Assembly (NCBI GenBank): GCA_021555105.2
Contig: CP134604.1
Span: 2,108,001-2,172,000 of the forward strand
DNA length: 64,000 nucleotides
Origin: Thalassospiraceae bacterium LMO-JJ14
GTDB taxonomy: Bacteria > Pseudomonadota > Alphaproteobacteria > Rhodospirillales > Casp-alpha2
Direction: 5' to 3'
Part shown: positions 1 through 64,000 of the stretch, piece by piece
How the letters are laid out: the number at the start of each line of letters is the position of its first letter
Numbering within the stretch: position 1 is the stretch's first letter
Made by a program: the position numbers and the translations under genes
The notes under the pieces: generated by a model
Told to the model about the DNA's origin: nothing
The model's database searches: none
Seen by the model: the letters and a program-made list of their open reading frames with translations, nothing else

Positions 1-109
1 CAAAGTCGATGCGATCCGTGGCATGGATATCGTGATTTGTACGACCGCCAAAACCGATGCCGAAGCAAAGGCATTGCTCAAGGCGTTCAATATGCCGTTC
101 GCTAACTGA
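1..109 (+). CDS. rplE: 50S ribosomal protein L5 (uL5), C-terminal fragment
   Basis: Only the last 35 codons are present; the gene begins before the window. The reading frame runs from base 2 to the TGA at 107-109 and ends in the L5-like tail [22 protein letters not shown]5 binds 5S rRNA and contacts tRNA in the large subunit. Its place directly before rpsN is the normal spc-operon order, which supports the call despite the short fragment. Confidence 0.9.
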
Positions 110-131
110 GCGGCAAGAGGAGTAGAGCGTA

Positions 132-437
132 ATGGCTAAGAAAAGCTCGATCGAGCGGGATAAGAAACGGACCCGGCTGGTGAAGCAGTACGAAGGACGC
201 CGTGAGCGTCTTAAGGCGGCTGCCAAGGATCCGAACCTGTCGCCCGAAGAACGCTTTAATGCCCGTCTGAAGCTTGCCGAACTGCCGCGCAACTCGGCAC
301 CGGTTCGTCAACGTCTACGTTGCGAGCTGACCGGACGTCCGCGCGGTAACTATCGTAAGTTCCGTATTTGTCGCATCAAGCTTCGGGAACTGGCCTCCAT
401 GGGTCAGATTCCGGGCATGGTCAAGTCAAGCTGGTAA
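132..437 (+). CDS. rpsN: 30S ribosomal protein S14 (uS14), zinc-free form
   Basis: The 101-residue protein has the full length of the zinc-independent S14 class found in most proteobacteria. It lacks the CxxC zinc motif of the short form, and the C-terminal CELTGRPRG and [13 protein letters not shown] stretches are diagnostic. S14 is a late-assembling protein of the 30S head. It lies 22 bases after rplE and 13 bases before rpsH, preceded by a purine-rich AGAGGAG ribosome binding site, and is co-transcribed in the spc operon. Confidence 0.98.
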
Positions 438-450
438 GGGAGAGACGACG

Positions 451-849
451 ATGTCGATGACGGATCCCCTCGGCGATATGCTGACTCGTATTCGCAACGG
501 GCAACAAGCCCGTAAAAGCTCGGTCACTTGCCCAGCTTCGCGGCTGCGTTCAAACGTTCTCGAAGTGCTGAAGCGCGAAGGCTTTATTCGCGGTTTCGAC
601 CAAAGCGATGTGCGTCCTGGCATTTCCGAGATCAAGATCGAACTGAAATACCACGAAGGTGACCCGGTGATCCGGCACCTGAGCAGGGTTTCCAAGCCGG
701 GCCGCCGGATTTATTCAGGCGTGCGTGACCTTGGCCGTGTTTATAACGGTCTCGGTATCGCCATTCTGTCGACGCCGCGTGGCGTACTGTCGGATGCCGA
801 AGCACGGGCCCAGAATGTTGGTGGAGAGGTTCTCTGCGAGGTGTTCTAA
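451..849 (+). CDS. rpsH: 30S ribosomal protein S8 (uS8)
   Basis: The 132-residue protein begins [18 protein letters not shown], the typical S8 N-terminus, and contains the conserved late segment [14 protein letters not shown]8 binds 16S rRNA helix 21 early in assembly. In E. coli it is also the translational autoregulator of the spc operon; whether that holds here cannot be read from this sequence. AGGGAGAGACG before the ATG serves as ribosome binding site. It is flanked by rpsN and rplF as expected. Confidence 0.98.
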
Positions 850-882
850 GAACGCCCCAGGAATAAAACGAGGATTGAAGCC

Positions 883-1416
883 ATGTCGCGAGTAGGAAGT
901 AACCCAGTCACAGTGCCGGACGGTGTCACCGTCGAATTGAACGGCAATGTTGTGACGGCCAAGGGCAAGCTCGGTGAGTTGTCGGTAACGCTGACCGATG
1001 ACGTCAAGGTCGAGCAAGCCGACGGTCAGGTCACAGTGAAGCCGCTGGCGCAGCACAAGCGCGCCCGTCAGATGTGGGGCACAGCCCGCAGTGTGATCGA
1101 CGGCCTTGTCTTTGGGGTGTCCGAAGGGTTCACCAAGAAGCTCGAGATCAACGGCGTTGGTTATCGTGCTCAGGTTCAGGGTAAGGACGTTGTGCTGCAG
1201 CTTGGTTTCAGCCACGAAGTCCGTTATCCGATCCCGGAAGGCATCAAGATCGAGGCTCCGGAACAGAACCAGCTGATCATCAGCGGTGCATCGAAGCAAC
1301 GAGTTGGCCAGGTGGCCGCGGAAATCCGTTCGTATCGTCCGCCGGAGCCCTATAAGGGCAAGGGTGTTAAGTACGATAACGAATACATCCTCCGTAAGGA
1401 AGGAAAGAAGAAGTAA
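883..1416 (+). CDS. rplF: 50S ribosomal protein L6 (uL6)
   Basis: The 177-residue protein opens [15 protein letters not shown] and ends in the rRNA-binding segment [26 protein letters not shown], both hallmarks of L6. It has the usual two-domain length. L6 sits near the GTPase-associated centre of the 50S subunit. The 33-base gap after rpsH contains an AACGAGGATTG ribosome binding site. The stop codon is only one base from the rplR start, so the two are probably translationally coupled. Confidence 0.98.
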
Positions 1417-1417
1417 G

Positions 1418-1780
1418 ATGTCGAACGCAAGAAACCTGTTTAAACGCCGGACCATGCGCACGCGTGCGCGTCTGCAACGTCTGGCATCCGGGCGTCCGCG
1501 GCTTTCCGTGTTCCGCTCGGGCAAGCACATTTACGCGCAGATCATCGACGATGTTAGCGGCAATACGCTGGTTGCAGCATCTTCGCTGGAGAAAGACCTC
1601 AAGTCCGCGCTCAAAACCGGTGCCGACAGCAATGCCGCTTCTGAAGTAGGTAAGCTGATTGCAAAACGCGCTACCGAAAAGGGTGTCGGTGAGGTCTTCT
1701 TCGACCGCGGCGGCTACAAGTATCACGGGCGTGTCAAAGCCCTCGCAGACGGCGCCCGTGAGGGCGGCCTGAGCTTCTAG
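1418..1780 (+). CDS. rplR: 50S ribosomal protein L18 (uL18)
   Basis: The 120-residue protein begins [19 protein letters not shown] and contains the L18 core [18 protein letters not shown] and the end [22 protein letters not shown]18 binds 5S rRNA with L5. The ATG at 1418 directly follows the rplF stop and is preceded by AAGGAAAG inside rplF. A longer upstream frame beginning at 1286 overlaps rplF and was not used, because homologues start at this methionine. Confidence 0.97.
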
Positions 1781-1791
1781 GAGAGCGACGA

Positions 1792-2394
1792 ATGGCAGAT
1801 AATAATTCACCGGAGCGTGGCGGCCAACGTGGCCGTGGTCGTGGTAGAGACCGCGATAACCGGGATCAACGCAACGACGATGGCGATGAACTGGTCGACA
1901 AACTGGTGCACATCAACCGTGTAGCCAAGGTCGTCAAAGGCGGTCGCCGCTTTTCGTTCGCAGCTCTGGTCGTCGTCGGCGACGGCAAAGGCCGTGTCGG
2001 TTACGGTACCGGTAAAGCCCGCGAAGTACCGGAGGCTATCCGTAAGGCAACAGATCAGGCGAAGCGCCAGATGATCCGTGTGCCGTTGCGTGAAGGCCGT
2101 ACCCTGCATCATGACATTAACGGCCGTTTCGGTGCCGGCAAGGTTGTGCTGCGCTCGGCTCCGGCCGGTACCGGCATCATCGCCGGTGGCCCGATGCGCG
2201 CTGTCTTTGAAACCATGGGCGTTCATGATGTCGTTTGTAAGTCGAACGGCACGCAGAACCCGCACAACATGATCAAGGCGACGTTCGAGGCGCTGAAGAA
2301 TCTTCAATCCCCGCGCACCATTGCGGCGCGCCGTGGCCTCAAGGTCGGCGATATCGTTGCCCGTCGCGGCGATACCGGCATGAGCGCCGAATAA
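1792..2394 (+). CDS. rpsE: 30S ribosomal protein S5 (uS5)
   Basis: The 200-residue protein has an N-terminal arm of about 35 residues rich in Arg, Gly and Asp. The S5 double-stranded-RNA-binding domain ([39 protein letters not shown]) and the C-terminal domain ([16 protein letters not shown]) follow. S5 takes part in decoding accuracy and mRNA unwinding at the entry channel. The charged N-terminal arm is longer than in E. coli; such extensions are common in alphaproteobacteria. GGAGAGCGACG precedes the ATG, 11 bases after rplR. Confidence 0.98.
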
Positions 2395-2413
2395 ATTTGG
2401 ATCGGAACGAAAG

Positions 2414-2608
2414 ATGGCTGACAAAAAAGCAACCGTCACGGTCACCCAAACCCGCAGCCCGATAGGGCGTCAAAGCGACCAGCGTGCGACGCTGAAAGGC
2501 CTGGGTTTGAACAGAATCAACAGGACCCGGACGCTCGAAGATACGTCAGCGGTTCGTGGCATGATTGACAAGGTAAAGCACCTGGTCCGGGTTGAGGAAC
2601 AGGCCTAA
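2414..2608 (+). CDS. rpmD: 50S ribosomal protein L30 (uL30)
   Basis: This is a 64-residue protein. The motif [25 protein letters not shown] and the central and C-terminal segments [22 protein letters not shown] are the L30 signature. It is a small 50S protein near the 5S rRNA. It lies between rpsE and rplO, the canonical order. The start is supported by CGGAACGAAAG upstream and by homologue length. Confidence 0.97.
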
Positions 2609-2676
2609 CAGGCTTACTTCTTTCAACAAGGAACGGTACCGGGCGTTTTGTCCGGGTACGCATAAGGAATTTGGCG

Positions 2677-3258
2677 ATGCGACTTAATGAAATCCGAGAT
2701 AACGCCGGCGCGACGAAAAACCGCAAGCGTGTGGGCCGCGGTATCGGCTCCGGTACGGGTAAAACCGCTGCGAAAGGTCAAAAAGGCCAGAAATCGCGGA
2801 GCGGGGTTTCGCTGCTGGGCTTTGAAGGTGGTCAGATGCCGTTGTATCGCCGCCTGCCGAAGCGCGGTTTCAACAATCCGTTTTCCAAGGATTTTGCCGA
2901 ACTGACGACGGGCAAATTGCAAAAGGCGATCGATGCCGGCCATGTGGATGCCAAGAGCGCCATCACCGCCACAGAGCTTCTGGCCGCAGGTGTTGTCCGC
3001 AAATCGAAAGATGGTGTTCGGCTGCTCAACAAGGGTGAGCTGAGCGCCAAGGTCAACCTCGACATCGCGCATGCTTCCAAGGGTGCAATCGAAGCCGTTG
3101 AAAAAGTTGGTGGAACGGTCAAGGTTGCCGAGAAAAAAGAACGCCCGCAGGGCAAGGGCCGCAAGCGCGACCGTGTGTCTGCCGAGCGTAAGGCGAAGTA
3201 CGAAGCCCAACGCGGTGCCGGTGAAGTCGTTGCCGTGGATCCGAAAGAGGAAGATTAA
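2677..3258 (+). CDS. rplO: 50S ribosomal protein L15 (uL15)
   Basis: The 193-residue protein begins [22 protein letters not shown], followed by the Gly/Lys-rich loop [20 protein letters not shown] that penetrates 23S rRNA. The frame is open from a TTG at 2671. The ATG at 2677 is preferred because the AAGGAA ribosome binding site at 2664-2669 is seven bases from it but almost touches the TTG. The C-terminal 35 residues are unusually Lys/Glu/Arg-rich and extend past E. coli L15 (144 residues); similar tails occur in other alphaproteobacteria. It is followed by secY after six bases. Confidence 0.95.
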
Positions 3259-3264
3259 TCTAGT

Positions 3265-4608
3265 ATGGCTTCCGCCGCCGAACAATTAGCCTCGAACGTC
3301 AATTTCAGCGCCTTTTCCAAGGCGACGGAACTGAAAAAGCGCATCTGGTTTACGCTGGGTGCGCTTATCGTCTATCGATTGGGTACGTTCGTTCCGATCC
3401 CGGGTATCGATCCGACGATCCTTGAAAGCCTGTTCAATCAAACAGGCGGCGGTATCCTCGGCATGTTCGACATGTTCGCGGGCGGCGCACTTTCGCGGAT
3501 GACAATTTTCGCCCTGAACATCATGCCGTATATCTCGGCATCGATCATCATGCAGCTCATGACAGCGGTGTCGCCGCAACTTGAGCAGATGAAGAAAGAA
3601 GGCGAGACCGGCCGTAAGAAAATCAACCAGTACACTCGTTATCTGACGGTCGCGATCTGTATCTTGCAGGCTTACGGTATCGCCGTCGGGCTTGAAAGCA
3701 TGTCTTCTGGTGGCCGTGTCGCTGTCGATAATCCCGGTATGTTCTTCCGTATGACCGTGGTCATCACGTTAACCGGCGGAACGCTGTTTCTTATGTGGCT
3801 CGGTGAGCAGATCACGGCACGCGGTGTCGGCAATGGTATTTCACTGATTATTTTCGCCGGTATCGTCGCCAACCTGCCCACGGCTTTGGCCGGAACGCTT
3901 GAACTTGGCCGTACCGGTGCGCTTTCGACCGGGATCATCATTGCCCTGTTCGCGATGGCGATTGCAGTGATATTCTGCATCGTCTTTATTGAACGTGCAC
4001 AGCGCCGCATTCTGATCCAGTACCCGAAGCGCCAGCGCGGCAATAAAATGTCGGGTGGCGATACGTCGCACCTGCCGTTGAAGGTGAACACCGCCGGTGT
4101 CATTCCGCCGATCTTTGCCAGCTCGATATTGCTTTTGCCGATCACGATTATTCAGTTTTCGGCCGGCTCCGGCCCGGAATGGATGAGCACGGTTGCAGCT
4201 TACATGGGGCGCGGTCAGCCTCTGTATCTGATCTTGTACATTTCCATGATCGTGTTCTTCGCATTTTTCTATACCGCAGTTGTATTCAACCCGGCGGAAA
4301 CGGCTGATAACCTGAAGAAATACGGTGGCTTTGTGCCAGGGATCCGTCCCGGCAAGAATACAGCCGATTACCTCGACTGGGTGCTTACCCGTCTGACCGT
4401 GGTCGGTGCCGGTTATCTAGCGATCCTTTGCCTGTTACCGGAAATTCTGATTTCCAGATGGTCCGTGCCTTTCTACTTCGGCGGTACAAGCCTTCTGATC
4501 GTCGTCACTGTGACGATGGATACCGTGACGCAGGTGCAGTCGCATCTATTGGCGCACCAATACGAAGGTTTGATCAAAAAGTCCAAGCTTAGAGGGCGGA
4601 AGGCATGA
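3265..4608 (+). CDS. secY: Preprotein translocase subunit SecY
   Basis: The 447-residue inner-membrane protein has the ten hydrophobic segments expected of the SecYEG channel. Recognisable SecY segments are the first transmembrane region with YRLGTFVPIPGID, the plug region GGGILGMFDMFAGGAL, the cytoplasmic loop RRILIQYPKRQ, and the late cytoplasmic loop NPAETADNLKKYGGFVPGIRPG. SecY exports unfolded proteins with SecA or the ribosome. It sits in the spc operon after rplO, and its last four bases overlap the adk start. Confidence 0.98.
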   Translation: MASAAEQLASNVNFSAFSKATELKKRIWFTLGALIVYRLGTFVPIPGIDPTILESLFNQTGGGILGMFDMFAGGALSRMTIFALNIMPYISASIIMQLMTAVSPQLEQMKKEGETGRKKINQYTRYLTVAICILQAYGIAVGLESMSSGGRVAVDNPGMFFRMTVVITLTGGTLFLMWLGEQITARGVGNGISLIIFAGIVANLPTALAGTLELGRTGALSTGIIIALFAMAIAVIFCIVFIERAQRRILIQYPKRQRGNKMSGGDTSHLPLKVNTAGVIPPIFASSILLLPITIIQFSAGSGPEWMSTVAAYMGRGQPLYLILYISMIVFFAFFYTAVVFNPAETADNLKKYGGFVPGIRPGKNTADYLDWVLTRLTVVGAGYLAILCLLPEILISRWSVPFYFGGTSLLIVVTVTMDTVTQVQSHLLAHQYEGLIKKSKLRGRKA

Positions 4609-5171
4609 TCATCATCCTTCTTGGCCCGCCGGGTGCCGGTAAGGGGACTCAGTGCGAACGGTTGGTCGAGAAGTATTCGATCGTGCAGTTGTCGACGGGC
4701 GATATGCTTCGTGCTGCCGTTTCATCAGGCACGGAAATGGGGATCAAGGCCAAGGAAGTCATGGATCTTGGCGAGCTGGTATCGGATGACATCGTGGTCG
4801 GCATCATTTCCGATCGGATCGAGGAAGCGGATTGTGCCAACGGGTTCATCCTTGACGGTTTTCCGCGCACGGTGGCTCAGGCTGAAGCTCTTGATGCAAT
4901 GCTGGCCGAAAAAGGCCTGAAGCTCGATTACGTCATTTCCATGGAAGTGGACGAGCAGGTGCTATTTGCCCGAATCGAGAAGCGCGCCGCCGAAACAGGT
5001 GGCGCACGGAGCGACGATAACGCGGAAACGCTAAAGAAACGGCTCGGGGTTTACCGCGAGCAAACGGCCCCAATTATTCCTTATTACAAGGATAAAGGGG
5101 TGCTGAAGACGGTCGATGGCATGCAGGATATTGATAATGTTACAAATTCCCTGTATGCGATCTTGGATTAA
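4605..5171 (+). CDS. adk: Adenylate kinase
   Basis: This 188-residue protein interconverts ATP + AMP and 2 ADP. The P-loop GPPGAGKGTQ is at residues 7-16, the AMP-binding segment QLSTGDMLRAAV and FILDGFPRT follow, and the LID is the short type without a zinc site, with RSDDNAETLKKRL after it. The length matches short-form kinases. ATGA overlap with secY implies translational coupling. Placement of adk between secY and rpsM is common in alphaproteobacteria. It is probably the last gene of the spc transcription unit. Confidence 0.97.
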   Translation: MIIILLGPPGAGKGTQCERLVEKYSIVQLSTGDMLRAAVSSGTEMGIKAKEVMDLGELVSDDIVVGIISDRIEEADCANGFILDGFPRTVAQAEALDAMLAEKGLKLDYVISMEVDEQVLFARIEKRAAETGGARSDDNAETLKKRLGVYREQTAPIIPYYKDKGVLKTVDGMQDIDNVTNSLYAILD

Positions 5172-5206
5172 CGAGGATTGGGTATCGAAAAAGTTTAGCT
5201 GATGAG

Positions 5207-5234
5207 TTGACTTGGCGGGTAAGATTTATATAAT
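5207..5234 (+). promoter_or_regulatory. Sigma-70-type promoter of the rpsM-rpsK-rpoA-rplQ unit
   Basis: TTGACT at 5207-5212 and a perfect TATAAT at 5229-5234 are separated by 16 bases, in the 124-base gap between adk and rpsM. Transcription would start about 5241, leaving a leader of roughly 55 bases before the rpsM start. The match is seen directly; activity is inferred. Confidence 0.75.
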
Positions 5235-5295
5235 CCGCGCTCTTCAATCAACCGGTGGCTGTCCGTTTCGACCCAAAGTTTAAGGAGTACGAGCT

Positions 5296-5667
5296 TTGGC
5301 GCGTATTGCTGGTGTAAATATCCCGACTGGAAAACGTGCAGTTATCGCGTTGACCTACATTCATGGGATCGGCCGTACCACGGCTAAGAAAATCTGTGAA
5401 GCTTGCGGCATTGCCGCTGAACGCCGTGTCAATGACCTGTCCGATGACGAAGTTACGCGTGTCCGTGACATGATCGACCAGGAACTGACCGTAGAAGGCG
5501 AGCTTCGCCGCGACGTTGCGATGAACATCAAGCGTCTGATGGACCTTGGTTGCTATCGCGGCCTGCGTCACCGTCGGCAATTGCCGGTGCGCGGTCAGCG
5601 TACCCACACTAACGCCAGGACTCGTAAGGGTCCGGCCAAGGCGATTGCCGGTAAGAAGAAAGCTTAA
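5296..5667 (+). CDS. rpsM: 30S ribosomal protein S13 (uS13)
   Basis: The 123-residue protein begins [26 protein letters not shown] and ends with the basic RNA-binding tail [25 protein letters not shown], both typical S13. The start is a TTG codon, chosen because translation from it gives the exact conserved N-terminus and AAGGAGTACGAGC precedes it; no ATG fits. S13 forms inter-subunit bridges and contacts P-site tRNA. It is first in the alpha operon behind its own promoter. Confidence 0.97.
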
Positions 5668-5679
5668 GGGCGAAATATC

Positions 5680-6075
5680 ATGGCCAAGGCAGCAACTACG
5701 GCGCGTCCGCGTCGCCGCGAACGGAAGAACATTGCAGCGGGTATCGCGCATGTTAATTCAACGTTCAACAATACCATCATCACCATCACGGATGCCCAGG
5801 GCAACGCGATTGCCTGGTCTTCTGCCGGTGCGCAGGGCTTCAAGGGGTCGCGTAAATCGACTCCGTACGCTGCACAGGTTGCCGGTGAAGTCGTCGGCCG
5901 TGCCGCGATGGAACATGGTATGAAGACCCTTGAGGTCGAAGTGAAGGGCCCGGGTTCCGGCCGAGAATCAGCGCTTCGTGCGCTGCAGTCGGTTGGCTTC
6001 ACGATTACGGCCATTCGTGACGTAACGCCGATCCCGCACAACGGGTGTCGGCCAAGAAAGCGTCGTCGGGTCTAA
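5680..6075 (+). CDS. rpsK: 30S ribosomal protein S11 (uS11)
   Basis: The 131-residue protein carries the S11 hallmarks: [22 protein letters not shown], the glycine-rich [15 protein letters not shown] and the terminal [19 protein letters not shown]. It lies on the 30S platform next to the mRNA exit. It is 12 bases after rpsM in the same operon. The 145-base gap that follows before rpoA contains no gene and several short inverted repeats. Confidence 0.98.
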
Positions 6076-6220
6076 GACCCTTCTTTCCCGGTTATTTTCC
6101 GGGGAAGTTTCATTTCGGGCAGGGCTGGTTCGATCGGCCAGATCTGTACCGGGCAGGTAAATAGGCGACGCCCTTGATTTCAAGGACGTTGCTGTCATTT
6201 GTGAGCGCGAGGTCACTGAA

Positions 6221-7237
6221 GTGCTTCAGAAAAATTGGCAAGAACTGATTAAACCCTCGAAACTCGAAGTCGTTCCGGGTAACGATCCGAGCCGTCAGGC
6301 GAGTGTCGTAGCTGAGCCGCTCGAACGCGGCTTCGGTTTGACGCTGGGCAATGCGCTGCGTCGTATTCTGCTGTCGTCGCTGCAGGGTGCTGCGGTGACG
6401 TCGATTCAGATCGACAGTGTGCTGCATGAATTCTCTTCGATTGCCGGCGTGCGCGAAGACGTGACGGACATCGTTCTCAACATCAAGTCGATGGGCTTGA
6501 AGATGATGGCCGAGGGTCCCAAGCGTATGTCCCTGAAGGCCAGCGGTCCTGGCGAAGTGACCGCCAGCATGATCGAAACCGGTTCTGATATCGAAATCAT
6601 GGAGCCGGATCTTGTGATCTGTCACCTTGATAACGGTGCTTCGTTGAGCATGGAGCTGATTGTCGAAAACGGCAAAGGCTATGTACCGGCATCCCAGAAC
6701 CGACCTGACGACAGCCCGATCGGTTTGATTCCAATCGATGCAGTCTTCTCGCCGGTCCGGAAAGTTGCCTACAAGGTGGAGAACACCCGCGTTGGCCAAG
6801 ACACCGATTACGACAAGTTATTCCTGGACGTGACGACCAACGGCGCCGTCACGCCGGAAGATGCTGTTGCACTTGCCGCACGCATTTTGCAGGACCAACT
6901 TCAGCTGTTCATCAACTTCGATGAGCCGTCGGGTGAGGTAATTGAAGAAAGCCGTGATGAGCTGCCGTTCAATCGCAACCTGTTGCGCAAGGTCGATGAG
7001 CTTGAACTCTCCGTCCGTTCGGCAAATTGCCTCAAGAACGACAACATTATCTATATCGGCGATCTGGTACAGAAAACCGAAGCAGACATGCTGCGGACCC
7101 CGAACTTCGGGCGCAAATCCTTGAACGAAATCAAGGAAGTTCTTTCGCAGATGGGTCTGCATCTGGGTATGGAAATCTCCGAATGGCCGCCGGAAAACAT
7201 CGAAGACATGGCCAAAAAACTGGAAGATCCGTTCTGA
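6221..7237 (+). CDS. rpoA: RNA polymerase alpha subunit
   Basis: The 338-residue protein begins with GTG and reads [17 protein letters not shown], the alphaproteobacterial alpha-subunit N-terminus. The N-terminal assembly domain contains [19 protein letters not shown] near residues 41-60. The C-terminal domain, from about residue 260 ([39 protein letters not shown]), binds UP elements and activators. The GTG start is supported by GCGCGAGGTCAC upstream and the conserved N-terminus. It is in the alpha operon between rpsK and rplQ. Confidence 0.98.
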
Positions 7238-7257
7238 TCGGATATTCCAGTGACCGG

Positions 7258-7277
7258 CCGGCGCTAAATGGCGCCGG
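7258..7277 (+). other. Inter-cistronic hairpin between rpoA and rplQ
   Basis: CCGGCGC and GCGCCGG arms (7258-7264 and 7271-7277) enclose a six-base loop. No U-run follows, so it is unlikely to be an efficient intrinsic terminator. It may stabilise or punctuate the operon mRNA; its function is not shown by the sequence. Confidence 0.45.
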
Positions 7278-7344
7278 TCGTTAACAAAAACCAGATGACC
7301 CGCGGGTAAAATGGCACGCGCGGGCAAAAATCAAGGAGCCTGAC

Positions 7345-7770
7345 ATGAGACATTCCAACGGTTACCGCAAGCTAAACAAGACGTCGACGCACCGCAAAGC
7401 CATGTTCTCGAATATGACGACGTCTCTCATTGTTCACGAACAGATCAAGACGACCTTACCGAAAGCCAAGGAACTGCGCCGGTTCATCGATAAGATGATT
7501 TCGCTCGGCAAGAAGGGTACATTGCATGATCGCCGTCGTGCTTTCGCTTTTTTGCGCGATGACGCAGCCGTCGCAAAACTGTTCTCGACGCTTGCCGAAC
7601 GTTACCAGGACCGTCCGGGTGGGTACTCCCGCGTGTTGAAAGCCGGTTTCCGTTATGGCGATAGTGCACCGATGGCGGTCATTGAATTGGTCGACCGCGA
7701 TCCCGACGCCAAGGGTGCAGAAGATCGCGCTCGTCTTGAAGCTGAAGCAGAAGCTGGCGACGACGCGTAA
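7345..7770 (+). CDS. rplQ: 50S ribosomal protein L17 (bL17)
   Basis: The 141-residue protein begins [21 protein letters not shown] and contains the L17 segments [17 protein letters not shown] and [24 protein letters not shown]. An acidic C-terminal tail of about 20 residues follows. L17 lies at the polypeptide exit side of the 50S subunit. AAGGAGCC precedes the ATG. It is the last gene of the alpha operon, followed by an intrinsic terminator. Confidence 0.98.
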
Positions 7771-7791
7771 TATTCGTCGATACAGGTTTTG

Positions 7792-7822
7792 AAAAACGGC
7801 GTCCCTTCGGGCGCCGTTTTTG
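7792..7822 (+). terminator. Intrinsic terminator of the alpha operon
   Basis: An A-rich arm followed by ACGGCG and CCC, a short TTC loop, then GGGCGCCGT and five or more T residues form a strong hairpin with one bulged base. It lies 22 bases after the rplQ stop. Confidence 0.9.
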
Positions 7823-7921
7823 TTTATGCGGATTGTAAAATAGAGGTCAGTGCCGCTAACAGTTTGTTGTAATTTATTGGGTGGATCGGGTATCGACACG
7901 CCAAATATTCAGGCTTATCTA

Positions 7922-9352
7922 ATGACCATGCGCAAATTTCATATTGTTGTCTGCTTTAGTATTGCCATATGGCTGGCCATGGCCCCGGCAACGGCTCAGA
8001 ACCGCCTGGTCCCGCAAAGCCGTACTCAGGTGCAGCTTTCCTATGCCCCATTGGTCGAACATGCAGCGCCCGCTGTGGTCAATATCTATACACAAAAGAT
8101 CGTCGCCAATCGTCAGGTGCCGCCGCTGTTCGATGACCCCTTTTTTCGCCGCTTTTTTGGCGACCTCGGATTGGGTTTCAATCGCGGCCGGCCAAGGGCT
8201 GAGCGGCAAAACTCCCTCGGTTCCGGAGTTATCGTCAATCCGGACGGCCTGATCGTCACCAATCAGCACGTTATCGAAGGCGCTGATAAAATTACCGTCG
8301 TACTGGCCGACAAACGTGAATATGAGGCTAAAATCGTCGTTTCCGATGACAAGACGGATTTGTCCGTGCTTAGGATCGATCCAGGAAGTGACAAGTTGCA
8401 AGCTCTTGAAATTCGCGATTCCGACGAATTGAAAGTCGGTGATTTGGTGCTGGCCATCGGCAATCCGTTCGGCGTCGGGCAGACGGTGACCAGCGGCATC
8501 GTATCGGCGTTAGCACGCTCTGTTGGAAGCGATACCGAACTCAAATCCTTTATCCAGACAGATGCCGCTATTAACCCGGGTAATTCTGGCGGCGCGTTGT
8601 TATCGATGGATGGCAAACTGGTCGGGATAAACACGTCGATCTTTTCCAAAAGCGGCGGCTCGCACGGGATCGGTTTTGCGGTGCCGTCAAACATGGTGCG
8701 CGCAGTGCTCAACGGCATTTCCAGGGATGGCCGTCTGATCCGGCCTTGGCTGGGCGCATACGGGCAGGCTGTTACATCCGATATTGCACATTCACTGGGC
8801 ATGAAGCGTCCGCAGGGGGTTATTGTTAATCTTGTGCACAGGCAGGGTTCGGCCAAGCTGGGCGGTTTGCGTGCCGGGGACGTGATCCTTGCCGTCAACG
8901 GGCATGAAATAGCCGGTGCGGAGGATCTCAAGTACCGGATAGCAACCTTGCCGGTCGGTGACCACGCGGTGTTCAGGGTCATGCGCGGAAACAAGGTGGT
9001 GCCGATTACCATCGATATGCAGCCAGCGCCTGATTATCCGGCGTCCGATAAAACAAAAATTGAAGGCCGCAACCCGCTTGCCGACTCATTGATTGCCAAC
9101 CTGTCTCCGGCGCTGGCCGAGGAATATCATATGGACCCCTTCGGCGAAGGTGTCGTGATCTTGCAGATACGCCGCGGCGGGATTGCCAGCCGGCTCGATT
9201 TTCGCCCCGGCGACATCGTGCGCCAGATCAATCAGGTTCAAATCGCCACCGTCGATGATGCCAAAGCTGCGCTGAATGGGAATGAAGGCGACGAATGGCG
9301 CATTCAGGTGGAACGCGCCGGAAAGACATTCGATTTTGTCTTCAAGGGCTAG
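7922..9352 (+). CDS. DegP/HtrA-family periplasmic serine protease
   Basis: The 476-residue precursor has a Sec signal peptide (about residues 1-26, ending APATAQ). The trypsin-like domain has catalytic His116 (VTNQHVIEGA), Asp146 (KTDLSVL) and Ser222 (NPGNSGGAL). Two PDZ domains follow (about 285-370 and 400-475). Such proteases degrade or refold damaged envelope proteins. The frame is open to 7850, but the ATG at 7922 (or 7928) gives the signal peptide. It follows the ribosomal terminator and looks monocistronic. Whether it is DegP, DegQ or DegS-like is not resolved; two PDZ domains argue against DegS. Confidence 0.92.
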   Translation: MTMRKFHIVVCFSIAIWLAMAPATAQNRLVPQSRTQVQLSYAPLVEHAAPAVVNIYTQKIVANRQVPPLFDDPFFRRFFGDLGLGFNRGRPRAERQNSLGSGVIVNPDGLIVTNQHVIEGADKITVVLADKREYEAKIVVSDDKTDLSVLRIDPGSDKLQALEIRDSDELKVGDLVLAIGNPFGVGQTVTSGIVSALARSVGSDTELKSFIQTDAAINPGNSGGALLSMDGKLVGINTSIFSKSGGSHGIGFAVPSNMVRAVLNGISRDGRLIRPWLGAYGQAVTSDIAHSLGMKRPQGVIVNLVHRQGSAKLGGLRAGDVILAVNGHEIAGAEDLKYRIATLPVGDHAVFRVMRGNKVVPITIDMQPAPDYPASDKTKIEGRNPLADSLIANLSPALAEEYHMDPFGEGVVILQIRRGGIASRLDFRPGDIVRQINQVQIATVDDAKAALNGNEGDEWRIQVERAGKTFDFVFKG

Positions 9353-9445
9353 GAAATAGGGTGTGCGTTTCTTGGCCCGAATGCATTGATGCGCTAGGCT
9401 CTGCGGCAATGCACTAAATCAGGCTTCATCGTGGGAGGAAATAGC

Positions 9446-10141
9446 ATGAGCGGTCAGGAAATTAGCATCAAGTCCAAGGACGGCGGTGAATTCATGGGCT
9501 ATCTGGCCCTTCCGGAGGGGGGGACGGGGCCCGGTGTTGTCGTCATTCAGGAAATTTTCGGCGTCAATGAAGTGATGCGCGGTCTGACCGACGACTGGGC
9601 TGCCGCCGGGTATGTGGCGCTTTGTCCGGATCTCTTCTGGCGCCAGGAGCCGGGAATCCAGATTACCGATCAGACCGAAGCGGAATGGGCACGGGCGTTC
9701 GAACTGTTCAATGGATTCGACCTCGAAAAAGGCGTTGAGGATCTGGATGCGACGATTGAGCATCTGCGCGGTCTTGATGCCTGCACCGGGAAGGTCGGTT
9801 CCGTCGGCTTCTGTCTTGGCGGTCGCCTGGCATTCCTGACGGCGACGCGCACCAATGTGGATGCCGCCGTCGGCTACTACGGTGTCATGCTCGAAGAACA
9901 TGTCGGTGAACCCATCAAGGCGCCGATATTGCTGCATATCGCGACAGAAGACGGTTTTGTGCCGAAGGAAAATCAGGCCAAGGTTCATGCCGCCCTCGAT
10001 GGAAACAGTATGGCGACCTTGTTCGATTATCAGGGCAACGACCATGCCTTCGCCCGCAAGGGCGGAGAGCACTACGACGAAGAAGCGGCGAACCTCGCAC
10101 GTGACCGCTCACAAGAGTTCTTTGCCGCGCATTTACGTTAA
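9446..10141 (+). CDS. Dienelactone hydrolase family protein
   Basis: The 231-residue alpha/beta hydrolase shows the family triad Cys123 (GFCLGG), Asp169 (TEDGFVP) and His200 (NDHAF). Length and spacing match dienelactone hydrolases, which open the lactone ring of dienelactone in chlorocatechol breakdown. Many genomic members have other, undefined ester substrates, and no aromatic-degradation genes are nearby. ATG 9446 is preferred over the in-frame GTG at 9431 because GGGAGGAA lies just before it. It is followed 18 bases later by rarA. Confidence 0.88.
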   Translation: MSGQEISIKSKDGGEFMGYLALPEGGTGPGVVVIQEIFGVNEVMRGLTDDWAAAGYVALCPDLFWRQEPGIQITDQTEAEWARAFELFNGFDLEKGVEDLDATIEHLRGLDACTGKVGSVGFCLGGRLAFLTATRTNVDAAVGYYGVMLEEHVGEPIKAPILLHIATEDGFVPKENQAKVHAALDGNSMATLFDYQGNDHAFARKGGEHYDEEAANLARDRSQEFFAAHLR

Positions 10142-10159
10142 GAACGAAAGGAGGCATCG

Positions 10160-11464
10160 GTGAGTACTCTGTTCGAAGCCGATGCCCCACGGCCACTTGC
10201 GGACCGGCTCAGGCCGCAAACGCTGGAGGATGTGGTAGGTCAGGATCATATTCTTGGCCCTGAGGGGCCGCTCAGCCGTATGATACAGGCCAAGAAGCTG
10301 GCGTCGGTTGTCTTCTGGGGGCCGCCCGGCACGGGCAAGACGACCATCGCCAGATTGTTGGCAAAAGCGACAGACCTGGCTTTCACGCCACTTTCAGCGG
10401 TTTTTTCCGGGGTTGCGGATGTGCGCAAGGCGGTGGAGGAAGCCCGGCGCAAACGTGAAATGGGGCAGGGAACGCTGCTCTTTGTCGACGAGATACATCG
10501 CTTCAATCGCGCCCAGCAGGACGGCTTTCTGCCCTTTGTCGAGGACGGGACCATCGTTCTGATCGGGGCGACGACGGAAAACCCGTCGTTCGAGCTGAAT
10601 GCAGCACTGTTGTCCCGTGCGCAGGTTCTGGTGCTGCGCAGGCTTGATGACGATGCGCTGGAAGAACTTTTGAAACGTGTCGAGGCCGCCGAGAAACGTG
10701 ACCTGCCGCTTGATGACGATGCGCGCACGGCGCTAAGGGCCATGGCTGACGGCGATGGGCGTTATTTGCTGAATATGGCGGATATCCTGATCGGCCTGCC
10801 GGCGGATACCAAGCCCTTGTCGCCGGAGCAGCTTGCCAACGTAGTGCAGAGCCGCCAGCCGCTCTATGACAAAGGTCAGGAAGCGCATTATAACCTGATC
10901 TCGGCACTGCATAAATCTCTCAGGGGCTCCGACGCCGATGCGGCGCTGTACTGGTTCGCACGCATGATGGCGGGGGGGGAAGATCCGCGTTATGTCGCCC
11001 GCCGATTGGTTCGTTTTGCTTCCGAGGATATCGGTATGGCCGATCCACATGCACTGCCGCAGTCGATCGCCGCGTGGGAAGCGTATGAGCGTCTGGGCTC
11101 GCCCGAGGGTGAATTGGCGATCGTGCAGTGCGTGCTGTATCTGGCGACGGCGCCGAAATCCAATGCCGCGTACAAAGCGGCGTCGGCGGCGAACAGGCTG
11201 GCCCGCGAGACCGGATCCCTGATGCCGCCGAAACATATCCTCAACGCGCCGACAAAACTTATGAAGGAAATAGGCTACGGTGACGGCTATGCCTATGATC
11301 ACGACGCCGAAGACGGTTTTTCCGGCCAGGATTACTTCCCCGACGACATCAACCGTCAGCGCCTGTACAGCCCCAGGGATACGGGCTTTGAGCGTGAGAT
11401 TGCAAAACGCCTGCAATACTGGGATACACTGCGGGCGAAGCGACGCAAGGAAACGGAAAATTGA
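10160..11464 (+). CDS. rarA: Replication-associated recombination protein A (RarA/MgsA AAA+ ATPase)
   Basis: The 434-residue AAA+ protein has Walker A GPPGTGKT at residues 54-61, Walker B LLFVDEIHRFN and sensor GATTENPSF. The C-terminal MgsA-type tetramerisation region contains SLRGSDADAALYWFARM. RarA acts at stalled replication forks and resembles the clamp-loader gamma subunit. It starts with GTG behind GAAAGGAGGCATCG. The stop overlaps the crcB start (TTGA), suggesting one transcript. Confidence 0.94.
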   Translation: MSTLFEADAPRPLADRLRPQTLEDVVGQDHILGPEGPLSRMIQAKKLASVVFWGPPGTGKTTIARLLAKATDLAFTPLSAVFSGVADVRKAVEEARRKREMGQGTLLFVDEIHRFNRAQQDGFLPFVEDGTIVLIGATTENPSFELNAALLSRAQVLVLRRLDDDALEELLKRVEAAEKRDLPLDDDARTALRAMADGDGRYLLNMADILIGLPADTKPLSPEQLANVVQSRQPLYDKGQEAHYNLISALHKSLRGSDADAALYWFARMMAGGEDPRYVARRLVRFASEDIGMADPHALPQSIAAWEAYERLGSPEGELAIVQCVLYLATAPKSNAAYKAASAANRLARETGSLMPPKHILNAPTKLMKEIGYGDGYAYDHDAEDGFSGQDYFPDDINRQRLYSPRDTGFEREIAKRLQYWDTLRAKRRKETEN

Positions 11465-11847
11465 ACGTCTCGATGATTTTATATGTTGCCGCCGGCGGGG
11501 CAATCGGCGCCGTCGGGCGATATGGCGTCGTATCGCTGGCCGGTGCCTTGCTGGGACATGGGTTCCCCTATGGCACGATGATCGTCAACATCGCCGGTTC
11601 ATTCATTCTTGGGGCATTAATCGAAGTGTCAGCCCTTGCGTGGTCGCCAAGCCCTGAGATCAGGGCCATGATTGTTGTAGGCATCCTGGGGGCCTTCACG
11701 ACATTTTCCACTTTTTCCCTGGATGTGATGAGCCTGATGACTCGAGGCGAAACGGTACACGCACTGTTATACGTCGCGGTCTCGGTCGTTGTCAGTATCG
11801 GCGCCCTTTGGGCCGGTATGACGATGACACGTCTCATTCTTACATGA
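11461..11847 (+). CDS. crcB: Fluoride ion exporter CrcB/Fluc
   Basis: The 128-residue protein has four hydrophobic segments and the Fluc signatures GTMIVNIAGSFILG and GAFTTFSTFSLD, which line the dual-topology fluoride channel. It starts with TTG overlapping the rarA stop. AAGGAAACGG about nine bases upstream supports this start over the ATG at 11473, which lacks a binding site. It is translationally coupled to rarA, so a fluoride riboswitch directly in front is not possible here. Confidence 0.92.
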   Translation: MNVSMILYVAAGGAIGAVGRYGVVSLAGALLGHGFPYGTMIVNIAGSFILGALIEVSALAWSPSPEIRAMIVVGILGAFTTFSTFSLDVMSLMTRGETVHALLYVAVSVVVSIGALWAGMTMTRLILT

Positions 11848-11881
11848 GCAATTGCAGGATTTTCGGTATGGGTGAGTGGCA

Positions 11882-12880
11882 ATGAGCGGCGTTCGCAATA
11901 TCGTGGTTGAAGATGCGGATTCCGGTCAGCGCCTGGATCGCTGGCTGCGCAACCGTTTTCCGAACCTGAAGCAGGGCAAGATTCAGAAATTGCTGCGAAC
12001 GGGACAAATTCGTCTCGATGGCGCCCGCTCCAAAGCTGCCGACCGCGTTGAGGAGGGGCAGACCGTCCGCATTCCGCCGAATATCGAAGATCAGGATCGG
12101 GATCATCCGGAAAAGTCGTCTCTTGGCGGTATGGATATCGAGACGGCGGGGCGGCTCGGCGATGAGCTCAAGGAATGTATCATCTATATCGATGACGACA
12201 TTCTGGCGATCAATAAGCCACCCGGCCTTGCCGTACAAGGGGGATCGGGTACGGATACGCATATCGACGGCGCATTGGATCGCCTTAAATTAGGGGCCAA
12301 GGAACGTCCGCGGCTTGTTCACCGACTCGACAAGGATACATCCGGGGTATTGCTGCTGGCACGCACGCGGGCATCCGCTGCTCGGTTGGCGAAAGCGTTC
12401 AAGGACAGGGAAACACGGAAAATTTACTGGGCTGCCGTAGTCGGCAAGCCACCGCATGAAGGCGGTATGATCGACGCACCGCTGGCCAAGCTGCCGGGGC
12501 AACGCGGCGATCTTGTGCAGGTCGATGAAAACATGGGTAAAAGCGCGAAAACACGTTTTCGGATAATCGATCAGGCCAGCAAGGCGGTGACATGGCTTGA
12601 ACTGGAGCCCCTGACAGGCCGAACGCATCAATTGCGGGTGCACTGCCAGTTGATGGGGAATCCCATTGTCGGCGATGCAAAATACGGCGAGCGTGACAGC
12701 GCTGTTTTCGAAGCCGGCATTGCCCGAATGTTACATCTGCACGCCCGGGCAATCATGTTGCCGAGAAAAAACAAAGCGCCTATTCAGATAACGGCCCCGT
12801 TGCCTGCGCATATGCTGGATACATGGAAAACACTTGGTTTTGACCCTGAAGATGAACAAGCTCAATTGATTGATTTATAA
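11882..12880 (+). CDS. rluC: RluA-family 23S rRNA pseudouridine synthase (RluC-like)
   Basis: The 332-residue protein has an N-terminal S4 RNA-binding domain (about 10-65, QRLDRWLRNRFPNLKQGKIQKLL). The RluA catalytic domain follows, with Asp150 in HRLDKDTSGVLLLART and the later LEPLTGRTHQLRVH motif. RluC modifies three uridines of 23S rRNA; RluD modifies three others, and the two are hard to separate by eye. It lies after crcB with a 34-base gap. An in-frame GTG six bases upstream is an alternative start. Confidence 0.88.
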   Translation: MSGVRNIVVEDADSGQRLDRWLRNRFPNLKQGKIQKLLRTGQIRLDGARSKAADRVEEGQTVRIPPNIEDQDRDHPEKSSLGGMDIETAGRLGDELKECIIYIDDDILAINKPPGLAVQGGSGTDTHIDGALDRLKLGAKERPRLVHRLDKDTSGVLLLARTRASAARLAKAFKDRETRKIYWAAVVGKPPHEGGMIDAPLAKLPGQRGDLVQVDENMGKSAKTRFRIIDQASKAVTWLELEPLTGRTHQLRVHCQLMGNPIVGDAKYGERDSAVFEAGIARMLHLHARAIMLPRKNKAPIQITAPLPAHMLDTWKTLGFDPEDEQAQLIDL

Positions 12881-13031
12881 AGGTTCAACGCTTGCCCTAT
12901 TTTGTCAGGGATGTAACGTCACCATTGACGGGGGGGTATTCTGGCATCTGTCCGGTGCCAGTTTCACTTTCATTTGTTTATTGATGTCAGCTAAAAGCGT
13001 TGCTGATAATCGCCTGCCTTAATTCGGAGAT

Positions 13032-13715
13032 ATGAACGTGCGCTTGTTGCTCGTTGAGGATCATGAACGATTTGCTGCATTTGTAAAAGAAGGCCTGGAA
13101 GCAGGCGGATTTACAGTGGATGTGGTTTACAACGCCGGAGACGGCGATGCAGCGATGGAAACCGTTGATTATGACGCGGTCGTCCTGGATTTGGGGCTGC
13201 CCGACAAGGACGGCCTCGATGTTCTAAAGAAATGGCGCGATGAAGGTGATGTCACACCGGTATTGATTTTGACGGCAAGGGATGCGGTCGAAGATCGGGT
13301 TCGGGGGCTGAATGCCGGGTCTGATGACTACATGCTGAAACCGTTCGCGATGGAAGAGCTTCTGGCTCGGGTAAGGGCATTGCTTCGCCGTCCGGGCGGT
13401 GTCCTTGGCACCGTTTTGGCAGAGGGTAATATCGAATTCGATACAACGGCCCGTGAAGTTCGGATCAATGACAGGACGACGTCGATTTCAAGACGGGAAA
13501 TGGAAGTGCTTGAGCAGCTTTTGCGGCGCAAGGGGCGGGTTGTGCCGAAGGATGTCCTTGAAGACAAGATTTACGGATTTGACGAGGAAGTATCGTCGAA
13601 TTCCGTTGAAGTCCATGTATCACGTTTAAGAAAACGCCTGCAGGGAGCCGGTGCCAATGTTACCGTACACACAATACGGGGCGTGGGCTATCTGTTGTCA
13701 GGTGAGGAAGCTTAA
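13032..13715 (+). CDS. OmpR/PhoB-family response regulator
   Basis: The 227-residue protein has a receiver domain (residues 1-115) with acidic pocket Glu9/Asp10, phosphoacceptor Asp53 (VVLDLGLPDKDG), the Thr in LTARD and Lys in MLKPF. A winged-helix DNA-binding domain follows (about 130-225, RREMEVLEQLL, SNSVEVHVSRLRKRL, TIRGVGYLL). It resembles the QseB/TctD/PmrA group. GGAGAT precedes the ATG. The DUF2336 gene starts two bases after its stop, and the histidine kinase overlaps that gene, so the kinase at 14850 is its likely partner. Confidence 0.95.
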   Translation: MNVRLLLVEDHERFAAFVKEGLEAGGFTVDVVYNAGDGDAAMETVDYDAVVLDLGLPDKDGLDVLKKWRDEGDVTPVLILTARDAVEDRVRGLNAGSDDYMLKPFAMEELLARVRALLRRPGGVLGTVLAEGNIEFDTTAREVRINDRTTSISRREMEVLEQLLRRKGRVVPKDVLEDKIYGFDEEVSSNSVEVHVSRLRKRLQGAGANVTVHTIRGVGYLLSGEEA

Positions 13716-13717
13716 AC

Positions 13718-14857
13718 ATGGTCGGTGATGGAGAAAGCAAATTTGATGCTGACTTCTTGATGTCGCTGGCGCGCAAGAAATCATCTGAAAGCCGTTCCGA
13801 ACTTACCAACATCATCATCGATCTGTTTGATAACCAGTCCAGTGTTCTGAGCGAACGCCAACGCGCTCAAATGTACGGTATCTTGCAATCAATCATCAAC
13901 GATATCGAGGTTTCGGTGCGTCAGGCTGTCGCCGGGCGCCTGGCTTTGATGGACGATGTGCCGAGAAACCTTGTATCGAAACTGGCCAATGACGAAATCA
14001 ACGTCGCTTTCCCGATTCTTTCCAAGTCCGGTCTGCTTAGAGATGCCGAGCTAATAGAGGTCATCAAGCTCAGGACTGAAGAACACATGTTGGCTATTAC
14101 GATGCGGAAATCCGTTTCGGAACCGGTATCTGACGCCATTGTCGAAACCGGGCGAGAACCGGTGATTATCTCACTTTTGAAAAATGCGAATGCCCGGATA
14201 TCAACCAACACCATGGAATATCTGGTTGAGCAGTCGCGCCGGGTAGACAGCTTCCAGGAACCGATTCTGAGCAGGGATGAGCTTGACCCAAATCTGGCGA
14301 AGAAAATGTTCCTCTGGGTCTCCGCGGCGTTGCGCGAGCACATTATCAGCGGCTTCAATCTCGACAAATCGACGGTCGATGAATTGCTCGAACAAGCGAC
14401 AACGGATGAAATCGCGGCTAATAATCGTGGGCAAAAGAAAAAAGTATCAGAGCTTGCAGATGCGCTTCGTGAGGAAGGGCTGGTCACTGTCGAGATGCTG
14501 ACCACTGCGCTGCGAGAAGGTGAAGTGCCTCTGTTCGTGGCCTTGTTTGCACAGGTTTCCAAATTGCGTGAGCACCTGATCCAGCGACTGGTTTTTGAAT
14601 CCGGCGGGGAAGGGTTGGCGATTGCCTGTCGTGGTATCGGAATGTCTGAGCAGGAGTTTCTCGAACTTTATGAATATTGCCATCTGGCAAAAGCCGGTAC
14701 GAAGGAAGAAGTCGAGGCACATATACCCAAGCTCAAATCCTTTTACAGTAACACGCCACGCAAAGCGGCTGTCGATGTCCTCAAGATGTGGCATCGAGGT
14801 TCCGATTATCTGGGCGCGCTCCGTGAACTTGAAACGCGTCTGAAAGATCATGGCTGA
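13718..14857 (+). CDS. DUF2336 domain-containing protein
   Basis: The 379-residue protein is predicted soluble and largely alpha-helical, without signal peptide or membrane segment. Its N-terminal two thirds match the DUF2336 family pattern known mostly from alphaproteobacteria (repeated helical units such as QAVAGRLALMDDVPRNLVSKLANDEINVAFPILSKS). No catalytic motif is visible. It lies between a response regulator (two-base gap) and a histidine kinase (eight-base overlap). An accessory role in this phosphorelay is inferred from the operon only. Confidence 0.85.
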   Translation: MVGDGESKFDADFLMSLARKKSSESRSELTNIIIDLFDNQSSVLSERQRAQMYGILQSIINDIEVSVRQAVAGRLALMDDVPRNLVSKLANDEINVAFPILSKSGLLRDAELIEVIKLRTEEHMLAITMRKSVSEPVSDAIVETGREPVIISLLKNANARISTNTMEYLVEQSRRVDSFQEPILSRDELDPNLAKKMFLWVSAALREHIISGFNLDKSTVDELLEQATTDEIAANNRGQKKKVSELADALREEGLVTVEMLTTALREGEVPLFVALFAQVSKLREHLIQRLVFESGGEGLAIACRGIGMSEQEFLELYEYCHLAKAGTKEEVEAHIPKLKSFYSNTPRKAAVDVLKMWHRGSDYLGALRELETRLKDHG

Positions 14858-16334
14858 ACGCAGGTCCAGAAGCTGGCCATCCATTTCCGGCTCCGAAAGA
14901 GAGCGGGCAACAGAAGCCTTTAGGCGACTGGAAGATATGACCCGACTGATATCCGACTGGGTATGGGAAACCGACAGCAACAATAATCTGACATATGTAT
15001 CCGAGCGCATCATCGACCGTTTGGGAACACACCCCGTACAGGTCATTGGCAAAAGCTTCGATGATATAGGGATATTCAGGCTGCATGACGGGGCTGAATC
15101 GACGCCGCCCGACTTCAGGCGGCCGTTCAGGGACAAAAGTTTTGAAGCCATCGGCTATGACGGTGAAATTCGTCATTTCGCCGTATCCGGATTGCCTCGG
15201 TTCAGTGGAGAAAACGATGAGTTTGCCGGTGCTACCGGGATCGCCAAGGACATTACCGAGTTGATCCGTGTGGAGCGTGCCAACGTCAGGCTTGCAGATG
15301 CGATTGAAGTTCTCTCAGGGTATTTCGCTCTCTATGACGAAGAGGACAAGCTGGTTATATCCAATGCCCGGTTCCGCCAATTGAACAAGGATCTGGGGGA
15401 CGTAGCGCATCCCGGCAGCCTGTTTGAAGATCTGCTCCGTGCCGAGGTGCGCTCAGGGCGTTATCCGGAAGCCGTTGACTCCAGTGAGGATTGGATCAAA
15501 CGGCGCCTGGCCCGCCGTCAGCGTACCAGTGGACCGTTCGAGATTGAAGCCGAGGCCGGTCGTTGGCTGTATGTTGACGAGGAACGGCTGCCGGATGGCG
15601 GCACCGTGATGATGGCCCGTGACATCACCGATATGAAGCGCGCCATGGAAGCTCTGAAAAGCAGTATTACGACACACCGTGATTTTGCATCGAATGTTGC
15701 ACATAAACTGCGTACGCCCTTGGCAGTTTTACGTGCGAATCTTGACAGCCTTGAGGATGACAAGGAAATCGCAGATCTCAAGAATGAGGTCGATACACTT
15801 GCGCGCATGGTTGAGCAGTTACTGACTCTGACTCGCTATGAGCACTATGTTCTTTCTTCAGATTCAAAATGCGATCTATATGGCATTACCGTCGATGTCG
15901 TCAGTAGTCTTGCGCCGTTGGCAATCAAGGAAGAACGTAGCCTGGAACTGGATGGGGATGCTGGTGTCATCATGATCCATGGTGACGCGGGAGCCATTGA
16001 GCATGCCGTGCGTAACCTAATCGAAAACGCAGTCAAGTATTCGGCACGCGGCACAGCGGTGCTGATAAAACTCGAAAAAGACCCGGCAGCGATCCGTATT
16101 TCGGACGAGGGAAGGGGCATTCCGTTCGAAGACAGGGGACGCATGTTCGAAAAATTCACACAAACGGACCGCCGTGGCGCCGGTGCCGGGCTTGGTTTGC
16201 ATATCGTGAAAACGATTGCTGACATTCATCATGCGCAAGTTTCCATCGGGCACAGTATTTCCGGCGGTGCTGAATTTTCACTTGTTTTTCCGCCACTGGA
16301 CGAGCCGTCGAAACGAAATGTGTTGGCGAAATAG
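14850..16334 (+). CDS. PAS-domain sensor histidine kinase
   Basis: The 494-residue cytoplasmic protein has two PAS-like regions (about 25-140 and 150-260). The HisKA helix carries His285 (NVAHKLRTPL, with Lys in place of the common Glu after His). An HATPase domain follows with N box LIENAVKYS, G1 DEGRGIP and G2 GAGLGLHIVK. No transmembrane segment is evident, so it should sense an intracellular signal. Translation starts inside the end of the DUF2336 gene. The cognate regulator is most likely the OmpR-type protein at 13032. Confidence 0.93.
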   Translation: MAERRSRSWPSISGSERERATEAFRRLEDMTRLISDWVWETDSNNNLTYVSERIIDRLGTHPVQVIGKSFDDIGIFRLHDGAESTPPDFRRPFRDKSFEAIGYDGEIRHFAVSGLPRFSGENDEFAGATGIAKDITELIRVERANVRLADAIEVLSGYFALYDEEDKLVISNARFRQLNKDLGDVAHPGSLFEDLLRAEVRSGRYPEAVDSSEDWIKRRLARRQRTSGPFEIEAEAGRWLYVDEERLPDGGTVMMARDITDMKRAMEALKSSITTHRDFASNVAHKLRTPLAVLRANLDSLEDDKEIADLKNEVDTLARMVEQLLTLTRYEHYVLSSDSKCDLYGITVDVVSSLAPLAIKEERSLELDGDAGVIMIHGDAGAIEHAVRNLIENAVKYSARGTAVLIKLEKDPAAIRISDEGRGIPFEDRGRMFEKFTQTDRRGAGAGLGLHIVKTIADIHHAQVSIGHSISGGAEFSLVFPPLDEPSKRNVLAK

Positions 16335-16492
16335 ACCTGAAAGACGTCAGGATGACGTCAGGTTCGTTACTTAGATTCTCATCATTGTTTTTGCCAAACG
16401 TTTGGCATGCCGGTCCGGAACAGGTTTCTCTCCGGGCTTTCAGTTCTATCGCCGCTTCCGGGCAATGCCCGGGGACGGTCACACTCCCCCTA
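16335..16492 (+). other. Intergenic region after the kinase: palindrome and possible small RNA
   Basis: No protein gene is visible between 16335 and 16642. The region contains a perfect 16-base palindrome TGCCAAACGTTTGGCA at 16392-16407, GACGTCAGG repeated at 16343-16360, a CCGGGCAATGCCCGG hairpin near 16458-16472, and then a strong terminator. The distance from the kinase stop to that terminator (about 160 bases) would allow an independent small RNA of about 100 bases; this is inference. Confidence 0.35.
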
Positions 16493-16520
16493 GGGTCGCC
16501 TGTTGGCGACCCTTTTTTTT
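16493..16520 (+). terminator. Intrinsic terminator, plus strand
   Basis: GGGTCGCC and GGCGACCC form a perfect eight-base-pair stem with a TGTT loop, followed by eight T residues. It ends the regulator-DUF2336-kinase unit or a small RNA downstream of it. Confidence 0.92.
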
Positions 16521-16579
16521 ATGTATAACGCTGGACGTAATCATCAGACAACACGGTCTGCAGGAGTTGCGCGGATATC

Positions 16580-16617
16580 AAAAGAATAAAAGAAAACGCC
16601 GGGCACGAGGCCCGGCG
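16580..16617 (-). terminator. Intrinsic terminator, minus strand, for the OmpA-like lipoprotein gene
   Basis: Read on the minus strand, CGCCGGG and CCCGGCG arms (16597-16617) enclose a seven-base loop and are followed by TTTTCTTTTATTCTTTT. It lies 26 bases past the stop of the minus-strand gene ending at 16643. Confidence 0.88.
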
Positions 16618-16642
16618 CTTCCGTCATCTAACGATACGCGGT

Positions 16643-17500
16643 TTAGCGCGTAAAGGTAATCGTCACCCGACGGTTGCGGGCTTCTTTCTGTCCGTCCTTG
16701 GTGGCGACTTCCGGCGATGCTTCACCGGAATATTCGCGTTTCACCATGCTGCGGGCTATGCCTTCAGACATCAGCGCGTTGCCGACACTGGCGGCACGGG
16801 CACGTGACAGACCCTGGTTGTAGTCATCGCTACCGGCTTTATCCGTATGGCCCGTAACGACAACACCGGTCGCGCCTGCGTCCATGCCTGCCTTCGCGGC
16901 TTCCTTGATCACGGCCTCGCCGGTCGCGCTCAGATCGAAGCTGTCAAAGTCGAAGTAGACAGTGTACGGCCCCGGCAGCGCCATCATCTTCTTCATGGCG
17001 GGTTTCGCCATCGGACGCGGGCGCATCTTTTCCAGTTTTGCCAAGCTGGCATCGAAAACGCTCTTGCAGGCATCGATGTCCTTAGGCTGATCACCTTCTT
17101 CCTGCTCTTGCAGCCAGCAGTCGAACATAGCCTGGGCTTTGGCGGCTTCTAAAGGAGCCCAATCCTTGGCGCCGGAGAGCAACTCACCACGAAGTGCCTG
17201 ACGGGCTGCTTCGAGTTCCCATTGTGCGTTACCGGTGATCTTGCGTTCCTTGATCGCCTGAGGTTGTACGTCTTCGCCTTTAGCAGCGGCGATGGCTTTG
17301 TTGTTGAAGTAGACGGCATCTTCGATGTCATACTCATCTGCTTCGGCTTGAGCCAGAGCGATATATTCGTTCTGTAATGCCATGTGGAACGGCGTACCCT
17401 TGTTCGACATGGCCTTGGTGGAGGCAATGTCCGGGCCAGCGGCACATGCTGCGAGGAGCGGCAAAAGTGCGATGGCGATGGCGAATTTGAAAAACTTCAT
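16643..17500 (-). CDS. OmpA-family outer-membrane lipoprotein
   Basis: The 285-residue precursor has a lipoprotein signal peptide (MKFFKFAIAIALLPLLAAC) with the lipobox Cys at residue 19. A helical middle region of about 140 residues follows. The C-terminal OmpA peptidoglycan-binding domain is at about 170-285 (YFDFDSFDLSATGEAVI, VTGHTDKAGSDDYNQGLSRARA, EAR-NRRVTITF). It probably links outer membrane to peptidoglycan, similar to Pal but with a long extra domain and no tol genes nearby. The frame extends upstream to 17548, but the start at 17500 gives the signal peptide. It has its own terminator. Confidence 0.9.
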   Translation of the reverse strand: MKFFKFAIAIALLPLLAACAAGPDIASTKAMSNKGTPFHMALQNEYIALAQAEADEYDIEDAVYFNNKAIAAAKGEDVQPQAIKERKITGNAQWELEAARQALRGELLSGAKDWAPLEAAKAQAMFDCWLQEQEEGDQPKDIDACKSVFDASLAKLEKMRPRPMAKPAMKKMMALPGPYTVYFDFDSFDLSATGEAVIKEAAKAGMDAGATGVVVTGHTDKAGSDDYNQGLSRARAASVGNALMSEGIARSMVKREYSGEASPEVATKDGQKEARNRRVTITFTR

Positions 17501-17817
17501 GATTGGTCCCCAAATGTTGGTGAGTGATCTATTGATCCAAGTGGCCACTCTGCCAAATCCGACTTCGGACGCAGCAATGATGCCGACGCCGTCGGGATAG
17601 CATGGGTGTAACCCCCAGATATTTGCCTAGAGTCCCTACGAAGAAACTCCTCCCTGTAAATAAACCGGAAACTTAAGTGCCGGTTCTTATATTTTATACA
17701 TGACTATTGTGCCTGTGATCTGCAATGGGAATCAAGCCTCATCGCGCATTGTGAAAAGGGACACGCGCCGTTAAGCTCAGACAGAAGCCATTTCACACAC
17801 GTAAACCGGGTGACAGT
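17501..17817. other. Divergent intergenic region between the OmpA-like gene and the HAD gene
   Basis: No open frame with coding character is seen here. The segment 17660-17710 is AT-rich and carries an AACCGG/CCGGTT inverted repeat (17664-17669 and 17681-17686) followed by CTTATATTTTATAC. It probably holds promoters for the two divergent genes, but no consensus promoter could be fixed with confidence. Confidence 0.4.
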
Positions 17818-18486
17818 TTGTCCGCGATAGTAAAACTAGCGGTTTTCGATTGCGATGGAACGCTTGTCGACAGCCAGCATGCGATCAATGCCTGCATGTC
17901 GGATGCATTCCGGAATGTCGGGCTGGTACCGCCGCCGATTGCCAAAGTGCGCCGGGTTGTCGGGTTGCCGTTGGCGGAGGCCATCGAAAATCTGGTGACG
18001 AACGATAATGCCCCGATAAAAGACATGGTCGAGGCGTATTCCCTTTCCTGGCACAGCCTGCGGGCAGTCGGAAATCTCGACGAGCCGTTGTTTGATGGGA
18101 CACACGCACTGTTATCCAGTTTATTGGCCGATGACTGGACACTCGGTGTAGCAACCGGAAAATCCATGCGGGGGCTTCGCCATACCCTTGAACATCATGG
18201 ACTTGATGCTGTTTTCTCTACGCTTCAGACAGCCGACTTGGCGCGCGGCAAGCCAGATCCGGAAATGCTGCATTTGGCGATGAAAGAAACTGCCGCCTCT
18301 GCGGATAATACGGTGATGATCGGCGATACAACATATGATATCGAAATGGCAGTCTCTGCAGGGGTGCGTGCACTCGGCGTTGCTTGGGGGTACCATTCTC
18401 CCGAGGATTTGCAGAGAGCCGGCGCCGCCATGGTCTTTGAGACCGTGACTGAACTTGAGCATTACTTGAAAAGTATGGAGGACTAA
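17818..18486 (+). CDS. HAD-family hydrolase, phosphoglycolate-phosphatase-like
   Basis: The 222-residue HAD superfamily IA protein has motif I FDCDGTLVDS (nucleophile Asp11), motif II in GVATGKS, motif III Lys in RGKPDPEM and motif IV GDTTYDIEMA. The family removes phosphate from small substrates such as 2-phosphoglycolate; the substrate here is not determined. It starts with TTG, as no in-frame ATG precedes motif I. In many alphaproteobacteria a similar HAD gene sits next to ATP12, which agrees with the ATP12 gene two genes downstream. Confidence 0.87.
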   Translation: MSAIVKLAVFDCDGTLVDSQHAINACMSDAFRNVGLVPPPIAKVRRVVGLPLAEAIENLVTNDNAPIKDMVEAYSLSWHSLRAVGNLDEPLFDGTHALLSSLLADDWTLGVATGKSMRGLRHTLEHHGLDAVFSTLQTADLARGKPDPEMLHLAMKETAASADNTVMIGDTTYDIEMAVSAGVRALGVAWGYHSPEDLQRAGAAMVFETVTELEHYLKSMED

Positions 18487-18491
18487 ACCTC

Positions 18492-20603
18492 ATGGGCAAG
18501 TGGATAAAAATCGCAGGCGGTGTCGTCGTTGTACTGATCGCCGTTGTTGTCGCCGGTGTTGCCATTCTGGGATCGATGGATTTTAACCAGTACAAGGGCG
18601 AAATCGCCACACAGGCTAAAAAAGCCACCGGACGTGATCTGCAGATTGCCGGTGACCTTAATCTGGAGATTTCTCTCAATCCCGCCATTGCCGTCAACGG
18701 TGTGACTTTTGCGAATGCGGATTGGGGCTCGAAACCGGCAATGCTGACGGTTGAACGCTTCGCTGCCGAGGTTTCGTTGCTGCCTTTGCTGAGCGGGCAA
18801 ATTGTTGTTAACCGGCTTTTGGTTGAAGGCGTCGATCTGCTGGCGGAAACCAACAAGGACGGCGTTGGTAACTGGGAATTTGCGCCAGGTGAAAAAGCTG
18901 CACCGGCCGAAAGCAGTGATGGCGCGACGACATTGCCGTCCGTTGACCAGGTCGTGATGCGCAATATCAAGGTCACCTACAAGGACGGCGTCACCGGCGA
19001 AGCGCATCAGGTCGCATTGGATGAACTGACGGCTGCCGCCGGGTCCACCGATGCACCGGTCAAGATCGACGCCAAGGGCAGCCTGAATGAAAAAGTCTTT
19101 ACGCTGGCCGGGACGCTTGGCTCCGTGGCGCAGATGACCTCCGCCGACGGCGTCTATCCGGTGGATATCGCTGCCGATGCGTTGGGGGTGAAAACCACCT
19201 ACAAGGGCACCCTTGGGACACCGGGCGGGGTCATCGCGGTTGATGGCCAGATTGCCGTCGCCGTGGCTTCGCTCAAAAAGACCCTGTTGGAAGCTTCGAG
19301 CCTTGTTCCGGCCCTGAAAGACGTGCCTGCGATCGGCGCCGACAAGATCGATCTCGCCTCCAAGGTGACGTTCGACGGCAAGAATGTCACGCTGGGCGGC
19401 ATGACCCTGCTGGCGGGCAAGACCGATCTGGCCGGGAATGTGACCGCGTCCATTGGCGGTCGTCCGAATGTCGACGTGACGTTAACGTCGAACCTGATCG
19501 ACCTCGACGAATTATTGCCGCCTTCGGAAAAGAAAGCCGAAGCGCCGGCTGAGAAGCCTGCCGACGGCCGTGTGTTTCCGAAAGACCCGTTGCCGCTTGA
19601 CGGTCTTAAATCTGCGGATGCCAAGGTAGCCTTCGACGGCAAGAAGATCATCGTGCAGGGCAATCATATCGACGACGTGTCGGTGCGCCTGACCCTCAAG
19701 GGCGGCAATCTGCAGATACAACCGTTCCAGGCAATGGTGGCAGGGACCAAGGTTTCAGGCAATGTCGGGCTGAATGGTGCCGTCAGCATGCCGACTTTGG
19801 CCGCCAAGTTGAGTGCAGCCGGGCTGGATTATGGCGAACTGCTGAAACAGCAGGGCATGACCGATATTGCATCGGGCAAGCTCGATGCCGATGTCGATGT
19901 CAAAGGGGCCGGCGGATCGGTTCGTGCCCTGATGGCGAGCCTGAACGGCATGCTGTTCGTGAAAACCGAAAACGGCAAGATCGACAGCAGTGCTCTGAAT
20001 ATCGTGTCGTCCGATGTGATGTCGGCACTGCCGGGGTTCAATTCCAAAGATGACAAAAAACTGCGCTGTGGTGTCGTCAATTTCGACATCAAGGACGGGA
20101 TCGCCAGCGCCAAGGCTCTGGTCTTCGAAACCGGCGGCCTGTCGGCAATCGGTGTCGGCACCGTCGATCTGCGTGAGGAAAAACTGAATCTCCTCGTCGA
20201 CCCGCGTGCCAAACAGACAAGCCTTGCGAGTGCGGCTATCGTACCCGTGGCCATTACCGGCACTTTCCTTGAGCCGGAATGGGCGCTCGATAAAGCGGCA
20301 TTGGCCGGAAATGCAGCCAGTACCGTTGCCAAGGGGGCTGCAGCGTTTGCAACCATGGGGCTGTCATTGCTGGTTGAAAGTGCCGCCAAGCGTGCCGTGG
20401 GTGCCATTGATACCACCGATTACTGCACCCCGGCGCTTGCCGGAAAAACCGTTGTCCCAGGCAAGATGGAGCAAGCCGATAGTGGTAGTTCTACGTCATC
20501 CGGCAGTTCCGGCGAAACAGCACCGCCGAAACAGCAAGACAGCGGCAGCGGCGGTGTCGTCGACGGCGTGTCGAAAGGCCTCAAATCCCTGTTCGGCAAC
20601 TAG
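18492..20603 (+). CDS. AsmA-family protein
   Basis: The 703-residue protein has one N-terminal membrane anchor (about residues 6-27) followed by a long beta-rich periplasmic region. The N-terminal AsmA domain (DFNQYKGEIATQAKKATGRDLQIAGDLNL, VNGVTFANADWGSKPAML) and the C-terminal AsmA-like repeat (GLSAIGVGTVDLREEKLNLLVDPRAKQ) are visible. AsmA-like proteins are thought to bridge the envelope and affect lipid transport to the outer membrane. It starts five bases after the HAD gene and ends ten bases before ATP12, so the three probably share a transcript. Confidence 0.9.
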   Translation: MGKWIKIAGGVVVVLIAVVVAGVAILGSMDFNQYKGEIATQAKKATGRDLQIAGDLNLEISLNPAIAVNGVTFANADWGSKPAMLTVERFAAEVSLLPLLSGQIVVNRLLVEGVDLLAETNKDGVGNWEFAPGEKAAPAESSDGATTLPSVDQVVMRNIKVTYKDGVTGEAHQVALDELTAAAGSTDAPVKIDAKGSLNEKVFTLAGTLGSVAQMTSADGVYPVDIAADALGVKTTYKGTLGTPGGVIAVDGQIAVAVASLKKTLLEASSLVPALKDVPAIGADKIDLASKVTFDGKNVTLGGMTLLAGKTDLAGNVTASIGGRPNVDVTLTSNLIDLDELLPPSEKKAEAPAEKPADGRVFPKDPLPLDGLKSADAKVAFDGKKIIVQGNHIDDVSVRLTLKGGNLQIQPFQAMVAGTKVSGNVGLNGAVSMPTLAAKLSAAGLDYGELLKQQGMTDIASGKLDADVDVKGAGGSVRALMASLNGMLFVKTENGKIDSSALNIVSSDVMSALPGFNSKDDKKLRCGVVNFDIKDGIASAKALVFETGGLSAIGVGTVDLREEKLNLLVDPRAKQTSLASAAIVPVAITGTFLEPEWALDKAALAGNAASTVAKGAAAFATMGLSLLVESAAKRAVGAIDTTDYCTPALAGKTVVPGKMEQADSGSSTSSGSSGETAPPKQQDSGSGGVVDGVSKGLKSLFGN

Positions 20604-20613
20604 AGCCTGAGAC

Positions 20614-21366
20614 ATGGCTGACGACACACCCGCAGCGAAGGCGCGGGACAAAACGGCCGCGCTCCGTAAGCGGTTTTATAAATCGGTTGGTGTCGAGCCG
20701 GGAGACGATGGTTTCCTGATAAAGCTCGACGGCCACCCGGTTAAAACCCCTGGAAAAGCGGATGTCCTGCTCAGTGCCCGCGCTTTGGCCGATGCGATTG
20801 CGGAGGAATGGGATGCGCAAGTTGAAAAAATCAATCCGCATTCCATGCCATTGACGCAAATCGCCTGCACGGCCATCGATAAGGTCGCGCCGAACCGAAC
20901 CGAGATTCGCGACCAGATGGTGCGCTTCGCCAATGCGGATTTACTGTGCTATCGGGCCGAAACACCCATGGACCTTGCGCAACGCCAACATAATACCTGG
21001 CAGCCGGTGCTGGACTGGCTTGCCGATGCGCACGGGATTGCGCTTGCAACCTCGACGGCGCTGATTGCCGAAGACCAGGATCCGGGATCGCTGCGGGCGG
21101 CTATGGTCGCCGTTGGTGCGCTCGACGATCATGAACTCGCGGCAATGGCCGTGCTGACGCAGGCACTGGGATCGTTCGCGCTGGCCATGGCAGTGGTGCA
21201 CGGGCACCTGGACTGGGAAGCAGCGACGGGCGCATCGCAACTCGACGAGAAATTCCAAAGTGAATTGTGGGGCGAGGACCGCGAAGCTGTGCAGCGCCTG
21301 CGAGTACTCAGAGATGATATCGCGGCAGCAGCGCGTTACCTTACCTTGCACCGCACAAAAAATTAG
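20614..21366 (+). CDS. ATP12-family F1-ATPase assembly chaperone
   Basis: The 250-residue protein matches the ATP12 family: [27 protein letters not shown] at the start, [25 protein letters not shown], and [12 protein letters not shown] with [14 protein letters not shown]. In mitochondria ATP12 binds the F1 alpha subunit before assembly; the bacterial homologue is largely confined to alphaproteobacteria. It is soluble, with no signal peptide. It follows the AsmA gene closely and precedes pccB. Confidence 0.93.
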
Positions 21367-21415
21367 GGAACATTCACCGGGTATAGCCGATTATAAGAAA
21401 TTTGAGGATACAGCC

Positions 21416-22948
<1,533 letters not shown>

Positions 22949-22954
22949 TAAGCT

Positions 22955-23545
22955 TTAAGCCTCGCGTACCATTAACGCCGCATGGCCGGTGTGATGGATC
23001 AGTTCATGATACTCGACAGGGCGGCGTTTTCGGGTTTCGAACCCTTCACGCTCATAAAGCCGGTAAGCGCCTTCGTTATCTTCGAAGCAGATGAGGCTGA
23101 TTTTTTTCATACCCTCGGCGCGGGCGCGCTTATAGGCGAAATCCAGAAGTCGCGTGCCGACGCCCGAGCCTCTGTATTCACCGAATAGCGCCAATCCTGA
23201 AATATACAGGCTCTTCGGTTCTTCCAACTCGGCAAACGGACGTAAAATCGGATCCATGTCTTCGGGCGCATGCCCGACATCGTCACCCATCACATAGGCG
23301 TGCAGCATACCAACGGGTTGACCGTCGATTTCGGCGATGTCGCAATTTTGATACGAGAAATCGACACCTTCGCGGAGGTAGCGCTTGGCGCCCCGTTCAA
23401 CCAGGGAAAGCCCCTCGTATTCGGGGCCTTCAAGCTGACTCCAGACGTAATCCGCGACTCCTTCGGATGATATCTGGAAAAGCTCCGCAATGACCCTTAC
23501 ATCCGCCCGTGTCGCCGGTCGGAATGTCACCTTGTTTGCTGACAT
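22955..23545 (-). CDS. GNAT-family N-acetyltransferase
   Basis: The 196-residue protein fits the GNAT fold, with acetyl-CoA-binding motif A around ALFGEYRGSGVGTRLLDFAYKRA and the later ISLICFEDNEGAYRLYEREGFE. The substrate cannot be told. The start at 23545 is supported by GGGAG eight bases upstream on this strand. It is convergent with pccB, with six bases between the stops. Confidence 0.88.
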   Translation of the reverse strand: MSANKVTFRPATRADVRVIAELFQISSEGVADYVWSQLEGPEYEGLSLVERGAKRYLREGVDFSYQNCDIAEIDGQPVGMLHAYVMGDDVGHAPEDMDPILRPFAELEEPKSLYISGLALFGEYRGSGVGTRLLDFAYKRARAEGMKKISLICFEDNEGAYRLYEREGFETRKRRPVEYHELIHHTGHAALMVREA

Positions 23546-23686
23546 ATTCTTAACTCCCACCCCGGGTTCGCACCCACTCAATCGCATTCGAAACGGACTC
23601 TCAACGGCCCTTGGATGCGATGAATATTTTTCCCGTTAGTCGAATTGTAGGTTAAAATGGCGGACGATGCCAATTCGCTTATACAC

Positions 23687-24631
23687 TTATTCCTGCTTGC
23701 CGCTTGAAGGTTTGATAACGCCGCTTTGTGTCGAAATTATGCCGTAGTGTTCAATGCGACGATGGCGGCCGAAGTCAAAAACAGTGGATTTGCCGAATTT
23801 GGTGTCATCAAGATCAATTTCGGCGATGACCAGCTCATCGTTCTCGGTTTCAGCCATGGCGATGATTTCGCCACTGGGCGCGACGATGCAGCTTTCCGCG
23901 AACATGTGATGACCGTCCTCGGTGCCGGCCTTGGCGGATGCGGCGATGAAGGTTGCGTTCTGATAGGCGCCGGCCTGCAGCGTCAGACGGTTATGAAACT
24001 TTCGCATGTCGGCGCTTTCTTCTGCATTCTGGGAATTTTCCGAAGGCGTGTTGTACCCAAGCATTACCAGTTCGACACCCTTGAGGCCCATAACGCGGAA
24101 TGTCTCGGGCCAGCGACGGTCGTTACAGATACACATGCCCATGGTGCCGCCCATGGTTTCCCAGACCGGGAAGCCGAGATTGCCCGGCTCGAAATAGCGT
24201 TTTTCCAGATGCTGAAAGGCACGTTCAGGGTCGAACGCATCATGCCCGGGCAGATGGACCTTGCGGTATTTGCCGACGATCGCGCCGCTCTTGTCGACAA
24301 GGATCGACGTATTGAAGTGCTGGCCTTCTGAGGTCAGTTCGCCATAACCCAGATAAAAGCCTACACCACGCTCACGCGCCATATCGAACAGTGGCTGTGT
24401 CGCGGCATTCGGCATCTCGCGCTCGAACCAGTGATCCATTTCTGCCCGGTCTTCCGCGTAATAGCGCGGGAAGAATGTCGTTAGCGCGATCTCGGTAAAG
24501 ACGACGATATCCGCCCCTTGATCGGCGGCGTCCGACAGCATCTTGCATAGCCTTGCGACATTGGCCTGACGGGGATCGGATTTCTGAACCGCACCGGATT
24601 GGGCAACGGCGATGACTAACGGACGTGGCAT
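23687..24631 (-). CDS. Carbon-nitrogen hydrolase, N-carbamoyl-D-amino-acid-hydrolase-like
   Basis: The 314-residue nitrilase-superfamily protein has catalytic Glu47 (FTEIALTTFFPR), Lys124 (GKYRKVHLPGH) and Cys169 (CICNDRRWPETFRVMG). The CNDRRWPE segment, RYFEPGNLGFPV and the C-terminal FDFGRHRRIEHYG closely resemble N-carbamoyl-D-amino acid hydrolase of Agrobacterium, which releases the D-amino acid, CO2 and ammonia. No hydantoinase gene accompanies it, so the natural substrate may differ. It is on the minus strand between a GNAT and a GGDEF gene. Confidence 0.88.
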   Translation of the reverse strand: MPRPLVIAVAQSGAVQKSDPRQANVARLCKMLSDAADQGADIVVFTEIALTTFFPRYYAEDRAEMDHWFEREMPNAATQPLFDMARERGVGFYLGYGELTSEGQHFNTSILVDKSGAIVGKYRKVHLPGHDAFDPERAFQHLEKRYFEPGNLGFPVWETMGGTMGMCICNDRRWPETFRVMGLKGVELVMLGYNTPSENSQNAEESADMRKFHNRLTLQAGAYQNATFIAASAKAGTEDGHHMFAESCIVAPSGEIIAMAETENDELVIAEIDLDDTKFGKSTVFDFGRHRRIEHYGIISTQSGVIKPSSGKQE

Positions 24632-24678
24632 GTACGGGACACTCGTGAATAATTCTCGGGACGGAAAAACAGCTTCTA

Positions 24679-25596
24679 TCAGGCACGCTTGAGTTGAGCT
24701 TTATGCGGCTCATCGAAGACGGCGCGATTGCGGCCCTGTGCCTTGGCGGTATAGAGCGCACGGTCTGCGCGGTCGAGTACTTCCTCTATCTTGAAATCTT
24801 TCCCCGTAGCACAGGCAATGCCGATGCTGATGGTATATTTCACGTCGCCTTTTTCGGAATCAACAACGCTGTCTTCAATACTGGCGCGCAGACGCTCGGC
24901 GATGATCTTGGCCATATCTTCGTTGGCGCCGGGCAGGACCACGGCGAATTCCTCACCGCCGTAGCGCCCGACGATATCCGTTTTACGAAATATCTTTCGG
25001 CAATTGTCGGCAAGGTCACGCAGCACGTCATCGCCGATGGCATGCCCATAGGTGTCGTTGACCTTTTTGAAGTAATCGGCGTCGGCCATCATGACGCTGA
25101 CAATATGACCTTCGCGCTTGGCGCGTTCTTCCTCGTGATGGGCGAGGGTAAAGAATTCGCGGCGATTAACGAGGCCCGTCAGTTCGTCGCGGGTCGCCAT
25201 GTCGATCAGACGTTTTTCGAATGCCTTGCGCTCTGTGATATCCGTGTAAAGCGTGATCACCCCGCCGCCGGGGATCGGATTCGCACGCACACTAAGGATG
25301 CGGCCGCCATCCAGCTCGCGCTCGAAGAATTGAGGTTTACCTTCGCGCGACGCATCCAATTGCTGCATCAAAAGCGAACCGGGATCGAAAACGTCATCTT
25401 CCTCGAGCTCGTGTAGTGAATCGCCTACGCCGATCGGATGATTGTCAATGCCGAGGTATTCCGCCGCCTGTGTATTGAAAAGCACCAGCTTGTCATTGGC
25501 GTCAATGATGGTGATGCCTTCGGAAAGCCTGTCCAGGCTTTGGATGATCAACTCCCAATTCTCTGCCGCGACGTGATCTTCGTTAAGCCCTGCCAT
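24679..25596 (-). CDS. PAS-GGDEF diguanylate cyclase
   Basis: The 305-residue protein has an N-terminal PAS-type domain (about 12-125, including LSEGITIIDANDKLVLFNTQAAEYLG and a PAC-like segment). A GGDEF domain follows with active-site GGEEF at residues 213-217 and an inhibitory-site RKTD at 204-207. The motif is intact, so synthesis of cyclic di-GMP with product inhibition is expected. No membrane segment is present. The start at 25596 has AAGG upstream. It is divergent from the EamA transporter gene. Confidence 0.93.
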   Translation of the reverse strand: MAGLNEDHVAAENWELIIQSLDRLSEGITIIDANDKLVLFNTQAAEYLGIDNHPIGVGDSLHELEEDDVFDPGSLLMQQLDASREGKPQFFERELDGGRILSVRANPIPGGGVITLYTDITERKAFEKRLIDMATRDELTGLVNRREFFTLAHHEEERAKREGHIVSVMMADADYFKKVNDTYGHAIGDDVLRDLADNCRKIFRKTDIVGRYGGEEFAVVLPGANEDMAKIIAERLRASIEDSVVDSEKGDVKYTISIGIACATGKDFKIEEVLDRADRALYTAKAQGRNRAVFDEPHKAQLKRA

Positions 25597-25694
25597 GCTT
25601 TTACCTTGTGAAATTTCTTGTTCCGGATTGGAACGGCTTCATTTTCTCTCTCGCCATTCCCATATTGGATTGGCATATGCGATTGCTCAGGATT

Positions 25695-25730
25695 GATTAG
25701 CACAAATTTACATAAAATGTAGTGCTAATC
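25695..25730. promoter_or_regulatory. Long interrupted palindrome, probable operator
   Basis: GATTAGCAC (25695-25703) and GTGCTAATC (25722-25730) are perfect nine-base arms. Between them TACAT and ATGTA form a second inverted repeat separated by AAA. It lies in the divergent region between the GGDEF gene and the EamA transporter gene and covers the GTG otherwise usable as transporter start. An operator is the natural reading; the regulator is unknown. Confidence 0.6.
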
Positions 25731-26672
25731 ATTAAAATATGGACGATTGATATCATTACAGAGAATCAAGAAAGCACGTCACAGGCATTGCCGCACCGTG
25801 CAATTTTAATCGCGACACTGTGGGCCGCCTGTGCAACCTGCCTGTTTGCCTTCATGTGGGTGTTGCCGAAATTCGTCGGGCAGAGTGTGCCTGCGGTGCA
25901 GGTGGCATGTCTGCGCTATGCGGCAGGGGCGGTATGCATTGCGCCTTTCTTTGTGGCGGAAATCGTTCGCAATGTTCCGGCACAGCCAGTTGAACCGCAG
26001 AAAGGCCGCTTGTTTTTGCTGCATCTAGCACGTGCGGCATGCGGTGTGACCTCTTTGGCGTTCGGAACGTATGCGGTCACGCGTATCCCGCTCGCCAATG
26101 TTCAGGCAATTGCCATGACTAACGGCGTGTTCACGGTTCTGTTCGCGTTTATCTTCCTACGTGAACGAGCCGGTTGGCGGGAATTGCTCGCCGGGGCAAT
26201 TGCGCTTTGCGGGGCATTGATCGTTGCCGGGCCGGGAACACAGGAAGCTGCCGGCTGGGCACTGGCAGGCGTATTGGCAGCATTCGCGCAGGCGATTACA
26301 TGGGGAGGCGAGGTCGTGCTGTTGCGTGCCACTGCTGCCCGCGAAAGCGCCAGCCGTATCCTGTTCAAGGTAAATGCCATGGCGGCTTTGATGGTGTTTC
26401 TGGTTGGCGTGTGGTTCTGGGAGAGCCTGACGCTCGATGCCTTTTTGCTGATCGCGGCCATGGGGCCGATCGCCATCATCGGCCAGCTTTGTAACATCCG
26501 TGCGTTTCGCGTTGCCGATGCGACGACCTTGGTCCCCGTACGCTACAGCGGCATTATCTTCGCGGCTATTTTCGGGCTGCTGCTGTTTGATGAATGGCCG
26601 GCATCGAGCGCAATTGTCGGCGCCGCGATGATCGTCGGTGGCGCCATGTGGCTGGCGCTACGTAAGTCATGA
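25722..26672 (+). CDS. EamA/DMT-family transporter
   Basis: The protein is up to 316 residues with about ten hydrophobic segments in two EamA repeats (first about 25-165, second about 180-310). EamA members export or import small metabolites; the substrate is unknown. The start is uncertain: GTG 25722 has no ribosome binding site and falls inside a palindrome. A TTG at 25788 would give a shorter N-terminus typical of the family. It is transcribed away from the GGDEF gene. Confidence 0.82.
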   Translation: MLIIKIWTIDIITENQESTSQALPHRAILIATLWAACATCLFAFMWVLPKFVGQSVPAVQVACLRYAAGAVCIAPFFVAEIVRNVPAQPVEPQKGRLFLLHLARAACGVTSLAFGTYAVTRIPLANVQAIAMTNGVFTVLFAFIFLRERAGWRELLAGAIALCGALIVAGPGTQEAAGWALAGVLAAFAQAITWGGEVVLLRATAARESASRILFKVNAMAALMVFLVGVWFWESLTLDAFLLIAAMGPIAIIGQLCNIRAFRVADATTLVPVRYSGIIFAAIFGLLLFDEWPASSAIVGAAMIVGGAMWLALRKS

Positions 26673-26715
26673 TTGCGACTGTTCCTAATCGAGATACATG
26701 GGCTAGTATCGACGG

Positions 26716-26958
26716 ATGACACGTGAACAATCCGGTGAAGGCTCAGCCCGTGCACGCAAGCGGCTGCGCGGTTTTGCACTGCACCTTGTGGTTTATTTAG
26801 CCGCTATGATCGTGCTGGTGCCGTACAACCTTATGGCAACGCCGGATGACCCATGGTTTGTGCTGCCAATGGTCGGTTGGGGGAGTGTGCTGGCGCTACA
26901 TGTTGCCTGGGTTATGGGGCTGCTGGACGATCTGCTGAAGAGCCTTTTTGGTGAGTAG
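26716..26958 (+). CDS. Small 2TM-domain membrane protein
   Basis: The 80-residue protein has a basic N-terminus (ARARKRLRGF) and two hydrophobic segments (HLVVYLAAMIVLVPYNLM and VLPMVGWGSVLALHVAWVM) joined by a DDPWF loop. This matches the 2TM domain family, found alone or fused to regulators. The function is unknown. It sits between the EamA gene and pccA. The start at 26716 is the only reasonable ATG. Confidence 0.75.
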   Translation: MTREQSGEGSARARKRLRGFALHLVVYLAAMIVLVPYNLMATPDDPWFVLPMVGWGSVLALHVAWVMGLLDDLLKSLFGE

Positions 26959-27044
26959 TATTTCGCGGCTGCAAAAAAACCTCGAAACCCCGTCCGCTGC
27001 GTCGTAAAACAGTGACCGGGAACCGGGTAACCAAGAGTAACACC

Positions 27045-29036
27045 ATGTTCAAAAAAATTCTGATCGCCAACCGGGGAGAGATTGCCTGCCGGGTCATCAA
27101 GTCGGCGCGTGCCATGGGCATTGCCACGGTTGCCGTCTATTCCGACGCCGATAAGGACGCGCTGCATGTGCAGATGGCCGACGAGGCCGTCAACATCGGC
27201 CCGGCGCCGACGGCGGAAAGCTATCTGGTCATCGACAATATCCTCGCCGCGATCGAGCAGACCGGCGCCGATGCCGTGCATCCGGGCTACGGCTTTTTGT
27301 CGGAGAACACCAAATTCGCCCAGGCACTGGAAAAAGCCGGCGTCGCCTTTATCGGTCCGGGCCCCAAGGCGATCACGGCGATGGGCGACAAGATTGAATC
27401 CAAGAAGCTCGCCAACGCTGCCAAGGTGTCGTGCGTGCCGGGCCACCCGGATGCCATCGCCGACGCCAAGGAAGCGGTCAAGGTCGCCAACGAGATCGGT
27501 TACCCGGTGATGCTGAAGGCATCGGCGGGTGGCGGCGGCAAGGGCATGCGTATCGCCTGGAACGCGGCGGAGGCCGAGGACGGGTTCATCCGCGCCACCA
27601 ACGAAGCCAAGTCGTCGTTCGGCGACGACCGTGTGTTCGTCGAAAAGTTCATCGAAGACCCGCGCCACATCGAAATCCAGATCATCGCCGACAAACACGG
27701 CAATACGGTCTATTTGGGCGAGCGCGAATGCTCGATCCAGCGCCGCCACCAGAAGGTCATCGAAGAAGCACCGTCGCCGTTCCTCGACGAGAAAACCCGC
27801 AAAGCCATGGGCGAGCAGGCCGTGGCGCTGGCTGCCGCCGTCGATTACCATTCGGCGGGGACGGTCGAGTTTATCGTCGACAAGGACAAGAACTTCTTCT
27901 TCCTGGAAATGAACACACGCCTGCAGGTCGAACACCCGGTGACGGAATACATCACCGGTCTCGACCTCGTCGAACTGATGATCCGTGTCGCCGACGGTGA
28001 AAAGCTGCCGTTCACGCAAAAGGATGTAAAGCTCACCGGCTGGGCCATCGAAAGCCGGATTTACGCCGAAGACCCGTTCCGCAACTTCCTGCCGTCGATC
28101 GGGCGTCTGGTGAACTACCGCCCGCCGGTCGAGGAACCCGACGCCGTACGTGTCGACACGGGGGTCTACGAAGGCGGCGAGATTTCCATGTACTATGACC
28201 CGATGATCGCCAAGCTGATCACCTACGGGCCGGACCGTGAAGCGGCGACGGAACGTATGCAGCGCGCCTTGGACGAGTTCCTCATTGAAGGCGTGCAGCA
28301 CAACATCCCGTTCCTGAACGCACTGATGACGCATCCGCGCTTTATCGAGGGACGGCTGACCACCAACCTGATCGCCGAGGAATATCCCGACGGCTTTAAC
28401 CCGGCCGACACGGCGCCGAAGGACCCGAAGATCTTCGCCGCCGTCGCCGCCGTCATGCATGCGGCTTACCAGGCCCGTGCGGCACGGATTTCCGGACAGA
28501 TCGCCGCTCATTCGCGCCGCGTGTCGTCCGACTGGATCGTTATTTTCGCCGAAGGGGAGCACCGCGCCCGTGTCGGCGATGCGTCGGACAGTACGGTCAG
28601 CCTGACCGTCGACGGCGAAGACATGACCGTCAAGACCGACTGGCAACTGGGCGAGCCGCTGTTCCGCGCCGACGTCAACGGTGAGATGGTTTGCTTCCAG
28701 GTCCAGCGTTCGACGGTTGCCTACATTATCTCGCAGGGGGGGATTCGTGCCGAAGCCTGGGTGCTGTCACCGCACGTCGCCGAGCTGAATGCGCTGATGC
28801 CGGTCAAGGAGCCGCCCGACACGTCGAAGCTTCTGCTGTCGCCGATGCCGGGGCTGCTGGTCTCCGTCGCCGTCGAGGTCGGACAAGAAGTGAAGTCCGG
28901 CGAAGAACTGTGTGTGGTCGAGGCGATGAAGATGGAAAACGTGCTCCGGGCCGAAAAGGACTGTATCGTCGCCGCGGTCAAGGCCGAGGCCGGCTCGAAC
29001 CTCGCCGTCGACCAGATCATTCTCGAATTCGAGTAA
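27045..29036 (+). CDS. pccA: Propionyl-CoA carboxylase alpha subunit (biotin carboxylase and carrier)
   Basis: The 663-residue protein starts [18 protein letters not shown]. It has the biotin carboxylase domain (about 1-445, [13 protein letters not shown] and [14 protein letters not shown]) and a PCC-type middle domain. The C-terminal biotinyl domain carries Lys629 in EAMKMEN. With PccB it converts propionyl-CoA to methylmalonyl-CoA. The frame is open to 27012, but the conserved N-terminus begins at 27045. It heads a run of close genes (acylphosphatase, MaoC, DUF2478). Confidence 0.96.
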   Translation: MFKKILIANRGEIACRVIKSARAMGIATVAVYSDADKDALHVQMADEAVNIGPAPTAESYLVIDNILAAIEQTGADAVHPGYGFLSENTKFAQALEKAGVAFIGPGPKAITAMGDKIESKKLANAAKVSCVPGHPDAIADAKEAVKVANEIGYPVMLKASAGGGGKGMRIAWNAAEAEDGFIRATNEAKSSFGDDRVFVEKFIEDPRHIEIQIIADKHGNTVYLGERECSIQRRHQKVIEEAPSPFLDEKTRKAMGEQAVALAAAVDYHSAGTVEFIVDKDKNFFFLEMNTRLQVEHPVTEYITGLDLVELMIRVADGEKLPFTQKDVKLTGWAIESRIYAEDPFRNFLPSIGRLVNYRPPVEEPDAVRVDTGVYEGGEISMYYDPMIAKLITYGPDREAATERMQRALDEFLIEGVQHNIPFLNALMTHPRFIEGRLTTNLIAEEYPDGFNPADTAPKDPKIFAAVAAVMHAAYQARAARISGQIAAHSRRVSSDWIVIFAEGEHRARVGDASDSTVSLTVDGEDMTVKTDWQLGEPLFRADVNGEMVCFQVQRSTVAYIISQGGIRAEAWVLSPHVAELNALMPVKEPPDTSKLLLSPMPGLLVSVAVEVGQEVKSGEELCVVEAMKMENVLRAEKDCIVAAVKAEAGSNLAVDQIILEFE

Positions 29037-29040
29037 GGCG

Positions 29041-29322
29041 TTGCCCGCGCGTGCCGTCCACGTCTATATCGAAGGACGCGTACAGGGCGTTTGGTATCGC
29101 GGCTGGACGGTACAGCAGGCGGAAAATCTCGGCCTTGCCGGATGGGTCCGGAACCGCCGGGACGGACGTGTCGAGGCGGTCTTTTGCGGCGATACGGATG
29201 CAATCGATACCATGATCACGCTTTGCCGATCCGGCCCGCCACTGGCGCGGGTCGATAACATCATCGTATCGCAAGCCAAGGCCGACGGTCTGGGCAGCTT
29301 CGATACCCGGCCGACGGTTTGA
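29041..29322 (+). CDS. acyP: Acylphosphatase
   Basis: The 93-residue protein carries the acylphosphatase signature VYIEGRVQGVWYRGWTVQQAENLGLAGWVRN. The catalytic Arg (YRGW) and Asn (VRNR) are present. It hydrolyses carboxyl-phosphate bonds of small molecules. The start is TTG, four bases after the pccA stop, with TAAGGCG in front, so it is probably translated from the pccA transcript. Confidence 0.92.
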   Translation: MPARAVHVYIEGRVQGVWYRGWTVQQAENLGLAGWVRNRRDGRVEAVFCGDTDAIDTMITLCRSGPPLARVDNIIVSQAKADGLGSFDTRPTV

Positions 29323-29331
29323 GGGGGATAC

Positions 29332-29802
29332 ATGGCTCAGGAAAAAGATCTGTATTTTGAGGACTTTACTGTCGGTCGTACGTTCGAAAGCACCGGCATG
29401 ACACTGACGGAATCGCAGATCCTCGATTTCGCCTGGGCGTGGGATCCGCAGCCGTTTCATATCGACGTGCCGGCCGCCGAAGCCGGTCCATACGGTGGCC
29501 TGATTTCCAGCGGTTTTCATACCATGTGCATCGCTTTTCGCCTGATCCACGATACCGGTTATCTGGAAACCGCCTCCATGGGCTCGCCCGGCATAGACGA
29601 ACTGCGCTGGTACAGGCCGGTACGTCCGGGTGACACGTTGCGCACCAAAGCCGAAGTTCTTGAAAGCAAACCCTCGTCGTCGAAGCCGGATCGCGGCACG
29701 GCGCGTGTCCGTTACGCCGCAATCAATCAGGATGGGGACGAGGTGATGTCCTTTATTACCATTCACATTTTGCGCAAATGTGCAGCAGACAGCGACGCAT
29801 GA
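29332..29802 (+). CDS. MaoC-like hotdog dehydratase
   Basis: The 156-residue single-hotdog protein resembles the MaoC/NodN group: FEDFTVGRTFESTGMTLTESQILDFAWAWDPQPFHID contains the hydratase-like Asp and His. LISSGFHTMCIAFRL and ELRWYRPVRPGDTL follow. Such proteins hydrate enoyl-CoA thioesters, though many are unassigned. GAGGGGGATAC precedes the ATG. The stop overlaps the next start (ATGA). Confidence 0.87.
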   Translation: MAQEKDLYFEDFTVGRTFESTGMTLTESQILDFAWAWDPQPFHIDVPAAEAGPYGGLISSGFHTMCIAFRLIHDTGYLETASMGSPGIDELRWYRPVRPGDTLRTKAEVLESKPSSSKPDRGTARVRYAAINQDGDEVMSFITIHILRKCAADSDA

Positions 29803-30320
29803 GCCGTATCGGTTACATCAGGTTCAAATCCAGACAGCCGGTCGACGATCTGCTTGCGGGGTGCGTTTCCGTTCTGCAGAAAAGACATGTCCGCATTGCC
29901 GGCGCCATACAGGCATCACCCGAGGAATGTATCGATTGCAGCGGGGCGCTGAACCTCAAGGATGTCGAGGATGGTACGATCTTCAATTTTTCACAGGATT
30001 TGGGAGCTGGATCAGAAGGGTGTGCGCTTGATCCGCAGGCCCTGGCCGGTATTTCGCAACGTATCACCGATGCCCTTGAGCGAACGCCGCAGCTTGCCGT
30101 CATCAACCGTTTCGGCAAGGCGGAAGCGGACGGTCACGGACTGCGCAGCGTCATCGAGCGCGCCATGTTGGCGGATATCCCGTTGCTGGTCGCCGTCCGC
30201 GAGGACTTCGAACAGGACTGGTCTGCGTTTCACGGTGGTATGGCCGAGCGTTTGCCGTTGGATGATGCTGCCGTGCTGGCCTGGTGTGAGGACGTGATTG
30301 CATCATCACCGTCGTCCTGA
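29799..30320 (+). CDS. DUF2478 domain-containing protein
   Basis: The 173-residue soluble protein matches the DUF2478 family: SRIGYIRF start, FNFSQDLGAGSEGCALDPQALA, and INRFGKAEADGHGLRSVIERAMLADIPLLVAV. Family members resemble NTPase-like proteins and often neighbour molybdenum genes; none are here, so no function is assigned. The ATG at 29799 overlaps the MaoC stop. It is convergent with lipB, with four bases between stops. Confidence 0.82.
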   Translation: MSRIGYIRFKSRQPVDDLLAGCVSVLQKRHVRIAGAIQASPEECIDCSGALNLKDVEDGTIFNFSQDLGAGSEGCALDPQALAGISQRITDALERTPQLAVINRFGKAEADGHGLRSVIERAMLADIPLLVAVREDFEQDWSAFHGGMAERLPLDDAAVLAWCEDVIASSPSS

Positions 30321-30324
30321 GGAG

Positions 30325-31014
30325 TTATTCTCCGAAAACGTCTTCGAAGCTCTGGCGCAACTGGTTATCGACATCGGGCAGCGTCGCCGTGACGCCGAGG
30401 TCCCATAGTGACGTCACGCCGTGTTCGTCGATGCCGCACGGGACAATCCCCGAAAAATGCTCAAGGTCCGGCTCGACGTTGATGGATATTCCATGAAACG
30501 TCACCCAGCGGCGGATGCGCACGCCGATGGCGGCGATCTTGTCTTCCCGCGCTGCCGGGTTCGAGGGGGCGCCTCGGCGGACCCAGATGCCGACACGTCC
30601 GTCCCGGCGTTCGCCGATGACATTGAAGCCCATCAGGGTGCGTATTACCCATTCCTCGAGGTCGAAAACGAATTTCCTGACATCGGCGCCGCGCTTTTTC
30701 AGGTCCAGCATCACATAAGCAACGCGCTGGCCCGGTCCATGATAGGTATAACGCCCGCCGCGCCCGGTTTGATAGACGGGGAACCGCCCGCCATCCAGAA
30801 GCTCGTCATCTTCGGCGCTGGTACCTGCGGTATAAAGTGGTGGGTGTTCGAGCAACCAGATGCATTCAGGCGCTGTTCCGGCACGGATATCGGCGACACG
30901 CTGTTCCATGAAGGCGAGCGCATCGGGGTAGGGCACAAGCGTATCGCTGATACGCCATTCGATGCCGTCAGGCGTTGCCGTGCCGTTTTCCACAAGGTTC
31001 GCTGTTTGATCCAT
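30325..31014 (-). CDS. lipB: Octanoyl-[acyl-carrier-protein]:protein octanoyltransferase
   Basis: The 229-residue LipB moves octanoyl groups from ACP to lipoate-dependent enzymes. Family motifs are [40 protein letters not shown] (catalytic Lys) and [17 protein letters not shown] (catalytic Cys in PCG). The N-terminal 25 residues precede the conserved core and could be shortened by a later start. It is transcribed towards DUF2478 and away from tRNA-Leu. Confidence 0.95.
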
Positions 31015-31125
31015 GCGGTTTTTATGGGGGACACCGTGGCGGGCTGCAAGGGGTTAGCTGTGGAGCTTGCTAAAAATCGCGGATTTCCGCCTTTTTTGAC
31101 GGTCAATAATGGTTCATCTGTTGGC

Positions 31126-31152
31126 TTGACCACCACGCATCGACCTGATACT
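31126..31152 (+). promoter_or_regulatory. Probable promoter of tRNA-Leu
   Basis: TTGACC at 31126-31131 and GATACT at 31147-31152 are spaced by 15 bases and would start transcription a few bases before the mature tRNA 5' end at 31165. The spacing is short, so this is only a moderate match. Confidence 0.5.
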
Positions 31153-31164
31153 TCAACGCGCAGT

Positions 31165-31251
31165 GCGGTCGTGGCGGAACTGGTAGACGCGCAGCGTTGA
31201 GGTCGCTGTCCGGTAACACGGGTGGAAGTTCGAGTCTTCTCGACCGCACCA
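31165..31251 (+). tRNA. tRNA-Leu (anticodon GAG)
   Basis: This 87-base class II tRNA has acceptor arms GCGGTCG and CGACCGC, discriminator A and an encoded CCA (31249-31251). The D-loop is GGCGGAACTGGTAGACGC, and the anticodon stem CAGCG/CGCTG encloses loop TTGAGGT with anticodon GAG. A long variable arm and GTTCGAGTC T-arm follow. It reads CUC and CUU leucine codons. Confidence 0.97.
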
Positions 31252-31373
31252 ACCTTTCAGTCGGTAGACGACAATCAGGGAGAACGCGAAGACGACGTAT
31301 TCGGGTCATAGATGATTGCCGGCGCCAGGCTGTTTTACCTTTTTGCCAATTGCCGCACATCGATCGTAAATGA

Positions 31374-31397
31374 CCCGCCGCAAGGCGGGTTTTGTTT
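31374..31397 (+). terminator. Intrinsic terminator downstream of tRNA-Leu
   Basis: CCCGCC (31374-31379) and GGCGGG (31384-31389) with a GCAA loop are followed by TTTTGTTT. It separates the tRNA transcript from mgtE. Confidence 0.88.
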
Positions 31398-31453
31398 ATC
31401 TGTCCCGAGTGTTTATCGTACGCGTTAATCCCGGACGGGCAGGCAGGGCGCTC

Positions 31454-32860
31454 ATGGCGGACGACGATAACAAGCTCGAAGAACAAATATCCGCGGACGC
31501 CGACGTCATCGACGAGCCGGTCGGCCCGGAAGTGCTTGTGTCCGAGGCGATGAACGCCGGGGATACCGAGCGTGTGCACGATCTTGTTGCCGAGCTTCAT
31601 TATGCCGATTTCGCCGATTTGCTGGAACGGCTCAGCCGTGATGACCGCGCTCGGCTAATCGACCTTACCCGCGATATTTTCGATCCGGAAGTCCTCTCCG
31701 AGCTGGACGAGACAGTCCGCGAACACGTTCTTGAAGTCCTCGGCGTGCAACAGGCTGCCGATGCCATTACCGAGCTCGACAGCGACGATGCCCTGATGGT
31801 CTTCGAGGACATGGACGAGGAGCGGCAGAAAGAGCTTCTCGAACAAATTCCTGACGAGGAACGCACCTTCATCGAAGAAGGTTTGGGTTATCCGGAAGAC
31901 AGCGCCGGACGACTGATGCAGCGCGAAGTGGTGACGGTGCCGAGCCACTGGAACGTCGGGCAGTGCATCGATTTCATTCGCCGTAAGGCGGATATGGGCG
32001 AAGACGAACTGCCGAGCATTTTCTATGACATCTTCGTCATCGATGCGCGTCACCACCCGGTTGGCGCTGTTTCTCTCAGCCAGCTTTTGCGCTCACGCCG
32101 CCAGGTGCCGGTTACCGAGGTGATGGAAGAGGAGATGCACGAAATTCCGGTCGCAACCGACCAGGAAGACGTCGCTTTCCTGTTTCGCCAGCGCGACCTT
32201 GTCTCGGCACCGGTTATCGATGACGACGGCAGGCTTGTCGGTGCCATCACCATCGATGACGTCGTCGACGTTATTCATGAAGAACACGAAGAAGACATCA
32301 TGCGCATGGGCGGTGTTATCGAGGATGACCTTTATCATGCCTCTATCTCGACCGCGCGCGCGCGTTTCAGCTGGCTTGTCGTCAATTTGCTGACGGCGAT
32401 TCTGGCGTCCATGGTCATCGGTTTGTTCGACGCGACGATTGAGGAAGTGGTGGCACTGGCGGTGCTGATGCCGATTGTCGCTTCCATGGGCGGCAATGCC
32501 GGTACGCAGACCCTGACCGTGACGGTGCGCGCGCTGGCGACCAAGGAACTAACTGCGGCCAATGCGTCGCGTGTGATTACCAAGGAAGTCATCGTCGGCT
32601 GTTTCAACGGCATTGCTTTTGCCGTGCTCGCCGGCCTGGTTGCCTGGATCTGGTTCGGCAGTTCAACGCTCGGCATGGTTATTGCCAGTGCGATGATTAT
32701 CAATATGATCATCGCCGGGTTTGCCGGGACGACAATACCGATCATGCTGGAACGCTTCGGTGCCGATCCGGCGATTGCATCGAGTGTTTTCCTGACCACG
32801 GTGACGGATGTGGTCGGCTTCTTTGCCTTTCTCGGTCTGGCCGCCTTGGTCCTGTTATAA
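31454..32860 (+). CDS. mgtE: Magnesium transporter MgtE
   Basis: The 468-residue protein has the MgtE N-terminal helical domain (about 40-145), two CBS domains (about 150-275) and five membrane helices (from about 300). The pore signature VLMPIVASMGGNAGTQTLTVTVRALA and the end of the last helices are intact. It imports Mg2+, with gating by Mg2+ bound to the cytosolic domain. The frame is open to 31370 through the tRNA terminator; the ATG at 31454 is therefore preferred, although its ribosome binding site is weak. Confidence 0.94.
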   Translation: MADDDNKLEEQISADADVIDEPVGPEVLVSEAMNAGDTERVHDLVAELHYADFADLLERLSRDDRARLIDLTRDIFDPEVLSELDETVREHVLEVLGVQQAADAITELDSDDALMVFEDMDEERQKELLEQIPDEERTFIEEGLGYPEDSAGRLMQREVVTVPSHWNVGQCIDFIRRKADMGEDELPSIFYDIFVIDARHHPVGAVSLSQLLRSRRQVPVTEVMEEEMHEIPVATDQEDVAFLFRQRDLVSAPVIDDDGRLVGAITIDDVVDVIHEEHEEDIMRMGGVIEDDLYHASISTARARFSWLVVNLLTAILASMVIGLFDATIEEVVALAVLMPIVASMGGNAGTQTLTVTVRALATKELTAANASRVITKEVIVGCFNGIAFAVLAGLVAWIWFGSSTLGMVIASAMIINMIIAGFAGTTIPIMLERFGADPAIASSVFLTTVTDVVGFFAFLGLAALVLL

Positions 32861-32882
32861 GGGCGATTTTGACCATCGCTTC

Positions 32883-32911
32883 TTTACGTAAACGTAAAGC
32901 TCGCCTAGCAT
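32883..32911 (+). promoter_or_regulatory. liuR promoter with perfect LiuR-type operator
   Basis: TTTACGTAAACGTAAA (32883-32898) is a perfect palindrome (TTTACGT, AA, ACGTAAA). Reading TTTACG as -35 and TAGCAT (32906-32911) as -10 gives a 17-base spacer lying largely within the operator. It resembles the published LiuR (MerR-type) sites of proteobacteria, implying autoregulation. The predicted transcription start nearly coincides with the liuR ATG. Confidence 0.72.
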
Positions 32912-32917
32912 CGCCGC

Positions 32918-33307
32918 ATGACTGAAAAAACATACGGCATCGCGGAACTCGCGAAAGAATTTGCTGTGACAACCCGCACTGTCCGCTTTTACGAGGATAA
33001 GGGGCTGATCTCGCCGTCACGTGAGGGTCAGCGCCGGATTTACAGTCCGCGCGATCGGGTGCGCTTACGTCTGATCATGCGCGGTAAGCGGCTCGGACTG
33101 TCGCTCGACGAAATCGCTGAGCTGATGGATCTTTACGATTCCGATCCAAGTGAAGTTACCCAGCTCAAGCAATTCATCGATGTCATCCGCGAACGCAAAA
33201 CGGTGCTGGAGGGGCAGAAGAAGGATATCGAGGACAGCCTGTCCGAGATGATTCGTCTTGAGCGTCAATGCATCCAGCTTCTGTCACAAAAACAGTCTTC
33301 GAAATAA
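32918..33307 (+). CDS. liuR: MerR-family regulator of leucine/isovalerate catabolism (LiuR-like)
   Basis: The 129-residue MerR-type protein has an N-terminal winged helix (YGIAELAKEFAVTTRTVRFYEDKGLISPSREGQRRIYSPRD). A coiled-coil dimerisation helix and a short C-terminus with a single Cys follow, unlike metal-sensing MerR proteins. Helix sequences match LiuR, which controls isovaleryl-CoA degradation genes. The call is strengthened by its operator here and another before ivd. No ribosome binding site precedes the ATG, so translation may be leaderless. Confidence 0.87.
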   Translation: MTEKTYGIAELAKEFAVTTRTVRFYEDKGLISPSREGQRRIYSPRDRVRLRLIMRGKRLGLSLDEIAELMDLYDSDPSEVTQLKQFIDVIRERKTVLEGQKKDIEDSLSEMIRLERQCIQLLSQKQSSK

Positions 33308-33333
33308 TTTTTACCGATCTTGAAGGGATACCC

Positions 33334-34152
33334 ATGACATCCAAGTCTAACCTTAAAGTTGCCGTTGCCGGACTGGGCGCGGTGTGTCTGCCGGTCGCAC
33401 GATGGCTCGCTAACGGGGTCGAGGGTTTCGACCTGGTTGCGGTCTCTGCCAACGACAAGGAAGGTGCGGCGAAGAAAATCGCCGATTTTAAATACAAGCC
33501 GCCGATTGTCGATCTGGATGAACTGGTGAGCATGGGTGACATCATTGTCGAAGGGTTGCCGCCGGCGCGGTATTTCGATCTTGCCGAACCGGTGATCGAG
33601 CAGGGTAAGACCCTGGTCGCAGTGACCGTTACCCAGCTTCTGGAACGCCCTGATCTGATTGAGCGGGCCAAGCAGACGGGTGCCAGGATTATCGTGCCGA
33701 CCGGTGCGCTGATGGCGTTTGATGCGGTGCGCGCGGCATCCTACGGGACCATAAACTCGCTTGTAATGGCAACCCGCAAACCGCCCAAGGGACTGCTCAA
33801 GGCGCCGTTCGTGATCGAACAGGGAATTGATCTTTCTGACCTCAAGGAACCGCTCTGTCTTTACAGCGGTTCGGTTCGCGACGCGGCCCAGAAATTCCCG
33901 GCCAACGTCAATGTTGCCGTGGCGCTTAGTCTGGCAGGTTCGGGACCGGATGAAACATCATACGAAATCTGGGCCGACCCGGCGGTCGACCGAAATACGC
34001 ATACGGTAAAGCTGGACAGTGATGCGACGCGTTTCGAATTTACCATCGCTGGTGTGCCGACGGATGAAAACCCGGCCACCGGCAAATTGACGCCGTTGTC
34101 CGTCATGGCGACATTGGAAGGCATGGTTTCGACATTGAAAATCGGGGCCTGA
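33334..34152 (+). CDS. L-aspartate dehydrogenase-like protein
   Basis: The 272-residue protein has a Rossmann start (VAVAGLGAVCLPVARWLANG). The C-terminal AspDH domain contains the family motif KFPANVNVAVALSLAGSGPDET and DPAVDRNTH. AspDH oxidises L-aspartate to iminoaspartate for NAD synthesis or reverses this with ammonia. No nad genes adjoin, so the physiological role is open. The start at 33334 is behind GAAGGGATACCC; an upstream in-frame ATG at 33268 lies inside liuR. Confidence 0.85.
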   Translation: MTSKSNLKVAVAGLGAVCLPVARWLANGVEGFDLVAVSANDKEGAAKKIADFKYKPPIVDLDELVSMGDIIVEGLPPARYFDLAEPVIEQGKTLVAVTVTQLLERPDLIERAKQTGARIIVPTGALMAFDAVRAASYGTINSLVMATRKPPKGLLKAPFVIEQGIDLSDLKEPLCLYSGSVRDAAQKFPANVNVAVALSLAGSGPDETSYEIWADPAVDRNTHTVKLDSDATRFEFTIAGVPTDENPATGKLTPLSVMATLEGMVSTLKIGA

Positions 34153-34157
34153 GGGCG

Positions 34158-34613
34158 GTGACCGACTTTACGGTCGCGGATCCGGATTTCGCGGAACGGG
34201 TGCGGCACAGTTTCGGGCGGCAGGGGCTCATGGCCCATCTTTGCGCGGTGATGACCAAGGTTGAGCCGGGGATCGTTGAAATTGAAATGCCGTTTACCGA
34301 CGAACTGACGCAACAGCACGGGTTTTACCATGCGGGCGGTATCGCGGCTGTCGTCGATACGGCCGGCGGCTTTGCTGGGTCGACGCTATTTGCTGCCGAT
34401 GATGGTGTGCTGACCGTTGAATTCAAACTCAACTTACTGTCACCCGCCGATGGTGATCTGCTGATGGCCCGCGGCGAAGTCATCAAGCCAGGGCGCACAC
34501 TTACCATCACCAAGGGCGAGGTGTTCATTCGCAAGAACGGTGAAAAAAAGCTTTGCGCCTTGATGCAACAGACGCTGATGCGGATTGTCGGTCATTCCGG
34601 CATCGTTGGGTGA
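34158..34613 (+). CDS. PaaI-type hotdog thioesterase
   Basis: The 151-residue hotdog protein has the PaaI-like motif QQHGFYHAGGIAAVVDTAGGFAGSTLF, with the HGG-type oxyanion region and catalytic Asp. The later FKLNLLSPADGDLLMARGEVIKPGRTL is also typical. These enzymes hydrolyse acyl-CoA thioesters such as phenylacetyl-CoA derivatives. The substrate is not defined; the neighbouring liu genes suggest a CoA-recycling role. It starts with GTG five bases after the AspDH stop, behind GAGGGCG. Confidence 0.87.
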   Translation: MTDFTVADPDFAERVRHSFGRQGLMAHLCAVMTKVEPGIVEIEMPFTDELTQQHGFYHAGGIAAVVDTAGGFAGSTLFAADDGVLTVEFKLNLLSPADGDLLMARGEVIKPGRTLTITKGEVFIRKNGEKKLCALMQQTLMRIVGHSGIVG

Positions 34614-34628
34614 GATTGGCAGAAGTGA

Positions 34629-35447
34629 ATGCAGATTTTTTCTTTAATCATGATCATTTTCGGCGTTTGTTTTCTGGCGCTGTCCGGGCTGTTGATCCAT
34701 GAGCGCGTGACGGCTGAAAATCAGAACTCAGAAGCACCTGCAAAGGCATTACGGAATGCGCTGAGTAATGCGGTGTCGAGTGCGGTAACTGCTTATGACA
34801 GGGATGTTGTCTTCGGTTCAGTTGTGCCCGTGGTCCTGTTTATGGTGCTCCCGCTTGCAGCATTCCTGAACATGTTACAGGGCGGCTCCCCCTTTATGAT
34901 TTTGTGCTACGCACTAATCGTTTTGTCCGTATTTGCAAATTTGTTGCTGACCGAGAAATCCGGCACGGGTTTTATAAGGGCCTTGTTGTCGGGGACTGCA
35001 GCGGCTGCCGTGATGATCGTGCTGCCATATTACGCGTGCTGGTCGCTGACCAGCCACATCCTTAAAAGCATCCCGTCGATGGCTGCCGTTGCGGGTATAT
35101 TTATCGCCGTTATTTTATACGCGGCGAATGCCGGAGTGTGGTCCTTGTTGCACACAAGTGCCGAGCAAAGCTTTTATACTTCGGTGCACAGGCTCTTTGC
35201 ATCTTTTCTTTTCGCGATACCAATAGGATATGTCCTCTATTGGCTCGGACTTCTTACAATCGACGTATCTGGTCTTGATGCGGAACGCTTCCGCGGGTGG
35301 GGGGCGCTTTTTGCATTCTCACTAACATTCAGCTGCATTTTTGCCCTGGTCCAGAAGTTGCTGGAAAGATCGTGTCGTTTGCTATCGGCATGGGGATTTG
35401 CCGGGCTTGGAATTCTCGCCATCGGGGGGGCTTTGGCCCTACACTGA
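34629..35447 (+). CDS. Unknown polytopic membrane protein
   Basis: I do not recognise this 272-residue protein. It has about eight hydrophobic segments (near residues 1-20, 75-92, 97-115, 122-145, 155-178, 190-212, 223-243 and 253-270). The first loop is predicted extracytoplasmic and Ala/Asn-rich (about 25-60). No charged catalytic residues lie inside the helices. It is 15 bases after the thioesterase gene and followed by the ivd operator. Its codon use is less GC-rich than that of its neighbours. Confidence 0.7.
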   Translation: MQIFSLIMIIFGVCFLALSGLLIHERVTAENQNSEAPAKALRNALSNAVSSAVTAYDRDVVFGSVVPVVLFMVLPLAAFLNMLQGGSPFMILCYALIVLSVFANLLLTEKSGTGFIRALLSGTAAAAVMIVLPYYACWSLTSHILKSIPSMAAVAGIFIAVILYAANAGVWSLLHTSAEQSFYTSVHRLFASFLFAIPIGYVLYWLGLLTIDVSGLDAERFRGWGALFAFSLTFSCIFALVQKLLERSCRLLSAWGFAGLGILAIGGALALH

Positions 35448-35483
35448 TGCCCCCGAAAGTGACGATGTTGTGGGGTGAATAAA

Positions 35484-35512
35484 TTGACGTTAACGTAAAC
35501 GTAAACTAGACT
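35484..35512 (+). promoter_or_regulatory. ivd promoter with two overlapping LiuR-type operators
   Basis: TTGACGT-TA-ACGTAAA (35484-35499) and TTAACGT-AA-ACGTAAA (35490-35505) are two overlapping palindromes, each with one mismatch to the perfect site before liuR. TTGACG and TAGACT (35507-35512) are spaced by 17 bases and fit a promoter overlapping both sites. The predicted start is about 47 bases before the ivd ATG. Confidence 0.72.
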
Positions 35513-35565
35513 TCGTGCACTTCGTCCCCACCTGATGAGAATGTTTCTGAGAGCGGAATAAACAA

Positions 35566-36738
35566 ATGATCCCTAATGAATATCCCACACTCGATTTCGG
35601 ACTTGGTGATGATGCGGATATGCTGCGTCAGTCGATCGGCGGTTTTGCCGCCGCCGAAATCGCGCCGCGCGCCGCGGACATTGACCGTGACAACGACTTT
35701 CCCAAGGACCTGTGGCGCAAGATGGGGGATATGGGATTGCTCGGCATCACCGTCGAGGATGAATACGGCGGCGCCGGGATGGGATATCTGGAACACTGCG
35801 TGGCGATGGAGGAAATCAGCCGTGCGTCCGCTTCGGTTGGTCTCAGTTACGGTGCGCATTCTAATCTGTGCGTCAATCAGATCCGCCGTAACGGCAGCAA
35901 GGAACAGAAAGACCGCTACCTGCATAAACTCATCACCGGCGAGCATGTCGGTGCCCTGGCGATGAGCGAACCGGGTGCCGGATCGGACGTCGTCAGCATG
36001 CGGCTCCGCGCCGAGAAAAAGGGCGACCGCTACGTGCTCAACGGCAACAAGATGTGGATCACCAACGGCCCCGACGCTGACACCTACGTGATCTATGCCA
36101 AGACCGATATGAATGCGGGGCCCAAAGGCATCACGGCATTTCTGGTCGAGCGCGGCTTCGGCGGGTTCTCTCAGGCACAGAAACTCGACAAGCTCGGTAT
36201 GCGCGGTTCGAACACCTGCGAGCTTGTGTTCGAAGATGTGGAAGTGCCGGAAGAAAATGTGCTCGGCGGCGAAGGCCGGGGCGTCAATGTGTTGATGAGC
36301 GGCCTCGACTACGAGCGCGCGGTTCTCGCCGCCGGGCCGATCGGCATCATGCAGGCTTGCATGGACGTGGTCGTGCCGTATCTGCACGAGCGCAAGCAGT
36401 TCGGTAAATCCATCGGCGAATTCCAGTTGATGCAGGGCAAGCTCGCTGACATGTACACCACCATGAATGCCTCGAAAGCCTATGTATATGCGGTGGCGCG
36501 GGCCTGCGATCGGGGCCAGACCTCGCGCAAGGATGCCGCAGGGGCGATCCTTTATGCCGCTGAAAAAGCGACATGGATGGCACTGGAAGCCATCCAGTGC
36601 TTGGGCGGCATGGGCTATATCAACGAGACGTCGACCGGGCGGTTGCTGCGCGATGCCAAGCTTTACGAGATCGGCGCCGGCACTTCGGAAATCCGCCGCT
36701 GGCTGATCGGCCGCGAGCTGTTCGAGGAAACCAGCTGA
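35566..36738 (+). CDS. ivd: Isovaleryl-CoA dehydrogenase
   Basis: The 390-residue FAD acyl-CoA dehydrogenase oxidises isovaleryl-CoA to 3-methylcrotonyl-CoA, the third step of leucine breakdown. The catalytic base lies on helix G, Glu250 in GLDYERAVL. The C-terminal motif reads [12 protein letters not shown] rather than YEGT, which separates isovaleryl-CoA dehydrogenase from short-chain enzymes. [21 protein letters not shown] and ECLGGMGY-like segments match the family. It is controlled by the LiuR-type promoter upstream. Confidence 0.95.
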
Positions 36739-36739
36739 C

Positions 36740-37237
36740 ATGAGCGATCATCATGGCGGCGGTGGAGATTACGGCCCGACGTTCATTGATGTCTACGGGA
36801 CGTCGAAGCGTCTCGGCATGGAGCCGCCGTCCCTGATTCCGGGGCAGAAGAAATCGCACGGCTTCGAAGGTCCGCATCCGGATGGGCCGTTCTGGCTGAG
36901 GGGGCTGAAAGGCAGGCTGCCCTTGTGGATCGCGTTCTGGGGCGGGTTCTTTTTCGGACATGGAATCGTGCTGGCGTTTTCCGTCGGCTCAATGATCATC
37001 GGCGTCGTCGCGGGTCTGACGCTGGACCCCGAGCGTGTCGATGAATCGATGACCGCGGCGCGGCTGATCATGTATTTTACCGGCACCCTGATGGCCGTGT
37101 TCGGTACCTGGTCGGTGATCACGGTATGGCGCTCGGCGAAACATGCCGAAGAAAGAAAATGGGGGATCGCGGCGAGATGCGTGGTCAGCCTGTATGTCAT
37201 CTGCTGGGGCGTCACGATCTGGAATCTGGCGACCTGA
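36740..37237 (+). CDS. Unknown three-helix membrane protein in the liu locus
   Basis: I do not recognise this 165-residue protein. The first 55 residues are soluble, with a His/Gly-rich start (MSDHHGGGGDYG) and a conserved-looking segment ending LWLRGLKGRLPL-like. Three hydrophobic helices follow (about 56-82, 100-122 and 138-160). The start is one base after the ivd stop, so it is almost certainly co-transcribed with ivd. A role in the membrane link or transport of the pathway is only a guess. Confidence 0.72.
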   Translation: MSDHHGGGGDYGPTFIDVYGTSKRLGMEPPSLIPGQKKSHGFEGPHPDGPFWLRGLKGRLPLWIAFWGGFFFGHGIVLAFSVGSMIIGVVAGLTLDPERVDESMTAARLIMYFTGTLMAVFGTWSVITVWRSAKHAEERKWGIAARCVVSLYVICWGVTIWNLAT

Positions 37238-37303
37238 AATCTGCATTAACCTGCATAAATCTGTTTGAATTCCGGATTATCGGAGAATCGAGGAGCAAAA
37301 TTA

Positions 37304-38515
37304 ATGACTTCAAGCGCAAATAACGCCGCAAAGGACCCGATCGTCATCGTCGGCGCCGCCCGCACTCCGATGGGCGGTTTTCAGGGCAGCCTGTCCGACA
37401 TGAGTGCCCCCGAACTGGGTGGCGCCGCGATCCGCGCCGCCGTCGCGCGCGCCGGGGTGAAGCCGGAAGAAATCGAAGACGTTGTGATGGGACTTTGTCT
37501 GTTCGCCGGCCTCAAGCAGGCCCCCGCAAGACAGGCCGCGCACGCCGCCGGACTGCCGTGGTCGACCGGCTGCACGACGCTGTCGAAGATGTGCGGCTCG
37601 GCGATGAAGGCGACGATGCTGGCGCACGACAACATCATCGCCGGTGCGCACGACATCATGGTCGCGGGCGGTATGGAGAGTATGTCCAACGCACCTTACA
37701 TCCTGCCGAAGGCGCGCAAGGGTTACCGGCTCGGTCATGGCGACCAGGTCAAGGACCACATGTTCCTGGACGGGCTCGAGGATGCCTATGACGAAGGCCG
37801 CCTGATGGGAACCTTCGCCGAGGACACCGCGACGCATTACCAGTTCACCCGCGAGCAGCAGGATGATTTTGCCATCGAAAGTCTGACCCGCGCCAAGAAG
37901 GCCATCGACGACGGCACCTTCGAAAGCGAGATCGAGGCGGTCACCGTCAAAACCCGTAAGGGCGATGTCGAGGTTACGACCGACGAGCAACCGCACAACG
38001 CCAACATCGACAAGATCCCGCAGCTCAAACCCGCCTTCAGGAAAGACGGTACGGTGACGCCCGCCAACTCGTCGTCGATTTCCGACGGCGCGGCGGCGCT
38101 GGTGCTGATGCGCCTCAGCGAAGCCGAGAAGAGGGGGCTGACGCCGCTGGCAAAAATTGCCGCGCACGCCACGCACGCGCAGGAACCGGCGTGGTTCACC
38201 ACCGCGCCGATCGGTTCCATCGAGAAGGTGCTGGCCAAGGCCGGTTGGGAAAAGAACGACGTCGACCTGTTCGAAATCAACGAGGCGTTTGCCGTCGTCG
38301 CCATGGCGGCGATGCGCGATCTCGATCTGCCGCATGACATGGTCAACGTCCACGGCGGCGCCTGTGCGCTCGGCCATCCGGTCGGCGCATCGGGTGCGCG
38401 CATCATCGTCACGCTGATGAACGCGCTCAGGAAATACGACCTGAAGAAGGGGGTCGCGTCGCTGTGCATCGGCGGCGGCGAAGCGACCGCGGTCGCCATC
38501 GAAAGGCTCAACTGA
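37304..38515 (+). CDS. Acetyl-CoA acetyltransferase / thiolase
   Basis: The 403-residue thiolase has nucleophile Cys97 (SKMCGSAMKA) and the C-terminal NVHGGACALGHPVGASGARI and CIGGGEATAVAIE motifs. Such enzymes cleave acetoacetyl-CoA to two acetyl-CoA or run the reverse. In this locus it may process acetoacetyl-CoA formed after HMG-CoA lyase. The ATG at 37304 has AGGAGC upstream; an in-frame ATG at 37265 lacks one. Its stop overlaps the RidA start. Confidence 0.93.
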   Translation: MTSSANNAAKDPIVIVGAARTPMGGFQGSLSDMSAPELGGAAIRAAVARAGVKPEEIEDVVMGLCLFAGLKQAPARQAAHAAGLPWSTGCTTLSKMCGSAMKATMLAHDNIIAGAHDIMVAGGMESMSNAPYILPKARKGYRLGHGDQVKDHMFLDGLEDAYDEGRLMGTFAEDTATHYQFTREQQDDFAIESLTRAKKAIDDGTFESEIEAVTVKTRKGDVEVTTDEQPHNANIDKIPQLKPAFRKDGTVTPANSSSISDGAAALVLMRLSEAEKRGLTPLAKIAAHATHAQEPAWFTTAPIGSIEKVLAKAGWEKNDVDLFEINEAFAVVAMAAMRDLDLPHDMVNVHGGACALGHPVGASGARIIVTLMNALRKYDLKKGVASLCIGGGEATAVAIERLN

Positions 38516-38901
38516 TGACACGGAAACTGATTTCGTCCGGTTCGGAATTCGAGCAAAAGATCGGCTATTCCCGCGCCGTCGTCGATGGCGAGTGGGTGTT
38601 CGTGTCCGGCACCACCGGGTTCGATTATGCCGCCGGGACGATCTCAGACGATCCGGCGGAGCAGACCCGCCAGACGATCCGCAACATCGAGGCCGCGTTG
38701 GCGCAAGCCGGGGCCTCGCTGGCCGATGTGGTACGCGCCAATTACATTATCGTCGATGCGAACGACTGGCCGAACATCTATCCGGCGCTTGGCGAAGCCT
38801 TCGGCGATATCCGTCCGGCAGCGACGGCGATCATTGCCGGACTGGTCGATCCGCGCATGAAGGTCGAGATCGAGGTGACGGCGAAGAAAAGTGACGAATA
38901 G
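38515..38901 (+). CDS. RidA/YjgF-family protein
   Basis: The 128-residue protein resembles RidA, the enamine/imine deaminase family: YSRAVVDGEWVFVSGTTGFDYAAG, EQTRQTIRNIEAALAQAGASLADVVR and the C-terminal RPAATAIIAGLVDPRMKVEIEVTAKK. The Arg that binds substrate carboxylate in RidA has a candidate (DPRMKVEIE). Many members of the family have other roles. It begins within the thiolase stop codon and is probably coupled to it. Confidence 0.88.
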   Translation: MTRKLISSGSEFEQKIGYSRAVVDGEWVFVSGTTGFDYAAGTISDDPAEQTRQTIRNIEAALAQAGASLADVVRANYIIVDANDWPNIYPALGEAFGDIRPAATAIIAGLVDPRMKVEIEVTAKKSDE

Positions 38902-38904
38902 AAA

Positions 38905-39079
38905 AAATCGTCATCCCGGGCTCGACGGCTCTCCAAATCTTCGATTTGGTCAGAGACGTCAGTGACCCGGGACCCATTTCAGAAGCAAGGCATTTCAGCG
39001 CCATGGGTCCCGGATCGTAACCCTCACTCCCGTAACCCTTCGGATTACGGGCTCGGCTAACGTCCGGGATGACGGGTAA
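38905..39079. repeat. Intergenic repeat with GTCATCCCGG inverted ends
   Basis: The 211-base gap between RidA and SDR genes starts with GTCATCCCGG near 38909 and ends with CCGGGATGAC near 39062-39071, making long inverted ends. Inside are further inverted pieces (CCAAATCTTCGATTTGG near 38935; CCGTAACCCTTCGGATTACGG near 39031). This resembles dispersed palindromic intergenic elements of alphaproteobacteria. It contains no gene. Confidence 0.75.
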
Positions 39080-39113
39080 GTTGAAGACGACGACTAAAAA
39101 AGGGGAGAGTTAA

Positions 39114-39797
39114 ATGCCAACCGTTCTGATCACCGGTGCCAACCGCGGTCTCGGGCTTGAGTTTGCGAAACAGTATGCCGCCGACGGCTGGTCCGTCATT
39201 GCCACGTGCCGTAACCCGATCGGCGTCGGCGAGTTGGCTCAGATCGAAGGCGACATCGCGGTCTATGGGCTGGATGTGCTTTCCGATGCCTCCATCAACC
39301 GTTTCGTGCAGGACCTGGACGGGCGCGCCATCGATGTGCTGATCAACAATGCCGGGGTTTACGGGCCGAAGCCGGTCAAGGCCGCCGACGTTACCGTCGC
39401 CGACTGGACGCCGGTCATGCAGACCAACGCCATGGCGCCGCTGCTGGTGGCGCGCGCGTTGCTGCCCAATGTGCAGAAAGGCGAACGCAAGTTGATCGTC
39501 AATATCTCGTCGATCATGGCCTCCATCGAACAGGGTTCGGGGCCGAGTGAATACATCTATCGCTCGTCGAAGACGGCGCTCAATATGGTGATGGCGTGTT
39601 ATGCCGAGGAAATCGCCGAGACCGGTGTTGCCGTGACGATGTTCCATCCGGGCTGGGTGCAGACCGACATGGGCGGGCCGAGCGCGACGCTGACGCCGAC
39701 GGAAAGCATTTCGCATCTGCGCGCGTCCATCGAAAAGCTGAGCTTCGCCGATACCGGCAAGTTCTTTAACTACGACGGCACGCCGCTGCCGTGGTGA
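39114..39797 (+). CDS. SDR-family oxidoreductase (C-factor-like)
   Basis: The 227-residue short-chain dehydrogenase has the cofactor motif TGANRGLG near residues 7-14 and the NNAG motif. The catalytic Ser-Tyr-Lys appear in NISSIM and in YIYRSSK. The C-terminal FHPGWVQTDMGGPSA resembles the C-factor/sniffer type SDRs. Its substrate is unknown. GGGGAGAG precedes the ATG. It is isolated between two intergenic repeats. Confidence 0.88.
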   Translation: MPTVLITGANRGLGLEFAKQYAADGWSVIATCRNPIGVGELAQIEGDIAVYGLDVLSDASINRFVQDLDGRAIDVLINNAGVYGPKPVKAADVTVADWTPVMQTNAMAPLLVARALLPNVQKGERKLIVNISSIMASIEQGSGPSEYIYRSSKTALNMVMACYAEEIAETGVAVTMFHPGWVQTDMGGPSATLTPTESISHLRASIEKLSFADTGKFFNYDGTPLPW

Positions 39798-39802
39798 GGA
39801 TT

Positions 39803-39918
39803 GCCCCCTCTCCCGGCGCTTCGCGCCACCCTCTCCCGAGGGAGAGGGGCGCCAGTAATTCCCTCTCCCTGGGGAGAGGGAGGGGCCCGCGTGCATCAGC
39901 ACGTGGGAAGGAGAGGGG
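39803..39918. repeat. Intergenic CCCTCTCCC repeat, copy 1
   Basis: The gap between SDR and acyl-CoA dehydrogenase genes holds CCCCTCTCCCGGCGCTTCGC and CCACCCTCTCCC, the reverse GGGAGAGGGG, then CCCTCTCCC-TGGGGAGAGGG. Near-identical units recur at 41076-41178 and, inverted, at 49396-49479. It contains no gene. Confidence 0.8.
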
Positions 39919-39933
39919 AATGAAAGTGAACAA

Positions 39934-41070
39934 ATGCACCTGACCGAAGAACAGAGGATGATCATGGAGACGGCCCGCGACTTCGCGCGCGAGCGGCTGG
40001 CGCCGGGCGCGGGTGTGCGCGACCGCACCGCGGCGTTTCCGAAAGACGAGCTGGCCGAGATGGGCGCGCTCGGTTTCTTGGGGATGCTGACACCGGAAGC
40101 GTGGGGCGGATCGGAAACGGGGATGATCGCGCACGCGCTGGCGATGGAGGAAATCGCCTACGGTGACGGTGCGGTGTCGACGATCATGAGCGTGCACAAC
40201 GGTGTCGGCCAGAAGCCGATTGCCGATTTCGGCTCCGACGCGCTCAAGGAAAAATATTTGCGCCCGCTGGCCCAGGGCAAGATGCTCGGCGCGTTCGCCT
40301 TGAGCGAACCCGAAGCCGGATCCGACGCCGCCGCGATCCGTACCCGCGCCGTCAGGGACGGCAATCATTTCGTGCTTAACGGCACCAAGCAGTTCATCAC
40401 GTCCGGCAAGAACGGCGACCTGGCGGTGGTGTTCGCCGTCACCGATCCCGACGCCGGACGCAAGGGGATCTCGGCGTTCGTCGTGCCGACGGACACCGAG
40501 GGCTACACCGTCACCGGTATCGAAAAGAAAATGGGCCAGCGCTGTTCCGATACGGCGCAGATTACCTTCAACGACTGCCGCCTGACGCCGGATCATATGC
40601 TTGGCGAGGAAGGGCAGGGCTATCGTATCGCGCTGTCGAATCTGGAAGGCGGGCGCATCGGTATCGCCGCGCAGGCTGTCGGCATGGCGCGCGCCGCGCT
40701 CGACTGTGCCGTCGATTATGCGAAAGAGCGCCAGAGTTTCGGCAAACCGATCATGGAGCATCAGGCGGTCGGCCACCGGCTGGCCGATCTGGCAACCCAG
40801 GTAGAAGCCGCAAGGCTGATGTATCTGAACGCGGCACGTCTGCGCGAGGCCGGTGAGCCGTGTTTGAAGGAGGCGTCGATGGCCAAGCTGTTCGCGTCCG
40901 AAATGGCGGAGCGGGTCTGTTCCGGCGCCATGCAGACGCTGGGTGGGTACGGCTATGTCGAGGATTTCCCCATCGAACGCATCTGCCGCGATGTCCGCGT
41001 CTGTCAGATCTACGAAGGCACGTCCGATGTGCAGCGTATGGTCATCGCCCGCACGCTGGGGGAAGGGTGA
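39934..41070 (+). CDS. Acyl-CoA dehydrogenase (short/medium-chain type)
   Basis: The 378-residue FAD enzyme has [21 protein letters not shown], the substrate-binding region [13 protein letters not shown] and the C-terminal catalytic base Glu361 in [16 protein letters not shown]. The YEGT motif marks the butyryl/medium-chain or isobutyryl/2-methylbutyryl group and distinguishes it from ivd at 35566. A role in valine, isoleucine or short-chain fatty-acid oxidation fits the locus but is not proven. It is bounded by intergenic repeats on both sides. Confidence 0.92.
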
Positions 41071-41075
41071 TGCAA

Positions 41076-41178
41076 TGCCCCCTCTCCCGGCTCACTACGT
41101 TCGCCACCCTCTCCCAAGGGAGAGGGGTGATGAGACGAGAGTTCCCTCTCCCTTGGGAGAGGGGCAGGGAGAGGGGCT
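41076..41178. repeat. Intergenic CCCTCTCCC repeat, copy 2
   Basis: It carries the same arrangement as at 39803: CCCCCTCTCCCGG, CGCCACCCTCTCCC, GGGAGAGGGG, then CCCTCTCCC-TTGGGAGAGGGG. The middle has CTCACTACGTT in place of CGCTTCGCG. It directly follows the acyl-CoA dehydrogenase stop. Confidence 0.8.
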
Positions 41179-41196
41179 TAAATTTATAAGGAGCGC

Positions 41197-41228
41197 AAAT
41201 GCCAAATCCCGTTGAGTTCTATTTCGAT
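41197..41228 (+). repeat. 32-bp direct repeat, left copy
   Basis: The 32 bases are identical to 41757-41788 and encode the first residues of the downstream isomerase gene (MPNPVEFYFD). AAGGAG lies seven bases before the ATG of this copy, so it looks like the original gene start. The reading frame stops a few codons later. It marks the left border of the inserted GxxExxY segment. Confidence 0.9.
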
Positions 41229-41756
41229 GCCTGATGATCTCAACGCGATGGACTTGGCATGGTAAAGGAAACGCAAAGGCCGCAAAGAGACGCAATGGAC
41301 GCGAAGAAAAATGAAAGAGAAAATTTGGAAGGCATTGCGTCATCGGTTGTCGATGCGGCATTGAAAGTCCACTCCGCGTTGGGCCCCGGGTTATTAGAAG
41401 ATGTGTATGAGAAATGCTTGGCAATGGAATTGCAGAAACGGGGATATAAAGTCGAGAGGCAGGTAGCAGTGCCGGTAGAATATGAGGGCGCTTTCTTTGA
41501 AACAGGATACCGGCTGGATTTGTTGATTGATGAGTCGTTTGTGGTCGAGGTAAAGGCCGTAGAAAAGATGATGCCCGTGTATCTTGCGCAGATTCTGACC
41601 TATCTGCGTCTGGGAAAGATGAAGCTTGGTTTGTTATTGAATTTTAATGTCCCGAAAATGCGGGATGGAATCAGAAGGGTCGTGAATGACCTGTAGCTTT
41701 GCGCGCTTGGCGCTTTCCTTCGCGTTCTTCGCGTTTCCTAATATTGACTGAGGTAA
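41229..41756 (+). mobile_element. Inserted GxxExxY segment between 32-bp direct repeats
   Basis: The segment separates two copies of the isomerase gene start. Inside it GGAAACGCAAAGGCCGCAAAG (from 41267) and the 3' end GCGTTCTTCGCGTTTCC (to 41738) form imperfect inverted ends around one gene. No transposase is encoded. The structure indicates insertion or duplication at the start of the isomerase gene, with gene function kept by the right-hand copy; the mechanism is unknown. Confidence 0.65.
41259..41696 (+). CDS. GxxExxY protein
   Basis: The 145-residue protein has the family motif in GPGLLEDVYEKCLAMEL. The later part resembles a PD-(D/E)xK nuclease core: YRLDLLIDESFVVEVKAVEKM shows Asp, Glu-x-Lys in the right order. 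The family is widespread and of unproven function. An internal ATG at 41295 is an alternative start; the first 12 residues come from the terminal repeat of the element. Base composition is lower in GC than its neighbours, in line with recent acquisition. Confidence 0.85.
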   Translation: MVKETQRPQRDAMDAKKNERENLEGIASSVVDAALKVHSALGPGLLEDVYEKCLAMELQKRGYKVERQVAVPVEYEGAFFETGYRLDLLIDESFVVEVKAVEKMMPVYLAQILTYLRLGKMKLGLLLNFNVPKMRDGIRRVVNDL

Positions 41757-41788
41757 AAATGCCAAATCCCGTTGAGTTCTATTTCGAT
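41757..41788 (+). repeat. 32-bp direct repeat, right copy
   Basis: The 32 bases are identical to 41197-41228. This copy forms the actual 5' end of the intact isomerase gene, with GAGGTAAA as ribosome binding site supplied by the inserted segment. Confidence 0.9.
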
Positions 41789-42361
41789 TTTTCGTCGCCG
41801 TATGCGTATTTCGCGGCGCAGCAGATCGACAAGCTGGTCGAAGGCTTTGGGCGCGAATGCGTGTGGCGCCCCTACATGATGGGCGTGGCGATGAAGAATA
41901 CCGGCGCCGAGCCGTTGGTGAACTATCCGGTCAAAGGTGAGTACTGCAAGAACGACTGGGCGCGACTGGCGCGGTTTCAGGAACTGAATTGGTCCATGCC
42001 GGAAAAGTTCCCGTTCGCCGCCATCGCGCCATCGCGCGCATTTTACTGGATGAACGACAAGGACCCGGCCAAGGCGAAGGCATTCGCCTGGGATTGCCTG
42101 GAGACGTATTTCGGCAGAGGTGAGGATATTTCCTCGAAAGACGCCGTTGCCGCCATTGCGGCAAAGCAGGGTTTCACCGAAGATGAAGTACTAAAGGCAC
42201 TCGACGACGAAAGCGTCAAAGAACGATTGAAGGACGAAACCCAGGCAGCCATCGACAAGGGCGTCTTCGGATCGCCGTTCTTTATCGTCGACGGTGAAGG
42301 TTTCTGGGGCGCGGACCGTTTGTGGATGGTCAAACGCTGGCTCAGGGCCGGTGGTTGGTAA
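41759..42361 (+). CDS. 2-hydroxychromene-2-carboxylate isomerase family protein (DsbA-like)
   Basis: The 200-residue thioredoxin-fold protein has FYFDFSSPYAYFAAQQID at the N-terminus, where kappa-class glutathione transferases and HCCA isomerases bind glutathione through Ser. GVFGSPFFIVDGEGFWGADRLWMV lies near the C-terminus. HCCA isomerase acts in naphthalene breakdown, but many members occur in fatty-acid and CoA contexts, as here. Its start is duplicated upstream at 41199. Confidence 0.88.
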   Translation: MPNPVEFYFDFSSPYAYFAAQQIDKLVEGFGRECVWRPYMMGVAMKNTGAEPLVNYPVKGEYCKNDWARLARFQELNWSMPEKFPFAAIAPSRAFYWMNDKDPAKAKAFAWDCLETYFGRGEDISSKDAVAAIAAKQGFTEDEVLKALDDESVKERLKDETQAAIDKGVFGSPFFIVDGEGFWGADRLWMVKRWLRAGGW

Positions 42362-42380
42362 CAAAGGAAAAGAAAGACAT

Positions 42381-42794
42381 ATGACGAAGAAGTTTAAAAA
42401 AGGCATTCAGGATCTGGTCGCCGAAGCGGAAGCCGCCATCGAGACGATCTCGCTGGAAGACGCCATTGCCCGGCACGGGTCGGACGACCTGATGTTTGTC
42501 GATGTGCGCGATGTTCGCGAACTGGAACGCGACGGCATGATCCCGGGCGCGTATCACGTGCCACGCGGCATGGCCGAATTCTGGTTCGATCCGGGCAGCC
42601 CGTACTTCAAGGAAGCGCTGGGCGACGAGAACAAGACGTACGTGCTGTATTGCGCGGCGGCGTGGCGCTCGGCACTGACGGCGAAGACGCTGAAGGACAT
42701 GGGCATGGAAAATGCCGTGCAGTTTGCCGAAGGGTTCAAGGCCTGGAAAGAGGCCGGCGGTCCGGTCGGCGTGAAAGAGAAAAAAGACGCCTGA
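42381..42794 (+). CDS. Rhodanese-like domain protein
   Basis: The 137-residue protein is a single rhodanese domain with [25 protein letters not shown] and active-site Cys91 in [15 protein letters not shown]. The loop CAAAWRS is longer than six residues only by interpretation, so sulfurtransferase activity is likely but not certain. It is 19 bases after the isomerase gene and 44 bases before mccB, suggesting one transcript. Confidence 0.88.
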
Positions 42795-42838
42795 CACGTC
42801 GCGCAATCGACGCCAGGGGACATCGCGGGGAACATCGA

Positions 42839-44446
<1,608 letters not shown>

Positions 44447-44495
44447 TCGATGTCGGCGAACCGGCACGCAACGCGAATAAAAAGGGATGAAAGAC

Positions 44496-45299
44496 ATGGC
44501 CAAAAATACGACAGCGCCCCTGATCACAGAAATCTCCGGGCGTGGCGTCGCCACGATTACGCTGCGCCGCCCGGACATTCACAACGCCTTCGATGACGAA
44601 TTGATTGAACGCCTGCGCCGGGAACTACAGGGGCTGAACAACGATCCCGTGGTGCGTGTCGTCGTGCTCGCGGCCGAGGGGAAAAGCTTTTCCGCCGGCG
44701 CCGATCTGAACTGGATGAAGCGCATGGCTGAATACGAGCGCGCCGAGAACCTCGAAGACGCCAAGAACCTCGGCAAGCTGATGGCGACGCTTTACCGTAT
44801 GCGCCAGCCGACGGTGGCCGTGGTGCAGGGGGCGGCATACGGCGGCGGTGTTGGGCTGGTCGCGGCGTGCAACATCGCCATTGCCTCGGACGCTGCGCAT
44901 TTCTGCCTGTCGGAAGTGCGTCTCGGTCTGATCCCGGCGGTGATCGGTCCGTATGTCATCGAGGCCATGGGCGAGCGCCAGGCGATGCGATACATGCTGA
45001 CGGCGGAAAAGTTTTCGGCCAAGGACGCGATGCGGCTCGGCCTCGTGCACGATGTCGTTCCCGCTGACGTTTTGCAGGACCGCCGTAACGAAATCGTCGA
45101 GGACCTATTGAAGGGCGGGCCGAAGGCGCTCACCGAGATCAAGAATCTGGTTTCCTACATCACCAATTCGGCGACGCAGGACGAAAAGGTCGTGCGCGAT
45201 ACCGCCGGGCATATCGCCCGTGTGCGCGCCACCGAGGAAGGGCAGGAGGGTGTCGCCGCCTTCCTTGAGAAGCGCAAGGCGAAGTGGGTGAAGGATTAA
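44496..45299 (+). CDS. liuC: Enoyl-CoA hydratase/isomerase, probable methylglutaconyl-CoA hydratase
   Basis: The 267-residue crotonase-family protein has the oxyanion segments GKSFSAGADLNWMKRM and QGAAYGGGVGLVAACNIAIAS, with SEVRLGLIPAVIGPYV. It lies between mccB and mccA, the normal place of methylglutaconyl-CoA hydratase, which forms HMG-CoA. AAAGGGATG sits about nine bases before the ATG at 44496, which is preferred to the in-frame ATG at 44487 that overlaps that site. Confidence 0.92.
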   Translation: MAKNTTAPLITEISGRGVATITLRRPDIHNAFDDELIERLRRELQGLNNDPVVRVVVLAAEGKSFSAGADLNWMKRMAEYERAENLEDAKNLGKLMATLYRMRQPTVAVVQGAAYGGGVGLVAACNIAIASDAAHFCLSEVRLGLIPAVIGPYVIEAMGERQAMRYMLTAEKFSAKDAMRLGLVHDVVPADVLQDRRNEIVEDLLKGGPKALTEIKNLVSYITNSATQDEKVVRDTAGHIARVRATEEGQEGVAAFLEKRKAKWVKD

Positions 45300-45302
45300 T
45301 CC

Positions 45303-47315
45303 GTGAACGCACGTCCGCACATCAAGCGTCTGCTGATCGCCAACCGGGGCGAGATCGCGTGCCGCGTCATTTCAACGGCGCGTGCGCTCGGCATCTCGAC
45401 CGTTGCCGTCTATTCCGATGCCGATACGAACGCACGCCATGTGCGCCTCGCCGATATCGCTGTGCGCATCGGCCCCGGTCCGGCGTCGGAAAGTTATCTG
45501 AAAAGCGATGCGGTGCTGGCGGCGGCGATCGAAAGCGGCAGCGATGCGGTGCATCCGGGCTATGGCTTCATGTCGGAAAATGCCGAGTTCGCAGAGGCCG
45601 TCGAGAAGGCCGGGCTGATCTTTGTCGGCCCGCCGGCGCCCGCGATCCGCGCCATGGGCTCCAAATCGGCGTCGAAGCAACTGATGCAGAAAGCGGGCGT
45701 GCCGCTGGTGCCGGGCTATCACGGCGCCAGGCAGGATACGAAGACACTTGTCAAAGCCGCCCTCGACATCGGCTTTCCGGTCCTGGTCAAGGCCTCGGCG
45801 GGTGGCGGCGGTAAGGGCATGCGGGTCGTCAAAAGCGAGGCCCGGCTTGTAGACGCCATCGAAGGCGCGAAACGCGAGGCCAAGTCGTCGTTCGGCGATG
45901 CGCGCCTGATGATCGAGAAATATCTCGCCAAGGCGCGTCACGTCGAGGTGCAGGTTTTCGGCGACACGCACGGCAACTATGTGCACCTGTTCGAGCGCGA
46001 CTGTTCCCTGCAACGCCGCCACCAGAAAGTGATCGAGGAAGCCCCCGCGCCGGGCATGACGAAATCGCTCAGGGACGCCATGGGCGAGGCGGCGGTGAAC
46101 GCGGCCCGCGCCGTCGATTATGTCGGCGCCGGGACGGTCGAGTTTCTGCTCGCCGGCAAGGACTTCTATTTCATCGAGATGAACACCCGTCTGCAGGTCG
46201 AGCACCCGGTCACCGAAGCCATCACCGGGTGCGATCTGGTGGCGTGGCAGTTGCAGGTCGCGGCGGGCGGCACGCTGCCGATGGGACAGGACGATCTGGC
46301 CATCGACGGGCATGCCTTCGAGGCGCGTCTCTATGCCGAAGATCCGGACAAAAATTATCTGCCGCAGACCGGGACGCTGAAACATCTGAAATTCTCCGCC
46401 GCGCCGGGCGTGCGCATCGACACCGGCATCGAGCAGGGCGACAGCGTTTCCGTGCACTACGATCCGATGATCGCCAAGATCATCGTGCACGGGGCGGACC
46501 GCGCCGACGCGCTGGCGAAATTACAGGTGGCACTCGCCGGGACGCAGATCGCCGGACTGGAAACCAATCTCGATTTCCTGCTCGGCATCTCGATGCACGA
46601 CAAGTTCCGGACGGCGAAGATCGATACCGGCTGGCTCGACCGCATGAAGCCGCCGCAGCTCGGCTGGCGCAGGCTGCGCATAGCCGATACGACGTCTTTG
46701 GCGCTGGCCGCGCTGCATGTGATCCGCGAACGCGGCGTAGCTGCCTGCAAGCGCGCCGCCGGTTCGGGCGATCCGTATTCGCCGTGGTTCCGCACCGACG
46801 GCTGGCGGCTGATCGACCGCGGCCATCAGGACGTTTTTCTGCGCGATGCCGCCGATGACGATGAGCCGTATCTGGTCACGGCCAAGGCGCGTCGAGAAGG
46901 CGGCTACGAGATGATCATCGGCGAGGAAAGCGTTGCCTGCGAACTGTTGGACGACGGCCGCGCCGTCATCGACGGCGTGCGCAGGACCGCCGACGTGGCG
47001 CACACCGGGGACCGGCTGTGCGTGTTCCACGAAGCCGGGCGTTGCGTCTTTACGCTGTTCGATCCGGCCGAGGCGGCGGCTGAGGAAACAGACAGCGGTG
47101 GCGATCTGACGGCGCCGATGCCGGGCAAGGTGACGCACGTGCACGTCAAGGCCGGGGCCGCCGTGAAGCGCGGGCAGCCGCTCTTGGTCCTGGAAGCCAT
47201 GAAGATGGAGCACACCATCGCCGCACCCGCCGACGGCACCGTCACCGAGCTACGCTGCCGGGCCGGCGATCAGGTCGACGACGGCGTCGCCCTTGTCATC
47301 TTCGAGGCGTCCTGA
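45303..47315 (+). CDS. mccA: 3-methylcrotonyl-CoA carboxylase alpha subunit
   Basis: The 670-residue protein has a biotin carboxylase domain ([50 protein letters not shown]). A middle BT-type domain and a C-terminal biotinyl domain with Lys634 in EAMKMEHT follow. It starts with GTG, three bases after the hydratase stop. It resembles pccA at 27045 in layout, but its neighbours are the other leucine-degradation genes, so the methylcrotonyl-CoA assignment rests mainly on context. Confidence 0.93.
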
Positions 47316-47332
47316 GAGAATCCGGTCCAATC

Positions 47333-48247
47333 ATGAAACTGCCCTCACACGTCAAGATCGTCGATGTCGGCCCCCGCGACGGGCTGCAGAACCACCCCGA
47401 CACGGTGCCGCTGGAAACCAAGATCGAGCTGGTCGAACGCCTCGCCGACGCCGGTCTTTCAGTGGTCGAGGCGGGCGCCTTCGTATCGCCGAAATGGGTG
47501 CCGCAGATGGCCGACACGGCAGAGCTGATGACGCGGATCAAACGCAAACCCGGTGTTTCGTATCCGGTTCTGGTGCCGAACATGAAGGGCTACGCGGCGG
47601 CCAAGGACGCGGGCGCAGACGAGATCGCCATTTTCGGCGCCGCCACCGAGACGTTCTCGCAAAAGAACATCAACTGTTCGATCGCCGAGAGCCTTGAGCG
47701 CTTCCGCCCGGTCGCGGAAGCGGCGCTGACCGACGGCATCAAGGTGCGGGGTTATATTTCCTGCGTCCTCGGCTGCCCGTATGAAGGCGACGTCGCGCCC
47801 GCCGCGGTCGCGGATGTGGCCCGCGCGCTCGACGAAATGGGCTGCTACGAGGTTTCGCTCGGCGACACCATCGGCACCGGTACACCGGCAAAGGCGCAGG
47901 CGATGATCGAGGCCGTGGCCAAAGAAATTCCGGTCGCGCGGCTCGGCGCGCACTTCCACGATACCTATGGCCAGGCGCTGGCCAATCTGCTCGCCGTGAT
48001 GCAGTTGGGCGTCGCCGTCATCGATACCGCCGTGGCCGGGTTGGGCGGATGCCCGTATGCCAAGGGGGCCAGCGGTAACGTCGCCACCGAGGATGTGGTC
48101 TACATGCTCGACGGGCTGGGCATCGAAACCGGCATCGATCTTGAAAAACTGCTGGCGGCGAGCCGCTTCATTTCCGACGCCATCGGGCGGGCGCCGGCGT
48201 CCAAGGTGGCGCTGGCCCGCATCGGCGCGGACGCCGCCGCCGAATGA
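47333..48247 (+). CDS. mvaB: Hydroxymethylglutaryl-CoA lyase
   Basis: The 304-residue TIM-barrel enzyme cleaves HMG-CoA to acetyl-CoA and acetoacetate, the last step of leucine breakdown. It has the N-terminal [12 protein letters not shown], metal-binding [13 protein letters not shown] and the signature [24 protein letters not shown] with the catalytic Cys. It starts 17 bases after mccA and completes the liu pathway in the window. Confidence 0.95.
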
Positions 48248-48257
48248 GCGCGAATAA

Positions 48258-48695
48258 ATGAGCGTCAACCTGATCAAGCTGTGCGTCGGCATCGAGAATC
48301 TGGCGCACCTGAAAGAGGTGCAGCAGCGCCGTCTTGAGCTGAAGCGCAAGTCCGGTGAGGCGGCGGAGCTGATGCACGTCACGCGGTCGTTCCCGCGCCG
48401 CGCCGCCGAGGTGCTGGACGGCGGCTCGCTGTATTGGGTCATCAAGGGCGTGATCCGCGTGCGCCAGCGCATCATCGATCTGCGCGAGACGGTGAACAAG
48501 GACGGCAACGCCGCCTGCGCCATCGTTTACGACGCCGACCACATCCAGACCGTGCCCCGTCCGTTCCGTGCCTTTCAGGGCTGGCGCTATCTCGATCCCG
48601 GCGATGCGCCGCGCGATCTGGACGATGTCGGCGCCGGTGCCGACGAGCTGCCCGAAGACATGGCCGACGAGCTTAGAAACCTTGGACTTCTTTAG
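48258..48695 (+). CDS. DUF1489 family protein
   Basis: The 145-residue protein matches the DUF1489 family of alphaproteobacteria: MSVNLIKLCVGIENLAHLKEVQ, HVTRSFPRRAAEVLDGGSLYWVIKG, and PFRAFQGWRYL with a C-terminal DLPxELxxLGLL-like end. It is predicted soluble. The function is unknown. It follows the HMG-CoA lyase gene by ten bases, perhaps as a passenger in that operon. Confidence 0.87.
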   Translation: MSVNLIKLCVGIENLAHLKEVQQRRLELKRKSGEAAELMHVTRSFPRRAAEVLDGGSLYWVIKGVIRVRQRIIDLRETVNKDGNAACAIVYDADHIQTVPRPFRAFQGWRYLDPGDAPRDLDDVGAGADELPEDMADELRNLGLL

Positions 48696-48777
48696 GTAAT
48701 TGCCGATATTGTATCGCATGGCCGGGGTTGCTAAGCTTCCGGCTTATTCGTGCACCGGCAAGGGAACGAAATAGCTG

Positions 48778-49263
48778 ATGGCCGACGATGAAATGGAAAT
48801 CATTAATCCGCCCAACACCTTGAAGAGCAAGGTCCGTGAGGGTGGGCCGGGCGCGGTTGACTTGGCGACGCTTGAGCGCGCCGAGAACGTCATCGCAGGC
48901 ATGGCCGACAGCTATCTTGAATGGGTTCAGGAAGATCTGGTCCGGATCGAGGCCGCTTACAAGAAGCTGGCCGCGGCCGCTGCACCGCGCAAGGAAGAAG
49001 CCGACATGGTGTTTCAGGTTGCGCATGACATCAAGGGTCAGGGCGGCAGCTTCGGTTACGACCTGATGACCCTGATCGCCAACGAACTTTGCCGGCTCAT
49101 CGAACGCCAGGAAGAATTCGGCGACGCCGAAGTGCAGGCCGTCAAGGTCCACATCGACGCCATGAAGCTGGTCATCCAGAACCGGATGAAGGGCGACGGC
49201 GGCACCAACGGCCAGGCCCTTGTCGAGGGCATTCGCCAGGTCGGCGACAAGCTGAACAAGTAA
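48778..49263 (+). CDS. Orphan histidine phosphotransfer (Hpt) domain protein
   Basis: The 161-residue mostly helical protein has His83 in QVAHDIKGQGGSFGYD, the HPt phosphorylation motif. The surrounding four-helix region spans about 35-155. It could relay phosphate between a hybrid kinase and a regulator, but no partner lies next to it. It has no membrane segment. AAGGGAACG precedes the ATG. Confidence 0.85.
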   Translation: MADDEMEIINPPNTLKSKVREGGPGAVDLATLERAENVIAGMADSYLEWVQEDLVRIEAAYKKLAAAAAPRKEEADMVFQVAHDIKGQGGSFGYDLMTLIANELCRLIERQEEFGDAEVQAVKVHIDAMKLVIQNRMKGDGGTNGQALVEGIRQVGDKLNK

Positions 49264-49288
49264 GCCCCGCTTTTCCCAGTCAAAGTAG

Positions 49289-49353
49289 ACGTCACCCCAA
49301 ACTTGATTTGGGGTCCATGATTCATGGGTCCTGAACCAAGTTCAGGACGACGT
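49289..49353. repeat. Intergenic repeat with CGTCACCCC / AGTTCAGGACGAC, copy 1
   Basis: ACGTCACCCCAAACTTGAT is followed by TTTGGGGTCCATGA and CATGGGTCCTGAACCAAG with AGTTCAGGACGACGT. The same pieces occur at 50747-50836. Each half is a small inverted repeat. It contains no gene. Confidence 0.75.
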
Positions 49354-49395
49354 AAAGGGCAGGACGTTTTCATTCCGGCACCCGCTTTCGCGGGT

Positions 49396-49479
49396 CCCTC
49401 CCTCTCCCAGGGGAGAGGGGGATTTGCATTCCTGCCCTCTCCTTGGGGAGAGGGTGGCGCGCAGCGCCGGGAGAGGGGA
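49396..49479. repeat. Intergenic CCCTCTCCC repeat, copy 3 (inverted)
   Basis: The segment reads as the reverse complement of the copies at 39803 and 41076: CTCTCCTTGGGGAGAGGGTG followed by GCGCGCAGCGCCGGGAGAGG. It ends at the xth stop codon, so it may also serve as the 3' end of that transcript. Confidence 0.78.
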
Positions 49480-49480
49480 G

Positions 49481-50293
49481 TCAGGCCGCTTTTGCGGTGG
49501 CGATGTCGGTGAATTTGCCCCACACGGGGGTGTGGTCGGAGGCTTTTTCCTTGGCGCGCGGCGTCTTGTCGATGCCGACGTCTTCCAGCAGGTCGGCGGC
49601 TTCCGGCGACAGCAACAGGTGGTCGATCCTGAGGCCGTTGTCCTTCTGCCACGCGCCGCGCTGGTAATCCCAGTATGAATAGGCGTGCAGGTCCGGATTC
49701 AGCGTCCGGTAAGCCTCGGTATAACCCAGATTGACCAGGGTGCGGAACCGCGCACGGCTTTCCGGGCGGCACAACGCATCGTCGGCAAACCTTTCGGGGT
49801 CGTAAACATCGACATCGGTCGGGCAGATGTTGTAATCGCCGCCGAGCACGACCGGGATCTGTTCGTCCAGAAGCGCGCGTCCCCGTGCGATCAGGCGGTC
49901 CATCCAGCCCAGCTTGTAGGTGAATTTTTCATGATCGGCGCCGGCCTCGTCGCGCGTCGGGTTGCCGTTCGGCAGATAGATGGAGGCAACGCGAAAGCCG
50001 CAGGTATCGGCTTCGAGGTAGCGCGCCTGCTCGTCGGACGCATCGCCGGGGAGTGCCCGGTGCACGACCTCGATCGGCTGCTTCGAGAGGATCGCGACGC
50101 CGTTATAGGTTTTCTGGCCGACGGTTTCGACGTGATAGCCGCATTCCTGGATCTCCAGGCGCGGGAAGGCATCGTCGACGGTCTTCAGTTCCTGCAAAAG
50201 GACGACGTCGGGCTGGAATTCACGCAGCCATTCGACGGCGCGCGGCAGCCGCGCCTTGATCGAGTTGACGTTCCATGTGGCGATAACGGTCAT
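49481..50293 (-). CDS. xth: Exodeoxyribonuclease III
   Basis: The 270-residue exonuclease-endonuclease-phosphatase protein repairs abasic and damaged 3' ends. Visible family motifs are ATWNVNSIKARL, VVLLQELK (catalytic Glu), GDYNICP with Asp and Asn, and the C-terminal LRIDHLLLSPEAADLL and DHTPVWGKF. It is on the minus strand behind erpA with a 21-base gap, so the two genes may form one unit. Confidence 0.94.
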   Translation of the reverse strand: MTVIATWNVNSIKARLPRAVEWLREFQPDVVLLQELKTVDDAFPRLEIQECGYHVETVGQKTYNGVAILSKQPIEVVHRALPGDASDEQARYLEADTCGFRVASIYLPNGNPTRDEAGADHEKFTYKLGWMDRLIARGRALLDEQIPVVLGGDYNICPTDVDVYDPERFADDALCRPESRARFRTLVNLGYTEAYRTLNPDLHAYSYWDYQRGAWQKDNGLRIDHLLLSPEAADLLEDVGIDKTPRAKEKASDHTPVWGKFTDIATAKAA

Positions 50294-50314
50294 GGGCGGG
50301 GAGGGGCGATGCGG

Positions 50315-50665
50315 TCAGATCGAAAACGACGTGCCGCAGCCGCAGCTCGACGTCGCGTTCGGATTGTCGACTTCGAAAAAGGCGGCGCCGAGATCGTCCT
50401 TGAAGTTGACGGTGCAACCGGCGAGGAAGCCGAGCGATACCTCGTCCGTCACCACGGCCGCGCCGTTGTGGGTGAAGGTGATGTCCTCGTCGGTGGTCTT
50501 GTCGGACAGATCGAAGGCGTACTGAAACCCCGAGCAACCGCCGCCGTTGACGGTAATGCGCAGCATCAGGTCATCGTTGCCCTGTATTTGCCGCAGCTTG
50601 GCGATGCGTGCCGCCGCGCTGTCGCTGATGATCAGGTCTTCGGTATTGTGCGTGCCGTCGGGCAT
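50315..50665 (-). CDS. erpA: Iron-sulfur cluster insertion protein ErpA
   Basis: The 116-residue A-type carrier has the three conserved cysteines Cys44 (GGGCSGFQY), Cys108 and Cys110 (SSCGCGTSF). ErpA hands [2Fe-2S] or [4Fe-4S] clusters to target enzymes. Close homologues IscA and SufA share the motifs; the neighbouring xth gene, typical for alphaproteobacterial erpA, favours this name. GGAGTTTCC lies before the ATG on the minus strand. Confidence 0.92.
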   Translation of the reverse strand: MPDGTHNTEDLIISDSAAARIAKLRQIQGNDDLMLRITVNGGGCSGFQYAFDLSDKTTDEDITFTHNGAAVVTDEVSLGFLAGCTVNFKDDLGAAFFEVDNPNATSSCGCGTSFSI

Positions 50666-50746
50666 CGGAAACTCCTTCTTACGTGCCTTATATGTAGTCT
50701 ACTCGATTTGAGTGTCAATCGCAGCAACTGTTCATCATGCCAATAT

Positions 50747-50836
50747 CGTCACCCTGAACTAGTTTCAGGGTCCATGCGCACGAGGGAAGGCGGTGCCGGA
50801 CCCTCATGGGTCCTGAACCAAGTTCAGGACGACGGG
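50747..50836. repeat. Intergenic repeat with CGTCACCCTGA / AGTTCAGGACGAC, copy 2
   Basis: CGTCACCCTGAACTAGTTTC, then AGGGTCCATG and CATGGGTCCTGAACCAAG with AGTTCAGGACGACGGG. The right half is identical to the element at 49289. It fills the 241-base gap between erpA and dgt, which otherwise shows no gene. Confidence 0.75.
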
Positions 50837-50906
50837 AGAGGAGCTTAACAAGCGGATCTAGGCTTCTTGCGTTGCTGTGAAGTGTGCCCTGAGCTACCCT
50901 TGCGGC

Positions 50907-52121
50907 ATGGATGAAGCAAAGCCGATTGAGCCGGTTTCGACCGAGCGCCCGCCCCTGAAAGCGTATGCCTGCCGCTCGGCGGACAGCCGCGGACGGCTGT
51001 TTCCGGAGCCGGAAAGCAAGACCCGGGGCGCGTTCCAGCGCGACCGCGACCGGATCATCCATTCCGCCGCGTTCCGCCGTCTTGAATACAAGACGCAGGT
51101 GTTCGTCAATCACGAGGGCGATTCGTTCCGCACCCGTCTCACGCACTCGCTGGAAGTGTCGCAGATCGCGCGGTCCGTCTGCCGTTGTCTGGGCCTCAAC
51201 GAGGATCTGGGCGAGACTTTGGCGCTGGCGCACGATCTCGGCCATCCGCCGTTCGGTCACGCTGGCGAGGACGCGCTGAAGGAAATGATGAAGCCGTTCG
51301 GCGGCTTCGATCACAATGCGCAGTCGCTCAGGGTCGTCACCAAGCTGGAAGCGCGCTACGCCGATTTCGACGGCCTCAACCTGACGTGGGAAACGCTGGA
51401 AGGCGTGGTCAAGCACAACGGGCCGCTGCTCAGGGGGCGCAAGAAACTCGAAGATCTGCCGCGCGGCATTCTCGATTATTCGGCGGCGCAGGATCTGGAA
51501 CTCGCCACCTTCGCCAGCGCCGAGGCGCAGGTCGCGGCGATCGCCGACGATATCGCCTATAACAACCACGATATCGACGACGGCCTCAGGGCCGGCCTGT
51601 TCAGTATCGACGATCTGAAGGACGTGCCCTTGGTCGGGCCGATGTTCCATGAGGTGCAGCGTAAATACCCGGAACTGGATATCTCGCGCACCATCCACGA
51701 AGCGATCCGCCGCCTGATCGGCGAGATGGTCGGCGACCTGCTGAGCGAAACGCAGCAGCGAATCGATGCCGCCAGACCGGGGACGGCCGCCGATATCCGC
51801 CATCTGGATCATCCGGTGGCGCAGTTTTCCGAGGAAATGCGCGCCAACGACCGGGCGCTGAAGACGTTCCTGTTCGAGAACATGTACCGCCACTACAAGC
51901 TGAACCGCATGACGTCCAAGGCACGCCGGGTCGTCGTCGACCTGTTTCAGCTGTTGCTGGACGAGCCGGGCTGCCTGCCGACCGAATGGCGTAAAAATGC
52001 AGGAAAACCGGGCTCGCGCGAGACGGCGGAGCTGGTTTGCGACTATATCGCCGACATGACCGACCGGCTGGCGCTGGATGAACACCGCCGGCTGTTCGAT
52101 CTGCAATCCAGGACCTCCTGA
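50907..52121 (+). CDS. dgt: Deoxyguanosinetriphosphate triphosphohydrolase-like protein
   Basis: The 404-residue HD-domain protein has metal-binding His/Asp residues in RLTHSLEVSQIAR and LAHDLGHPPFGHAGEDALKEMM, and an N-terminal RGAFQRDRDRIIHSAAFRRLEYKTQVF. This class hydrolyses dNTPs to nucleosides and triphosphate. The ATG at 50907 gives the family N-terminus; a GTG at 50877 is in frame. In relatives it stands before argS, which is missing here. Confidence 0.92.
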   Translation: MDEAKPIEPVSTERPPLKAYACRSADSRGRLFPEPESKTRGAFQRDRDRIIHSAAFRRLEYKTQVFVNHEGDSFRTRLTHSLEVSQIARSVCRCLGLNEDLGETLALAHDLGHPPFGHAGEDALKEMMKPFGGFDHNAQSLRVVTKLEARYADFDGLNLTWETLEGVVKHNGPLLRGRKKLEDLPRGILDYSAAQDLELATFASAEAQVAAIADDIAYNNHDIDDGLRAGLFSIDDLKDVPLVGPMFHEVQRKYPELDISRTIHEAIRRLIGEMVGDLLSETQQRIDAARPGTAADIRHLDHPVAQFSEEMRANDRALKTFLFENMYRHYKLNRMTSKARRVVVDLFQLLLDEPGCLPTEWRKNAGKPGSRETAELVCDYIADMTDRLALDEHRRLFDLQSRTS

Positions 52122-52208
52122 GGGCGGTCCTGTCTGTAAAGGCCGTGGGCGGCCTGTCCGCCTTGTGATCGGTCGAAACGCGTCCTTGCGCCGGTTCCGG
52201 CGTGCCTG

Positions 52209-52237
52209 TTACCCACATGGGTTCTGGCGTATATAAT
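52209..52237 (+). promoter_or_regulatory. Probable promoter before the SPOR-domain gene
   Basis: A perfect TATAAT at 52232-52237 is preceded by TTACCC at 52209-52214 with 17-base spacing. Transcription would begin around 52244, some 73 bases before the SPOR gene. The -10 is exact; the -35 is weak. Confidence 0.55.
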
Positions 52238-52316
52238 ACTTGCGATTCGGCAATATCGTGCCAATTCAAGATTGGCGTGAATACCGCACGTTTCAGCGGA
52301 TGGGAGAAGAAACAGA

Positions 52317-53321
52317 ATGGCGCTATCAGCGAATTCCGACATGAAGGTGTCGTCGCCGGAACCCGAGGTCGAGGGAGATGGCGATACGGCGCGCACCGGT
52401 TCCGGTGCGACGCTCAAGGTGCTGGGCGCGCTGGTCGGCCTGACGCTGATCGCGGGGGGCGTGTGGATCGGCTTCGGGGAACGCATCGTGATGATGATGA
52501 GCCCCGATGACGGCGATGTGCCGGTGCTGGCCGCCGATCCGTCGCCGATCAAGGTGCGGCCTGAAAATCCCGGCGGCATGCAGGTGCCGAACCAGGGACG
52601 GCTGGTGTATGGCGTCGTCGACGGCACGTCCACGCAGCCGCGCGTCGAACGGCTGTTGCCGTCACCGGAAAAGCCCGTCGCCGTCGATGAAGTCCTGAAA
52701 CGCGGTGTGCCGGAAACCTCTGAAGTCGTGACCGGCACCGCGCCGCGCGGCACCGCCGATATGAATTCGAGCGCCCCGGTGCGCCTGACGCCGACGGAAT
52801 CCACGCAGCCACCGCTCTCGGCCGTTCCCAGCGCCGCCGATGTCGCCAAACTGCAGCCGACGGCACCGCCGCCGCCGCCACCGGCCGGCCAGACGGCATC
52901 CGCTGCCCAGCCGGCACAAACGGCGCCACCACCGGCCGCGCCGCCGGTCCCGCGCGCGCCTGCGGTTTCCGCAGCGCCCAAACCGGCACCGAAAGCACCG
53001 TCAGCACCGGCGCAGACCGCCACCGCCACGCCGGTGCCGGAATCCCCGGCCTCGGACATCACGCAGTCCTACCGGATCCAGCTCGCGGCATCGCGCAGCG
53101 AAGATGCGGTCAAATCGGAATGGGACCGCCTGCGCCGCCGCCATGTCGATCTGCTGGGGGAATTGCGTCTGCAGGTCATGCGCATCGATCTGGGGGCGAC
53201 CAGGGGTGTGTTCTATCGCCTGCGCGCCGGTCCGCTCGCGGACGCGGCCGCCGCCAAGACGCTGTGTGAGCGTCTCAAGCAAAGGAAGCTCGGCTGTCTG
53301 GTCGTGAAACCGGGGGCCTGA
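52317..53321 (+). CDS. SPOR-domain protein
   Basis: The 334-residue protein has one membrane segment (about 32-52, VLGALVGLTLIAGGVWIGF). A long Pro/Ala-rich periplasmic linker follows, then a C-terminal SPOR domain (about 250-332, SYRIQLAASRSEDAVKSEW, VFYRLRAGPLADAAAAKTLC, KLGCLVV). SPOR domains bind septal denuded peptidoglycan. Its neighbour nagZ is a peptidoglycan hexosaminidase whose start overlaps its stop. GGGAGAAGAAAC precedes the ATG. Confidence 0.9.
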   Translation: MALSANSDMKVSSPEPEVEGDGDTARTGSGATLKVLGALVGLTLIAGGVWIGFGERIVMMMSPDDGDVPVLAADPSPIKVRPENPGGMQVPNQGRLVYGVVDGTSTQPRVERLLPSPEKPVAVDEVLKRGVPETSEVVTGTAPRGTADMNSSAPVRLTPTESTQPPLSAVPSAADVAKLQPTAPPPPPPAGQTASAAQPAQTAPPPAAPPVPRAPAVSAAPKPAPKAPSAPAQTATATPVPESPASDITQSYRIQLAASRSEDAVKSEWDRLRRRHVDLLGELRLQVMRIDLGATRGVFYRLRAGPLADAAAAKTLCERLKQRKLGCLVVKPGA

Positions 53322-54355
53322 TGTCTTCAAGCGACACACCGCTGCCGATGGCAGCGATCTTCGGCTGTGCCGGGACCGAGCTTGGGATCGAGGAACGTTA
53401 TTTCTTCGAAACCGCCGACCCGCTGGGATTCATCCTGTTCACACGCAATATCGACAATCCCGATCAGGTCCGGAAACTGGTCGCTGAGCTGCGCGCCGCC
53501 GTCGGCCGTGACGATGCGCCGGTTCTGATCGATCAGGAAGGCGGGCGGGTACAGCGCCTAGGGCCGCCCAACTGGCGGGCCCGGCCGGCGCAGAACCTGT
53601 TTGCGCGCATTGCCGCAGAAGACCGCTCGTTGGCCCGTGAAGCGGCTAGCCTGAATGCGCACCTGATGGCGGCGGAGCTGAGCGGACTTGGCATCGATGT
53701 CGATTGTCTGCCGGTGCTCGATGTACTGAGCGACGATGCGCACGACGTGATCGGCGACCGCGCTTTCGGCAGCGATCCGGCGCTGATCGCCGAATTGGGC
53801 GAGGCGGTGATTGCCGGCTTGATGGCCGGCGGCGTGATGCCGGTCGCCAAGCACCTGCCGGGGCATGGCCGCGCCAGACAGGACAGCCATCTCGAACTGC
53901 CGCGTGTGGACAGCGATGCGGAGACCCTGAGAAACACCGATTTTCTGCCGTTCCGGCATCTGTACTACGCGCCCTGGGGGATGACGGCGCACATCGTCTA
54001 TGAAGCGTTCGATGACGAAAACCCAGCGACGCTGTCGGAAACCGTGATTCAGGAAGTCATTCGCGGTGAAATCGGCTTTTCCGGTTTCCTGATCTCGGAC
54101 GATATCAACATGAAGGCGCTGAGCGGTAGCGAGGCGGAGAATGCCGTTCGTGCCCTCGATGCCGGCTGCGATGCGGTCCTGCATTGCAATGGCGAACTCG
54201 ACGACATGATCAAGGTCGCCGACGGTCTGCCTGAGTTGAGCGGCATGTCCATGCAGCGGCTGCAATCGGCGCATGCGATGATGCCGGTCGTCGAGGAAAT
54301 CGACGCTGCCCGATTGCAGGCACAATTCGATGATATGACCGCACCCTGGTCATAA
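53321..54355 (+). CDS. nagZ: Beta-N-acetylhexosaminidase NagZ
   Basis: The 344-residue glycoside hydrolase family 3 enzyme removes GlcNAc from peptidoglycan fragments during recycling. The signature VAKHLPGHGRARQDSHLELP contains the catalytic His on its flexible loop. The nucleophile Asp is in FLISDDINMKALSG, and INNP-like GFILFTRNIDNPDQV occurs at the N-terminus. No signal peptide is present, as expected for this cytoplasmic enzyme. The ATG lies in the SPOR stop codon. Confidence 0.94.
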   Translation: MSSSDTPLPMAAIFGCAGTELGIEERYFFETADPLGFILFTRNIDNPDQVRKLVAELRAAVGRDDAPVLIDQEGGRVQRLGPPNWRARPAQNLFARIAAEDRSLAREAASLNAHLMAAELSGLGIDVDCLPVLDVLSDDAHDVIGDRAFGSDPALIAELGEAVIAGLMAGGVMPVAKHLPGHGRARQDSHLELPRVDSDAETLRNTDFLPFRHLYYAPWGMTAHIVYEAFDDENPATLSETVIQEVIRGEIGFSGFLISDDINMKALSGSEAENAVRALDAGCDAVLHCNGELDDMIKVADGLPELSGMSMQRLQSAHAMMPVVEEIDAARLQAQFDDMTAPWS

Positions 54356-54388
54356 ACGCCGTCCAGGCAACATCACGAAAGCGAGCAC

Positions 54389-55084
54389 ATGGGCTACGAA
54401 TTCGATACCATTGCCTACACGATATCGGTGTGGACGCTGCCGGTCCTGCTGGCCGTGACCCTGCACGAGGCGGCGCACGGCTGGGTGGCGATGAAGCTCG
54501 GCGACCCGACGGCGAAGATGCTGGGCCGCGTCACGTTCAATCCGTTCCGGCATATCGACCCGATGGGCACCGTCATCATACCGGTGATGATGCTGCTTCT
54601 GAGCGGTGGGCGGATGATGTTCGGATTCGCAAAACCGGTGCCGGTGGACTTCAGAAAGCTGAAAAATCCGCGCCGCGACATGATTCTGGTGGCCGCCGCC
54701 GGGCCGGGCATGAACCTGCTTTTGGCGATCCTCGCCGCAGCGTCGTTTCATTTTGCTTTTCTGCTCGACGGCGATGCCCAGGACTGGCTCGCGCAAAATC
54801 TCGCAAATGCTATTTGGATCAATATCTTACTGGCTGTCTTTAATATGCTGCCGATCCCGCCGCTGGATGGTGGGCGGGTTGCCGTCGGCATCCTGCCGTG
54901 GCCGCTGGCACAGCGCCTGGCGCGGCTTGAGCGGGTCGGCATCTTCATCGTCCTGGGTGCGATCTTTTTACTGCCGTGGATCGGTGGCATGATTGGGCTT
55001 GATCTGAACCTTTTCCAGTGGCTAGTGATCACGCCGACGGCCCACATACAGGATTTCATCCTGACGCTTGTCGGTCTTAAATGA
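54389..55084 (+). CDS. Site-2-protease-family membrane protein (M50)
   Basis: The 231-residue protein has the zinc motif HEAAHG early (about residues 27-32) and the second metal ligand region in NMLPIPPLDGGRV. About five hydrophobic helices are present. Site-2 proteases cut membrane-bound substrates. It commonly sits between nagZ and scpA in alphaproteobacteria; its substrate is unknown. It is 33 bases after nagZ. Confidence 0.9.
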   Translation: MGYEFDTIAYTISVWTLPVLLAVTLHEAAHGWVAMKLGDPTAKMLGRVTFNPFRHIDPMGTVIIPVMMLLLSGGRMMFGFAKPVPVDFRKLKNPRRDMILVAAAGPGMNLLLAILAAASFHFAFLLDGDAQDWLAQNLANAIWINILLAVFNMLPIPPLDGGRVAVGILPWPLAQRLARLERVGIFIVLGAIFLLPWIGGMIGLDLNLFQWLVITPTAHIQDFILTLVGLK

Positions 55085-55129
55085 GGACTGGTCTGATAAC
55101 GGCGCCGCGTGCGTCCGTGGTTGATGTAA

Positions 55130-56002
55130 ATGGCTGATATTATCGAATTCGATCCGAACCCCGACGAGATCCTCAACGACGCGCCCGCCGTCGTCAGTTC
55201 GTTCGTCGTCGACCTGGAAGGGTTCGAAGGGCCGATCGACGTTCTGTTGCAGCTGGCGCGCGACCAGAAGGTCGATCTGGTGCATATCTCGATCCTCGAA
55301 CTTGCCGATCAGTACCTCGGCTTCGTCGCCGAGGCGCGCCGTCACAATCTGGAACTCGCCGCCGATTATCTGGTGATGGCAGCGTGGCTGGCGTTCCTGA
55401 AATCGCGCCTGTTGCTGCCCGATCTTTCCAGCGAGGAAGAACCGACCGGCGAGGAAATGGCCGCCGCCCTGCAATACCAGCTGCGCCGTCTGCAGGCGAT
55501 GCAGAACGCCGGGCAGGGGCTGATGCAGCGCCCCCGGCTCGGCCAGGACTTCCTCGGCCGCGGCGACCCGGAACGCTTCAAGCCGCGCGAGGTCGAAATT
55601 CTCGACGCGACGCTGTACGACCTGTTGAAAGCCTACGCCGAACAGCATACGCGCAAGAACGCGCACGCACCGATGCATATCGAGGCGTTCGAGATCTACA
55701 CCGTCGAGGATGCGCTGGGCCGGCTGCGCCGCCTTGTCGGCATGACACCCGACTGGCAGGACCTGTGGACGTTTCTGCCCGACGGTCTCAAGGGGCACCT
55801 GCTGACCCGCTCGGCGGTGGCATCGACGTTCGCCGCCAGCCTTGAAATGGCCAAGGAAGGCAAGGTTGCGATTCGCCAGACGGCGACGTTCGGGCCGATC
55901 TTTCTGCAGGGCAGGCGCGATGCGCCGATTGAGGAAGCCGCGCCTACGGTGACGGAAAACAAACCCAACGAGAGCCAATCCACGTCGGAGCCGGAAGAAT
56001 AG
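55130..56002 (+). CDS. scpA: Segregation and condensation protein A
   Basis: The 290-residue kleisin-like protein shows the ScpA pattern FVVDLEGFEGPIDVLLQLARDQKVDLVHISILELADQYL and AADYLVMAAWLAFLKSRLLLP, with a C-terminal winged-helix region. It bridges Smc heads in the condensin complex with ScpB. The C-terminal tail (about 25 residues) is acidic. The scpB ATG follows its stop directly. Confidence 0.94.
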   Translation: MADIIEFDPNPDEILNDAPAVVSSFVVDLEGFEGPIDVLLQLARDQKVDLVHISILELADQYLGFVAEARRHNLELAADYLVMAAWLAFLKSRLLLPDLSSEEEPTGEEMAAALQYQLRRLQAMQNAGQGLMQRPRLGQDFLGRGDPERFKPREVEILDATLYDLLKAYAEQHTRKNAHAPMHIEAFEIYTVEDALGRLRRLVGMTPDWQDLWTFLPDGLKGHLLTRSAVASTFAASLEMAKEGKVAIRQTATFGPIFLQGRRDAPIEEAAPTVTENKPNESQSTSEPEE

Positions 56003-56920
56003 ATGGAACGCCCAATGGCCGAACAACATGCAAACGATGACGCCCTGAACGAAGCAGCGGAGCAGGAAGAGGCACTTGGCGAAACCGCCGAAGCCGTGCC
56101 TGCCGCCAACGAGGACGAAGCCGACCCGGAAACGGTGCCTGAAGCGGATGCCGATGCCGCGGACGCCGATGAAGCTGCCGATGATGCGACGCCGCTGGCC
56201 GAGGACGGTGCGGAAAATCCCGTCGATCCCGAAACCTGGGACCGATATCTTCGGATTACCGAGGCCCTATTGTTTGCTTCCGCCGAGCCGCTGACCGAGC
56301 GCATGCTGGCCAATCGGCTGCCCGAAGATGCCGACGTCAAGGGGCTCTTGAAGGCGCTGCGCAACCTGTACGAAGGCCGCGGCGTGCATCTGATGCGTGC
56401 CGGGGCGTCATGGGCGTTCCGCACCGCGCCGGACCTGACCGATTATCTGAACAAGGAAGTCGAGGTCGCGCGCAAGCTCAGCCGTGCCGCCATCGAAACG
56501 CTCGCCATCATCGCCTATCACCAGCCGGTGACGCGTGCCGAGATCGAGGAAATTCGCGGCGTCAGTATCTCCAAGGGCACCATCGACGTTCTGATGGAAG
56601 AAGAATGGATCAAGCCGCGCGGCCGCCGCCAGACACCGGGCCGGCCATTGCAGTGGGGCACCACCGACGGCTTCCTGGATCACTTCGGGCTGGAAACGCT
56701 GCGCGACCTGCCGGGCGTCGACGAAATGAAGGCGGCCGGGCTTCTCGATGCCTCGCCGGCGATCAACGCCTATCGCGCCACCGCCGATCTGTTCAACGAA
56801 GCCGAGAGTGCCGAGGAAGAGACCGACGGGGACGGGGAAGACGCTTTGCCCGCCGATGCGCTCAGCGAGCCCCGCGACGAACCGGAAGAGCCGCTCGATC
56901 CCGACGGTGGGGATTTTTAG
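56003..56920 (+). CDS. scpB: Segregation and condensation protein B
   Basis: The 305-residue protein has two winged-helix domains (about 80-235) with ITEALLFASAEPLTERMLANRLP, LSRAAIETLAIIAYHQPVTRAEIEEIRGVS and GRRQTPGRPLQWGTTDGFLDHFG. It binds ScpA in the Smc complex. Unusually long acidic Ala/Glu/Asp stretches flank the core: about 75 residues at the N-terminus and about 45 at the C-terminus. GGAAG six bases before ATG 56003 supports this start. In relatives tatA follows; here a 5.4-kb module intervenes. Confidence 0.92.
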   Translation: MERPMAEQHANDDALNEAAEQEEALGETAEAVPAANEDEADPETVPEADADAADADEAADDATPLAEDGAENPVDPETWDRYLRITEALLFASAEPLTERMLANRLPEDADVKGLLKALRNLYEGRGVHLMRAGASWAFRTAPDLTDYLNKEVEVARKLSRAAIETLAIIAYHQPVTRAEIEEIRGVSISKGTIDVLMEEEWIKPRGRRQTPGRPLQWGTTDGFLDHFGLETLRDLPGVDEMKAAGLLDASPAINAYRATADLFNEAESAEEETDGDGEDALPADALSEPRDEPEEPLDPDGGDF

Positions 56921-56962
56921 GACGTCTTGAGGAGGGGGGCAGCTTTTAGCTGTGCCTGAAAA

Positions 56963-59242
56963 CTAGGCCCTGTCGATCTGCACGATCTTCCCGGCCGTGA
57001 CGGTGTTTTCCGGCGGAAATACAATTGAAATGCGTGTGCCGACCCTGATCTTGCTCTCGATATGCAGGGTTCCGCCGAGCAGCACGACTTGCGATTTTAC
57101 CAGATGCAAGCCGAGCCCGCTGCCGTGATAGCTGCGCCGCATCGAACTTTCGAGCTGGTGGAAAGGCTCCATTACACGCTCGATCTGATCGGTGGGAATG
57201 CCGATGCCGTTGTCCTCGACGACGACTTCCATGCCGCCCTCGCGCGTCAAATTGACGGACAGGCTGACCTTGCCGTTTTCCGGTGTGAACTTGATGGCAT
57301 TTGAAAGCAGGTTGAGGACGATCTGCTTGACGATCCGGGCGTCGGTCCAAAGCGTTTCAATCCGTTCGTCGACATTCGTCGTGATGTCGAGCAGGCTGGC
57401 GCCGGGATAACCGCCCGCGATGCGCATGCATTCATCGACAATTTCGTTGAAGTCGACGGCCGATGCATGGATTTCGGTCTTGCCGGCGGCAAGCCGGGAA
57501 ACTTCCAGCAAGTCATTGATGATGGATAGAAGATGCGAGCCGCTGGTAAAGATATCATCGGCGTAGGCTTTGTATTTCATCGAGCCGACCGGGCCGAAGA
57601 TTTCCGATTTAATGGTTTCGGAAAATCCCAAAATTGCGTTCAGGGGGGTGCGCAATTCATGCGACATATTGGCGATAAATTCGCTTTTTGCCCGGTTCGC
57701 CTCGATCGCCTGTTCAGCGGCCCGGTTCAGAACATCTTCCGTCTGCTTGTAAACGGAAATATCGGAAATCGCATAGATCGTGAAATCCCGGTTCGTCGTC
57801 CGCCTTTCAAAGGGGGCGGATTCGGGGGTTATCGAAACGTTGGAAATCGCAATTTCGACCGGAAGTGAGACATCGCCGGAAACTTTCAGCGACGTATAAA
57901 TTTTCGAATGGTGCGGCGTCGGTTCGTCGAACGACACGTCATCATCGTCCGGCAGGATGACCTTGGCCACATCGCGATCGATGATTTCATCCCGCGACAC
58001 GTTCAGCATTTCCGCCGCCGCCTTGTTGACGAAACGGATGATCCCGGCATGGTCGGCAACGACAATGCCGGTAAAGCTGTTGTCGGCAATGGCCTGGTTG
58101 AGTGCACGGCGTTCGCGAATTTCAGCGGACCGCTTGAATACGAGAAGTGCCTGCATGTCCAGTTGCTTGGTCAGACCGTAGACGAAACAGTATGCGGTGG
58201 TCACCAGCGCCGAACCGGCAGGGATGTCGACGGGGACGTATGTCTGAAGAATCATTGCCAGCGTGACCAGCAGTGTTGACGTGACGATGAAGGCAATGGA
58301 GCCGCGCACATGCGGCAAACGCACGAACATGCCGCTGAGGAGAATGCCGATCAGCAGCGCGGCGCCAAGTACGACCAGGGTATCCGCCTGCATGATCGTC
58401 CGGCCCAAAAGGATGGACTCCGCCGACATCGCCTGCAGTTCGGGGCCGCTCAGTGCGCCGTAAACGGGAACCGCGATTTCATCGCCGAGCTCCAGCGCCG
58501 TGGCGCCGATGATCACATACTTGCCTTTCAGCAGGTCGGCATTGAATTGACCGCTGAGCAGATCGACAAACGATACCCGGGGAATTGATTCCGGGCGAAT
58601 GCTGTAATCCACATAAAACGATTCCGTACCTTCCGTCGTACGTCCGAGCAATTCGGTGGCGAAAGCGGGAACGAAGCTTTCATGCCATTTGTGTAGGCGG
58701 TCGTATTTTCGGACCAGGCCATCGGACGCCGGCGTCACATTCACCGAACCCAGAAGCGCCTTTTCTGCAAGATCGTGCATCGGCGTGGTTGTCGTCACCT
58801 CGCCACCGCGGGTCGAGGACCATTGCTTGAAAACGGGTAGCACGATCCGTGCCTGCGCGTTGCTGACGGCTTCGATCAGATCGTTATCCGCATTGCCCCG
58901 AGAGGGTGAACTGAAATCGATATCGAGGCCGATGCGCGAAACACCGGCTTTTGAAAGTTTATTGATGGCTTCTGCATGGAGCGATCGTGACCACGGCCAT
59001 TCGCCGAGTTGCTGCAGGCTTTTTGAATCGATCTGGACAATGACGACCTTGCCGGATGCCTCGCGCGGGAACAGCAGGTATCTGAGATCGGCGAGTGCAC
59101 GGTCAATGCCAGGGACAACCCCCAAGGCATATAATGCCAACAGCAGTCCGATCATTCCGGCAATATGCAGCCGGTTGGTCACGAGGCTGCGAAACGTTCC
59201 GCGCGTCACGGGGCGATGCAAAACGTTTCCCGATTTTCTCAT
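56963..59242 (-). CDS. CHASE2-domain sensor histidine kinase
   Basis: The 759-residue protein has an N-terminal membrane helix (about 28-46) and a periplasmic CHASE2 domain (about 50-290, ending GALSGPELQAMSAESIL). Three membrane helices (about 295-365) and a PAS domain (about 380-500) follow. HisKA carries His528 (ANMSHELRTPLNAILGFSE). An HATPase has EVVVEDNGIGIP and GSGLGLHLVKSQV. It senses an extracellular signal. It starts three bases after the FecR-protein stop, so it is in that operon; no response regulator is adjacent. Confidence 0.92.
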   Translation of the reverse strand: MRKSGNVLHRPVTRGTFRSLVTNRLHIAGMIGLLLALYALGVVPGIDRALADLRYLLFPREASGKVVIVQIDSKSLQQLGEWPWSRSLHAEAINKLSKAGVSRIGLDIDFSSPSRGNADNDLIEAVSNAQARIVLPVFKQWSSTRGGEVTTTTPMHDLAEKALLGSVNVTPASDGLVRKYDRLHKWHESFVPAFATELLGRTTEGTESFYVDYSIRPESIPRVSFVDLLSGQFNADLLKGKYVIIGATALELGDEIAVPVYGALSGPELQAMSAESILLGRTIMQADTLVVLGAALLIGILLSGMFVRLPHVRGSIAFIVTSTLLVTLAMILQTYVPVDIPAGSALVTTAYCFVYGLTKQLDMQALLVFKRSAEIRERRALNQAIADNSFTGIVVADHAGIIRFVNKAAAEMLNVSRDEIIDRDVAKVILPDDDDVSFDEPTPHHSKIYTSLKVSGDVSLPVEIAISNVSITPESAPFERRTTNRDFTIYAISDISVYKQTEDVLNRAAEQAIEANRAKSEFIANMSHELRTPLNAILGFSETIKSEIFGPVGSMKYKAYADDIFTSGSHLLSIINDLLEVSRLAAGKTEIHASAVDFNEIVDECMRIAGGYPGASLLDITTNVDERIETLWTDARIVKQIVLNLLSNAIKFTPENGKVSLSVNLTREGGMEVVVEDNGIGIPTDQIERVMEPFHQLESSMRRSYHGSGLGLHLVKSQVVLLGGTLHIESKIRVGTRISIVFPPENTVTAGKIVQIDRA

Positions 59243-59245
59243 GAC

Positions 59246-60403
59246 CTAGCTGTTGCCATTGCCATTGCCGTTACCGTTACCGCCGGGATTGCCGTTGCCA
59301 CCGGGATTGCCATTGCCGTTGCCACCGGGATTGCCGTTACCGTTGCCGCCGGGATTGCCGTTACCGTTGCCGCCGGGATTGCCGTTGCCATTGCCACCGG
59401 GATTGCCATTACCACCGGGATTGCCGTTGCCGTTGCCACCGGCATTACCGCCGGCATTGCCGTTGCCGTTACCGCCGGCATTGCTCTGCGCCGTGATGAA
59501 TTTTGACAAGCTGGGACCGCGTGCATTGACGCTGTTGCCTTTGTCGCCGGGGGCTTTGAATTTATTTCCTTTCGCGTTTTGCGATTGGCCCGGGCCATTC
59601 AGGGAGAGCAGCCCCTTCGTATTCGCGGCAACGTTTCCGATACCGGCATCGATGGAGTTCCTGATTTTCAGGCCGGCTTTGCCCCGGTTGCCGCTCGCTT
59701 TGCCGTTCGCTTTACCGTTGTCATTCGCGTTGGCTGCGGTTTTTTTCTCTTTTTTACCGTCATCCGCGCCGGAATTGTTGCCTTCTTTTTGCGAATTCCC
59801 CTTGCCGTCGCCACGGTCGATGTTCAGTCCGCCGCCGCCCGTCGCCGCGACACGAGCCGTCTGTCCGACGGCGACCAGTCCGGTCTGCCCGGTCGCCAGT
59901 GATGCAACCTGAACCAGACCTTCCGTCACGTGCAGGGCGCTGCCGTCCGGGGTGACGCTAACCGAAAAAACGGTTCCCTTGATAACCGCCGCCAGATAAG
60001 GCGTGCGGACCTGGAAGTTTCTGGCGCCCTCGCTGGAATCGATGTTGAACAACAGGGTGCCGAGAGTCTGCAGAATGCTGGGGGACGATGCCGTGGCGCT
60101 TTCGGCGCCGACGCGGAACGCGCTGTCGGGGGAAACGACGATGCTGTCGCCTTTTCTGGACAGCACAAGGCGGCTTTCACTTCCCGTCGATACGCTCATG
60201 CCTTCGGCCAGTTGAGCGCCCGTTGTTGCCGGCATTTCGCCGGCGTCCAGCGAGCGGATCTTGGCATCGCCGACCACGGATGTGATGATCCATGCGGTGC
60301 CCGGCGCATAGACGCCGGGTGACTGTGCCTCAAGGTCGCCTGCGGCAAAAATCATTCCGACAAAAAGAAGCAGAAAATGAATGCGCTTCGGGAATCCGGG
60401 CAT
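59246..60403 (-). CDS. FecR-domain protein with Gly/Asn repeat tail
   Basis: The 385-residue precursor has a signal peptide (MPGFPKRIHFLLLFVGMIFA, cleavage near LEA-QS) and a FecR-type beta-domain (about 50-165, including ESRLVLSRKGDSIVVSP and RTPYLAAVIKGTVFSVSV). A Lys/Asn-rich linker and a C-terminal tail of GGNGNGNP repeats of some 75 residues follow. No membrane anchor and no sigma-factor partner exist. The start at 60403 has AAGG nine bases upstream; a second ATG at 60439 lacks one. It precedes the CHASE2 kinase gene and is divergent from the TpsB-like gene. Confidence 0.85.
   Translation of the reverse strand: MPGFPKRIHFLLLFVGMIFAAGDLEAQSPGVYAPGTAWIITSVVGDAKIRSLDAGEMPATTGAQLAEGMSVSTGSESRLVLSRKGDSIVVSPDSAFRVGAESATASSPSILQTLGTLLFNIDSSEGARNFQVRTPYLAAVIKGTVFSVSVTPDGSALHVTEGLVQVASLATGQTGLVAVGQTARVAATGGGGLNIDRGDGKGNSQKEGNNSGADDGKKEKKTAANANDNGKANGKASGNRGKAGLKIRNSIDAGIGNVAANTKGLLSLNGPGQSQNAKGNKFKAPGDKGNSVNARGPSLSKFITAQSNAGGNGNGNAGGNAGGNGNGNPGGNGNPGGNGNGNPGGNGNGNPGGNGNGNPGGNGNGNPGGNGNPGGNGNGNGNGNS
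59257..59486 (-). repeat. Tandem repeat encoding GGNGNGNP units
   Basis: Imperfect 24-base units (coding strand GGCGGCAACGGTAACGGCAA plus TCCC-type codons) and shorter 15-base units run through the 3' end of the FecR-domain gene. Pieces differ at third codon positions. Length changes by slippage are likely, but the sequence alone cannot show them. Confidence 0.9.
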
Positions 60404-60435
60404 GCAGTGGTGCCTTAGATGCTGGTTAATCATAA

Positions 60436-60561
60436 TCATGTGTATTCGTGCATGATGAATAAGGTTACATTCACTTAACGTAAAGTGTTGTTGGGTCCAA
60501 AACGGAACCGTATATTCGTCGCAAATAAGGACAGTCCAACAATCAATTCGTTAACGAATTG
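60436..60561. promoter_or_regulatory. Palindrome-rich divergent control region between the FecR and TpsB-like genes
   Basis: The AT-rich 226-base gap has CAATTCGTTAACGAATTG at 60544-60561, a perfect 18-base palindrome, and CACTTAACGTAAAGTG at 60472-60487 with two mismatches. TCATG/CATGA is repeated at 60436-60455. They probably bind one or more regulators of both divergent units. No exact promoter could be fixed. Confidence 0.6.
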
Positions 60562-60629
60562 TATTGTAATGAAATTTTTGAGTGCGTACTACAGAATTAA
60601 GGTTTTCCCAGCACATTTGGAACGATTAA

Positions 60630-62330
60630 TTGTGGAAATTATTTAGGTACACTAAAGGTTTATTTGTCTCTGTTGCGGTCTTGTCCGCCGTTTTGCCGTG
60701 CCTGGTCCTGGCCCAGACGACATCCGATCCGGCCCGTGTCGAAGAGCGGATCGACCAACGCAATGCCGCTCAGCCGCATATAAAAGATGAACTGAAACAA
60801 CTGCAGCCGGCCACGGATACCGATGGTCCGGACGCACAGCCGTCCGAGCGTTTCGTGCTCGCCGCCGTGACCTTTTCCGGGAACACCGTTTTTACTGCAG
60901 CCGCTTTTACCGACATTTACACACCGCTGCTGGCGCGCCAAATCGGCATCGAAGACGTCAGGAAAGTCGCCACCGACGTCACGGCGTTTTACCGGGAAAA
61001 AGGATACTTTCTGTCCCGTGCCGTTGTTGAATCCCAGGGCGTTGAATACGGTGTGCTGAATATCCGCATCGTTGAAGGCAAGATCACCAACGTCAGTTTC
61101 GATGCCGAAACAGCCGAGCAGGCTGACCTGTTGCGGCCCTATGGCGAAAAGATCGCCGATGCCGCAATGCCGGCAAACGTCAATACCGTGGAACGCTATC
61201 TGCTTTTGATGAACGACCTTCCGGGCATCAAGGCACAGGCCAAGGTAAACAAGGTCGACTATGAAAAAGGAGTTTACCGGCTCGATGTTGCGGTCAGCAA
61301 AAAGCCGGTGAATTATTCGTTCAATGTCGACAACCGGGGCACGCGCTCGGTCGGCCGCGATCAGGCCTATGTCAGTGCCACGGCAAACGGCTGGATGAGC
61401 GGGCGGGAAAGCACGCGTCTCGGCATCTTCACGATACCCTCGTCACCGAAAGAACTGGCCTATGTCGAGCTTCAGCAGCAATGGGCGCTCGGCACGGAAG
61501 GGACGGCCGTCAGTCTCGGCGGTTCGTATTCCAAGATCGATGCCGGGGCCGATGAAATCGACAACGACCTTCACAGCAATTCCTGGCGCGCCAGTGTGAC
61601 CGTGTCACACCCGGTGATCCGCGGCCGTGCCAAGAACCTTAATGTATACGGTGTGCTCAATACTTCCCGGCAAAAGCAGCACGATTTCGGCGTCTTCGAT
61701 TACGAGGACCGGCTGCAGGTGCTGCGCGGCGCCGCGGAAATCTATTATGAAGACGACATGCAGGGCGCCAATTACGCCAACATCTGGCTCAGCCGCGGTC
61801 TTGGCCTGAACGATGTCCCGGGGGATGCTCAGCGCTCCAGAAGCGGCGGGCGGCCGGTCTTTACCAAGCTCTATGCCCGCACAGAACGCCGCCAGCTGTT
61901 TACCGACAACTGGGCGCTCAAGGTCTCGGTTGCGGGTCAGGTGGCGGACCAGCGGCTGTTGTCGAACGAGGAGTTCTCTCTCGGCGGTTATCTGTTCGGC
62001 CGCGGATATGACGGTGGCGAGATTTCAGGGACACACGGCGCCGCCGGTTCGATCGAACTGCAATACGGTGACGATCTGGAAGGCCGTTGGCTGTCGTCGT
62101 ATCAGTTTTACGGGTTCTATGACGGCGGCGTGGTATGGGAAACGGCCGAGAACAGTTACGCCAGTGAGCATGAATCCCTGACGTCGGCAGGGATCGGCGT
62201 GCGCAGCGGTATCGGTGAAAATATGTCGAGCGGCATCGAGCTTGCCATGCCGCTGACCCGTCCGGCCGAGGAAGTGGGCGGAGACGGCAAAAAGCCGCGT
62301 CTGTTCTTTTACCTCAACGCGAATTTCTAA
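60630..62330 (+). CDS. TpsB/FhaC/ShlB-family outer-membrane transporter
   Basis: The 566-residue precursor has a signal peptide ending LVLAQ (about residue 29). A POTRA_2-type domain spans about 70-150 (FVLAAVTFSGNTVFTAAAF, FLSRAVVESQG, LNIRIVEGKITNV), and a beta-barrel runs from about 220. The Omp85 loop-6 motif appears as GRGYDGGEISGTHG, and the protein ends in a beta-strand with terminal Phe. Such proteins export TpsA exoproteins; none is encoded nearby. The start is TTG, with GGAAC upstream. tatA follows after 184 bases. Confidence 0.92.
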   Translation: MWKLFRYTKGLFVSVAVLSAVLPCLVLAQTTSDPARVEERIDQRNAAQPHIKDELKQLQPATDTDGPDAQPSERFVLAAVTFSGNTVFTAAAFTDIYTPLLARQIGIEDVRKVATDVTAFYREKGYFLSRAVVESQGVEYGVLNIRIVEGKITNVSFDAETAEQADLLRPYGEKIADAAMPANVNTVERYLLLMNDLPGIKAQAKVNKVDYEKGVYRLDVAVSKKPVNYSFNVDNRGTRSVGRDQAYVSATANGWMSGRESTRLGIFTIPSSPKELAYVELQQQWALGTEGTAVSLGGSYSKIDAGADEIDNDLHSNSWRASVTVSHPVIRGRAKNLNVYGVLNTSRQKQHDFGVFDYEDRLQVLRGAAEIYYEDDMQGANYANIWLSRGLGLNDVPGDAQRSRSGGRPVFTKLYARTERRQLFTDNWALKVSVAGQVADQRLLSNEEFSLGGYLFGRGYDGGEISGTHGAAGSIELQYGDDLEGRWLSSYQFYGFYDGGVVWETAENSYASEHESLTSAGIGVRSGIGENMSSGIELAMPLTRPAEEVGGDGKKPRLFFYLNANF

Positions 62331-62514
62331 GCCCTGAAGAATAGCCTCAAAAATCCTTGCAATCTCCGGGGTGAGCCGCAAATCTAGCGGCACTGGGAGA
62401 GTGCGGCGCTGAAAGGCGCCGTTGTCGCGTTTCAAATGCGCGCTGTTCTAACGAACCGCTCTTGTTGGAAATTGAAATTCGACGAACACGCGACAAATAG
62501 TGGGAAGAAAATAA

Positions 62515-62781
62515 ATGGGTGCGTTCAGTATTTGGCATTGGCTTATCGTCCTGGCCGTCGTCCTTGTCCTGTTTGGCGGCGGGGGCAAGATTTCCCGTCT
62601 CATGGGCGATTTCGGCAAAGGCCTGAAATCCTTCAAGAAGGGCATGAAAGACGGCGACGAAGCGTCAGGCGATGATGCCGGCGATGATGCCGGCAAGACC
62701 GAGAAAAAGGCGATCGATCAGGACGCCAAGGAAAGCGTCTCGGCGAGCGAGTCCGAAAAGGACAAGGCTTCCGGTGGCTGA
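62515..62781 (+). CDS. tatA: Twin-arginine translocase subunit TatA
   Basis: The 88-residue protein has the TatA start [46 protein letters not shown], with one membrane helix, the FGGG hinge and an amphipathic helix. An acidic/Lys-rich soluble tail follows. TatA oligomers form the Tat pore for folded proteins. GGGAAGAAAATAA precedes the ATG. The FecR/TpsB module immediately upstream separates it from scpB. Confidence 0.96.
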
Positions 62782-62845
62782 TCTTGCCGCGGGCGCGCCG
62801 GGCGCGTCCGCATTTTCGTTTATCGTTTGATCGAGGTCGTCCGCC

Positions 62846-63325
62846 ATGTTCGATATCGGCTGGCAGGAAATCTTCCTGATCGCGGTGATCGCCCTGATTG
62901 TCGTCGGGCCCAAGGATCTGCCGCGAGCATTGAAAACCGTGACCGGGGCCTTGCGTAAGGTCAAGGGAATGGCGCGCGATTTCCAGAGCGGCCTCGATGA
63001 CATTGTCCGTGAATCCGAACTCGACGACATGCGCAAGCAGATCGAGGCGGAAAGCGGCGGCGACATCCTCAAAAACATCGAAAACAGCATCGATCCGGAC
63101 GGCGATATTTCCCGCGATCTGGACGAGATGCGCGATGTCGAGGGCGATCTGAGCAAGGCCGCGCAGGGCTATGGCGATGACGTCAAGAAAGCCGATAGCG
63201 ATGCCCGCGCCGATCTTCCCGATCCCAGCGAAGCGATGACTTTCTCACCGCCGCCCGCACCCGAGCCTGAAGCGGCCGGGGCGTCCGAACCTGACAAGAA
63301 CAGCAAAAATACCGGGGAGGGCTGA
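62846..63325 (+). CDS. tatB: Twin-arginine translocase subunit TatB
   Basis: The 159-residue protein has MFDIGWQEIFLIAVIALIVVGPKDLPRALKTVTGALRKVKGMA, with the Glu8 typical of TatB and the GPKDLP hinge, then a long amphipathic region. The acidic Pro/Ala/Glu-rich C-terminal 60 residues are divergent, as is usual. TatB forms the substrate-receptor complex with TatC. It lies 64 bases after tatA and five bases before tatC. Confidence 0.95.
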   Translation: MFDIGWQEIFLIAVIALIVVGPKDLPRALKTVTGALRKVKGMARDFQSGLDDIVRESELDDMRKQIEAESGGDILKNIENSIDPDGDISRDLDEMRDVEGDLSKAAQGYGDDVKKADSDARADLPDPSEAMTFSPPPAPEPEAAGASEPDKNSKNTGEG

Positions 63326-63330
63326 GAGCG

Positions 63331-64000
63331 GTGGCCAAGGACAGCGATACCATCGACGGCTCGAAAATGCCGCTGCTTGAGCATCTGATCGAGTTGCGTA
63401 CCCGGCTGTTGTGGTCGGTTGTCGCCATCGTCGTGCTGTTTTTGATCTGCTTTTATTTCTCGACGCAGATCTACGCCTTTCTGGTGCAGCCGCTGTCCGA
63501 CGTGCTCGACGAGGTCGGCCGCGACCGCCGCATGATCTATACGGCGCTGCAGGAAGCGTTCTTCACCTATGTCAAAGTCTCGTTCTTCGCCGCCATGTTC
63601 ATCGGCTTCCCCTTCATTGCCTGCCAGATCTGGCTGTTCGTGGCGCCGGGGCTGTACAAGCACGAACGCTCGGCATTTCTGCCGTTTCTGGTCGCCACGC
63701 CGATCCTGTTCTTCATGGGCGGCGCGCTGGTTTATTATTATGTGCTGCCGGTGGCGTGGAAGTTCTTCATCGGCTTCGAAACCGCGGGCGGCGACGGTAC
63801 GCTGGCGATCCAGCTTGAAGCCAAGGTCAACGAATACCTGTCCCTCGTGATGCGGCTGATTTTCGCCTTCGGCATCAGCTTCGAGCTGCCGGTTGTCCTC
63901 ACGCTGATGGCGCGCGCCGGCATCGTCACCGCCGACGGGCTGGCCGCCAAGCGCAAGTACGCCATTGTCTGCGCGTTCGTCGCCGCGGCGATCCTGACGC
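63331..64000 (+). CDS. tatC: Twin-arginine translocase subunit TatC, 3' end outside window
   Basis: 223 complete codons are present. It starts with GTG (MAKDSDTIDGSKMPLLEHLIELRTRLL, the TatC signal-binding N-terminus). It shows EAFFTYVKVSFFAAMFIGFPFIACQIWLFVAPGLYKHER and FAFGISFELPVVLTLM with conserved charged residues. About four of six membrane helices lie in the window. GAGAGCG precedes the start. TatC recognises twin-arginine signals. Confidence 0.96.
   Translation, partial: MAKDSDTIDGSKMPLLEHLIELRTRLLWSVVAIVVLFLICFYFSTQIYAFLVQPLSDVLDEVGRDRRMIYTALQEAFFTYVKVSFFAAMFIGFPFIACQIWLFVAPGLYKHERSAFLPFLVATPILFFMGGALVYYYVLPVAWKFFIGFETAGGDGTLAIQLEAKVNEYLSLVMRLIFAFGISFELPVVLTLMARAGIVTADGLAAKRKYAIVCAFVAAAILT

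Follow-up and report, generated by a model that had tools for sequence, protein, structure and literature searches.

A GxxExxY gene between iterated inverted ends, inserted with a 32-bp duplication at the start of an isomerase gene, resembles a minimal mobile element

How can a gene be inserted at the first codons of another gene and leave that gene unbroken, and what could have moved it there? The question is raised by positions 41197-41788 of a stretch of 64,000 nt, hereafter the window, in which a GxxExxY unit (the window element) adjoins the start of an isomerase gene. The GxxExxY family is widespread and has no assigned function. In the open-access literature that was searched, the family or its accessions occur in three papers, none of which, by title or passage, deals with mobility, and no description of GxxExxY units was found. 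According to the analysis presented here, the framed GxxExxY unit appears to be a minimal mobile element of a kind not yet described.

Anatomy and age of the insertion

The two copies of the direct repeat (41197-41228 and 41757-41788, both on the + strand) were identical at 32 of 32 positions, with a start-to-start distance of 560 nt. The direct alignment of one flank to the other scored 32, compared with 18 as the best value among 189 neighbouring control boxes of the same size. The left copy starts 2 nt upstream of the ATG that opens a truncated isomerase frame, which ends after 11 codons (MPNPVEFYFDA and stop). It is preceded by the RBS-like motif AAGGAG (41188-41193, +), located at the position of the native site in three relatives with an empty site. 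The right copy is the start of the intact target gene (41759-42361, +), encoding a DsbA-fold (PF01323) isomerase-like protein of 200 aa, which we take to be 2-hydroxychromene-2-carboxylate isomerase. The RBS-like motif of the right copy, GAGG (41750-41753), is situated in a 17-nt spacer (41740-41756, +) between the right inverted end and the right repeat, i.e., within the insert.

The left repeat is followed by a filler of 37 nt (41229-41265, +) and by the left inverted end (41266-41308, +) with the units CGCAAAG (41272-41278), CGCAAAG (41281-41287), CGCAATG (41291-41297) and CGCGAAG (41300-41306). The right inverted end (41697-41739, - strand) contains the units CGCGAAG (41733-41727), CGCGAAG (41724-41718), CGCCAAG (41712-41706) and CGCAAAG (41703-41697). 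The two ends were 75-82% complementary in several registers. The GxxExxY gene (41259-41696, +; TIGR04256, PF13366 PDDEXK_3) has an alternative start at 41295. The conserved domain of its product begins at residue 27, and the extension on its N-terminal side (41259-41336, TQRPQRDAMDAKK) is the translated left end array. The GC content of the inserted DNA was 47.7%, that of the window 58.3%. A sequence-only reading of the locus had described a single GxxExxY gene with imperfect inverted ends between 32-bp repeats, the original RBS kept with the left copy, a second RBS supplied by the insert and a preserved host gene; all of this agrees with the coordinates above.

Some further features were observed around the left border. 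Positions 41236-41260 of the filler match the first bases of the repeat imperfectly and in inverted orientation. The hairpin of left repeat and filler (41197-41262), in whose stem the start codon of the truncated frame is base-paired, had a predicted energy of -22.6 kcal/mol that none of 200 shuffles matched, whereas 23 of 200 shuffles equalled the hairpin when longer flanks (41185-41270) were included. Palindromes of the form CCCTCTCCC...GGGAGAGGG, resembling the ends of DUF559 units, were located at 39829-39880, 41107-41163 and 49400-49419 of the window. The one adjoining the insert was present also in congeners without the insert and is therefore older than the insertion; near the insertion site, the Rfam search gave only sub-threshold matches, to this upstream palindrome. 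The genome of the window carries one DUF559 gene elsewhere (L286, G000:C1:1567370-1567684), which is a possible source of these palindromes.

Seven other genomes of the genus were compared, six of which have the isomerase gene; the search for that gene gave no match in the seventh (G047, 58% complete). In all six, the 32 bases were present as a single copy without insert, as the sequence-only reading had predicted for relatives with an empty site, with 2, 2, 2, 4, 7 and 7 mismatches. In three congeners with closely alignable flanks (G043, G044 and G046), the window flanks joined at the repeat were collinear in the order acyl-CoA dehydrogenase gene, palindrome, RBS and ATG, and deletion of the insert together with one repeat copy restored the collinearity. 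The left copy is thus in the ancestral place, and the event was an insertion with a 32-bp duplication. The isomerase gene differed by 17% from that of the nearest congener, while the two repeat copies are still identical. Since the left copy is under no known constraint, this comparison suggests that the insertion at the isomerase start is probably recent. The protein of the window element was closest, at 61-63% identity, to elements of other families and phyla and not to those of its own genus; the protein tree had too few columns for resolving most forks.

Iterated ends and the encoded protein

The ends were compared across 193 distinct GxxExxY loci gathered by order-level, phylum-level and cross-phylum searches. 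Each flank was scanned separately for runs of 7-bp C[AG]CNRAD units in inverted orientation, and neighbouring boxes inside the same loci served as controls. At least two units on both flanks were detected in 128 of 193 loci and in none of the 193 control boxes; with at least three units the corresponding numbers were 82 and 0. When the unchanged rule was applied to 24 loci fetched later, 13 were positive, compared with 0/24 controls. Free alignment of the ends reached a score of at least 14 in 139/190 loci versus 3/190 controls. The recurrence of inverted ends around other GxxExxY genes, expected from the window alone, is therefore far above chance. The 65 of 193 loci in which the two-unit rule did not hold for both sides together count against a mobile-unit explanation.

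The orientation of the units relative to the gene was near-constant (122 vs 6). Three units were the commonest arm size (159 of 278 arms), and the unit-to-unit spacing was 8-10 bp in 402 of 468 cases. The unit variants differed among elements (CACAGAG, CACGAAG, CGCAAAG, CACGGAT and others). Both arms of an element, detected independently, had the same commonest variant in 97 of 128 loci, where 11.5 were expected and the maximum in 5000 shuffles was 22. An earlier arm-match test (109/133) was discarded as circular because the arms had been found by similarity. Controls of mismatched pairs were also abandoned in favour of neighbour boxes, since unit families are common to different elements.

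The variant followed the protein. Two elements shared a variant with a probability of 0.01 when their proteins were 30-40% identical and of 0.88 when the identity exceeded 80%. Among pairs without common flanking genes, it was 0.08 (45-55% identity), 0.22 (60-65%), 0.45 (70-80%, 33 pairs) and 0.8 (>80%, 5 pairs); shared descent is part of this relation and is not fully separated from it. The borders were determined with 28 filtered pairs, drawn from 26 loci, of elements at unrelated sites. On the left, the DNA similarity came to within 12 nt of the outer array edge in 15 pairs, fell short of the edge by more than 12 nt in 13 and passed it by more than 12 nt in none; on the right, the corresponding numbers were 18, 9 and 1. 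Such similarity, stopping at the array edges between unrelated sites, is as expected of a mobile unit bounded by the arrays. Taken together, the recurrent ends, the match of arm to arm, the variant tracking the protein and the edge-limited similarity suggest that the arms belong with the gene in a single mobile unit, the encoded nuclease being its likely mover. The proposal of a mobile unit with a discrete insert, made from the window alone, is supported by these data and by the empty sites.

Some loci deviated from this pattern. In L075, L077, L327, L330 and L341, the inverted match was not confined to the unit arrays and extended to the flanking DNA, as would result from insertion into the loop of a pre-existing palindrome or terminator. 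The divergent relatives L338, L339 and L340 (TIGR04256 about 48-58 bits) had no such ends and are possibly a non-mobile branch. Gene-less hairpins were present near 52 of 193 loci, compared with 7 found with the control pattern; in L118 (six, with a 189-bp period), L112, L087, L208 and L064, hairpins of the same units form tandem arrays.

The window protein scored 140.7 bits with TIGR04256 (cut-off 35) and 138.8 bits with PF13366 (cut-off 22), and it contains the G..E..Y and D...ExK residues, which places it in the GxxExxY family. The nuclease residues were conserved among the 193 proteins: D85 in 192, E95 in 187, K97 in 192 and Q109 in 188. By sequence, no solved structure was matched at E<=1. 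The predicted structure (pLDDT 96.1, pTM 0.88) had its best PDB match with SSO0001 (Z 9.3 over 100 residues), which we take to be Cas4-like. Hjc (Z 6.9) and the Cas4 protein Pcal_0546 (Z 6.7) were tied among many nucleases, and no Foldseek E-value was below 0.001. According to the model, the fold is that of PD-(D/E)XK DNA nucleases (Cas4/Hjc-like). None of the PADLOC families was matched by the window protein, and PHROGs gave one weak match (E 0.004).

TIGR04256 and PF13366 were the sole matches of the single ORF of the insert, in which no DDE, HUH, serine or tyrosine recombinase, integrase or Y1 (REP-type) transposase was detected. The description of the unit as transposase-free may nonetheless mislead, as the foremost candidate for moving the unit is the PD-(D/E)XK nuclease that it encodes. 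We infer that this protein moves the unit.

Possible origins of the insertion

With moderate confidence, the window element is explained by the recent insertion of a minimal mobile unit, composed of inverted iterated arrays around one PD-(D/E)XK GxxExxY nuclease gene. The encoded nuclease probably acts on the iterated units, which are about one helical turn apart, to judge from their spacing. It would bring both ends together and nick the target at widely separated points, and repair of the gaps would leave a long duplication, 32 bp in this case. Insertions may survive at operon junctions and gene starts because the duplicated start and the insert-supplied RBS keep the downstream gene intact. 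Most older insertions may be without a duplication because the unselected left copy decays later. A broader version is put forward only tentatively: a new kind of autonomous transposon, in which a Cas4/Hjc-fold nuclease would read about three 7-bp units per end and make staggered cuts, giving duplications of 30-80 bp from which a gene start could be rebuilt, with the DUF559 and S23/IVS units as sister classes.

Both neighbours of the GxxExxY gene, taken as the longest ORFs and not as curated genes, were called in 171 loci; they were co-directional in 115, convergent in 33 and divergent in 23. The nuclease gene was in sense in 101 of the 115 co-directional settings, and the median gaps to the neighbours in the sense class were 11 and 14 nt. 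This orientation bias speaks for the mobile unit, as do the low GC content of the window element and the fact that its closest relatives are found in other families and phyla. The framed gene was present in operons of many bacterial phyla, usually in one or few copies per genome. Several sites recurred among the 193 loci, with gene names assigned from sequence: the carB flank of carA-carB (30 loci; 23 sense, 7 antisense), trpD-trpC (21), a cobQ-type gene (6), pyrB-pyrC (5) and ribF-ileS (5). Many of the carAB and trpDC copies were probably inherited and are not independent insertions, which counts against the mobile-unit explanation. The carA-carB spacer, otherwise 0-7 nt in relatives, held other inserts of 1.0-1.4 kb in L160, L163, L173 and L174, and is regarded as an insertion hot spot that receives more than one type of insert.

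GxxExxY genes were found in none of 50,697 phage records and in 7 of 72,556 plasmid records, and viral contigs contained no relative. The absence from phages and the rarity in plasmids are odd for an active mobile element and count against the mobile-unit explanation. The same applies to the single copy of the element in its genome, where no gene-less copies were detected (5 pattern hits vs 4 with the control, two of them being the element's own arms).

The predicted nuclease fold, the low copy number and the recurrence of highly conserved junctions (carB, trpC, pyrC, ileS) would suit a free-standing homing endonuclease gene, which cuts the conserved gene start of empty alleles and is copied by homologous repair, the iterated ends being incidental, e.g., transcription or RNA-processing elements. 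The target of a homing nuclease is normally broken by the insert. However, both 32-bp copies are intact in the window, so that a nuclease whose target happened to lie within them would go on cutting. The ends are, moreover, common to elements at unrelated sites and stop at the array edges, and the unit variant tracks the protein. Homing is accordingly considered unlikely.

The duplications at other loci bear both on the insertion of a mobile unit and on its next alternative. Direct repeats outside the ends scored at least 20 in 7 of 189 loci compared with 0 of 189 controls. Four of them are at gene starts (the window, L048, L189 and L203), and three are internal gene-less repeats (L064, L053 and L123). 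Only the window (32 bp, 100%) and L048 are insertion-like. In L048, the duplicated 79 bp include the bases immediately before carB and the first part of the gene, and the left copy follows on carA in the way seen at empty sites. Further support for the mobile unit comes from two carB starts in genus g2: 31 bp are kept at the left in L153, which is outside the 189 scored loci and now has a DUF559 unit in the site together with a remnant GxxExxY right end, and 13 bp in L036. The L153 and L036 duplications may represent one event, and their independence from L048 is not assumed.

The expectation that long target duplications would be found around other GxxExxY genes did not hold as a general rule, as three of the seven are internal repeats and two a tandem duplication. 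With so few insertion-like cases, the long duplication is real, not general, and either decays or is one of several outcomes. Several elements had near-perfect ends without a duplication, e.g., L132 with 42-nt ends and no direct repeat; this and the rarity of long duplications count against the mobile-unit explanation. Two other kinds of candidate were rejected: the 34-bp duplicated terminator of L110, since the terminator is not duplicated in the sister locus L067, which has the same insertion, and the direct repeats beside the DUF559 genes L263 and L289, which are gene-less repeat copies.

Two tandem GxxExxY genes with the pyrC start duplicated between them were found in L189, and L189 and L203 are best read as a tandem duplication of the element, i.e., an alternative route to a duplicated start that counts against the mobile-unit explanation. 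An ordinary tandem duplication of this kind, or the single crossover of a circle carrying the element and the target start, with one element being lost afterwards, would require no transposition-like event, and the frequent tandem arrays of gene-less hairpins point in the same direction. In the window and L048, in contrast, there is one element each, the junction between the left copy and the upstream gene is that of empty sites, and no trace of a second element was seen; this route is thus rated as somewhat less probable than homing.

The least probable is an IVS-like RNA element, whose ends are a stem cut from mRNA by RNase III and which spreads through RNA and reverse transcription with duplications of variable length: it is favoured by the sense orientation in operons and by the inverted ends with tandem units of S23/four-helix loci and of the Coxiella 23S IVS (PMC4990558), but the arm mismatches had no excess of G-U (146) over A-C (161), hence no sign of RNA-stem selection, and no reverse transcriptase (PF00078) was detected in this 99% complete genome.

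Comparison with known systems

The insertion of a mobile unit, the preferred explanation, can be set beside several established systems. The window element has the terminal inverted repeats of an insertion sequence and no recombinase; the duplication is a clean 32 bp here and is absent or decayed in most of the 189 loci. The insertion sequences of the IS1549/IS1634 type make long, variable target duplications, and a long target duplication is not unique to the window element. These insertion sequences are similar in having inverted ends, one gene and a long direct repeat, whereas the window element is without a DDE transposase, its ends are iterated, and the duplication is mostly absent in its family. 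The REP/RAYT systems and MITEs likewise combine a gene with associated gene-less palindromes, as seen at the 52 GxxExxY loci above; unlike them, GxxExxY has no Y1 transposase and the genome of the window has no gene-less copies. In SXT, inserted in prfC, the direct repeat also rebuilds the 5' end of the target gene; in contrast to SXT-type integrative elements, the window element is about 0.5 kb in length and lacks an integrase.

The DUF559 (PF04480) single-gene units have one gene between inverted ends and occur also at carA-carB. Long inverted ends of nested G/C-rich palindromes were detected in 18 of 28 DUF559 loci versus 0 of 28 controls. DUF559, presumably also of the PD-(D/E)XK-type class, is another nuclease family with another end sequence (CCCTCCCCCC...GGGGGAGGG).

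The intervening sequences (IVS) of 23S rRNA are the closest known relatives by design. In the Coxiella IVS, an S23 ORF is combined with a terminal stem of 28 bp and three heptamers in tandem (PMC4990558). IVSs with the S23/four-helix ORF (TIGR02436) resemble the window element in their sub-kilobase size, one ORF, inverted ends with short tandem repeats, lack of a known transposase and patchy distribution (PMC4990558). S23/four-helix genes from whole genomes had inverted ends of 7-bp tandem units at 21 of 29 loci compared with 0 of 29 controls. In contrast, GxxExxY is a predicted nuclease of another fold at mRNA gene junctions, not in 23S rRNA, and its 7-bp units, spaced by 8-10 bp, have another sequence and no sign of RNA-stem selection. 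The window element thus follows the IVS plan, yet it is not a member of the IVS family, having a PDDEXK_3 ORF and a locus at the start of a protein-coding gene.

If GxxExxY belongs to a defined mobile unit whose ends are specific to the variant, the family gains a testable function, and a possible non-DDE, non-HUH mover is added. The same link would bring rRNA intervening sequences, DUF559 repeats and many intergenic palindromes that have had no explanation under one view. The window case also indicates how a gene start can take in a mobile unit while the gene stays unbroken.

Follow-up and report, generated by a model that had tools for sequence, protein, structure and literature searches.

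A conserved FecR, CHASE2 kinase and TpsB pore module in Alphaproteobacteria suggests reporting from the cell surface to the interior

In Thalassospiraceae bacterium LMO-JJ14, an outer-membrane pore of the TpsB family is encoded divergently from a FecR-domain protein and a CHASE2 sensor histidine kinase. We confirm that these three genes are a real, conserved unit, in which the secreted partner that usually goes with a TpsB pore is replaced by the FecR protein, and this swap suggests a system that reports from the surface to the interior of the cell. The features of the locus, which lies in a stretch of 64,000 nucleotides (the window), are collected in Table 1. Domain matches and coordinates agree with the layout given by the initial annotation, namely a minus-strand FecR gene followed by the CHASE2 kinase gene, with TpsB divergent from both.

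Table 1. Features of the module and its flanks (positions in the window).
Feature	Position	Strand	Basis or remark
FecR/CHASE2/TpsB insert	56921..62346	.	Missing from the scpB-tatA junction of relatives
scpA-scpB	55130-56920		Flank on one side of the insert
tatA-tatB-tatC	62515 onward		Flank on the other side of the insert
CHASE2 sensor histidine kinase, 759 aa	56963..59242	-	Pfam matches and hydropathy
Kinase core HisKA + HATPase_c, aa 518-745	57008..57691	-	Pfam; output region
CHASE2 extracytoplasmic domain, aa 33-299	58346..59146	-	Pfam PF05226
FecR-domain protein, 397 aa	59246..60439	-	Pfam PF04773 (2.9e-7); sequence
Gly/Asn-rich repetitive tail, GGNGNGNP repeats	59249..59572	-	Sequence; module versus control tails
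Extra conserved motif, ~30 aa	59591..59680	-	Consensus [KR]I..[ILV]G....[LI]D....T.GLV
FecR domain, aa 83-176, predicted PupR-like fold	59912..60193	-	Pfam; fold matches of the AlphaFold model
FecR-TpsB intergenic region	60440..60629	.	Sequence and congener alignment; both promoters presumed there
TpsB/FhaC-type outer-membrane pore, 566 aa, TTG start	60630..62330	+	Pfam, PDB profile, model
Loop-L6 motif GRGY, aa 457-460	61998..62009	+	Sequence

The module had been proposed to be an insertion between scpB and tatA, and comparison of this junction across relatives bears this out. In blastn alignments with congeners (junctions L038-L044), homology is lost at the scpB stop (~56920) and returns at 62347, 17 bp past the TpsB stop, so that the 5.4 kb insert consists of hardly more than the three genes. 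In each of the seven congeners compared, and in most other members of the family, scpB and tatA are contiguous, and two congeners with a contiguous junction carry the module elsewhere, beside imuA-imuB-dnaE2. A mobile element at the insertion site was considered and rejected, as the site has neither a transposase nor framing repeats. The reported lack of the usual partners beside the module (TpsA, sigma factor, TonB receptor and response regulator) also stands, and the neighbour surveys agree with it. Within the window, no ECF sigma factor or TonB-dependent receptor lies beside the module, and both are outside the 25 commonest families of the 99 neighbours at 26 module loci. Neither the insert nor the scp and tat genes beside it include a response regulator gene, and no receiver family is among the recurrent neighbour families at the 26 loci. 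A hidden fourth gene or response regulator was likewise discarded, since every family occurs in at most three of these 99 neighbours.

The module pore keeps every hallmark of a TpsB protein. It matches POTRA_2 (PF08479, 3.9e-17) and the ShlB barrel (PF03865, 1.8e-17), both above the curated cut-offs, and in a PDB profile search it matches FhaC over the full length. Its AlphaFold model (pLDDT 80.7) has an H1 helix (residues 34-47), POTRA-type elements (79-224) and, by our own count, 16 strands from residue 227, with CdiB (6wim) and FhaC (4ql0) as the best fold matches, and the L6 motif of the family, [V/G]R[G/A][Y/F], is present as GRGY here and as [GL]R[GA][YF] in 25/25 module TpsBs. A consistent difference from TpsA-partnered TpsBs is seen at just two positions (88 and 102), hence there is no clear signature in the pore. 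The H1 helix, POTRA domains, 16-stranded barrel and L6 motif are shared with two-partner secretion systems (FhaC-FHA, CdiB-CdiA); in contrast to these, the module has no TPS-domain TpsA, and its partners are a FecR protein and a sensor kinase. A search for the TPS domain (PF05860) found none beside the pore and none in its own genome, which has one ShlB-type gene, while 4/4 control genomes with known TpsA neighbours gave matches. The idea of a hidden TpsA was dropped on these grounds, and the TpsA elsewhere in the genome that the initial annotation had named as counter-evidence was not matched. A TPS-domain protein is undetectable in 15 of 21 module genomes, LMO-JJ14 among them; next to related TpsBs, 56 of the 62 large neighbours are true TpsAs.

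The FecR gene stops three bases upstream of the kinase start and encodes a protein with a cleavable-type signal peptide, in whose sequence no lipobox cysteine is seen. Its predicted fold is of the PupR type, as the AlphaFold model matches 6ovk_R with a Z score of 16.0 over 128 residues and 4m0n with 15.5; a FecR profile searched against PDB sequences gave no match at E 1. A TPS-like beta-helix was set aside as a candidate fold, with no TPS-domain structure among the matches listed, an absence that falls short of exclusion. At E 0.1, PF04773 alone matches the protein, without DUF4880 or an STN domain, whose places are occupied by the signal peptide and the Gly/Asn tail. The additional, short motif is a candidate TpsB-contact element. 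In a leave-out test, 19 of the 24 module FecRs held out scored higher than any of the 33 controls, five did not, and in one the motif was not found in place. The motif is lacking from the FecR protein of one relative (L182), and three proteins outside the motif alignment scored 12.8-33.4 bits versus 8.5 for the best control. The tail has a median Gly+Asn content of 37% in module FecRs versus 17% in control FecRs, and could be a mere linker. RTX/cadherin ORFs, whose products look exported, also carry FecR domains close to their N-terminus.

The kinase, one of two CHASE2 proteins encoded in the genome, is composed of a CHASE2 domain, membrane segments and PAS, HisKA and HATPase_c domains (Pfam PF05226 at 7.5e-40, PF00989, PF00512 and PF02518). 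Its output is swappable, a histidine kinase being found in 22 of 24 module CHASE2 proteins and an EAL domain in the other two. A DivJ/PdhS-like kinase core was dropped as a pointer to DivK, because unrelated kinases score equally.

FecR and CHASE2 genes with a divergent TpsB are found again in no fewer than 12 further families of the class, and Tistlia consotensis and Marinicaulis flavus (loci L103 and L125) are among the cultured carriers. The initial annotation had called for a search for the three families in divergent order and had counted their separation in relatives against its reading; the identical order is conserved in 14 genomes sampled from the class and, at other sites, in own-family relatives, and the genes stay together. 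In a quick tree, the module TpsBs form one clade (30 tips, SH-aLRT 90), separated from TpsA-partnered TpsBs by a single change, and this tree and the recurrence rule out chance neighbours. Five of the 30 tips depart from the standard order: in four the flank runs into a contig edge, although the beginning of a FecR gene is visible in one of them, and in L182 the three genes are all present but arranged differently. Protein distances of TpsB, FecR and CHASE2 correlate with r of 0.86-0.91 (0.78-0.81 for the kinase core), which may partly mirror shared ancestry. Neighbouring FecR and CHASE2 genes are also common in the class without TpsB.

The closest functional precedent for the module is NsrA-CyaK of Sinorhizobium meliloti, where NsrA is an outer-membrane receptor required for signal perception (PMC7529298). 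By domain analysis NsrA, which is encoded upstream of the CHASE2 cyclase CyaK, comprises FecR, TPR and a C-terminal barrel. The likenesses are the link between a FecR domain and a beta-barrel of the outer membrane and the surface signal reaching the inner membrane, as also in CyaD1/D2 (PMC7529298), together with the FecR-domain gene directly upstream of that for a CHASE2 signalling protein; in the module these two genes are 3 bases apart, and their adjacency is conserved in relatives. In contrast, FecR, TPR repeats and barrel form one polypeptide in NsrA, whereas the module barrel is a separate, divergent TpsB gene, and an adenylate cyclase serves as output there, a histidine kinase here. By Pfam, the NsrA barrel does not belong to the TpsB family, so it is a precedent by role and not by barrel homology. 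The BiofilmReg operon of Burkholderia encodes a response regulator, a LysM-FecR protein, a CHASE2-PAS histidine kinase and DUF4136 (PMC5192318). Here too, a CHASE2-PAS-HisKA-HATPase kinase directly follows the FecR protein (PMC5192318), but the operon has its own response regulator gene and LysM, both missing from the module with its divergent TpsB, and PMC5192318 mentions no outer-membrane pore. In Campylobacterota, a CHASE2 adenylate cyclase clusters with a phosphodiesterase, a FecR-domain outer membrane protein and a TPR protein (PMC9239204); FecR and CHASE2 are again together and horizontally spread (PMC9239204), whereas the output is a cyclase and TpsB is not reported. FecA-FecR-FecI and PupB-PupR share the FecR fold (PupR, Z 16) and an outer-membrane barrel as possible signal source; in contrast to them, the module has no sigma factor or TonB receptor, and its FecR protein appears soluble and exported and has no DUF4880 or STN matches. 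In RcsF-BamA-IgaA-RcsC, a barrel of the Omp85 superfamily and an envelope protein, a disordered part of which may thread a pore, report to an inner-membrane kinase system; RcsF is a lipoprotein and unrelated in sequence, and the likeness is an analogy only. The sensory role suggested by the initial annotation fits the strong precedents of NsrA-CyaK and BiofilmReg.

Our interpretation is that the module represents the NsrA-CyaK relay in split form, with the FecR protein as a putative client or plug of TpsB. In the proposed model, to which we give an even chance, a three-part relay connects the outer membrane with the cytoplasm, running from TpsB pore through FecR to CHASE2 kinase. The TpsB-type barrel would be its outer-membrane part and the FecR protein a periplasmic client, whose folded FecR domain would remain in the periplasm while the motif and the disordered Gly/Asn tail may dock at the POTRA domains and the pore or be threaded into them. 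The FecR domain would then relay the pore's state, be it occupied, open or in contact with a surface ligand whose nature we can only infer, to CHASE2 in the inner membrane, both the contacts and this direction of the signal being conjectural. CHASE2 would control how active its attached output is, a histidine kinase or, in two relatives, an EAL c-di-GMP domain, and the response regulator for the kinase would be encoded elsewhere. A physical link between FecR and TpsB is likely in view of the TpsB-associated motif and tail and of the exchange of TpsA for FecR as partner.

Alternatively, FecR could be a fully exported TpsB substrate in place of TpsA, with its FecR domain replacing the TPS domain as POTRA ligand and its Gly/Asn tail being either secreted or displayed; the CHASE2 kinase would regulate or monitor export. 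FecR occupying the gene place of a TpsA that goes undetected in 15/21 module genomes, the L6 motif retained in 25/25 pores, the disordered tail and the FecR domains near the N-terminus of the exported-looking ORFs all favour such export, which we nevertheless consider unlikely. Among the matches listed, the fold resembles PupR and not a TPS beta-helix, and FecR-CHASE2 pairs without TpsB imply a periplasmic role for FecR; for both reasons, FecR is better supported as a relay partner than as exported cargo. We hold it possible, if doubtful, that the TpsB lineage left TpsA once and has since used FecR-domain proteins as translocation substrate or plug, with the CHASE2 kinase reading export directly; if true, secretion and signalling would be combined in one type V-like system that monitors itself.

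The pairs without TpsB, together with a divergent intergenic region common to both sides, also favour a self-contained periplasmic sensor of FecR and CHASE2 kinase, one that merely controls expression of a TpsB exporting an unlinked exoprotein without a recognisable TPS domain. Such an arrangement seems rather improbable: the FecR protein carries the TpsB-associated motif and tail, a fourth gene is never recurrent at module loci, and a single clade of module TpsBs is unexpected if regulation alone is shared. Decay of a two-partner secretion locus, with TpsA lost and the rest left side by side as neutral remnants, would account for the absence of TpsA and for one relative (L180) with broken reading frames. 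It is nonetheless very improbable and largely refuted by the conservation of the module, with reading frames intact and motifs conserved in at least 12 families and a tree indicating one ancient swap rather than many losses.

To our knowledge, the signals received by CHASE2 domains are largely unknown, and we know of no agreed role for FecR domains beyond sigma-factor systems. The module offers a testable case, as its third partner is a well-understood pore, the contents of which are probably what CHASE2 sees. It would also mean that a TpsB pore can exchange an exoprotein partner for a signalling protein, a point of relevance to client recognition in two-partner secretion. The swap of the output between kinase and EAL domain, while the remaining parts are retained, suggests a general front end for surface sensing to which different outputs can be attached.

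The three genes of the module stand between scpB and tatA (table below) in a 3.89-Mb, single-contig genome. The scpA-scpB-tatA-tatB-tatC order is uninterrupted in relatives, and when the window is aligned with congener junctions, homology is lost at the scpB stop and regained at 62347, 17 bp past the TpsB stop, so that the insert comprises the three genes and little else. This bears out the initial annotation, by which the module looked inserted between scpB and tatA. No transposase was found among the window genes at the insert, and no repeats framing it were found. In two congeners the same module occupies another site, adjoining imuA-imuB-dnaE2, and their scpB-tatA junction is empty; no match to the ImuA gene was found in the window genome.

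Module genes and flanks (window positions), and large FecR-domain ORFs elsewhere in the genome
Feature	Position	Strand	Remark
scpB	56003-56920		flank of module
CHASE2-PAS-histidine kinase	56963-59242	minus	
FecR-domain protein	59246-60439	minus	
POTRA/ShlB outer-membrane protein (TpsB)	60630-62330	plus	divergent from FecR/kinase genes
tatA	62515-62781		flank of module
L030, 9372 aa ORF	G000:C1:2217519		FecR domain near N-terminus; start ~45 kb right of window end
L031, 4307 aa ORF	G000:C1:1999980		FecR domain near N-terminus
L032, 1141 aa ORF	G000:C1:414765		FecR domain near N-terminus; RTX repeats
L033, 902 aa ORF	G000:C1:1437270		FecR domain near N-terminus; RTX repeats

The module recurs as a conserved unit. 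Of 48 genomes surveyed in the family, 9 encode a TpsB of module type, with FecR and CHASE2 genes upstream of it on the opposite strand wherever the contig is long enough. Related TpsBs occur in 87 of 387 sampled genomes of the class; flanks were taken for about 60 matches, weaker ones being left out, and counts are therefore minima. The full divergent module is present in at least 14 genomes, including Tistlia consotensis and Marinicaulis flavus, and the proposed co-occurrence of the three gene families in this order is upheld. One further genome shows the module as far as its contig end (L181), and another has all three genes in a different order (L182); together, these carriers represent at least 12 families (by family codes). 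Across 26 loci, the module contains no extra ORF, and no neighbour family accounts for more than 3 of the 99 proteins that flank it. One copy (L180, genome G301) has its TpsB and CHASE2 frames each split, maybe through decay or sequencing error.

The TpsB is similar to FhaC over its full length by profile comparison, and its confident model contains the H1 helix, the POTRA region and 16 strands, with CdiB and FhaC as top fold matches. The L6 motif is retained in 25/25 module TpsBs. By these features the pore is intact, which argues against decay of the locus; export through it is a prediction. Most other TpsBs of this family neighbour a large protein, with a TPS domain in 56 of 62 cases. In a tree of 139 TpsBs, every module TpsB falls into one clade (30 tips, SH-aLRT 90), whose remaining tips are L182 and four contig-edge cases, one of which (L023) shows the beginning of a FecR gene. 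One change between the TpsA-partnered and module states suffices on this tree, pointing to a single swap from TpsA to FecR. A PF05860 search, positive in four control genomes, gave no match in 15 of 21 module genomes, among them the window genome, where the absence of a TpsA for this TpsB is thereby upheld, and all carriers tested in its family; the other six do have TpsAs, and the clear match there adjoins a second TpsB.

In the FecR protein, a signal peptide is followed by the FecR domain (aa 83-176) and a long tail rich in Gly and Asn. Its model (pLDDT 75.5; FecR part mostly 80-96) matches PupR's signalling domain, with Z 16.0, and another putative anti-sigma factor. Beyond the domain, module FecRs have in common a motif some 30 residues long, which the L182 protein lacks. 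Under leave-group-out testing, 19 of the 24 module FecRs held out outscore the best of 33 controls, of which L251 alone clearly exceeds about 4 bits, and three module proteins from outside the alignment score 12.8-33.4 bits. Median Gly/Asn content of the tail is 37%, versus 17% in controls (Mann-Whitney p 1e-6, uncorrected for relatedness). We propose that motif and tail would serve the TpsB pore. The tail region is open in an antisense frame, giving long false ORFs (window 59249-59572; also L188), and several module contigs stop at or near such a tail. Outside the window, the same genome has four very large ORFs with a FecR domain close to the N-terminus (table).

The kinase carries an N-terminal membrane segment, CHASE2, more membrane segments, PAS, HisKA and HATPase_c. 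The output domains of 24 module CHASE2 proteins are HisKA plus HATPase in 22 and EAL in two, so the output is exchangeable and the front end constant. In Sinorhizobium meliloti, the response of CHASE2 cyclases to a proteinaceous signal at the cell surface requires the outer-membrane barrel protein NsrA (PMC7529298; PMC13001267). In a pSymB record, CyaK combines CHASE2 with a cyclase, and the product of the gene immediately upstream of cyaK has a FecR domain (66-160) and TPR repeats, with a weak barrel match at its C-terminus. The module resembles a split version, with barrel, FecR and CHASE2 as three proteins and a TpsB as barrel. A FecR-LysM protein accompanies a CHASE2 kinase in a Burkholderia biofilm operon (PMC5192318), and a FecR/CHASE2-cyclase cluster is known from Campylobacterota (PMC9239204). 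A literature text search, covering few subscription journals, found no paper joining CHASE2 with ShlB or two-partner secretion, or a FecR domain with two-partner secretion.

The reading favoured here, at about even odds, is a relay in which FecR would be client or plug of TpsB and also the ligand of CHASE2. The main rival, full export of FecR as a substitute for TpsA, is unlikely; equally doubtful is mere co-regulation of the genes. Correlations of pairwise distances reach 0.86-0.91 among TpsB, FecR and CHASE2 and are lower with the kinase core, at 0.78-0.81, both without a species baseline.

Other arrangements were also seen. In other alphaproteobacteria, genes for RTX/cadherin-type proteins that bear a FecR domain adjoin CHASE2 genes (L237, L246), which may hint at a link between adhesins and CHASE2 signalling via FecR. 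CHASE2 genes immediately beside a TpsB-TpsA pair (L210, L225) are a second way of linking CHASE2 to two-partner secretion. One family has a different, single-strand FecR-TpsB operon (L190, L194, L196), in which a short FecR protein ending AGCGC is followed by a ~250-aa unknown protein and TpsB, with no CHASE2 or TpsA gene found nearby. Among 40 other CHASE2 loci sampled, a FecR domain lies within a few kb at roughly half and a TpsB at one; the FecR-CHASE2 pair is therefore the older or wider theme, to which the pore is an added third part.
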